Shown: piece by piece, positions 1 through 44,124 of the stretch
How the letters are laid out: every line of letters starts with the position of its first letter
Numbering within the stretch: the stretch's first letter is position 1
Source: Campylobacteraceae bacterium
GTDB taxonomy: Bacteria; Campylobacterota; Campylobacteria; Campylobacterales; Sulfurovaceae
Length of the DNA stretch: 44,124 nt
Assembly (NCBI GenBank): GCA_027063105.1
Contig: JAMOSL010000110.1
Coordinates: 1 to 44,124, forward strand
Reading direction: 5' to 3'
Notes under the pieces: model-generated
What the model was told of the DNA's origin: nothing
The model's input: the letters and a program-made list of their open reading frames with translations, nothing else
Databases searched by the model: none
Position numbers and translations under genes: made by a program

Positions 1-288
1 GTTTTTAGCAGTATTATATAATATTCTACTTTCTAATCCATCGTGATTGAGAATTTGCATCTCTATTATCACTTTAGTTTTATCATCAAGAGTAGCTTTC
101 ACATCCACACTTGTATCTTTCATTCCTTGAAGTTTTGGAACATTATATGGGTCTTCTATTGTCAAATCCACAATCTCTTTGCCTAATTCTAATGTAGAAT
201 TTAAAAAGCTTAATAGTATATCTTTACTATTTTCACTTCCAAATACTTTTTTAAATGCGTAGTCAGTTTTCATATCCAAAAATCTCAT
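1..288 (-). CDS. Partial CDS (3' end beyond window): Rpn-family PD-(D/E)XK nuclease / putative transposase
   Basis: Reverse-strand translation from ATG at 288: MRFLDMKTDYAFKKVFGSENSKDILLSFLNSTLELGKEIVDLTIEDPYNVPKLQGMKDTSVDVKATLDDKTKVIIEMQILNHDGLESRILYNTAKN; F-K-x-FG and VDVKA...VIIEMQ motifs typical of the family. Not in the ORF track because it is open at the window edge. Confidence 0.85.
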   Translation of the reverse strand, partial: MRFLDMKTDYAFKKVFGSENSKDILLSFLNSTLELGKEIVDLTIEDPYNVPKLQGMKDTSVDVKATLDDKTKVIIEMQILNHDGLESRILYNTAKN

Positions 289-412
289 CTTAATCTCCTG
301 ATTTTAGTTTGATTATAGCGTAAAATCGTCTATTAGCTGGGATGTTCACCCTAATCTTAAATTTAAAAAAGATATACTTTGACTAGCAAAAAATAATTTT
401 ATAGGATAAAAC

Positions 413-940
413 ATGCATATAGGAAAACAAATTGAATCAATGTTTGAAATACATTGTGATAATTGGACGAATAATGATACTGAAGCAGAAGCAGAGATGT
501 TAGATGAGAATGACTTGAAAGATAAAAGAGAAATAATTTTATTATTGGCTTATAGTGATTTATTAAATTGTTATTATTTTGATAGAGAACATTACCTTGT
601 TTCTAAAGGAGATAATGAAATTAGAAGAACAATTCTTTTAATTTGGAAACTTTTAATGGAAGTAATGAGATTTGATAAAAATTTTGATTATGTTAAAACT
701 TCAAAAAGTATTATTCAAAATTTAGATGATACACCTATATTTTCTTTCTCTGTAGAAAAACAAATTGAATCAATTCAAAAAGCAATGATAATTAAAGAGC
801 AAGACAATAATCGCTTATTTGAATCTTTTATGAAAGTAATTAATATCCATAATCTTAGCATGAATGATATATATATATTATATATGGCTGATATAATGGT
901 TGATAAGGAAACAATGAAAAGAGATAGTAAAACTTTTTGA
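413..940 (+). CDS. Hypothetical protein (175 aa)
   Basis: Intact ORF, no recognised motif. Confidence 0.55.
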   Translation: MHIGKQIESMFEIHCDNWTNNDTEAEAEMLDENDLKDKREIILLLAYSDLLNCYYFDREHYLVSKGDNEIRRTILLIWKLLMEVMRFDKNFDYVKTSKSIIQNLDDTPIFSFSVEKQIESIQKAMIIKEQDNNRLFESFMKVINIHNLSMNDIYILYMADIMVDKETMKRDSKTF

Positions 941-987
941 GAGATATGAGTATATTTAGTGATAAAATATGTAACAAAGGTTTTTGA

Positions 988-1914
988 ATGTCTATATCTG
1001 TAATTATTCCAACATATAATGCAGAATTATATCTGCCAAAATTATTAGAAGCTTTAAAATTACAAACAGTATCTTTTGAACTTATTATTATAGATTCCTC
1101 TTCAACTGATAATACACTAAAGATTGTGCAGGAATACGCTGATAAAATTATCTCTATTCCTCAATCCGATTTTGACCATGGAGGAACTAGAACAAAGGCA
1201 GGGAAAGAGGCTAATGGAGATATTTTAGTTTTTTTAACTCAAGATGCATTACCTTATAATAATAAAGCGATAGAAAATATAGTAAAGATTTTTGATGACC
1301 CTAAAATTGGAGCATCTTATGGAAGACAATTAGCTTATAAAGATACAAATCCATTTGGAACACACTTAAGAGAGTTTAATTATGGTACAAATTCATATAT
1401 TAGAAATTTAAAAGATAAAAATAAATTTGGAATTAAAACAGCCTTTCTATCAGATAGTTTTGCATCTTATAGAAGAGAATCTTTAGAAAAAATTGGTTGG
1501 ATTAAAGATGGTTTAATTGTAGGAGAAGATACCTATGCAGGAGCTAAAATTTTATTAAACGATTACTCTCTAGCTTATATAGCTGATGCAAAAGTATATC
1601 ATTCACACAATTATACAATTATTCAAGAATTTAAAAGATATTTTGATATAGGTGTATTTCATAAAAGAGAAGATTGGATATTGAAAGAATTTGGAAAAGC
1701 AGAAGGAGAAGGTGGTAAATATATAAAATCAGAAATAAAGTATCTTATTTCAAATAATTTATACCACTTAATCCCACAATTCTTCATTCGGAATGGAATG
1801 AAATATATAGGATATAAACTAGGACAAAAACATCAATCAATACCTCCAAAAATAATCAAAAAAATATCAATGCATTCCTTTTGGTGGGATTTTATGAAAA
1901 TAGATAAAAATTAA
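988..1914 (+). CDS. Family 2 glycosyltransferase (rhamnosyltransferase-like)
   Basis: N-terminal SVIIPTYNAELYLPKLLEAL, IDSSSTDNT, FDHGGTRTKAG motifs. Confidence 0.88.
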   Translation: MSISVIIPTYNAELYLPKLLEALKLQTVSFELIIIDSSSTDNTLKIVQEYADKIISIPQSDFDHGGTRTKAGKEANGDILVFLTQDALPYNNKAIENIVKIFDDPKIGASYGRQLAYKDTNPFGTHLREFNYGTNSYIRNLKDKNKFGIKTAFLSDSFASYRRESLEKIGWIKDGLIVGEDTYAGAKILLNDYSLAYIADAKVYHSHNYTIIQEFKRYFDIGVFHKREDWILKEFGKAEGEGGKYIKSEIKYLISNNLYHLIPQFFIRNGMKYIGYKLGQKHQSIPPKIIKKISMHSFWWDFMKIDKN

Positions 1915-2933
1915 ATTTTATAATGCGATGAAGAGTATAAAAATGGCTTTTCTATAAAATGCCATGATAAAAGAGATATAAACAATAAAATAGAAAATAA
2001 AAATATTAAACCAGATATTAAATTATCAAATAGGTTATAATTTATAAATACTTGTATTATTGGGAAATGCCATATATATAAACCGAATGAAATATCTCCG
2101 AATTTTCCCCAATTACCAAGATATTTAAATAGTATAGAAAAATATATAATAACTACTGCTAATGATATTGGATATAATGGGTATATTGGGGTTATCCAAT
2201 GATGTATATATAGAATAAATATTGATATGGATAATATATAGTTAATTTTTAATTGAAAGTAATCGTAGTATTGATATAGTAATGCTCCTGATATAAAAAA
2301 TGCTAATTGTGAAGGTATTTGTTTCTCTAATTTAAAAAATATTTCATTATCTGTTATATTAAAAAGCCATAACATTATTATAGAATAAACTATTGCTAAT
2401 ATATAAATAAATGAATAAGTGAATAACTTATTAATTTTCTTTGAGATATATGCAATAAATGGTACTAAGATATAAAACATAATCTCTATTTTGATAGTCC
2501 ATAATGCTCCATTAACCGTATCTATTGGATTTTGTTCAAATACTCCAGCTAGTGTAGGTTGAATAAAATTGAATGTGAATAAATTGAATATAATATAGTT
2601 AATAAATTCTATATTGAAGTAATTTTCAATATTCTTTGAGGATATAAAGAATAAAAACAATGCTGAAAATAGAATAACTAATATGTATGCTGGAGCAATT
2701 CGCCTAATTCTTTTTGACAAGTAGTGAATATATGAGTAACTTTTATCAAAACTCATAAAAATAAGAAATCCACTGACTATGAAAAATCCATCAACAGCAA
2801 TTATAGAACTAAAATATCTACTAAAACTTTCAATAATATTAATTTTTGATAACTCTGCTAAATGAACGATTACAACTATTAATGATAAAATAATTCGTAG
2901 TAAATCAAAATTATTTATATTTCTATCTAACAT
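1911..2933 (-). CDS. Acyltransferase family 3 membrane protein (OatA/WecH-like)
   Basis: [44 protein letters not shown] motifs and multiple hydrophobic helices. Confidence 0.88.
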
Positions 2934-3417
2934 AATCTTTTCTTCTTATTTTAACTCTTTGCGAATGTGTAATTGCAATTGCCATGGCATCTGTAATATC
3001 TAAAGGTTTAATTTCTTTTTTTATACCTAATAATCGTCTTACCATAAATGATACTTGTTCTTTAGTTGCTTTACCATTTCCTGTTATTGCTTTTTTAACT
3101 TGAAGAGGTGTATATTCATAAAAATACCCTATTTCTTCAACCATTTTTAGGGATATAGCTCCTCTAAACTGTGCTAATTTCAAAACACTTTTGGGATTAT
3201 GTGCAAAAAAAATATCTTCTATAGCAACCTCATCAATTTCATGTGATTTTATAATAATATTTAATCCTTCAAGTAACTCTAACAACTGCTCTTGAATAAT
3301 CAAAGATTTTATCTTAATAACTCCTGCTTCAATTAGCGAATAACTTTTATTTTGATTAACAAAAAGCACACAATAGCCTAAATTTCGACTCCCAGGATCA
3401 ATTCCTAATATAAACAT
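2923..3417 (-). CDS. ruvC: Crossover junction endodeoxyribonuclease RuvC
   Basis: [66 protein letters not shown] motifs. Confidence 0.95.
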
Positions 3418-3501
3418 ATTAACTCCAATCTAATATCTAATTTTATCCTACTTTAGATAAAATGTAATTTCTTAGCACACATAAATAACCTTAGGATTTA
3501 A

Positions 3502-4815
3502 ATGATGAATATTGGAGAAAAAGTATTAAAAGCATTACAAGCAGAGTTATCAGAGATAGAGTATAGTAGATATATTAATAAGTTAACTTATGAAGAGAGT
3601 CTTTCAAGAGAAGATATAATATGTTTTATTGCTCCAAATATACTTATAGCAAAATGGGTACAAACAAACTATGGAGAGAAAATCTCAAACTTATTTGAAA
3701 TAGAAAATAACTACAAACCTACTGTTCAAATCTCTATTGAGAGAACATTAAAAAACAAAGAAACAAAGAATATAGCGATAGAAGCAAAAAATAACTCAAA
3801 AAGTACAAAATTAAATCCATCTTTTACATTTGATAGTTTTATTGTAGGAGACTCAAATCAATTTGCATATACAACAGCTAAAAGTGCTGCAGAAAAGCCT
3901 GGAGAGCAATATAATCCCTTATTTATATATGGAGGCGTTGGATTAGGTAAAAGTCATTTATTACAGGCTATAGGAAATTATCATCTAAATATGGGGAAAA
4001 TTGTTATATACACTACACTAGAACAATTTATGAACAGTTTTATATCCCATTTAAGAAGCCAAAGTATGGCTAGATTCAGAGAGAAATTTAGAGAATGTGA
4101 TTTATTACTTATTGATGATATACAATTCCTTAGTAGTAAAGAACAAACTCAAGATGAATTTTTTCATACATTCAATGAACTTCATATAGCTAAAAAACAG
4201 ATTGTAATGACATCAGATAGACAACCAAATAAAATCATAGGACTTGTAGATAGATTAAAAAGTCGCTTTGAATGGGGACTAATGGCTGATATTCAACCTC
4301 CAGGACTAGAAACTAAGATAGCAATCATACAAAAGAAGTGTGAATTAGATGGTATTAGATTAAATAGAGAAATTATTAACTATATAGCTGTAAATATGGG
4401 TGATAATATTAGAGAAATAGAAGGTACGATTATTAAAATAAATGCTTTGAGTGCAATGCTAAATCAACCAATTAATCTAGAATTTGCAAAAAATGCAATA
4501 GAAGGACAACTTAAAGAAACAAGAGAAAATATTACTATTAATCATATAGTAGAGATAATATCTAAAGAATTGAATGTTAAACCATCAGAGATAAGATCAA
4601 AGAAAAGGACTAAGAAAGTTGTACATGCAAGACGAATTATCATATATTTAGCTAGAAATTTAACTCTAAATTCTATGCCACAAATTGCACTATATTTTGG
4701 AATGAAAGATCATACTGCAATTAGTCATACGATGAAAAAGATTACTGAATTTTTAGAGAGTAATAAGAAATTTAAAGTTCAACTAGAAGAATTATCTAAT
4801 AAAATTAATAAATAA
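3502..4815 (+). CDS. dnaA: Chromosomal replication initiator DnaA
   Basis: NPLFIYGGVGLGKSHLLQAIGN Walker A, LLLIDDIQFL Walker B, C-terminal HARRIIIYLARNLT...FGMKDHTAISHTMKKI DNA-binding signature. Confidence 0.98.
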   Translation: MMNIGEKVLKALQAELSEIEYSRYINKLTYEESLSREDIICFIAPNILIAKWVQTNYGEKISNLFEIENNYKPTVQISIERTLKNKETKNIAIEAKNNSKSTKLNPSFTFDSFIVGDSNQFAYTTAKSAAEKPGEQYNPLFIYGGVGLGKSHLLQAIGNYHLNMGKIVIYTTLEQFMNSFISHLRSQSMARFREKFRECDLLLIDDIQFLSSKEQTQDEFFHTFNELHIAKKQIVMTSDRQPNKIIGLVDRLKSRFEWGLMADIQPPGLETKIAIIQKKCELDGIRLNREIINYIAVNMGDNIREIEGTIIKINALSAMLNQPINLEFAKNAIEGQLKETRENITINHIVEIISKELNVKPSEIRSKKRTKKVVHARRIIIYLARNLTLNSMPQIALYFGMKDHTAISHTMKKITEFLESNKKFKVQLEELSNKINK

Positions 4816-4988
4816 TTGAATATAAATATAGTTTTAATAGGGATAAAAACCTGTACAATACAATAAAATACGTGAATAACTTTTTCAAAATACACGTGAA
4901 TAACTATGTGAATAACTTTTTAGCACGTGAATAACTTTTTTTTAGCACGTGAATAACTTTTTAACTCAATCTTTATGTGAATAACTAT

Positions 4989-5053
4989 GTGAATAACTTT
5001 ACCCTTTTAAAGCCCATTCCTTGGGCTTTTGAGAAAGTTATTCACGTTTTCAC
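4989..5053. repeat. oriC palindromic repeat copy 1 (57-nt inverted repeat plus GTTTTCAC)
   Basis: gtgaataactttacccttttaaagcccattccttgggcttttgagaaagttattcacgttttcac; arms GTGAATAACTTT/AAAGTTATTCAC and AAAGCCCA/TGGGCTTT. Confidence 0.9.
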
Positions 5054-5412
5054 ATTGTGTTAAATGACTTTTTAGTTAACAAATAATTAACGGTAAACTT
5101 ATTTTAATATTATAAAAAAACATATACTTTTAAAAGGTATTTTTTCACTAAAAATTTTAAAAATATATATTATTATTATTAATAATAATATAAAGGATAA
5201 AAAATTATAAAAAAATCGCAAAAATCAAAAACAATTTTGAAAAAAAAACATCTTTTAAGGCTAAATTTGAAGAAAAATTAGATATAATTAAAGGTCTAAA
5301 ATAACACGTGAATAACTTTTAAAAAAGTTGAAATATCATGTAAATAAGTGGGCTAAAGAAAAAAAGTTTAAGGTCTAGATGTGAATAGACGTGAATAACA
5401 TGTGAATAACAT

Positions 5413-5477
5413 GTGAATAACTTTACCCCTCAAAAGCCCATTCCTTGGGCTTTTGAGAAAGTTATTCACGTTTTCAC
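5413..5477. repeat. oriC palindromic repeat copy 2 (57-nt inverted repeat plus GTTTTCAC)
   Basis: gtgaataactttacccctcaaaagcccattccttgggcttttgagaaagttattcacgttttcac; differs from copy 1 at 3 positions by eye; inner stem CTCAAAAGCCCA/TGGGCTTTTGAG is perfect. Confidence 0.9.
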
Positions 5478-5524
5478 GTGATACTACTACTACTACTACT
5501 TACTAAAAAAAGAAAAGAGGCACA

Positions 5525-6595
5525 ATGAAAATCAGAATCGAAAAGATTTTAATCGAATCCATACTAATCAATTTACAACCGTTTTTAGAAAAAAAAGATG
5601 CTAGTCAAATAACATCGCATATTTTCTTTGAAGCTAAAAATAATATATCAACTATCAAAGCAACAGATCAAGAAATAGGTTTAGAAATAAAAACTGATAA
5701 AATCAATATAGAGGTTGATGGATCTTTTACAGTCAATGGTAAAAAATTACTTGATATTATTAGAATATTAAAAGATGAAGAGATAATATTTGAAATTTTA
5801 AAAGATAATTTAATTATTAAACAAAAACATTCAAAATTCAAACTACCAACATTTAATGCTAATTCTTATCCTGAATTTCCTTCAATTGAAAATAAATCAA
5901 AAATATCTTTAGATTCAATGGAACTAATAAAAAATCTAAAAAAAATATCTCTGAGCATAGATAATAATAATCCTAAGTTTGAATTAAATGGAGCGTTGAT
6001 AAATATAAAATCAAATTCTACCGATTTAGTTGGAACAGATACTAGAAGATTATCAATAGCATCAATTGATAATAATAATTTTAATGAAGAGTTAGCTCTT
6101 ATAATCCCTAAAAAAGCTATTTTAGAAATACAAAAGTTATTTTTAGATAAAATTTCAATTCATTACGATGAAACAAATATTATTATTACTAACGGAAATT
6201 ATTTTTTTTACACAAGATTAATAAATGGGAGATATCCAGACTATCAGAGAATTATTCCAAATAATATAAAATATAATTTAACTCTTCCAAAAAAAGAGAT
6301 GGTAGATTCAATAAAAATGATAACAACAATATCACAAGATATAGAACTAAATATATTTCCTGATAAGATAATATTTAAATCATTAGCATCTGATAATATT
6401 GAAGCAAAAACTCAATTAAGTATAAATACAAATATTCAAAAGGAATTTAAATTGGTTTTTAATAGTCGCTATATACTTGATTTTTTATCTCAAATAGAAA
6501 ATAATTATTTTTCATTAGAACTAAATGAAGAGAACTTACCTTTTGTAGTTAAAGATAATAATTTTATAACAATCATAATGCCAATAATAATTTAA
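5525..6595 (+). CDS. dnaN: DNA polymerase III beta sliding clamp
   Basis: Position after dnaA; FTVNGKKLLDIIRIL, GTDTRRLSIA, NGRYPDYQRIIP motifs. Confidence 0.96.
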   Translation: MKIRIEKILIESILINLQPFLEKKDASQITSHIFFEAKNNISTIKATDQEIGLEIKTDKINIEVDGSFTVNGKKLLDIIRILKDEEIIFEILKDNLIIKQKHSKFKLPTFNANSYPEFPSIENKSKISLDSMELIKNLKKISLSIDNNNPKFELNGALINIKSNSTDLVGTDTRRLSIASIDNNNFNEELALIIPKKAILEIQKLFLDKISIHYDETNIIITNGNYFFYTRLINGRYPDYQRIIPNNIKYNLTLPKKEMVDSIKMITTISQDIELNIFPDKIIFKSLASDNIEAKTQLSINTNIQKEFKLVFNSRYILDFLSQIENNYFSLELNEENLPFVVKDNNFITIIMPIII

Positions 6596-6607
6596 AAAAG
6601 GTTTTTA

Positions 6608-8224
6608 ATGTCTAAATATATATTTGTAACTGGTGGAGTATTAAGCTCTTTAGGAAAAGGAATTACAGCTGCTAGTATTGGTACATTATTAAAACATTCT
6701 GGACAAAGAGTAGGAGTTTTAAAACTTGACCCGTACATAAATGTTGATCCAGGGACTATGAGTCCTTTAGAACACGGTGAAGTTTTTGTAACGAAAGATG
6801 GAGCAGAAACTGATTTGGATTTAGGTCACTATGAGAGATTTCTTGATACAGCACTAACTAAAAAAAATAATTTTACTACAGGTCAAATATATAAAACTGT
6901 CATAGAAAATGAACGAGAAGGTAAATACCTTGGAAAAACCATACAGGTAGTACCTCATATTGTTGATGAAATAAAAGAAAGAATTATATTAGCTGGTGAA
7001 AATAGAGATATTCTGATAGTTGAATTAGGTGGAACAACAGGAGACATAGAGGGTTTACCTTTTTTAGAATCTATTAGACAAATGAAACATGAATTAGGTA
7101 AAGAGAATGTGATGAATATTCATGTAACTTTATTGCCTTATATAAAAACAGCTGGTGAACTAAAAACAAAACCTACACAACATTCTGTTCAAGAATTAAG
7201 AAGAATTGGTATTGCACCACATATGCTAATTTTAAGAGCTGAACAACCTGTACCTAAAGATTTAAAAAGAAAAATTGCTTATAACTGTGATGTTGAAGAG
7301 GATAGCGTTATTGATGCTATAGATGCTTTAACAATATACAGAGTACCAATGAATTTTCTAGCACAAGATATATTAACTCCTATAGCCAAACAATTAAATC
7401 TTCCTGAATTAAAACCAAACATGGATGAATGGAATGACTTAGTTACAAAAATAATTAAACCAAAGAATAGAGTAACTATAGCTTTTGTAGGTAAATATTT
7501 AGATTTAAAAGAGTCTTACAAATCTTTAACTGAAGCATTAATCCACTCAGGAGCTCATTTTGATACAGATGTTCAAATAGAATGGGTTGACAGTGAAAAA
7601 ATAGAAGAGGATGGTGCTAAAAAATACTTTCAAACTTGTGATGGAATATTAGTTGCTGGTGGATTTGGGAAAAGAGGAATAGAGGGTAAAATAAAAGCAA
7701 TTGAATACGCTAGAATAAATAAAATACCATTCTTAGGAATATGTTTAGGTATGCAACTAGCTATGATTGAATTTGCCAGAAATGTATTAAATTTAGAAGA
7801 TGTAAACTCTGTTGAATTTAAAGAGAATCCTAAAAATCCAATAATATATTTAATTGACCAATTTATAGATGCTAGTGGAGATAATCAACTTAGAACTTCT
7901 GTATCTCCAATGGGTGGAACTTTAAGATTAGGTGAATATGAGTGTCATACAAAAGTTAATTCTAATTTAGCAAATGCATATAAATCAAAAACAATTTATG
8001 AGAGACATAGACACAGATACGAAGCAAATCCAATTTATAAAGAAGCATTAAAAAATAAAGGAATGGATATTACTGGAGAATCAAATGGACTAATTGAAGC
8101 AATTGAAATAACAGATCATCCTTGGTTCTTAGGTGTTCAATTTCATCCAGAATTTACATCAAGATTACAAAATCCAAATCCTGCAATATTAGCATTTGTA
8201 GAAGCATCAATTAAAAATAAATAA
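6608..8224 (+). CDS. pyrG: CTP synthase
   Basis: [23 protein letters not shown]; glutaminase domain [26 protein letters not shown]. Confidence 0.98.
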
Positions 8225-8225
8225 T

Positions 8226-9824
8226 TTGAATTATAACTATCCAAAAATAAATCAAAAAATTTTAGAAGAGAATATATTAAACCGTTTTAATAAAGATGGT
8301 TTTTTATCTCTCAAAGATTTACCAAATCCCTCTTTATTTAAAGATATGGAGAAAGCTACTAAAAGAATAATCAAAGCTATTAAAAATAAAGAAAAAATTA
8401 TATTAATTGGTGATTATGATGTTGATGGGGTTGTCTCAACTACTTTAGTTAAAACTTTTTTTAATGAAATAAATATTAAATTAGATTGGATTATTCCTAA
8501 CCGTTTTAAAGATGGATATGGACTTAGTCCGACACTTATGCCAAAAATAGAAGGTTATGATTTAGCTATTACTGTAGATAATGGAATATCAGCTATTAAT
8601 GCTTCTAGAATGTGCAAAGAAAAAGGTATAGATTTAATTATTACAGATCATCATCTATTAGCTTCTGAAGTTCCTGATGCTTATGCAATTATAGACCAAA
8701 AACAAAATGATTGTAGTTTTCCTTATAGCGAAATATGTGGAGCTCAAATAGCTTGGTATCTTATTGCTTCTCTAAAAAACGCATTAAATGTCAAGATTGA
8801 TATAAAATCTTATCTTGAATTAGTATCTATAGCTATTATAGCTGATATGATGCCCTTAAAGCATATAAACAGAGCAATGGTTACCTTTGGTATTGAATTA
8901 ATTAATAAAAGCACTAGACCGTCTTTATTAGCCTTTAAAGAGCATATAAATAAAAATAAAATAGAGAGTGATGATATAGGATTTAATATAGCACCTATCT
9001 TAAATAGTGCAGGAAGAATGAAAGATGCCTCTTATTCAGTAGATTTTTTAATGAGTAATAATATATATGAGGCAAGAAGTAAACTAGAAAAGTTGATAGA
9101 CTTTAATAATAAGAGAAAAGAAATAGAACAAAGAATTACAAATGAAGCTATATCTTTAGTTGATAAAAGTGATGCTGTTTTGGTATTAACTGGAGATGAT
9201 TGGCATGAAGGCGTATTAGGAATTATATCTGCCAGAGTTTCAAGACATTATTCTAAACCAAGTATTATTTTAACAAAGAGTGAAAATGGGGATTTAAAAG
9301 GTAGTGGAAGAAGCTTTGGAAATTGTAATTTATTTGAAATAACAAATGAATGTAGAGATTATTTAAATAAATTCGGTGGACATTATTCTGCTATTGGATT
9401 AAGTTTAGATTATGATAAATTAGATGATTTTAGAGATAAATTACAAGTAGAATATCATAAAAAGAATTATAAAGAAAGTTTATTTGATCCAGATATTATA
9501 GGTGAATTAGAGTTTAAAGATATCAACTTTAATTTGACTAATATGATGAAAAAATATGAACCTTATGGACAAGAAAATATAAGACCAAAATTCATTACAA
9601 AAGACCTAGAGATTCTTCAAGTTGACACGATGGGAAAATCTAAAGAACATCTTAGATTTGCTTTTAAAAAAGATGGATTTATATTAACAGGAGTTAAATT
9701 TAAAACAACCGAAAAATTTTTAAATGGTCAAAAAGTATCTATATCATATACAATTAATGAAAATAATTTTAGAGGTAAAACAAATCTTCAATTAATGATT
9801 GATAAAATAGTAATTGTTATCTAA
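8226..9824 (+). CDS. recJ: Single-stranded-DNA-specific exonuclease RecJ (TTG start)
   Basis: GDYDVDGVVSTTL, TVDNGISA, ITDHHL, NSAGRM, GSGRSFG...FGGHYSAIGLS motifs. Confidence 0.95.
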   Translation: MNYNYPKINQKILEENILNRFNKDGFLSLKDLPNPSLFKDMEKATKRIIKAIKNKEKIILIGDYDVDGVVSTTLVKTFFNEINIKLDWIIPNRFKDGYGLSPTLMPKIEGYDLAITVDNGISAINASRMCKEKGIDLIITDHHLLASEVPDAYAIIDQKQNDCSFPYSEICGAQIAWYLIASLKNALNVKIDIKSYLELVSIAIIADMMPLKHINRAMVTFGIELINKSTRPSLLAFKEHINKNKIESDDIGFNIAPILNSAGRMKDASYSVDFLMSNNIYEARSKLEKLIDFNNKRKEIEQRITNEAISLVDKSDAVLVLTGDDWHEGVLGIISARVSRHYSKPSIILTKSENGDLKGSGRSFGNCNLFEITNECRDYLNKFGGHYSAIGLSLDYDKLDDFRDKLQVEYHKKNYKESLFDPDIIGELEFKDINFNLTNMMKKYEPYGQENIRPKFITKDLEILQVDTMGKSKEHLRFAFKKDGFILTGVKFKTTEKFLNGQKVSISYTINENNFRGKTNLQLMIDKIVIVI

Positions 9825-10197
9825 CACTTTCTATGGCTTCTTTCAATGCTTCTTGATATAAAGCTTCGGCCTTTTTATCAGCTAAATCTTTTTCTTTCTG
9901 TTTTTTAATTGCAAGTATTGCCCTTTTCTCATCTAATGTTAATTTCCTTTTAGGTTTTTTTTCTAGCTCTTTTGCCTTCTTTTCATCTTCTTTAAGCTTT
10001 TTTGCTTTTTCTTCATGCTCTTTTGCTATATCAGCTAATTTTATTTTTTCTTTTTTAGGTTTGATTTCTTCAATTTTTGATTCTTTTTCTATCTTTAGCT
10101 CAATATTTTCTTTAGTCACATTCTCTTCAGATAATAACATGGTTGTGTAGCTACTTAATAGTAGACTTGAAATAAGTAATTTTTTTATTATTTTCAT
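9817..10197 (-). CDS. Lys/Glu-rich hypothetical protein with signal-like N-terminus
   Basis: MKIIKKLLISSLLLSSYTTMLLS leader followed by a charged helical region. Confidence 0.65.
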   Translation of the reverse strand: MKIIKKLLISSLLLSSYTTMLLSEENVTKENIELKIEKESKIEEIKPKKEKIKLADIAKEHEEKAKKLKEDEKKAKELEKKPKRKLTLDEKRAILAIKKQKEKDLADKKAEALYQEALKEAIESVR

Positions 10198-10206
10198 TTT
10201 ATAATC

Positions 10207-10455
10207 CTATTTTGGTTCCAAATTTTTTAGTTCAAAAAACTCTTTTTGTAATTTTTGATTGCTATTTTTTAAATCTATCGCCTTTTGAGTTAAAGATTTT
10301 CTCTCTTTCTGTAATTTAGTTAATATAATAAAAGAATTTTTTCCAAACAGTATAATATTAACATAAAGGCTTAAAAGAAGTATGCTTAGTATAATTATTA
10401 GTTTTGACTTCAAAGAGGTTTTTGACCTCTTTGTAGTCCTTTCATTTGAATTCAT
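10207..10455 (-). CDS. Small single-TM coiled-coil protein (FtsB/DivIC-like)
   Basis: One TM segment then LQKERKSLTQKAIDLKNSNQKLQKEFFELKNLEP coiled coil; lies directly after eno. Confidence 0.55.
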   Translation of the reverse strand: MNSNERTTKRSKTSLKSKLIIILSILLLSLYVNIILFGKNSFIILTKLQKERKSLTQKAIDLKNSNQKLQKEFFELKNLEPK

Positions 10456-10461
10456 TTAGAT

Positions 10462-11748
<1,287 letters not shown>

Positions 11749-11810
11749 TTAAATTTAACTATATTTTATCAAAAAATAAGATAAATTATAATAATTTTTA
11801 TATAAAATTC

Positions 11811-12848
11811 TTAATCTTCTATATTATCTGTCTTATTTGCATCAATATCTAATATATTACCCATGCCTAAAGCTTCTTTAACTTTTTCTTCTATCTCAAG
11901 ATATAAAGCATTGTCTTCTTTTAGTATTTTCTTAGCGTTCTCTTTACCTTGACCTAATTTTTGTTCGCCATAACTAAACCAAGCTCCAGATTTATCTATA
12001 ATATCAAATTTAACACCATAATCTATAAGTTCACCTTCTTGTGATATACCCTCTCCAAACATAATATCAAACTCTGCTAGTCTAAAAGGAGGAGCTACTT
12101 TATTTTTTACAATTTTGGCTTTAACTCTATTTCCTATTTGTTCTTCACCTTGCTTAAGTGTAGCTATTCGTCTTATATCTATTCTAATAGATGCATAAAA
12201 CTTAAGAGCATTTCCTCCACTGGTTACTTCGGGTGATCCGTATCCCATAGTTCCTATTTTCATACGAATTTGGTTAATAAATATAACAGTTGTATTTGTT
12301 TTATGTAGTATAGCAGTTAATTTTCTTAGAGCTTGAGACATTAATCTAGCTTGTAGACCAACATGAGTATCTCCCATATCTCCCTCTATTTCATTTTTTG
12401 GAGTTAATGCAGCAACTGAGTCAATAACAACTAAATCAACAGCTCCACTTCTTGCTAAAGTGTCTAAAACATCTAAAGCTTGTTCTCCAAAATCTGGTTG
12501 AGATACTAAAAGATTGTCTACATCAACTCCTAGATTTTTAGCATACATAACATCTAATGCATGTTCAGCATCAATAAAGGCACATATCTTATCATCTTTT
12601 TGAGCTGATGCAATTGCTTGAAGTGCTAGAGTTGTTTTACCAGATGACTCTGGTCCATATATTTCTATAACTCTACCTTGAGGAATACCACCAATACCTA
12701 AAGCCATATCAAGACCTAATGAACCTGTGCTAATTGCTTCTATAGGTTCAAAATCTTTATCTCCTAAACGCATAAGCGTCCCTTTACCAAAATTTTTATC
12801 TATCTGTTTCATAGCTAAGTCTAAAGCCTTTTTTTTGTTTGCATCCAT
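11811..12848 (-). CDS. recA: Recombinase RecA
   Basis: [50 protein letters not shown]. Confidence 0.99.
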
Positions 12849-12942
12849 TAGAATACCCCTTTAAATAATATCAAAACTCTAACGCTATTTTATCCATTTT
12901 TTGATAGAATGCATTTTAATTTTAATATGAAAAAGAGATAAT

Positions 12943-13803
12943 ATGAAAATAGATTTAGCACACTCTCCAGACGCAGATGATATATTTATGTATTTTGCGA
13001 TTAAGTTCGGTTGGGTAGATACAAAAGGTTATAACTTCTCAAATATAGGCTTAGATATAGAGACTCTAAATGTAGAAGCTATCAAAGGAACATACGATGT
13101 CTCTGCAATTAGCTTTGGAATGTATCCATTAATTAAAGATAATTATGCAATGTTACGAACTGCTGTTAGTTTTGGAGAGGGTTATGGACCAAAATTGATA
13201 AAACAAAAAGGAATTCTATTAAAACAGAACTTTAAAGTAGCATTATCTGGAAAATATACAACTAATGCGATGTTATTCAGAATATATTATCCAAAAGCTC
13301 GTGTAGTGTATATGGATTTTATGGAGATAGAAGAGGCAGTTGTTAGTGGAATAGTTGATGCAGGTGTATTAATACATGAATCTATCTTAGATTTTGATAA
13401 TAGTTTAGAAGTAGAGAAAGAGATATGGGATATTTGGGTGGAATTAGCAGGTGAAGGTCTTCCTCTTCCTTTAGGTGGAATGGCAATTCGTCGATCGTTA
13501 CCACTAAATAGAGCTTTAGATATAGAGAATATCTTGATAGATGGTGTTAAAGTAGCTAATGATAGAAAAGATGAATTATGTAAAAAATTAGAAACTGACT
13601 CACTTGTTAGAATTTCTAATGAAATGTTAACAAAATATTTAGATATGTATGCCTCAGATAATTCTATGGAACTAAGTGAGATTCAACTTAAAGCTCTTGA
13701 TAAACTTTATGAAATTGGATATATAAATAATCTCTGGAATACATCTATGAAAACAGAAGACTATCTACTTCCACAAGAATATAAAGATTTAAGGATTCAT
13801 TGA
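12943..13803 (+). CDS. mqnD: 1,4-dihydroxy-6-naphthoate synthase (futalosine menaquinone pathway)
   Basis: LAHSPDADDIFMYFA, YDVSAISFGMYP, PLPLGGMAIRR motifs. Confidence 0.88.
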   Translation: MKIDLAHSPDADDIFMYFAIKFGWVDTKGYNFSNIGLDIETLNVEAIKGTYDVSAISFGMYPLIKDNYAMLRTAVSFGEGYGPKLIKQKGILLKQNFKVALSGKYTTNAMLFRIYYPKARVVYMDFMEIEEAVVSGIVDAGVLIHESILDFDNSLEVEKEIWDIWVELAGEGLPLPLGGMAIRRSLPLNRALDIENILIDGVKVANDRKDELCKKLETDSLVRISNEMLTKYLDMYASDNSMELSEIQLKALDKLYEIGYINNLWNTSMKTEDYLLPQEYKDLRIH

Positions 13804-13859
13804 TTAAAATTATTTTTTATGATATTATATACTAATTAAAATATATAAGGAATATTATT

Positions 13860-14414
13860 ATGAAAAGTAAAGAAATTATTATAAATAAAAATGATGTATT
13901 AGTTACTAGAACCAATCATTCTGGAATTATAAATTATGCAAATGATACATTTTTAAGAATTACAGGATTTTCAGAGGATGAGGTGATTAATCATCCTCAT
14001 AATATTATTAGACATCAAGATATGCCAAAAGTAATTTTTTACTTGATGTGGAAAAATATTAAAAAACGGAAAAATATCATAGCTATAGTAAAAAATTATA
14101 CAAAAAACAAAGATTATTATTGGGTTGCTACTGACTTTAAACATGAAGAGGATTTTTCTGGAGCTATTAAGAATTATGTAGCATATAGAAGACCTATTAA
14201 TCAAGATAATATAAAAGTAATAGAAAAATTATATAGTAATTTATTAGAGATAGAAAAAACAACTGGAATAGAAGCATCTATAAAATATTTCAATCGTTAT
14301 TTAAAAGATAAAGATATGGAATATAATGAATTCATAGCTGATATTTTAGTTGAACCACCTCTAACTCAAATCTTGATGAAAAAAATTAAAAGTTTATTTG
14401 GTGGACAATCATAA
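13860..14414 (+). CDS. PAS-domain sensor (Aer/CetB-like energy-taxis type)
   Basis: DVLVTRTNHSGIINYANDTFLRITGFSEDEVINHPHNIIRHQDMPKVIFYLMWKNIKK...YYWVATDF. Confidence 0.85.
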   Translation: MKSKEIIINKNDVLVTRTNHSGIINYANDTFLRITGFSEDEVINHPHNIIRHQDMPKVIFYLMWKNIKKRKNIIAIVKNYTKNKDYYWVATDFKHEEDFSGAIKNYVAYRRPINQDNIKVIEKLYSNLLEIEKTTGIEASIKYFNRYLKDKDMEYNEFIADILVEPPLTQILMKKIKSLFGGQS

Positions 14415-14436
14415 GAGATTGCCCATAATTCTTTTA

Positions 14437-15723
14437 TTATAGTCCTAATAGTTTACCTAGTAGTTTATCTTCGATCATACCCATTTTAACAGCTGCTAGA
14501 AGGTTATTTTCTCGATAATGTTTCATTGCATCTTGTGGATTTTGTCCATTTCTCATTGCTTCATAATAGATAGTTTGAGATACTTCATCATCAGATACAG
14601 TAATTTTCTCTTTTCTAGCCATTGCATCAACGATAAATGTAGCTTTAACACTATCTTCAGCATCTTCTTTAACGCTACCTCTTAATTCCAGTATTTTTTC
14701 ATTATTATCTTTATATGAGTCTAACTCTTCTTGTGACATAGTTTGAGCTTTAGCTTGTACTTTTGCATCAATCTCTTGTTCTACAATGTTGTTTGGAAGT
14801 GAAAATACAAAATGTTTAACTAATGCATCAACCATTTTTGGTTTTAACTCATCATTATATATTTTAGATATTTTTTCGCTTTTAATTTGCTCTGCAACTC
14901 TTTCTTTTAAAGTTTCTAGAGTAGGGTTCTCTTCACCTTGAAGAAGTTTAACTGCTAACTCTTCATTAATTTCTGGAGAAATTTTTTCTTGAATTTCTTT
15001 TATAGTAACTTTAAATTGAGACTCTTTACCTGCTAATTCATCAGAGTGATAATCTTCTGGGAAAGTTACAGTTATTGTGTTCTCTTCATTTATATTAAGA
15101 CCAATTAATTGCTCTTCAAATCCAGGAATAAATTGACCTGAACCAATATTAAGATTAAAATCTTCTGCACTACCACCATCAAAATCAACACCATCAATAC
15201 TTCCAACAAAATTCATGATGATATTATCACCATTTTTAACAGCTCTATTCTCTTCAATTTTTGTTAATGTAGCATTACCTTCAGCTATTTCAACTAGTTT
15301 TTTATCTATTTCAGCATCTTCTACTGTTGGCATATCAAATGTTGGAGCTAATTCAGCATATCCCTCTACTGCAAATTCTGGTCTAAGAGATACTTCAATA
15401 CTTATAACTAATCCATCATCTGTTTTATCAAATTTTTTAAATGTAGGTTGACCTAATATTGAGTCTTTAGAAATTCCTAAATCTTTATTACCTTGGTCAA
15501 GAACATTTTTTAAAATATCACCTTCAGCATCTTGTTCTAATTTCTCACCATGCATTTTTTTAACAACATGAGCAGGTACTTTACCTTTTCTGAAACCATC
15601 TACTTTAAGTTGTTTCCCAGCCTCTCTAGCTAGTTTATTAACTCTTGCTTCTATTTCATTTATTTCAATTTTTGCATCAATTTGTACATTAGCATCATTT
15701 AACTTTTTAGTTGTTACTTCCAC
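14437..15723 (-). CDS. tig: Trigger factor
   Basis: VDGFRKGKVPAHVVKKMHG, FDGGSAEDFNLNIGSGQFIPGFEEQLIG FKBP-type domain. Confidence 0.96.
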   Translation of the reverse strand: MEVTTKKLNDANVQIDAKIEINEIEARVNKLAREAGKQLKVDGFRKGKVPAHVVKKMHGEKLEQDAEGDILKNVLDQGNKDLGISKDSILGQPTFKKFDKTDDGLVISIEVSLRPEFAVEGYAELAPTFDMPTVEDAEIDKKLVEIAEGNATLTKIEENRAVKNGDNIIMNFVGSIDGVDFDGGSAEDFNLNIGSGQFIPGFEEQLIGLNINEENTITVTFPEDYHSDELAGKESQFKVTIKEIQEKISPEINEELAVKLLQGEENPTLETLKERVAEQIKSEKISKIYNDELKPKMVDALVKHFVFSLPNNIVEQEIDAKVQAKAQTMSQEELDSYKDNNEKILELRGSVKEDAEDSVKATFIVDAMARKEKITVSDDEVSQTIYYEAMRNGQNPQDAMKHYRENNLLAAVKMGMIEDKLLGKLLGL

Positions 15724-15930
15724 AATATTCCTTTTATTTATAATTATAATATTCCTATAATTTTATCTAAAAAAGATTAATAACTATATAATTATAAAGT
15801 TTCTGCTACAATTTCTATAGTAAATTTGATTAAAAATAGACGAATAAAGAATAAAAAATTCCTCTTTTATGTTACTTTAAGAAAGTTTATCATAGTATGG
15901 AGATAATTAAATAAGACAAAAATAGTCTGA

Positions 15931-17154
<1,224 letters not shown>

Positions 17155-17157
17155 ATA

Positions 17158-17227
17158 GGGCAACCACAAGGGATTATTGCCCCTACTATATTAATTATAA
17201 TGTAGGGGTATCTCTTGTAGATACCCT
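17158..17227. repeat. REPIN-like pair of inverted palindromic units between nifS and nifU
   Basis: Unit A gggcaaccacaagggattattgcccctac (GGGCAA/TTGCCC) at 17158-17186; unit B gtaggggtatctcttgtagataccc (GGGTATCT/AGATACCC) at about 17202-17226; opposite orientation around an AT-rich centre. Confidence 0.6.
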
Positions 17228-17267
17228 CATAAAAACATAAATAAAATAAAAACAAAAAGGAAAAATT

Positions 17268-18710
17268 ATGGGAATGGATAGTTTAATTGGTGGTACAATC
17301 TGGGATGAGTATAGCCAGAAAGTAACAGATTTAATGAATAACCCACAAAATATGGGTGAGATTACACAAGAACAAGCAGATGAAATGGGTGCAACACTTA
17401 TTGTTGCTGACTTTGGTGCAGAGAGTTGTGGGGACGCAGTAAGATTATATTGGGCTGTTCATCCTAAAAGTGATGTAATCATGCTTTCAAAGTTTAAAAG
17501 CTTTGGTTGTGGAACTGCTATTGCGAGTAGTGATACAATGGCTGAATTATGTAAAGGTAAAACTGTTGATGAGGCAGTTAAAATTACAAATATAGATGTT
17601 GAACATGCAATGAGAGATAATCCAGATACTCCTGCCGTTCCACCACAAAAGATGCATTGTTCACCATACTTTATGCCTGTTCTTACTCCAAAAGGGAAAG
17701 TTCCTATTGGAGAGCTAAAAGAGGGTGATGAGGTTGCTGTTTATACCAAAAACGGTTTAGAAAATACAAAAATAAAAAGAGTTATCTCTTATAAAGTTCC
17801 AAAAGATTATTTAGTTAGAGTTTATCTAAAAACTGAATCAAATGGAATACCTGCATTTTTTGTATTTACAAAAGACCATAAACTTTTGGATAATAATGCT
17901 CAGTGGGTTGAAGTTCAGAATTTATCAGATGGTGATGTAGTTTCTCATGTACATGAAAGTGAAATTTATATAGATGGAGTGCATGAGCTAACTCCTAGAG
18001 ATTGGGGAACTATTGAGAGAAATAATTATAAAATAGAAGTTGATGAAAATGATATGGCTATGGTTTATACTCTTGAAGTGGAACATAGTGAACATAATTA
18101 TATTCAAAATGGTGTAATCTCTAAAAATTGTTCTGTAATGGCTTACGATGTTATTAAAAAGGCTGCAGGACAATATAAGGGTGTAGATATGGAGAGCTTT
18201 GAGACAGAGGTTATAGTATGTGAATGTGCAAGAGTAACTCTATCTACTCTTAGAGAAGTTATTAGATTAAATGATTTAACAACTGTTGAACAAATTACAG
18301 ACTATACTAAAGCTGGAGCATTTTGTAAATCTTGTATTAGACCTGGTGGACATGAAGCTAAAGATATATATTTAGTAGATTTACTGGAAGAGTATGATAA
18401 AGAAAAAATGGCAAAATCTGCTGATGCTTCTGCAAGTGGAGTTAATGTATCATTTGTTGAAATGACAGTAGTTCAAAAACTAAAAGCTGTTGATAAAGTT
18501 ATAGATGATAATATTCGTCAAATGCTTATCATGGATGGTGGCGATATGGAAATACTAGATATTAAAGAGAATGGAGCACATATTGATATTTATATCAGAT
18601 ATTTAGGTGCTTGTAATGGTTGTGCTAGTTCTGCAACAGGAACACTTTTTGCAATTGAAAGTATTTTACAAGAAAAATTAGACGAAAATATTAGAGTTTT
18701 ACCAATATAA
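17268..18710 (+). CDS. nifU: Fe-S cluster scaffold NifU (IscU + [2Fe-2S] + Nfu domains) interrupted by an in-frame mini-intein
   Basis: IscU cysteines DFGAESCGD, KSFGCGTAIASS, KMH[intein]CSVMAYDVIKKAAG; central CECARVTLSTLREVIRLNDLTTVEQI...FCKSC; C-terminal GGDMEILDI...YLGACNGCASSATGTL. Confidence 0.96.
   Translation: MGMDSLIGGTIWDEYSQKVTDLMNNPQNMGEITQEQADEMGATLIVADFGAESCGDAVRLYWAVHPKSDVIMLSKFKSFGCGTAIASSDTMAELCKGKTVDEAVKITNIDVEHAMRDNPDTPAVPPQKMHCSPYFMPVLTPKGKVPIGELKEGDEVAVYTKNGLENTKIKRVISYKVPKDYLVRVYLKTESNGIPAFFVFTKDHKLLDNNAQWVEVQNLSDGDVVSHVHESEIYIDGVHELTPRDWGTIERNNYKIEVDENDMAMVYTLEVEHSEHNYIQNGVISKNCSVMAYDVIKKAAGQYKGVDMESFETEVIVCECARVTLSTLREVIRLNDLTTVEQITDYTKAGAFCKSCIRPGGHEAKDIYLVDLLEEYDKEKMAKSADASASGVNVSFVEMTVVQKLKAVDKVIDDNIRQMLIMDGGDMEILDIKENGAHIDIYIRYLGACNGCASSATGTLFAIESILQEKLDENIRVLPI
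17658..18128 (+). other. Predicted mini-intein (HINT domain, about 157 aa, no homing endonuclease) inside NifU
   Basis: Starts with Cys (CSPYFMPVLTPKGKVPIGELKEGDEVAVYTKNG, block A-like), block B FVFTKDHKLL, block F MVYTLEVEHSEHNYIQNG, block G VISKN|C; removing residues 131-287 restores QKMH-CSVMAYDV, the uninterrupted IscU/NifU motif. Confidence 0.93.
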
Positions 18711-18718
18711 TTAAATAA

Positions 18719-18740
18719 GTCGGAATATCTTCTTTCCGAC
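18719..18740 (+). terminator. Hairpin after nifU (terminator-like)
   Basis: GTCGGAAtatcttctTTCCGAC: 7-bp stem starting 9 nt after the nifU stop; lacks a strong U tract. Confidence 0.5.
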
Positions 18741-18756
18741 TCACCAATTCAATCTC

Positions 18757-19470
18757 TTACTTACCTCTCAAACTATCTCCATTAAAGGCAAATCTTTGAA
18801 TATTGCTCTCTCTTAGCCTATCGGTTAATCTATCTCCTAAAAAGGTTTTAAAGTTACTATCTGTTAAGTTTGTGATATAAATTGTTGGTAGCATTTCGTC
18901 AAATCTGTAACTTAATAACTCTTCTAATTGTATCATTTGCCAATCAATTAATTCTCTCTTTCCAATCTCATCTAAAATTAAGATTTCGGCATCTCTAAAA
19001 TTCTTAAATAATCTATAATCCTTTTGAAAATATAGATTTAGTAGTCGATATTCTGTAATATATTTTACATTTTTTTCTATTCTTTTAATTAAGTCTTTGG
19101 CAAAGGCACAAGAAATATAAGTTTTACCTGTTCCGATTGCACCAAAAAATAGAGTATCAGAACTTGTCTTATTTTCATAAAAATTATTAATTAAATACTC
19201 TGAAACTATTTTTTGTATTTGATTTTTAGGTTCAAAATTTGCTAGTTTATATCTCTTGGGAATATTGGAATTATCCAAAAGATATTTTATTCTTTTCTCT
19301 TTTTTAGTTGCTATATCTATCATGATTTTATTTCTCTCTTTGCAACTAAAGCAGATAAAATTATTTTCATATCCACGATATATTTTTTGACATTGAATAC
19401 ATTTAACTTTTGGTAAATTTTCTAAAAAATCTAGATTAAGCCCTTTTGCAATATTTTTCATAACCTTCAC
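18757..19470 (-). CDS. DnaC/IstB-like AAA+ ATPase (putative helicase loader) with N-terminal zinc-ribbon-like motif
   Basis: CIQC...CFSC; Walker A FFGAIGTGKTYISCAFAKDL; Walker B ILILDEIG. Confidence 0.82.
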   Translation of the reverse strand: MKVMKNIAKGLNLDFLENLPKVKCIQCQKIYRGYENNFICFSCKERNKIMIDIATKKEKRIKYLLDNSNIPKRYKLANFEPKNQIQKIVSEYLINNFYENKTSSDTLFFGAIGTGKTYISCAFAKDLIKRIEKNVKYITEYRLLNLYFQKDYRLFKNFRDAEILILDEIGKRELIDWQMIQLEELLSYRFDEMLPTIYITNLTDSNFKTFLGDRLTDRLRESNIQRFAFNGDSLRGK

Positions 19471-20232
19471 CTACCAATTATCTGATATTTCAAATTGTGT
19501 CGGAATATTTCTCAACAAGTCTTTTTTAGGTCTATTCTCTCTTTTTGATTTATTAATCCAAAGCTTGTATGCTGTAACAAAATTAGCGTACTGATAACCT
19601 TTCGCCATAAGTGCATCTTCAAACTCATCTAGTGTCAAAATATCTCTATTTTCAATTGCTTTTATCTTCTCTCTAATCTCATCTTGTTTAACTGCTGATA
19701 CTTGCTCCCAACTCATCTTTTTGGATGAAGTAGTTTTTGCTTTAAAAGTATCTGTCGTAATCTCTGTAGTAGTCTCTGTGTATTCTCTTTGATTTTCATT
19801 ATATATAGGGATAGGGTCAGATTGAGCTGTTGAATGGTTCACTTTGACCCTATTTTGTGGTTCAGATTGAGCCATTGATGTGTTCAAATTGACCTCTTTA
19901 TTGGGTTCAGATTGACCCATTGAAATATTTAATTTTTGATACTCAATCGTATAATAATTCACCCTACTTTTTGAGAGTTTTTCGACCTTCAAAATATCCA
20001 AATCTCTAAGCAATTTTATAACTCTTTTCAGGGTAGTTTTTGACCAAAAAGGAAACTCTAAAAGCCACTCTTCCATAGTTTTATATACCCAGTTTTGACC
20101 ATTTTTATTAAACGAACTTCTCTCTAACCAATAATGAAGTTGTTGTAAAAAGATGGCTTCATTCAACCCAATCTTAACTGCTAATGATGGAATAATTATA
20201 AGTGGTGATTCGTCAAGTAGTAATTTATTCAT
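19471..20232 (-). CDS. Phage replication protein O-like / winged-helix replication initiator
   Basis: SLAVKIGLNEAIFLQQLHYWLERS...WVYKTMEEWLLEFPFWSKTTLKRVIKLLRDLDIL; adjacent to the DnaC-like ATPase; C-terminal KLWINKSKRENRP. Confidence 0.72.
   Translation of the reverse strand: MNKLLLDESPLIIIPSLAVKIGLNEAIFLQQLHYWLERSSFNKNGQNWVYKTMEEWLLEFPFWSKTTLKRVIKLLRDLDILKVEKLSKSRVNYYTIEYQKLNISMGQSEPNKEVNLNTSMAQSEPQNRVKVNHSTAQSDPIPIYNENQREYTETTTEITTDTFKAKTTSSKKMSWEQVSAVKQDEIREKIKAIENRDILTLDEFEDALMAKGYQYANFVTAYKLWINKSKRENRPKKDLLRNIPTQFEISDNW
19814..19940. repeat. 45-bp direct repeat, about 2.8 copies, internal to the O-like gene
   Basis: Units beginning GG(G/T)TCAGATTGA(G/C)C at 19814, 19859 and 19904; encodes 15-aa repeats LNISMGQSEPNKEVN / LNTSMAQSEPQNRVK / VNHSTAQSDPIPIYN. 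Confidence 0.88.
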
Positions 20233-20493
20233 TTTTTATCCTCTCTGTAAACATTAAAAACCTCAAAAAAAAGACAATAGAGTATCCTCGCTATTTTTTA
20301 TTGAAGTTAAATTTATAAAATATATTTATTATTTATTTAGATTTAAAGTATGTTTTTTAGGCATTAAGATATTATGTAGAGTTTTGCATTTTTATAATCC
20401 TTATTCATTGTTATTTTATGAAGGGATTATATACATATTTGTTTAAAAATTGACTTAAATAGTTGACAAATCTAAATTAATAGACCCCATATA

Positions 20494-20727
20494 TTAACTT
20501 CTGACTATTTTTTCCATCGTACTATAAAATCCTTTAATGGTATTTAATAGTTTATCTTTTTCATCTAGTTCAATCATAAGTTCCATTATTCTTTTCTTAT
20601 CTTTTGGTATACCTCTAGTTTTCCATTGAGAAAGTGCAGAAGTTGAAACATTTAATTCTTGTGATAGTTCAATAGGAGTTAATTGTAATTTTTGATAGAC
20701 TTGTTCCATAATATTATCTTTTTCCAC
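20494..20727 (-). CDS. Small HTH (Cro/CI-like) DNA-binding protein
   Basis: LQLTPIELSQELNVSTSALSQWKTRGIPKDKKRIMELMIEL helix-turn-helix pattern. Confidence 0.72.
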   Translation of the reverse strand: MEKDNIMEQVYQKLQLTPIELSQELNVSTSALSQWKTRGIPKDKKRIMELMIELDEKDKLLNTIKGFYSTMEKIVRS

Positions 20728-20881
20728 TTTTATTCTCTCCTTAATCTTTTTGTAATTCTACCAAAATTATCAGGTTTTAGTTAATGTTTATGGTGTGGTT
20801 ACGCACCCTATGGATTTTATTTCAATATCCATTAATAAAATTTATTATATTATCTAATTTTTTAATAATAAGGAGACTTTC

Positions 20882-21709
20882 ATGATACTTGCAGAAACTA
20901 TAGAAGAGTTACAGAAGGCAAAACATAATTTAAAAGGGACTATAGGCTTTATACCAACTATGGGTGCATTACATAAAGGTCATTTATCCCTTATCCAACA
21001 AGCACGAAATGAAAATGATATAGTTATAGTATCTATTTTTGTAAATCCTACACAATTTTTAGAGGGTGAGGATTTAGATAGTTATCCAAAGAGAGAAGAA
21101 GCAGATAAAAAAATATGTGAAATAGCTAAAGTTGATATTCTATTTATGCCAAATATTGGAGAGATGTATGAAGATGATGAATTAAATATCTCAGCACCAG
21201 CAATTAGAGGATATATTTTAGAAGGGGAAAGGAGACCTAAACATTTTGATGGAATGTTACAAATCGTTATGAAGCTACTTAATTTATCCTCTTCAACAAA
21301 TGCATATTTTGGAAAAAAAGATGCTCAACAGTTAGTTTTAATTACTCGAATGGTTAAAAATTATTTTATACCTTGTAATATAATAGCATGTGATATTGTT
21401 AGAGATGATTTGGGTTTAGCTCTTAGTAGTAGAAATGCCTATCTATCTGAAGATGACAAAAAAGAGGCATTAAAACTCTCTTCTTCTTTATATTATGCTA
21501 CGAAAATGATTATATCAGGTAAGAAAGAGAGCAATATTATAATACAAGAGATAAAAAATATTCTCAAATGTGATAATATAAAAATAGAGTATATATCTAT
21601 TGTAAGTAGAGATTTCAAACCTTTAGAAGTAGTAGAGATAGGAAATACCATAATACTTATCGCAGTTTTTATTGGAAATACAAGACTTATTGATAATATA
21701 TGGATTTAA
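20882..21709 (+). CDS. panC: Pantothenate synthetase
   Basis: GFIPTMGALHKGHLSLIQQA, VSIFVNPTQF, YFGKKDAQQL, LALSSRNAYLS. Confidence 0.97.
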   Translation: MILAETIEELQKAKHNLKGTIGFIPTMGALHKGHLSLIQQARNENDIVIVSIFVNPTQFLEGEDLDSYPKREEADKKICEIAKVDILFMPNIGEMYEDDELNISAPAIRGYILEGERRPKHFDGMLQIVMKLLNLSSSTNAYFGKKDAQQLVLITRMVKNYFIPCNIIACDIVRDDLGLALSSRNAYLSEDDKKEALKLSSSLYYATKMIISGKKESNIIIQEIKNILKCDNIKIEYISIVSRDFKPLEVVEIGNTIILIAVFIGNTRLIDNIWI

Positions 21710-21784
21710 AATACTATTAAATAATTTCTTCATCTTATAAGGCTTCCAATGCCCACTGTCGCTATCTCTCTAGTGAGATTATAT

Positions 21785-22771
21785 TTATTTGACATTAAAG
21801 AAATATTTTTGAGCATCTTTCTTCTCTGGGAATGGCGATACTTTTATTATTTCATCTTCATTTAGAGTTATTTCATAAATCTCGTTTGGACTGCTCCTCG
21901 TATATGTTATTGCTATTTTTGAAGCTAATTTTTTATCTTCGGAAGAAGAGTCAGTGCTTAATAATGAAAAAGGTCCACCAATTGGAAGTTTTAGAGCTAT
22001 ATACTTATCACTTTTAATTGATTCTAATCCTTTATTATCTTCTTGGTCTCTTCCTACAACAAGTTTAGCTCCATCTGGTAATCTGAAATGTCTACCAAAT
22101 TTTAATAAGTCAATATCCTCAACACTTAAATTATCGTGTTCTATAAATTCTCTAATTCTGCTACTGAAATGTTCTTCGGTTAATAAGCAACCACCTCCAG
22201 GACTTTCATAATCTTCCCATTCATACTCATCTACTAAGTTCATCTGCATTTCTCTTGAACGACCAGAAATATCTAATAATTTATCTCTATCTATCCAACC
22301 GTTAATCTCTGGAGTTGTTTCATCCATAAGTTTTGCAGACAATGGACGAACAATTAGTTTATCTTCATCTTCGGCTAGTTTTGTAACCTGCTTAATTGCA
22401 TCAGCTCTTTGACTCATAGGTCGTTGTCCTATAACTTCACCTGTAATTAGAAACGAAGCATCAAACCTTTCCATTAGCCCTTTAGCTACTCTAAACATAT
22501 ATCCATGACAATCAATACAAGGATTAAAATTCTTTCCATATCCATAAACTGGATCAAATAGAATCTTTTGAATATATTCTTCTCTAACATCTATAATTTC
22601 GAGTTTAGCTCCTGCTAATAAAGCTCTTTCTCTCATAAGTGCTGTAATGTCTTTTGTACCACCAAATCCTGTTTTAATATGAATGGCGATAACCTCTACA
22701 CCTTGCTCAACGATGAGTTTTATTGCCAACATACTATCTAATCCACCACTAAAGAGTGCTAATGCTTTCAC
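21785..22771 (-). CDS. PP-loop ATPase, ThiI/MnmA-like sulfurtransferase-related protein
   Basis: ALALFSGGLDSMLAIKLI PP-loop; NPCIDCHGYMFRVAKGLM; FLITGEVIGQRPMSQ. Confidence 0.75.
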   Translation of the reverse strand: MKALALFSGGLDSMLAIKLIVEQGVEVIAIHIKTGFGGTKDITALMRERALLAGAKLEIIDVREEYIQKILFDPVYGYGKNFNPCIDCHGYMFRVAKGLMERFDASFLITGEVIGQRPMSQRADAIKQVTKLAEDEDKLIVRPLSAKLMDETTPEINGWIDRDKLLDISGRSREMQMNLVDEYEWEDYESPGGGCLLTEEHFSSRIREFIEHDNLSVEDIDLLKFGRHFRLPDGAKLVVGRDQEDNKGLESIKSDKYIALKLPIGGPFSLLSTDSSSEDKKLASKIAITYTRSSPNEIYEITLNEDEIIKVSPFPEKKDAQKYFFNVK

Positions 22772-22836
22772 CTATATACCTACTTTTCTAATTTAAATAT
22801 TTGGATTATATCCTTATTTGATAATAATTTTATTTA

Positions 22837-24042
22837 TTAATCTAAAATGATTATATTAACCTCTTCACCAATATCCTTACTATTATCGTCTTCTGTAGTA
22901 ACTAATAGAGCAATAGAACCTAGCATATTTGTTAAGATTGCACTAGAACCAACTTTTTTACCATTAAAATCTATCTCGTATTTACCATGGATTAAAGTAT
23001 AATTACAAGCTGTAAATTCTGCTTTTTTAGTTCTTTTTATAAATGGTTCTTTTAGTTTTGCTTTAACTATTTTCATTGGAGATTGAGAGTTTTGTAATTT
23101 TGAGATTAATGGAACTAAATATAAGAGAGCTGTAACAGTTGAAGAGTAAGCAAATCCAGGTAGTCCAATAATAAATTTGTCATCTTTTCTTGCTAAAATT
23201 ATATGTTGACCTGGTTTAACTCTAACACCTTTAAAAACAAGTTCACAATTTAATTCATAAATAATATCTTTTACAAAATCAAAATCACCAACACTTACAC
23301 CACCAGTTGTTACAACTATATCACTTTGTTCTAGTGCATTAGAGATAGCATCTGTAATACTCTCTTTATCATCTTTTATACAACCTAATTGAACTGGTAT
23401 ACCATCATACTTTTTAACGATTGCTTCTAAGATATAATTGTTTGAACTTCTAATCTGTGCATCATTAGTTTGTGTTTGGCCAAGTTCTAATAGTTCACTA
23501 CCAGTAGATAAAATTGAAACCGTTGGTTTTCTATATATTAAAGGAGATACTATATTTAAACTAGCCATAACTCCTATTTCTGGAAAGTTTATTTTTGTAT
23601 TTTTAGGAATTAATTTTTCATTTTTAGAATAGTTTTCTCCTATAGCTCTAACAGAAAATCCTTTGGGAACAGGCTTATTAATTATAATCTTATTATTATC
23701 AACAGTTACATTTTCTATTGGGATTAATGTATCACTACCTTCTGGCATAAGTGATCCAGTAAATGTTTTTATACATTTTCCATCTTCTATTTTATCATTT
23801 AAACTACTACCTGCTGGATTGATGCTAGATATTAAAAGTTCTCCTAAATGAATATCCTTATGTGCAAAGGCATATCCGTCCATAGCTGATGTTGGATATT
23901 CTGGTGAGTTGTGATCTGTTATAATATCTTCTGCTAAAATATAATTTTGAGTATCACATAAATATAGTTTTTCAGTTTTGTATTTTTTTATCTCAAGCTC
24001 ATTAATTAGAGTTATAGATTCGTCAAAGTGTATAAATGTCAT
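22837..24042 (-). CDS. moeA: Molybdopterin molybdenumtransferase MoeA
   Basis: SAMDGYAFAHKD, FTGSLMPEGSDTLIPIENV, STGSELLELGQ, VVTTGGVSVGDFDFVKD, GVRVKPGQHIILA. Confidence 0.95.
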   Translation of the reverse strand: MTFIHFDESITLINELEIKKYKTEKLYLCDTQNYILAEDIITDHNSPEYPTSAMDGYAFAHKDIHLGELLISSINPAGSSLNDKIEDGKCIKTFTGSLMPEGSDTLIPIENVTVDNNKIIINKPVPKGFSVRAIGENYSKNEKLIPKNTKINFPEIGVMASLNIVSPLIYRKPTVSILSTGSELLELGQTQTNDAQIRSSNNYILEAIVKKYDGIPVQLGCIKDDKESITDAISNALEQSDIVVTTGGVSVGDFDFVKDIIYELNCELVFKGVRVKPGQHIILARKDDKFIIGLPGFAYSSTVTALLYLVPLISKLQNSQSPMKIVKAKLKEPFIKRTKKAEFTACNYTLIHGKYEIDFNGKKVGSSAILTNMLGSIALLVTTEDDNSKDIGEEVNIIILD

Positions 24043-24167
24043 TATAAAATTCCTTATTTTTAGAAATAATATCTAAATAATAATTATAGTAAGAAACATT
24101 AATCTAAACTTATTTAGATATAATCGCGTAAATAAATACATCAAGATGATAAGATAGGAAACAAATA

Positions 24168-25985
24168 ATGCAAAAAATCAAAAATATTGCCGTAATCGCC
24201 CATGTTGATCATGGAAAAACAACACTTGTTGATCAACTTCTTCAACAATCAGGAACTTATTCAGCACACCAAGAGGTTCAAGAGAGAGCTATGGACTCTA
24301 ATGATATAGAGAAAGAGAGAGGAATTACAATTCTTTCTAAAAATACAGCTATTACTTATGGTGACCATAAGATTAATATTATTGATACTCCAGGACATGC
24401 CGATTTTGGTGGAGAAGTTGAACGAGTTTTAAAAATGGTTGATGGAGTTTTACTTCTAGTAGATGCTCAAGAGGGTGTAATGCCTCAAACTAAATTTGTT
24501 TTGAAAAAAGCTATTGGTTTTGGATTAATTCCAGTTGTTGTAATTAATAAAATTGACAAAGATGGATCTGATCCTGATAGAGTAATGGACGAAGTATTTG
24601 ACCTTTTAGTTGCACTTGATGCAAATGAAGAGCAACTTGAATTCCCTGTATTATATGCAGCAGCTAGAGATGGTTATGCAAAATGGGAAATGGAAGATGA
24701 GAATAAAGATATGACTCCTCTATTTGAAGCTATCTTAGATAAAGTGCCATATCCAAAAGGTTCTGCTGATGCTAATACACAAGCTCAAGTATTTACTCTC
24801 GATTCTGACAACTTTGTAGGAAAAATTGGAATTACAAGAATATTTAATGGTAAAGTTAAAAAAGGTGATGAGTATCTTTTGGTAAAAGCTTGTGGAGCTA
24901 AATCAAAAAGTAGAATTTCTAAGCTTATTGGATTTAAAGGTCTTGAACGATTTGATATTGATGAGGCAGAAGCTGGTGATATTGTAGCAATTGCTGGATT
25001 TAATGATATTGATGTTGGTGATACTGTTTGTGACCCATCTAATCCTGTGGCACTTGACCCTATGCATGTAGAAGAGCCAACTCTTTCTGTTATTATATCT
25101 GTAAATGATGGACCATTAGCAGGAACTGAGGGTAAACATGTAACAAGTAATAAAATTAGAGAACGATTAGCAAAAGAGATGGAGACAAATATTGCTATGA
25201 GAATGGAACCAATGGGTGATGCATCATTTAAAGTTTCAGGTCGTGGAGAGCTTCAAATTGGAATTTTGGCAGAAAATATGAGAAGAGAAGGTTTTGAGTT
25301 TTTACTTGCAAGACCTGAAGTTGTTACAAAAGAGGAAAATGGTGTAAAGATGGAGCCATTTGAGCATTTAGTAGTTGATGTTCCAGAAGAGTTTCAAGGT
25401 GTTGCAATTGAAAAACTAGGCAAAAGAAAAGCAAATATGACTTCTCTTGCTCCTATGCCTGATGGAACTGTAAGATTAGAGTTTGAAATTCCTGCAAGAG
25501 GATTAATTGGATTTAGAAGTGAATTTTTAACTGATACAAAGGGTGAGGGTATTATGAACCACTCATATTTAGAATATAGAGCATACTCAGGAACTGTTGA
25601 TAGTAGAACACAAGGAGCATTAGTGTCTATGGATAACGGTGATGCTGTAGCATTCTCAATATTTAACCTTCAAGCTAGAGGAACTATGTTTATTAAACCT
25701 CAAGATAAGGTGTATTCAGGAATGGTTATTGGAGAGAGTTCTCGCCCAGGTGACCTTGATGTAAACCCACTTAAAGGTAAAGCATTAACAAATATGAGAA
25801 CAAGTGGTGCAGATGATGCTATTAAACTTGTAACACCTAGAGTAATTTCTCTTGAAAGTGCAATGGAGTGGATAGAAGATGATGAGCTTGTTGAAATTAC
25901 ACCAATTAGTGTAAGAATAAGAAAAAGATCATTAGATGCAAATATAAGAAGAAGAGAAGCTAGAGACAAAAAAAACTCTAAATAA
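24168..25985 (+). CDS. typA: Ribosome-associated GTPase TypA/BipA
   Basis: [64 protein letters not shown]-terminal TypA domain. Confidence 0.98.
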
Positions 25986-25998
25986 TTCTATATAAAAT

Positions 25999-26022
25999 AT
26001 GGAGAGATTCGTTTCTCTCCAT
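25999..26022 (+). terminator. Hairpin downstream of typA
   Basis: ATGGAGAGAttcgttTCTCTCCAT followed by TTAATAA. Confidence 0.65.
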
Positions 26023-26052
26023 TTAATAACTCATCAATAAGGAATAGTTATC

Positions 26053-26703
26053 TTGATCTTTGGTTCAATTAGTTATCTCAACCTTTTACCTTTTCAAATA
26101 TTTCTCAAAAAAAATCTTCCAACAACTCAAAGTAAACAAATCTTTCGATATAAAAGAGATATTCCCAGTAGTATAAACTTATCATTTAGACAAAGAAAAG
26201 TTAATGGTGCATTCATATCTAGCATAACATCATCTAAATCAAAATGTACCAATTTAGGAATAATAGCAAATGGAGCAGTTAAAAGTGTTTTTGTTATAGA
26301 GGGTAAAGAAGAGATAGATAAAGCTTCTGCATCTTCTAATATATTAGCTAAAGTATTAAAATTAAAGGGTAAAGTTATTATAGGTGATAGAGCATTGCGT
26401 TATCATTTAGATAATCCAGAAAATGGGATAGATTTAGCTCAACGATGGAAAGAAGAGACAGGGTTACCATTTGTATTTGCAAGATTATGTTATAACTCTT
26501 ATAGTAAAGAGATAACTGCTATTGCCAATAAATTTTCAAAGCAAAAAATATATATACCTCAAACTATATTAAAAAGAGAAGCAAAAGCAAAAGGGGTAAC
26601 ACCTAAAGAGCTTTTATGGTATTTAAGGCATATAGACTATAAAATGGATAGTAAAGCTCATAAATCTTTAAAACTTTTTCTTCGTAAGAGTAGAAAATTA
26701 TAA
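26053..26703 (+). CDS. mqnA: MqnA-like chorismate dehydratase family protein
   Basis: FGSISYLNLLPFQIFL, VIIGDRALRYHL, WKEETGLPFVFARLCYN motifs. Confidence 0.78.
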   Translation: MIFGSISYLNLLPFQIFLKKNLPTTQSKQIFRYKRDIPSSINLSFRQRKVNGAFISSITSSKSKCTNLGIIANGAVKSVFVIEGKEEIDKASASSNILAKVLKLKGKVIIGDRALRYHLDNPENGIDLAQRWKEETGLPFVFARLCYNSYSKEITAIANKFSKQKIYIPQTILKREAKAKGVTPKELLWYLRHIDYKMDSKAHKSLKLFLRKSRKL

Positions 26704-27087
26704 TTCAAAGTGTATAAATCTAGCAGAATATTGTGCTTTTAGCATAATATAGTTTAGATTTATAGGAATGAGTTGTTCATCACCCATTATAAGAGGATCA
26801 GATATATTAATTTTTCTTGATATATTTTTTAAAATCTTTTTCGTTTCATCATCATTTATATGAAAGCTTTGAGCTTGAAGTATTGTATAAGCATCTTTTT
26901 CAGCTTTATTATATTTAGAAATACTTTTATCTAAAAATAGAGTATTAGATAGCTCATTTTTCCCTCTATCTGATAAATATAGTGCCATATCTTTTGTTTG
27001 TTTTTGCATTTGAATAATAGCTAAAATTACTACTGATATTAAAAGAACCGATACCATAACTTCTATAATTGTAAATGCTTTTCTCAA
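26698..27087 (-). CDS. Prepilin-type N-cleavage/methylation domain protein (pseudopilin)
   Basis: MRKAFTIIEVMVSVLLISVVILAII type IV prepilin signal. Confidence 0.85.
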   Translation of the reverse strand: MRKAFTIIEVMVSVLLISVVILAIIQMQKQTKDMALYLSDRGKNELSNTLFLDKSISKYNKAEKDAYTILQAQSFHINDDETKKILKNISRKINISDPLIMGDEQLIPINLNYIMLKAQYSARFIHFEL

Positions 27088-27605
27088 TAGAAATCTCCAC
27101 TATTTTTAATTAGTTCAGTTGGGTTTATCCATAAATCTTTAGCTTCATCTAATGATGATACAACTTGAGGTTTTCCAAAAAATGTAGGTAAATAGAAGAA
27201 TTTATTATCTTTTTCTATAATCATTTGACTGCTACTTCCATTTGCATAAATATTAAATCTAAAAGATATTTTTTCATCTTTAAATCTTCCATAATCTACT
27301 TTATATGTATTTTCTTCGCTATTCACTTTATATACTTGTATATTTCTGAGTGATACTTTATATTCATAAGGAATTACGATATCATTTTGATATATAAAAC
27401 ATTTTTGTGAATTTTTTATACAAAAAAGCTCTCTATCTCCAGTTATATTTCCATCTAAAAGAGATACTCTAAGATTGAGAGGTGTAAGAGCTTTTGGTTC
27501 TGTAGAAGCTTTCTGCATAGATGAGAAAACTAACATATACGAGATAGAGATAATCATAATAACTATGAGTAACTCTAAGAGAGAAAATGCTCTTCTTTCT
27601 AACAT
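27084..27605 (-). CDS. Prepilin-type N-cleavage/methylation domain protein (pseudopilin)
   Basis: MLERRAFSLLELLIVIMIISISYMLVFS prepilin signal. Confidence 0.85.
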   Translation of the reverse strand: MLERRAFSLLELLIVIMIISISYMLVFSSMQKASTEPKALTPLNLRVSLLDGNITGDRELFCIKNSQKCFIYQNDIVIPYEYKVSLRNIQVYKVNSEENTYKVDYGRFKDEKISFRFNIYANGSSSQMIIEKDNKFFYLPTFFGKPQVVSSLDEAKDLWINPTELIKNSGDFY

Positions 27606-27613
27606 AAACTTAT

Positions 27614-28051
27614 TTATTTATGGCACTTACTAAAGAAAATATCTTCAGCATTTTCAGTTCCACCCTCTTTTCTATCTGCTCCAAAACTAATAATTTCAAA
27701 TCCATTTTCATCTTTTAAGTATGCTAAAGGTTTTTGCCAAGAATCTTTTGGTAATTTTTTAATATATGGACTATTTCTATAGTTTGGATACTTTTCTGCA
27801 TCAGGATTAGATATTAGAGCATTTAGTCCCTCTTCAGTATCTGGATACATTCCATTATCTAACTTAAACATATCTAATGCTTGTTCTGTTGTACTCATTT
27901 GACTACAAACTAAATCTCTCTTTGCTTTTTCACCTGTTTCAATTAAGTTAGGGGCAACAAATGCTGCCAAAATTCCTAAAATTAAAATAACAACTAGAAG
28001 TTCAAGAAGACTAAATCCACTCTTAAGTGTTTTGATATTTTGTAATTGCAT
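27614..28051 (-). CDS. gspG: Type II secretion major pseudopilin GspG
   Basis: GFSLLELLVVILILGILAAFVAPNL, LDMFKLDNGMYPDTEEGLNALI, DSWQKPLAYL. Confidence 0.93.
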   Translation of the reverse strand: MQLQNIKTLKSGFSLLELLVVILILGILAAFVAPNLIETGEKAKRDLVCSQMSTTEQALDMFKLDNGMYPDTEEGLNALISNPDAEKYPNYRNSPYIKKLPKDSWQKPLAYLKDENGFEIISFGADRKEGGTENAEDIFFSKCHK

Positions 28052-28166
28052 AATTATCCATTCGTAATCAATTTTTTAATAGTTTACAATAACTATAATA
28101 ATATTAAGTTGAAGCTTTTTTTGGCTAAGGTATTGTATAATATTTAAAAATATTTTAGGAGTATTT

Positions 28167-28646
28167 ATGCCATTTTTTACAGCTGATATTTGTGATGAAC
28201 ATAAAGATGATATTCAAGTTTTAAACCATAACTATAAATCTTATGGTGGATTAGAGAAGTGTGAGGGGAATATATTAACTCTCAAGCTAAATAAAGAGAA
28301 CTCAGATCTTATCAAAATGTTAAAGGAAGATGGAAAAGGTCAGATAATAGTTGTTGATGTAGATAAAGAGTTTTATGCCGTAGTTGGTGAAAATCTTATG
28401 AAGTTAGCTCAAAAGAATAATTGGAAAGGTATTTTAATTAATGGTTTTGTAAGAGACACACAAATTACAAGAACTATTCCAGTCGGACTCTGGGCATTAG
28501 GTACTTGTTCTCGAAAAAGTCATGATATAAATAGTGGTATAAGAGATATAGAACTTAACTTCGGAGGAGTATGTTTTAGGAATAAAGATCATCTATTAGC
28601 AGACCATGATGGAATTATTGTAACACATAAGAATGTTCTTAAATAA
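28167..28646 (+). CDS. rraA: Ribonuclease E activity regulator RraA-like protein
   Basis: TADICDEHKDDIQVL, GENLMKLAQKNNWKGILINGFVRD, GLWALGTCSRKS. Confidence 0.9.
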   Translation: MPFFTADICDEHKDDIQVLNHNYKSYGGLEKCEGNILTLKLNKENSDLIKMLKEDGKGQIIVVDVDKEFYAVVGENLMKLAQKNNWKGILINGFVRDTQITRTIPVGLWALGTCSRKSHDINSGIRDIELNFGGVCFRNKDHLLADHDGIIVTHKNVLK

Positions 28647-28817
28647 GCCAAATTTATTTAAATTTAATAATATTATAAATCATATTGTATATATTCCATT
28701 TTTAATGAATTAAATTGATAATTATCATAATTAATCCTATTAAGTGTTACTGTATGTAATAATTTATATAGATTTTACAAATATATTACAATTGGTGCTA
28801 TTTTTTTATACTACCAC

Positions 28818-28847
28818 TTGACATTTTAACTTGTTTTCTAATACAAT
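28818..28847 (+). promoter_or_regulatory. Putative sigma70-type promoter upstream of soxC
   Basis: TTGACA (28818-28823), 18-nt spacer, TACAAT (28842-28847). Confidence 0.55.
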
Positions 28848-28859
28848 CAAAATTCATAG

Positions 28860-28889
28860 TAACTTTTAGTAGTTATTTAATAAAAGTTA
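28860..28889. repeat. Perfect inverted repeat in the soxC leader
   Basis: TAACTTTTA-gtagttatttaa-TAAAAGTTA between the putative promoter and the ribosome-binding site. Confidence 0.7.
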
Positions 28890-28913
28890 AACTAATTAAA
28901 ATAAGGAGGGTAT

Positions 28914-30227
28914 ATGACTAAGATAAGTAAAACTTCTACACCTGAGACAGAACAGTCTAGCAGAAGAGACTTTTTTAGAAAAACAGCAGCATATTCAATA
29001 AGTGCTATTGCAGCAACTACAGTTTTGTCACCAGCTAAATTATTAGCAGATGATGAAAATATTATACATCACACACCATGGGGAACAACTTTAGGGGATG
29101 AACTTAATAAAAATCCTTATGGTCTTCCATCACCTTATGAGCATAATGTGGTAAGAAGAACAGCTAGTTTATTATCATCAGCAGGTGATATGCATGCAGC
29201 TATTTCTCTGAGTCCATTAGCAGAAATGGATGGAATTATTACGCCAAATGGTCTCTTTTTTACAAGAACTCATAATGGTGTAGCTCATATTGACCCAAAT
29301 AAACATAGACTTATGATTCATGGAATGATTGATAAACCTATCGTTCTAACCATGGATGATATAAAAAAGTATCCTAGAGAAAGTGTAATTCACTTCTTAG
29401 AATGTCCTTCTAATGGTGCTGCTGAATGGAAAGCTCCACAATTTAACTCTTTACAGTTTGTTAAAGGTATGATGAGTTGTACTGAATGGACAGGCGTTAG
29501 ACTTAAAACTATTCTTGCTGATTTAGGTGTTAAACCTGAAGCTAAGTGGATGTTGGCAGAGGGTGGTGATGGTTCTGAGATGAGTAGAACTGTTCCTGTT
29601 GAAAAGGTTATGGATGATGCAATGATTGTTTATGCTATGAATGGTGAAGCTTTAAGAGCAGAACAAGGTTATCCTATTCGTCTTCTTCTTCCAGGTTGGG
29701 AAGCTAACTTATGTGTAAAATGGTTAAAAAGATTAGAGTTTGGTGATGAACCATGGTATTGTAAAGAGGAAACTTCTAAATATACAACTCTTATGCCTAG
29801 TGGTAAAGCAATTCAACATTTTTATCCATTAGAAGTAAATTCAATTATAACATCTCCTTGTCCTGAAAAACCATGGACTGAGCTTAAAAAAGGTGATATT
29901 GTAGAAATTGAAGGTCTTGCATGGAGTGGGAAAGGTACTGTTAAATTAGTTGATATATCTTTTGATGGTGGTAAGAATTGGGTAGAGGCTAATCTTAAAG
30001 GTTTAGTTCTTCCTAAAGCATGGACTAGATTCAGTTATATATATAAATATGATGGAAAGCCATTATTACTTCAAAGTAGAGCTATGGATGATGCTGATGA
30101 TGTTCAACCAACAGTTAATCAAGAGAAAGCAATTATCGGTGTAGAAGGTGTTTATCATAGAAATGCTATCTGTACTTGGGAAGTTAAAGAGAATGGGGAG
30201 GTTAACAATGTTCAAGTACGATCGTAA
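28914..30227 (+). CDS. soxC: Sulfane dehydrogenase subunit SoxC (molybdopterin; Tat-type leader)
   Basis: SRRDFFRKTAAYSISAIAATT leader; HFLECPSNGAAEWK, EALRAEQGYPIRLLLPGWEANLCVKWLKRL. Confidence 0.95.
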   Translation: MTKISKTSTPETEQSSRRDFFRKTAAYSISAIAATTVLSPAKLLADDENIIHHTPWGTTLGDELNKNPYGLPSPYEHNVVRRTASLLSSAGDMHAAISLSPLAEMDGIITPNGLFFTRTHNGVAHIDPNKHRLMIHGMIDKPIVLTMDDIKKYPRESVIHFLECPSNGAAEWKAPQFNSLQFVKGMMSCTEWTGVRLKTILADLGVKPEAKWMLAEGGDGSEMSRTVPVEKVMDDAMIVYAMNGEALRAEQGYPIRLLLPGWEANLCVKWLKRLEFGDEPWYCKEETSKYTTLMPSGKAIQHFYPLEVNSIITSPCPEKPWTELKKGDIVEIEGLAWSGKGTVKLVDISFDGGKNWVEANLKGLVLPKAWTRFSYIYKYDGKPLLLQSRAMDDADDVQPTVNQEKAIIGVEGVYHRNAICTWEVKENGEVNNVQVRS

Positions 30228-31320
30228 ACTTATAACTACTGGTTTGGTAGCAATACTAATAAGTTCTGTTTCTGCTTTTGGATATGAAGGCAAGAAAGAT
30301 GCTCTTGATGGTGGTATGACTTATCCTAGAGTAAATGGAGATTATACAGCTTATAAAATCAATGAAAATATTGATAAAGTAAAAATAAATAATGGTAGAA
30401 CTCCTACAGCAAATGAGTTAAAAGCTTGGGATAGAGATATTATGCCAGATGGTACAGGTCTACCAGATGGTGAAGGTAGTGTTGAAGATGGTGATGAGCT
30501 TTATGAATCTCTATGTGCTGTATGTCATGGTGATTTTGGTGCAGGTGGGGTTGGTTATCCAACATTAACTGGTGGAGATATTAGTTCTCTTACAAATCAG
30601 AGAACAGTACCAGGTAAAGATGCACCAAAAAGAACTATTGGAACATATTGGCCACAAGCTAGTACACTTATCTGGTATACTAGAGATGCAATGCCTTATG
30701 CTCATCCTAAAAGCTTGACAAATAATGAACTTTATGCAATAACTGCTTATCTATTGGCAGCAAATGGAATTAAAGTTGATGGTCAAGAGATGGATGATGA
30801 GTTTGTATTAAGTAAAGAAAATTTCTTAAAAATTGAAATGCCAAATAAAGATGGTTTTTATCCTGATATTGATGGTAAAGATGGCATTGAAAATGTTAGA
30901 AAATTCTTTGCTGATGGAAAAAATTATGGTGCTGTTGGCAAAAGATGTATGAGCAATTGTAAAGATCCAGGAATGGAAGATGTAGAAGCTACTGTAATGG
31001 GAATTGATTATGAACTTACAGATGTCAAACCTCCATATAATAATACAAGAAATTTACCAAAAGTTAAAAAAACAAATTCTCACCCAGGGAAAGAGGGTTA
31101 TGATAAAAACTGTGCTGTATGTCATGCAACAGATACAATGGGTGCACCTAGATTAGGCGATTCAGAAGCTTGGGCTAAAATAACAAAACAAGGTCTTCAG
31201 AAAACTATGATTCATACTATAGAGGGTATAGGTGGAATGCCTCCAAAAGGTGGGAATAAAGATTTAACAGAGTGGCAAATTCAACTTATTCTTGATTATA
31301 TGATTTCAAATAGTAAGTAA
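30208..31320 (+). CDS. soxD: SoxD-like c-type cytochrome (start likely 30208, overlapping soxC by 20 nt)
   Basis: Two CxxCH haem motifs (CAVCHGDFGAGG, CAVCHATDTMGAPRLGD); GGAGG-like RBS before ATG 30208; track start 30148 lies within soxC. Confidence 0.92.
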   Translation: MFKYDRKLITTGLVAILISSVSAFGYEGKKDALDGGMTYPRVNGDYTAYKINENIDKVKINNGRTPTANELKAWDRDIMPDGTGLPDGEGSVEDGDELYESLCAVCHGDFGAGGVGYPTLTGGDISSLTNQRTVPGKDAPKRTIGTYWPQASTLIWYTRDAMPYAHPKSLTNNELYAITAYLLAANGIKVDGQEMDDEFVLSKENFLKIEMPNKDGFYPDIDGKDGIENVRKFFADGKNYGAVGKRCMSNCKDPGMEDVEATVMGIDYELTDVKPPYNNTRNLPKVKKTNSHPGKEGYDKNCAVCHATDTMGAPRLGDSEAWAKITKQGLQKTMIHTIEGIGGMPPKGGNKDLTEWQIQLILDYMISNSK

Positions 31321-31480
31321 AATAATAATATTATTAAGTAAAAATAGCTTATAATATTAGTGTCAAGATATAAAAGGGGTTTGGATTAATCCCTTTGTAT
31401 CCAAATTCTCTAAGGAATTGGATATCTTCTTGGCATTATAAAAGTCCAAAAGATACATCATAAACAGAAAGGAAATTACG

Positions 31481-31930
31481 ATGGATAGAAGAAAATTTTT
31501 AGGTTTAGGTCTAGCAGCAGCTGCTCTAGTTCCAGCAACAACTTTAAATGCAATTGACTTTAGAGGAACAAAACCGGATGCATGGAAAGCAACAACACCA
31601 GCAGATGCTATAAAAGGTATGTACGGAGATATTACTCCAATTGAAGAAGGTGTAAATATTAAAGCACCAAAATTGGCTGAAAATGGTGGAGCTATTCCAA
31701 TCAAAATCAAGTCAGATATTCAAGCTAAATCAGTAGCACTTTTCCAAGATGCTAATCCTCGTTCAGCAGTTGCAGTATGGACTGTTGCAGCAGGTGGAAT
31801 CATTGATTATAGTGTTAAAATTAAAATGAAGCAAACTGGTAAAGTAACTGTTATCATTGAAGGTACAAATGGTAAATTTTACTCAAAAGTATTACCAATA
31901 GAAGTATCTAAAGGTGGTTGTGGAGGTTGA
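31481..31930 (+). CDS. soxY: Thiosulfate oxidation carrier SoxY
   Basis: MDRRKFLGLGLAAAAL Tat-like leader and C-terminal KGGCGG swinging-arm motif. Confidence 0.96.
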   Translation: MDRRKFLGLGLAAAALVPATTLNAIDFRGTKPDAWKATTPADAIKGMYGDITPIEEGVNIKAPKLAENGGAIPIKIKSDIQAKSVALFQDANPRSAVAVWTVAAGGIIDYSVKIKMKQTGKVTVIIEGTNGKFYSKVLPIEVSKGGCGG

Positions 31931-31990
31931 TTTAACCCCATAAATATTGATTTAAAAGCTAAATAAACCATAAAATTAAGGAGTAATTAA

Positions 31991-32284
31991 ATGAAAGTAA
32001 AAGCAAAACTAAAAAAAGATATAGTAAAAGTAAAAGTACTAGCAGAGCATATAAACGCTGGTCCAGAAGAGGCAGAAAAGAAGAAAATTGAACCAAATTT
32101 CATTACAAGTATCGTAGCAAAAGCTAATGATAAAGTTGTATTTGAAGTATCTGGTAGTGGATTTATCTCTAAAAATCCTCAATTCTCATTTTCATTCAAA
32201 GGTGCAGCAAAAGGTGACGAGATAGAAGTTACTTGGACTGATTTAAAAGGCAATACTAAATCTGCAAAGAAAAAGATTAAGTAA
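31991..32284 (+). CDS. soxZ: Thiosulfate oxidation protein SoxZ
   Basis: About 97 aa; NFITSIVAKANDKVVFEV...SKNPQFSFSFKGAAKGDEIEVTWTDLKG; next to soxY. Confidence 0.94.
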   Translation: MKVKAKLKKDIVKVKVLAEHINAGPEEAEKKKIEPNFITSIVAKANDKVVFEVSGSGFISKNPQFSFSFKGAAKGDEIEVTWTDLKGNTKSAKKKIK

Positions 32285-32292
32285 TCCATCTT

Positions 32293-32311
32293 CCAACTCT
32301 TTTTGAGTTGG
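32293..32311 (+). terminator. Hairpin downstream of soxZ
   Basis: CCAACTC-ttttt-GAGTTGG. Confidence 0.6.
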
Positions 32312-32390
32312 AGTCTTACACAGTTTAGTATTATTTTTAAAAATAAAATAGTAGTGGATTGTAAAATCTATATTATCACAAGGAGATAGA

Positions 32391-33974
32391 ATGAATAAAA
32401 TTAATCTTATGTCTGTAGTAACTGCGTCACTACTTCTAGTAAATCCTATACAAACAAATGCAAGTGAAGGTGTTACACTTTATCCAAAAACTGTTATTGT
32501 AGATATTAAAGATAAAATAGTTGAACCTGCAAAGGCAGTGGCTGTTGAAATCTTAAAAGTTGAAGTAAAAGCCGAACCTAAAGTTGAAGTAAAAACAGAA
32601 AAAGCAACTGTTTCAACAGAAAAAATTATCGATGTAAATAAAGATACACATATTCATATTCATATCGACGGAAATAATGCTATGACTTCAGAGAGTATTA
32701 AATTTGCTGAAGAGAAAATGAAATTTTTACTTGAAAAAGAAAGATTAGCAAAAGCAAAAGCCGAACTAATTCTTGGTGCTAAAGCTGTAATGGCTGAAAA
32801 AATTAAATTAAAAAAAGAAAAAGAAGCCTTTTCACAACTAAAAAGAGAAGTTATTCCTGTTAAAGTACCTGCTGTTGTTCAACCAGTAGAAGCTGTAAAG
32901 CCAGTAAAAGCTGTTAGTCCAATAGTTAAAGTAGTAAAAGCAGTTGAACCTGTAAAACCTGTTACTCCAAGTAAAGCTTCAAAAATAAATATTATAGTTA
33001 CAAATATTGGCGAAAATAAAAGTGTAGGAGATATTATTAAAGCAGCAGTTGTTGTCTCTGCACCGATTAAGAAAGATGATGAGAAAAAAGTTGTATCTAA
33101 AGAAGAAGCACCTTTTGATTATAAAGTAGAAGCAAAAAAAGTAGCTGAAAATGTATGGTGTTTCTTTGGTGCATTAGATAAACCAACTAAAGAAAATGCT
33201 GGATATATGGTAAATAGCTGTTATATTAAAACAAATGATGGTTACCTTGCTATGGATACTGGTCCTTCATATCAATTTGCAAAACAATCTTATGAAGCTA
33301 TGCAAAAGATTGAAGATTTACCAGTTAAGTTTGTTGTCAACTCACATGAGCATGATGACCATTGGTTGGGTAATGACTTCTTTAAAAAGAAATTTGGTGC
33401 TATGTTGATTGGTCCAGAAAGTATCAATACAAATTATAAAGATGGTGATAAAACTAGAATGTATAATATTCTTCCTGATAATGCAATCAAAGGAACACAT
33501 ATTATCAAACTTGATAAAACTCCAAAAAAGGCAACACTTTTAACATTTGGTGGTGAAGAGTTCCAAATTATTCCAATGGACGTAAAAGCTCATACGGGTG
33601 ATGATATATTTATATATATGCCAAAGAGAAAAGTTCTTTTTACAGGTGACTTAGTTATGAATGGTAGAATTACTTCTGGAAGACATGGTTCTGTTATGGG
33701 TCAATTAAAAGCTTTAGGTATTATGCAGAAATTAGATTGGAAAGTTTTAATTCCAGGTCACGGATTTATTACAGATGCAAGAGCAATGGATGAAGCTAAT
33801 TTATATTTTAAATTAACAAAAGAGAGAGTTCTTAAAGCAATTGAGGAAGGTGTTGATGCTACAGAGATTAATCAAGTTGTTAAATTGATAGAATTTAAAG
33901 ATAAAGCTATGTATGATATTTTGAATGCTCATAATATTGGCTTTGCATTTGAAGAATTAGAGATGTTAGATTAA
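32391..33974 (+). CDS. SoxH-like metallo-beta-lactamase-fold protein with long Lys/Val/Ala/Pro-rich N-terminal extension
   Basis: VVNSHEHDDHWLGNDFF (HxHxDH), HTGDDIFIYMPKRKVLFTGDLVMNGR, LIPGHG; signal-like N-terminus. Confidence 0.88.
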   Translation: MNKINLMSVVTASLLLVNPIQTNASEGVTLYPKTVIVDIKDKIVEPAKAVAVEILKVEVKAEPKVEVKTEKATVSTEKIIDVNKDTHIHIHIDGNNAMTSESIKFAEEKMKFLLEKERLAKAKAELILGAKAVMAEKIKLKKEKEAFSQLKREVIPVKVPAVVQPVEAVKPVKAVSPIVKVVKAVEPVKPVTPSKASKINIIVTNIGENKSVGDIIKAAVVVSAPIKKDDEKKVVSKEEAPFDYKVEAKKVAENVWCFFGALDKPTKENAGYMVNSCYIKTNDGYLAMDTGPSYQFAKQSYEAMQKIEDLPVKFVVNSHEHDDHWLGNDFFKKKFGAMLIGPESINTNYKDGDKTRMYNILPDNAIKGTHIIKLDKTPKKATLLTFGGEEFQIIPMDVKAHTGDDIFIYMPKRKVLFTGDLVMNGRITSGRHGSVMGQLKALGIMQKLDWKVLIPGHGFITDARAMDEANLYFKLTKERVLKAIEEGVDATEINQVVKLIEFKDKAMYDILNAHNIGFAFEELEMLD

Positions 33975-33991
33975 TCAAAAGGAAAAATAAG

Positions 33992-34480
33992 GTGAGTAAA
34001 ATTTTATCATATATAAGGATACTCATCTTTATATTACCAGTATTTGCAATGTCTATAGAAATAGATTTTGATATAGATAAAAGTGTTAAAGATGCAAATA
34101 AAACGAATAAACACATAATCCTATTTATCCATAAGGATAATTGTGGTTATTGTGAAAGAATGTCATTCCTGCTAGATGAAAAAGATGTATTAAAAACTAT
34201 AAACAAAGATTTTATTTTATTAGATATAAATAGAGATGATGATGAAATAGTATCTTATCAAGGTTTTGAAGGTAGTAATAAAAAATTTATTAAAGCTTTA
34301 GATATTGATTTCTTTCCCACACTCGTTTTTATAGATACAGATAAAGATAAGATAGTTTATTGGGAATTGGGTTATAGAAATAAAGAAAAACTAATAACTA
34401 TTTTAGAGTATATTAGCACTAAATCGTATATTAAAAAGAGTTTAGAAGCTTTCAAGGACGAGGAATTTTTTGATGAATAG
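33992..34480 (+). CDS. Thioredoxin-fold protein (SoxW-like; GTG start)
   Basis: IILFIHKDNCGYCERMSFLL CxxC motif; FFPTLVFID cis-Pro region; leader peptide. Confidence 0.85.
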   Translation: MSKILSYIRILIFILPVFAMSIEIDFDIDKSVKDANKTNKHIILFIHKDNCGYCERMSFLLDEKDVLKTINKDFILLDINRDDDEIVSYQGFEGSNKKFIKALDIDFFPTLVFIDTDKDKIVYWELGYRNKEKLITILEYISTKSYIKKSLEAFKDEEFFDE

Positions 34481-34910
34481 TGATAGTGGTAAGATTTTAA
34501 ACCTTTTTATTTCAAATAAAGGTGATAGTTTAAAAGAAAAATTAGATGAAATTAAAGTTGATAAGTATGGCGTAATCGGTGATAAGTTTTATGCTAAAGA
34601 TATTCAAAGATCTATTTTAATTTCAACTATAAAAAGTTATGAGTTAGCTAAAAATAATAATATAGAACTTTTAATAGGTTCATTAGGTGAAAATATATTA
34701 ATGGATTATAATCCATACTTTCTCCCTCTTGGTTCAAAAATAAAAATTGGAAATAGTATACTAGAAATAACTCAAAATTGTACTTTATGCAAAAGTTTAA
34801 CAAAAGTAAATTCTAAATTACCCAAACTTCTTAAAGATGATAGAGGAGTATTCGCAAAAGTTGTAGAGGCTGGAGTTATAAAAAGAGGCGATAAAGTTTA
34901 TATTTTATAA
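34473..34910 (+). CDS. MOSC-domain protein
   Basis: GVIGDKFYAKDIQRSILIS, GSLGENILMD, LEITQNCTLCKSL, GVFAKVVEAGVIKRGDKV. Confidence 0.83.
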   Translation: MNSDSGKILNLFISNKGDSLKEKLDEIKVDKYGVIGDKFYAKDIQRSILISTIKSYELAKNNNIELLIGSLGENILMDYNPYFLPLGSKIKIGNSILEITQNCTLCKSLTKVNSKLPKLLKDDRGVFAKVVEAGVIKRGDKVYIL

Positions 34911-34962
34911 ATAAAGTACTTCATTGGAGTATTTTGTTCATTAAATTAAAATAGGAGATGAA

Positions 34963-35922
34963 ATGAGAAAAACGCTATTATCATTGGCTGTTGTAGGTGC
35001 ATTAAGTATATCAGCAAATGCATTTACACTAGGTGAACTTGGAAATTTTGAGTTTAAAAAAGCTAACCAAAATGTATTTATTCTACATGGACCACCAATG
35101 GAACCAAATGTAGAAAATGAAGGTTTTATGAATAATCCAGCAGTCATAGAAGCTGAACATGGTCTTATTATGATTGACCCAGGTGGAAATTATAATGTCG
35201 GTAAAAAAATCTTTGCAGAGTTAGAAAAAGTAACTAAAAAACCAATCATTGCTATTATAGATACTCATAAACATGGTGACCATTGGTTTGCTAATAAGTT
35301 AATGAAAGAAAAATATCCTAATGTAAAAATATATGCGTTAGAGAAAATGATAGAAGCTAGTAAAGCTGGTGAAGCTGAAAAATGGTATGGAATTTTAGAA
35401 AGATTATCAAAGAATCTAAAAGGTACAAAAGAGTTTGAATATCCAACTATTTCTATTAAAAATGGAGATAAACTTGAGATTGATGGGCAAACATTCTTTA
35501 TTCATAGCCCAAAAAGAGCTCATACTGATACTGATGTATTAATTATTCATGCAGAAAGTAAAACTCTATTTTTAGGTGATAACTTAATGAAACTCCGTTT
35601 AGGTGGATTTGATGACTCTTCAAGTATTTTAGGAAATATTAAATTATTAGAAGAGATAAAATCTGCTCCAGAGCTTAATCTTTATGTTCCTGGTCATGGA
35701 CCTTCTGGTAAAATGAATGAGGCAATAGACCCATTCTTAGATTATATGAAATTATTGCTTGAAGGTGCTAAGAAAGCTCTTGATGAAGATATAGAAGCTT
35801 ATGAAATGAAACCAGAAGTTGTTAAAACAATGAAAGAATACCAAAATTGGGATGCATTTAATGGACAAATGGGAAAACATCTTCAAAAAGCTCTTGATGA
35901 ATTAGAAGCATTAGAAGAATAA
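34963..35922 (+). CDS. Periplasmic metallo-beta-lactamase-fold hydrolase (SoxH-like)
   Basis: Signal peptide; IDTHKHGDHWFANKLM, HTDTDVLIIHAESKTLFLGDNLM, YVPGHGPSG. Confidence 0.88.
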   Translation: MRKTLLSLAVVGALSISANAFTLGELGNFEFKKANQNVFILHGPPMEPNVENEGFMNNPAVIEAEHGLIMIDPGGNYNVGKKIFAELEKVTKKPIIAIIDTHKHGDHWFANKLMKEKYPNVKIYALEKMIEASKAGEAEKWYGILERLSKNLKGTKEFEYPTISIKNGDKLEIDGQTFFIHSPKRAHTDTDVLIIHAESKTLFLGDNLMKLRLGGFDDSSSILGNIKLLEEIKSAPELNLYVPGHGPSGKMNEAIDPFLDYMKLLLEGAKKALDEDIEAYEMKPEVVKTMKEYQNWDAFNGQMGKHLQKALDELEALEE

Positions 35923-35950
35923 AAATACAAATTATTAAAGGAAATTAAAA

Positions 35951-36550
35951 ATGGTAAAAAATATTTTAAGTACAATAGGTGCAATTGTTGTTTTAGCAGT
36001 AGTATATGCTGGAATTACTTATGGTGGTATGATGAGTAAAGTTTCTTCTCTTGATCCAAAAGCTATGGGTTATTATATGGAGATGTTTAATAAAGTTTTA
36101 GAGACAGGGAACAGTGCTGAAGCTATGGTTAGAAAAGTGAAAATTAATGATGATGTATCTACTGAAGATGTTATCGATAATTTAAACTCTATGGCTAGCG
36201 ATAATAATTTCCTAGTTGTCGGTGATTCTAAAATGTCTATTAACGAGAGTATCAAAACAGGTGGTAAAAGATATATTAGAATAATTCATTTTTGTGCTCC
36301 TTCTATTGCAGAACAATTTATAGATTTTTCTGAAGCATTTGGTGCTTTTATGCCTTGTAGAATTTTAATTGTTGAAGATGATAAAGGTGATAGATGGTTA
36401 TATACAATGTCTATGGAACTTATGCTTCATGGTGGAAAACCTTTACCTCCAGAGATGATGAAAATGGCGACTACTGTTAGAGATTTAATGTATGGAATGA
36501 TGGATGCAGCAGCAACTGATGGAGATTATGAGCCAGACGAAGAGGATTAA
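35951..36550 (+). CDS. DUF302-like protein with N-terminal TM
   Basis: RYIRIIHFCAPSIAEQFIDFSEAFGAFMPCRILIVEDDKGDRWLYTMSMEL resembles the DUF302 fold signature. Confidence 0.65.
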   Translation: MVKNILSTIGAIVVLAVVYAGITYGGMMSKVSSLDPKAMGYYMEMFNKVLETGNSAEAMVRKVKINDDVSTEDVIDNLNSMASDNNFLVVGDSKMSINESIKTGGKRYIRIIHFCAPSIAEQFIDFSEAFGAFMPCRILIVEDDKGDRWLYTMSMELMLHGGKPLPPEMMKMATTVRDLMYGMMDAAATDGDYEPDEED

Positions 36551-36584
36551 TTAATAACAAATAAAAGTATATTAAAGGAAGAAT

Positions 36585-38537
36585 ATGAAAGTTAAAACTA
36601 TTTCAAAACTAATTGCATCAGTTGCATTAACAATCAGTTTATCACAAGCTGGTACTCTTATAGAGCTTCATGGAACAAAAGGTGAAGCAGGAACACAATT
36701 AACTGATATGGTAAGAAAATTAGATACAATTGGTTATTCCACTGTTGGTAAAAATGAACATATAGAGATTCATTATTTTAAAAAATATAAAGAGAGAAAC
36801 TTAGATCTTTTAAATTTTTATACAATTGTGGATAGAGAGTCTATACGAGAGCTTCTATTACATAACCCAGATTTTGGTGCTTATGCTCCATTTAATCTCT
36901 TAGGATTTAAAAAACTTCCAGATGCAGAAGGTGGTGATACTACTTGGTATGGTCATTTAGATAGCGATACTATGATAGATATTATTGGTGAAAAAGATGA
37001 AAATATCAATAAAAAATTTAAGGCAATGATTAGTAAAGTTGATGATTTAATTACAAAGGAAATGAAGCCAACTGTATCTAAAACTCTTTCATACGATGCC
37101 AAACTTCCTGCTCAACCTCTCTTGAAAATGGTTAAAAAGTTTAACGGAGTTGATGATATTGAAGAATTTGTAGAAGAATTTATTATAACTCATGATTCAC
37201 TCTTTGGTAAAAATAACTTTATTATTGCTGGATTTATTGATTTTAAATTTGAATATGATGATATGGAATTAGATTTTGATAAATATGACGCTTATTGGGT
37301 TTCATCTTTATGTCATTTCCAATTCTCTAATTCAGTATTTAATCATAATGAACCACAAGCTGGTGCTTTTGCTCCTTGTTCTGTATACTTTTATATTCCA
37401 AAAGGTAAAAATGAACTTCATGTTGGATATGCAACTGTTGAGAATTGGATTACTACAACAGGTATAAAAGATAAAGCTCAATTAGAATATATGCAGAGAA
37501 TAGCTGATGATGTTGTTGAAACATTTAAAGAGCTAGGATTTACAGTTGAAGAGGGAACAGGTGGCGAATCTGCTAAAGCTGTAGCAACAACTAGAGATTT
37601 AGCTACAGAAATTAATGAACTTAAGGCTATTGTTAAATCAATGGCAAAAGATATTGATGAGTTAAAAAAAAACGAAGTAGTAGAGTCCAATAGTTCTTCT
37701 AAAAAAGCTTCAACTCAAGTAGTTGTTGCTCCAAAAGTAGAGCCTAAGAAGATAGAAAAACCAAAAAATATGGTTGTACTTCCTAAAAAAGAGTTCAAGA
37801 CTAATAAAATGGTTATATCTGACAAAGCACCTGATACAATTAGTGCCTATTTCGTAGCAAACCCTCAAACTATTGAAGTTCTAATATATAATCTTAGAAT
37901 CAATGGATTCGAGGTTATTGCGATAAATGATATTTTTAAAGGTAAAACAGTTGTATCTATTACTAACGAAGAACTAAAAAATACAAACTCTTTTGTCTCT
38001 GTAATTAATATTTTAGTTAATGGTAAAGATGAATTGCGTTTACAAAATCCATCATATTTTGGTGCATCATATCTTCAAGATAAGTTCATATATGGTCAAT
38101 TTAAGAATACAAAAATATCTCTTCAAAAAGCATTAGGCAATATGTATCTTACTTATGATATTAATAAATTTTCAAAAGTAAAAGATTATCACTTCATGTT
38201 TGGTATGCCTAGTTTTAATGATATTATACACTTATCTGATAGTGTAAAAATTATTAATAAAACAAAATTTGCTTATAGTTTGAAATTACCTAATGGTGCA
38301 ACACTTATCGGACATAAAATGTCAGAATCAAATAATAAATTTCTTAGTATAGTAAATGCAGAAGCAAATAGTCAACTTCTTCCATATCAATCAATGGTTA
38401 AAGATGGTAAAGCATTTATGCTAGATCCTAAGTATTATCTTCCTTTATCTCTTCCTCTATTAACAATGACAGATTTTATGAAAATAAGAACTATCCCAGA
38501 TGATATAGAAGATGAACTTAAAAAAGATTTTAAATAA
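36585..38537 (+). CDS. Large exported protein with two DUF302-like regions separated by a coiled-coil/KP-rich linker
   Basis: Leader; FQFSNSVFNHNEPQAGAFAPCSVYFYIPKGKNELHVGYATVENW (first region); ISAYFVANPQTIEVLIYNLRINGFEVIAI...YLTYDINKF (second region). Confidence 0.6.
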   Translation: MKVKTISKLIASVALTISLSQAGTLIELHGTKGEAGTQLTDMVRKLDTIGYSTVGKNEHIEIHYFKKYKERNLDLLNFYTIVDRESIRELLLHNPDFGAYAPFNLLGFKKLPDAEGGDTTWYGHLDSDTMIDIIGEKDENINKKFKAMISKVDDLITKEMKPTVSKTLSYDAKLPAQPLLKMVKKFNGVDDIEEFVEEFIITHDSLFGKNNFIIAGFIDFKFEYDDMELDFDKYDAYWVSSLCHFQFSNSVFNHNEPQAGAFAPCSVYFYIPKGKNELHVGYATVENWITTTGIKDKAQLEYMQRIADDVVETFKELGFTVEEGTGGESAKAVATTRDLATEINELKAIVKSMAKDIDELKKNEVVESNSSSKKASTQVVVAPKVEPKKIEKPKNMVVLPKKEFKTNKMVISDKAPDTISAYFVANPQTIEVLIYNLRINGFEVIAINDIFKGKTVVSITNEELKNTNSFVSVINILVNGKDELRLQNPSYFGASYLQDKFIYGQFKNTKISLQKALGNMYLTYDINKFSKVKDYHFMFGMPSFNDIIHLSDSVKIINKTKFAYSLKLPNGATLIGHKMSESNNKFLSIVNAEANSQLLPYQSMVKDGKAFMLDPKYYLPLSLPLLTMTDFMKIRTIPDDIEDELKKDFK

Positions 38538-38549
38538 ATATAAATCCAA

Positions 38550-38576
38550 ATAACCTCTAGTCTTACTGGAGGTTAT
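38550..38576. terminator. Hairpin between convergent DUF302 gene and gpmI
   Basis: ATAACCTC-tagtcttactg-GAGGTTAT. Confidence 0.6.
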
Positions 38577-38622
38577 AGATTAAAGTGTCTATGAGCTTTT
38601 GTTCCACATAATTGTTTATTCA

Positions 38623-40104
38623 TCAAAATAGAGCTTTATCCATCTCTTCAGGAATATCTAACCCCATAATCTTTAATACCGTCGGGGCTATATTATTCAA
38701 TCCCATATTATCTTTCAATTCTGTTACCTCATCAGCTAATATATAACACCAAACTTCACCCACTGTATGATTGGTTAACATATTTCCATTTTTATCTTTC
38801 ATCTCTTCACAATTGCCATGGTCTGAAGTTATTATTAGTGCATAATTATTATCTTTTGCTTTTTTTATAATTTTACCTAACTCTGTATCTACAGCACTAA
38901 CAGCTTTTTTTCCTGCTTCAAAGTTTCCTGTATGTCCAACCATATCACCATTTGCAAAATTTACTACAATAAATTCATAATCGTTATCTATTGCAGTTAA
39001 AACAGCTTCTCCAACTTCAGGAGCAGACATTTCTGGTTTCATATCATAAGTTTTTACATCAGGACTTGGAATTAAAACTCTACTTTCATCAATCATAGGA
39101 GTCTCTATTCCACCATTAAAGAAGAATGTTACATGTGCATACTTTTCTGTCTCTGCTGTATGTAATTGTTTTAATCCAGCATTTGAGATAATCTCTGCTA
39201 ATGTATTTTTAGGTGCATCTTTTGAAAATAAAATTGGATATGAGAACTTATCATCGTATTTTGTCATAGTTGCAATATTTAAGGATACAAAATCTCTTTC
39301 AAATTCAATAAAATTTTTATCTCCTAAAGCTGTTGTAATTTCTCTAACTCTATCACTTCTGAAGTTTAATACAATTAATGAATCACCATTTAGCAAACCT
39401 TTATAACCATTAAATGCCATAGGCTCAATAAATTCATCAGTTTCATCTTTTTTATAAGAGCTATCTATATATTCTAAAGGAGAAATAGAAGTTGATGGAT
39501 TAGCTTTACTAATAGCCTTATATCCTTTCTCAACTCTCTCCCATCTGTTATCTCTATCCATTGTATAAAACCGTCCACCAATTGTAGCAATTGATATATT
39601 ATCATCACAAATCTTTTCTATCTGTTTAATATAAGTTTTACTAGAAGTTGGACTTACATCTCTTCCATCTGTTATTAAATGTAAATATACCCTTTTTCCT
39701 TTTGATGCTGATATTTTTGCGATACCTATGATATGTTGAATATGAGAATGTACACCTCCATCACTAAGAAGACCTATTAGATGAAGATTATTACTTTTAG
39801 ATATAATCTCATTAAAAGCACCATTTTCTTCTATACTTTTATCTTCAAGAGCTAATGAAATTTTTACCAAATCTTGATATAAAATTCTTCCACTACCAAT
39901 TGTCATATGTCCAACTTCAGAATTACCCATTTGTCCTTCAGGCAATCCAACACTTAAACCATGTGTAGATATAAGCGTTTTAGGTATATTTGTCATTAAA
40001 TAGTCATAGTTAGGTTTATTCGCATCTTTAAAAGCATTACATGTACTATCTGGTTTACATCCAATACCATCCGTAATTACTAATATAGTCTTTTGTATAG
40101 GCAT
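38623..40104 (-). CDS. gpmI: 2,3-bisphosphoglycerate-independent phosphoglycerate mutase
   Basis: [65 protein letters not shown]. Confidence 0.97.
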
Positions 40105-40177
40105 TTTTACAATCCTTAATTAAAATAATAGTAGAATATCATTTACAACTTAAAAATCAAGAAAGAAGCACCACATA

Positions 40178-41236
40178 ATGTTTTATGAACTATCCCAACT
40201 TTTCGATATTCATCTGTTTTCTTATATTACTGTCCGTGCAGGTATAGGATTTTTTATCTCTTTGATACTAACTATATTGTTGTATCCCAAATATATAGCT
40301 TGGGCAATAGCTAAGAATGCTAATCAACCAATTAGCAAATATATCCCAGCTCACAATGATAAAGCAAAAACTCCTACAATGGGTGGTGCTATATTTTTAT
40401 CGTCAATAGTCGTAGCCATATTATTAACTGCCAACTTAGGTAATATATATATTATTACAGGATTAGTAACTATTATAGGATTTGGATTAATTGGATTTAA
40501 AGATGATTTAGGAAAAGTATTAGCTGGTGATAACCTAGAAGGATTAACCCCTAGAGGTAAATTTACACTTCAGATTGTGGTATCATTATTAGTGATAAGT
40601 ATGCTTTTTTATGCAGGATTCCCAACAGAAATTTATATCCCATTTATAAAAACTCCTTTATTTGATATGGGATACTTTGCTATACCATTTTGGCTTCTTA
40701 TCTTTTTGGGTACAAGTAATGCTGTAAATTTAACAGATGGATTAGATGGATTAGCTACTGTTCCATCTGTTATTGCACTTTCCACTTTAGGATTAATTAT
40801 ATATATTACAGGTCATGCAATCATCTCATCTTATCTTCTTATGCCAAATATTAAAGGTGTAGGAGAGGTTACAATTTTAGCATCTAGTTTCGCAGGTGGA
40901 CTTCTTGGATTTCTCTGGTACAATTCTCATCCAGCAGAGATATTTATGGGAGATACAGGAAGTTTATCTATAGGTGGAATTCTTGCATACCTAGCAATTT
41001 TAGGGAAAAGTGAAGTTTTAATGATTTTAATTGGGCTTATATTTGTAATTGAAACTATGTCAGTTATTTTACAAGTGGCTAGTTTTAAATTAAGAGGTGA
41101 AAGAATCTTCTTAATGGCACCAATTCATCACCATTTTGAGTTAAAGAAGTGGGCAGAGAATAAGATTATAGTTAGATTTTGGCTAATATCTTTGATAGCT
41201 AATATATTGGCATTAATTACTTTAAAGTTTAGATAG
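40178..41236 (+). CDS. mraY: Phospho-N-acetylmuramoyl-pentapeptide-transferase
   Basis: [58 protein letters not shown]. Confidence 0.98.
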
Positions 41237-42462
41237 TGAAAAATATAGATAATAAACCAACACTGTTTGGATATGGACTAACAACAAAAGCAATAGCATC
41301 ATCTTTAGGTGGTGGATGTATCTTTTTTGATGATAATGTAAAAGAGGCATATTATGATAATGAGAAAAATTATATCTTGCCATCTAATCTATTCAAGCCA
41401 AAAGATAGTAGTTTAGAGGTCACAACTCCTAGTTTAAAACCATCGAATAGATTAATTAAAACAGCTAATAATTTAATCAGTGAGTATGATTATATCTTGC
41501 CTCAAACAGAAGCGAGAACAATATGGATCAGTGGAACAAATGGTAAAACGACAACTACTCAAATGATAACACATTTATTAGAAGATAGGGGTGCTATTAG
41601 TGGAGGAAATATTGGAACACCTCTTGCTCTTTTAGATAAGAAAGCTCCTTTATGGATTTTAGAAACAAGTTCATATACTCTACGACATACTAAAACAGCA
41701 TCACCAGATATATATCTTCTACTTCCTATAACTCCAGATCATTTAGATTGGCATGGAGGAGAAAAAGAGTATACTCAAGATAAATTGAGACCTCTATTAA
41801 CAATGAAAGAGGGTGAATTAGCATTAATTCCAAAAGGTTTGGACATTCCTAAAACTAATGCTTTTATAGTTGAATATGATAGTGTAGAGTTTTTGGCAGA
41901 TTATTTTAAATTAGATATAAGAAAAATAAATTTTAAATCGGCATTTTTAGAAGATGCATTAATAGCATTAGCCGTATCAAAAGTTATATTTGATGAGGTT
42001 AATTACGATTTAATAAATAGTTTTGTTGTAGATGCTCATCGTCAAGAAGAGCAGTTAGATAAATCGGGAAGATTATGGGTAAATGATTCTAAGGCTACAA
42101 ATATAGATGCCTCTATTCAAGCATTAAGAGCTTATAAAGAGAGTCCTATTCATTTAATTATAGGTGGAGATGATAAAGGAGTTGATTTAAATCCTTTATT
42201 TATAGAGTTGAAATTATATGACATTATTATTTATACAATAGGAAATAATAATAATAAACTTTTAGATTTATCTCATGAATATAATATAAATGCTGTAGAA
42301 TCAAAAACAATAGATTTGGCTATTAAAAATATAGATAAAGTATTACAAATAGGTGAGGTAGCATTGTTATCACCTGCATCAGCTAGTTTTGATCAATTTA
42401 CTTCTTATAAAGAGAGAGGAAAAGTATTTTTAGAACTTTCATCTAATTTAAGTTTATTATAA
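41236..42462 (+). CDS. murD: UDP-N-acetylmuramoylalanine-D-glutamate ligase (GTG start overlapping mraY stop)
   Basis: IWISGTNGKTTTTQMI, LETSSYTL, PITPDHLDWHGG, WVNDSKATNIDASIQAL, LIIGGDDKGVD. Confidence 0.96.
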   Translation: MKNIDNKPTLFGYGLTTKAIASSLGGGCIFFDDNVKEAYYDNEKNYILPSNLFKPKDSSLEVTTPSLKPSNRLIKTANNLISEYDYILPQTEARTIWISGTNGKTTTTQMITHLLEDRGAISGGNIGTPLALLDKKAPLWILETSSYTLRHTKTASPDIYLLLPITPDHLDWHGGEKEYTQDKLRPLLTMKEGELALIPKGLDIPKTNAFIVEYDSVEFLADYFKLDIRKINFKSAFLEDALIALAVSKVIFDEVNYDLINSFVVDAHRQEEQLDKSGRLWVNDSKATNIDASIQALRAYKESPIHLIIGGDDKGVDLNPLFIELKLYDIIIYTIGNNNNKLLDLSHEYNINAVESKTIDLAIKNIDKVLQIGEVALLSPASASFDQFTSYKERGKVFLELSSNLSLL

Positions 42463-42502
42463 GACTTTTTAGATATAATTTCAGCCACTTCAAATAATTA
42501 GT

Positions 42503-42578
42503 GGCTCCATAGCTCAGTTGGTAGAGCAAAGGATTGAAAATCCTTGTGTCGGCGGTTCGATTCCGTCTGGCGCCACCA
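42503..42578 (+). tRNA. tRNA-Phe (anticodon GAA), CCA encoded
   Basis: ggctccatagctcagttggtagagcaaaggattgaaaatccttgtgtcggcggttcgattccgtctggcgccacca folds as a cloverleaf; anticodon loop TTGAAAA. Confidence 0.95.
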
Positions 42579-42657
42579 CTTCAAAAAAACATAACCAAAA
42601 TTAATTATTAAGACTTTAATGCTAAAGTAACCCAATTTGTTACGAAAAACTCAATAT

Positions 42658-42677
42658 AACCCCTAGAATATGGGGTT
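42658..42677. terminator. Hairpin downstream of tRNA-Phe
   Basis: AACCCC-tagaatat-GGGGTT followed by GATTTTTTG. Confidence 0.6.
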
Positions 42678-42724
42678 GATTTTTTGAAGATTAATAATTA
42701 CCTACATATTTATGCAAGGAAAAA

Positions 42725-43699
42725 TTATATACTATCCTTTATTTTTTCCAAAAATCTCTTCATAAGACTCTTTTTTTCTGGCTCATAATCCTTGTAATAT
42801 CGAATATTTTCTATCTTTTTAATATCCCTAAAATACGCTTTTAACTCATCGGGACTTCGGCTATTTATTAAGCTTTTATTAATAATTGATGGTTCATACT
42901 GTGGGTCTATCTCCAAAGATCTATTAAAATGCTCTAATGCCTTCTCTTTCTGTCCTAAGGCTGCACAGCAGAGTCCTAAGTTTCCATGTGTTTGGATAAT
43001 TTTATCACAAAATACTATAGATTTTTCAAAATACTCTTTTGCTTTAGAATAATCTTTAATATCACAATACTCAAAAGCCCTTTTGCATAGTTCATCAGAT
43101 TTTATATACTCCTCTATGGCTACATTTCCAAAAGTTTCTACTATCATATCTGTAAATTTCTTCGCAATTTGATATAACTCACTATTACTATCCTCAATCT
43201 TCATTAAAGAGAGAAACTCAGATGCCATCATTCCTAAATCTTCTTTCTTCTTATAGATTATGGCTTTATTATAAAAAGCTTCTGAAAAAATAGGATATAT
43301 ATCTGTAGCCTTATTTAGATAGATTAATGCCTCATCAAAATTTTTATTCTGAATTTCAATCACACCCATAGCGTAGTTGGTCTGATGATAAGTGGGATAT
43401 TTCTCTAAAAGTTGTTTTATCTTCAACTCTGCAACAGAAAACTGATTCTGTTCCAATAATTCAAGAGCCAAATCAACCTCCTCATCAATTTCAGGAGATA
43501 ATATAGCTATAAATTTTGAATTACTACTCTTATTTACTTTTAACAACTCATGTTGATGATTTAATGAGTAGTGTTGACAACCAACACAACTATTTCCCCT
43601 AATTTCGGCACAGCACTTCGAGCATATAGTTTCATTATCTTTAATGATGCAAACTCTTCTTGATTTACCTTTTTTACATATTGGACATTTTTTTTTCAA
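42725..43699 (-). CDS. TPR-repeat protein with N-terminal Cys-rich zinc-binding domain
   Basis: KKKCPICKKGKSRRVCIIKDNETICSKCCAEIRGNSCVGCQHY then TPR-like helices (HGNLGLCCAALGQKEKALEHFNRSLEIDPQY). Confidence 0.82.
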   Translation of the reverse strand: MKKKCPICKKGKSRRVCIIKDNETICSKCCAEIRGNSCVGCQHYSLNHQHELLKVNKSSNSKFIAILSPEIDEEVDLALELLEQNQFSVAELKIKQLLEKYPTYHQTNYAMGVIEIQNKNFDEALIYLNKATDIYPIFSEAFYNKAIIYKKKEDLGMMASEFLSLMKIEDSNSELYQIAKKFTDMIVETFGNVAIEEYIKSDELCKRAFEYCDIKDYSKAKEYFEKSIVFCDKIIQTHGNLGLCCAALGQKEKALEHFNRSLEIDPQYEPSIINKSLINSRSPDELKAYFRDIKKIENIRYYKDYEPEKKSLMKRFLEKIKDSI

Positions 43700-43835
43700 T
43701 TTTAAACCTTGTACTTTTTATATTTTTTAGTAGAATTCAAAAAAACTCTCTTTTCCCAAATGTCTTACATACTCTTTTACCAACTCATCAAGTGGTTTCA
43801 TAACATCTATCTCCATCCAATCGTCAACGCTCCCT

Positions 43836-44124
43836 CTATAGTTGTATCTCTCTCTTGATTAAATACGCCACATTCGCAAAAATGAGGTCATGTATAAGGT
43901 TCAAGCTACCTTATTTAATTGTTTTAGCAAAATTCCTCTAATCTTATCTTGATACCATTGCTCTTCATCTCTCTTAGTATTTTCAATAAGTTTTCTTTTT
44001 CCAAGAAGTCTATCAATCCTCTTCATTAGTGGGAAAAGTACCTCTTTGGAAAAATTATCTCCAGCAATAATAACCTCACTATCACTATAACAAGTTGCAA
44101 ATGTTCTCACTCCTGGGTCAATCG
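43836..44124 (-). pseudogene. tnpB/OrfB remnant (IS200/IS605-type), frameshifted; continues beyond the right window edge
   Basis: Frame from the window edge reads IDPGVRTFATCYSD...KRDEEQWYQDKIRGILLKQLNKVA*; after the stop another frame continues NLIHDLIFANVAYLIKREIQL*, matching the expected TnpB continuation. Confidence 0.75.

Follow-up and report, generated by a model that had tools for sequence, protein, structure and literature searches.

A probable oriC2-type chromosome origin with expanded DnaA box arrays and a trio-less module copy in a relative of Sulfurovum

Chromosome origins of Arcobacter, Sulfurimonas and Wolinella are bipartite, lie at ruvC-dnaA-dnaN and carry DnaA boxes with a TTCAC core in oppositely directed groups (PMC5043019). 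In the mapped Campylobacterota origins unwinding is confined to the dnaA-dnaN gap (oriC2), and oriC1 and oriC2 contact one another in related species (PMC5043019). In Campylobacterota the roles of oriC1 and of boxes pointing in opposite directions are still an open question (PMC5043019). For the opening site itself, the rule for a basal unwinding system (BUS) asks for three or more DnaA-trios lying no further than 16 bp from a DnaA box (PMC8287927, PMC8235120).

We analysed a 44,124-nucleotide stretch of DNA (the window) in which ruvC (minus strand), dnaA, an intergenic gap, dnaN, pyrG and recJ follow one another from left to right. The closest named relatives of its DnaA are Sulfurovum metagenome assemblies (70-73%). 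Downstream of dnaN lie pyrG and recJ (window 6608-9824); in most Campylobacterota gyrB is found there (PMC5043019). The features discussed below are as follows.

2923..3417, minus strand: ruvC, left neighbour of dnaA (TIGR00228, 197.5 bits; Pfam PF02075)
3418..3501, no strand: ruvC-dnaA gap, the oriC1 position, 84 bp, free of DnaA boxes
3502..4815, plus strand: dnaA (TIGR00362, 481.9 bits)
4825..4868, plus strand: segment homologous to the ATATAAT/first-box region of relatives (the start of their oriC2), with decayed boxes (alignment to relative G009, P=0.003)
4870..4998, minus strand: left array of leftward boxes (4872, 4896, 4908, 4927, 4949, 4977, 4989)
4989..5045, no strand: palindrome copy 1; with its flanking box pair, a trio-less copy of the start module (4987-5053)
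5038..5053, plus strand: rightward box pair TTATTCAC-GTTTTCAC of copy 1, with no CTA trios after it
5100..5215, no strand: AT core, 7% GC, the least stable DNA of the window and a possible second DUE
5308..5421, minus strand: right array of leftward boxes (5308, 5391, 5402, 5413)
5413..5469, no strand: palindrome copy 2, in the putative working start module
5429..5457, no strand: inner hairpin of copy 2, lineage-specific by folding and family spacer comparison
5462..5477, plus strand: DUE-proximal box pair TTATTCAC-GTTTTCAC, conserved in the family
5484..5501, plus strand: DnaA-trios, five CTA and one CTT, conserved in relatives; the trio strand is the minus strand
5525..6595, plus strand: dnaN (TIGR00663, 231.6 bits)

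The window contains 15 occurrences of the box TTATTCAC where 2.7 would be expected, and 13 of these strong, TTCAC-core boxes fall at 4872-5469. Eleven point leftward; the two that point rightward are the right arms of the palindromes, giving the opposed groups, with a DUE-proximal box facing the DUE, that typify oriC2 in Campylobacterota. Genome-wide, 13 of the 18 perfect copies of GTGAATAAC lie in the dnaA-dnaN gap. The 3' end of the gap aligns with that of relative G009 (P=0.003). No box was found in the 84-bp ruvC-dnaA gap or in the 250 bp upstream of dnaA; the ruvC-dnaA gap of relatives has 1-4. By its sequence, the locus fits the chromosome origin, as the DUE-bearing half of a Campylobacterota-type origin at ruvC-dnaA-dnaN, and the original prediction of an oriC here is upheld by its position between dnaA and dnaN, the density of DnaA boxes, the DnaA-trios and the homology to the oriC2 of relatives. 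We call it an oriC2-type origin and not a bipartite one because the ruvC-dnaA box cluster is absent.

The most conspicuous feature of the gap is a direct repeat (4987-5053 and 5411-5477) whose copies are identical at 64 of 67 positions, flanks included, and lie 424 bp apart; a count by eye had given 62 of 65. Each copy contains a 57-nt inverted repeat, GTGAATAACTTT...AAAGTTATTCAC, with an inner AAAGCCC-ATTCCTT-GGGCTTT hairpin. The box scan and single-strand folding bear out the prediction that the outer arms carry DnaA-type boxes (inverted TTATTCAC in both palindromes) and enclose a strong hairpin: copy 2 folds at -22.3 kcal/mol (z -11.5) and copy 1 at -16.1 kcal/mol (z -7.4), with 0 of 200 shuffles as good in either case. 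The inner stem of copy 2 is a perfect 12 pairs; all three mismatches between the copies fall on the left side of the copy 1 inner stem, leaving its GC hairpin about four pairs shorter. A search of the whole 1.7 Mb found neither repeat nor hairpin at any other place in the assembly. The palindrome is not a dispersed repeat, and it is not due to chance either. Its copy number depends on the assembly (1.70 Mb in 216 contigs, 81% complete).

The role first proposed for these palindromes, cruciforms as an origin architecture, is not supported in the form given. The spacer hairpin is the strongest among 124 family spacers, whose mean z is -0.38, which rules out a conserved spacer hairpin as a family feature; since the hairpin is lineage-specific, cruciform extrusion is no conserved part of the mechanism. 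Supercoiling might still extrude cruciforms that position DnaA or absorb torsion, as the copy 2 fold (-22.3 kcal/mol, z -11.5) would allow, but we regard this as very improbable: the hairpin is unconserved, the copy 1 inner stem is partly lost, and pairing would use up boxes that DnaA needs to read as double strand. Roles in sequestration or termination found no support. A transcription terminator or RNA element between dnaA and dnaN would suit a GC stem that lies between runs of A and T, but a search for a terminator-like site returned none and an Rfam search gave no family at a meaningful score; because just two copies exist in the genome, the hairpin is not a standard terminator, and we give this explanation equally little chance. 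The loop ATTCCTT (5016-5022 and 5440-5446) sits in both copies inside CCATTCCTT, which agrees at 8 of 9 positions with TYATTCCWT, the consensus of the ATP-DnaA box in H. pylori (P=0.03 for the window spacer). The family shows no enrichment of the consensus (11 against 11.7 expected), and the loop is a weak candidate for such a box, unconserved in relatives.

Comparison of the dnaA-dnaN regions of relatives, which had been put forward as a check, located the conserved part of the origin. To the right of copy 2, the pair TTATTCAC-GTTTTCAC (5462-5477) is followed by 6 bases, six trios (CTA five times, then CTT, at 5484-5501) and A-rich DNA up to dnaN, and almost all of the 130 family genomes carry the same pair and trios at the corresponding position. 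In copy 1 the pair is present but CTA trios are missing. We predict that the conserved opening site comprises the right-arm pair of copy 2 and the trios beside dnaN.

The prediction had instead centred on the AT-rich core between the palindromes. In one respect this stands, as the least stable 50 bp of the 44 kb (starts 5160-5164) lie inside the core, but what the family conserves as its putative unwinding element is the tract of trios to the right of copy 2. DnaA complexes on both sides of the core are possible, given that the boxes face inward and the core is least stable, and the core may help opening or be a second opening site. That the least stable stretch is the core, and not trio-proximal DNA, counts against the explanation we prefer. 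In its stronger form, the alternative makes the core the main or a second DUE, with the copy 1 pair (5038-5053) and the leftward boxes at 5308-5413 driving DnaA filaments inward. The low stability at about 5160-5212, the inward-facing boxes on either side, and two relatives (G087 and G123) whose least stable DNA also lies in the expanded part and not past the trios all speak for it. Yet copy 1 has no adjoining CTA trios, the core has no detectable homology to relatives, and in two further relatives (G074 and G064) it is the DNA directly past the trios that is least stable; unwinding in mapped relatives begins 8-18 bp from an R1-type box (PMC5043019), and in H. pylori it is trio-dependent (PMC8287927, PMC8235120). 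We consider this reading rather unlikely. The core gave no significant alignment to the modules of relatives (P 0.17-0.70), and on this ground we rejected a decayed ancestral DUE.

Across the family the module consists of two leftward boxes, a spacer, a rightward pair and trios, and the palindrome is, as far as sequence comparison can tell, this species' version of it. GTGAA-to-TTCAC distances in the family cluster at 58-59 (98 counts) and 68-69 (103 counts); minor distances of 79, 89, 47-49 and 37 are few, and some of these are chance GTGAA matches. Boxes 5391 and 5402 retain the family distances of 69 and 58 to the DUE-proximal TTCAC, and box 5413, which makes up the palindrome's left arm, is an additional one lying 11 bp closer to the pair. 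From the distances to the DUE-proximal pair, box centres are therefore about whole helical turns apart. Because the family distances share ancestry, independent support for phasing comes from neighbour spacings within expanded origins, which gave R=0.70 at 10.5 bp (n=25, p ~4e-6, G087 left out; spacings entered by hand, with periods of 10 to 11 fitting equally well); the box-count and distance statistics were picked after the sequences had been seen. Twelve boxes in G087 are exactly 21 bp apart, and G074 has kept a 20-22 bp spacing while its spacers diverged. The left array of the window is looser (24, 12, 19, 22, 28, 12), and the inner hairpin stands outside the spacing rule. Conserved whole-turn spacing between the leftward boxes and the DUE-proximal pair predicts a single face-aligned DnaA complex.

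The extra boxes might instead mainly titrate DnaA or regulate dnaA/dnaN transcription, and so time initiation without taking part in opening. In favour are the concentration of perfect GTGAATAAC sites in the gap (13 of 18 in the genome) and, in the family, a TATAAT-like site immediately to the left of where the boxes start; helical phasing and the copying of a whole loading module nevertheless exceed what titration needs. As the principal function this seems unlikely to us, and it is compatible with the explanation we prefer.

Several observations on boxes and their surroundings stand apart from these questions. Most relatives conserve AAAAAAAAGATATAAT just left of the two leftward boxes of the dnaA-dnaN gap, probably as the -10 element of a promoter for dnaN that DnaA boxes overlap; in the window only a worn remnant of this stretch is left (4825-4868). 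Outside the origin, GTGAATAAC is several-fold rarer than its reversed letters in this genome and ten relatives, expanded and ordinary alike. It may be avoided there to spare DnaA titration, its stop codons contributing. We rejected such avoidance as a mark of expansion, the effect being family-wide and no different in expanded genomes. Among the few strong boxes beyond the origin is an inverted pair of perfect boxes after the groEL stop on another contig of the same assembly (C90; L231, 1495-1530), AAAAAAGTTATTCACAT-TCAAT-ATGTGAATAACTTTT, which resembles an intrinsic terminator.

The dnaA-dnaN gap of the window measures 709 bp from stop to start (4816-5524). Measured from gene match to gene match it is 712 bp, against a median of 207 bp in 129 relatives (usually about 150-250), and only G087 and G123 exceed it. 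Five of the 130 genomes have gaps above 450 bp with 10-25 strong boxes; most others have 0-2. On the DnaA tree the expansion amounts to four changes, in genera that are otherwise mostly short-gapped, which suggests about four independent origins within the family. Strong boxes are absent from the 250 bp upstream of dnaA in four of the five expanded genomes and in 8 of 124 others (Fisher p=2e-4), an association that is suggestive and unproven because it comprises only three phylogenetically independent pairs. Since expanded G064 keeps six upstream boxes, compensation for oriC1 is no strict rule. A clear trio-less copy of the pre-trio module occurs in two genomes only, the window's and G064 (a Sulfurovum MAG).

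G087 has the most extreme origin of the family, a gap of 1187 bp (L123) with about 25 strong boxes, including a tandem array of twelve at a perfect 21-bp period, and several inverted box pairs. At the other end, G016 (L127) has a gap of just 11 bp and is box-free upstream of dnaA, so either its origin is elsewhere or the genes have moved. Long trio tracts did not serve as a mark of expansion: a five-CTA run is present in four of the five expanded genomes but also in 15 of 124 others, the low count for G074 reflecting merely how the run was cut. An order-wide pattern search returned mostly unrelated matches, the pattern being too strict, and a search for a plasmid or viral source of the locus gave no match.

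The repeats could also have a non-adaptive source, either slippage during replication together with relaxed selection in AT-rich lineages that evolve fast, or a fault of the assembly. In the expanded genomes dnaA GC3 is low (Mann-Whitney p=0.008), and the DnaA branches of three of the five are long, which keeps relaxed selection a live rival. Recurrence in four lineages, the phased spacings of G074 despite diverged spacers, and a module copy of the same kind in G064 argue the other way, and we judge a non-adaptive origin improbable.

On balance we favour, as probable, the explanation that copy 2 belongs to a working start module, and that trio-less copy 1 and the arrays act as a second DnaA complex replacing oriC1. 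From the arrangement of sites we infer that DnaA would occupy the boxes of both modules. In the copy 2 module, composed of leftward boxes at 69, 58 and 47 bp, a spacer and the rightward pair, this pair would load DnaA on the trios at 5484-5501, and the DNA would open at the dnaN start. Copy 1 and the two added box arrays would form a second complex touching that on copy 2 and substituting for the lost oriC1 boxes upstream of dnaA; the extra boxes would increase the amount of DnaA nearby, and may adjust timing or the expression of dnaN. More tentatively, and with some doubt, several lineages may independently have turned a bipartite origin into a one-sided, iteron-like one, losing oriC1, gaining helically phased arrays with as many as 25 boxes and, in two cases, placing a trio-less "helper orisome" beside the real one. 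Natural variants of this kind, with oriC1 boxes absent and a trio-less module copy present, separate the parts of the origin and make the question of their roles testable.

Iteron plasmid origins carry phased, directly repeated initiator sites. The phased repeats 20-22 bp apart in G087 and G074 resemble them, a likeness we treat as a lead; unlike in iteron plasmids, the initiator here is presumably chromosomal DnaA, and the locus shows no similarity to the plasmid records compared. The opening site, with two adjoining boxes, a 6-bp spacer, five CTA and a CTT, is like the BUS of Bacillus subtilis and H. pylori (PMC8287927, PMC8235120), but the window has a second, trio-less box pair upstream (copy 1). 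With the bipartite oriC of Helicobacter pylori, Arcobacter butzleri, Sulfurimonas denitrificans and Wolinella succinogenes the locus shares its ruvC-dnaA-dnaN position and TTCAC cores, as well as a DUE-proximal box directed rightward to the trios with DUE-distal boxes opposed (PMC5043019). It differs in having no oriC1 boxes, an oriC2 more than three times the family length, 13 strong boxes where mapped Campylobacterota species have 8-10 across both halves (PMC5043019), and a loading module present twice, one copy of it trio-less.
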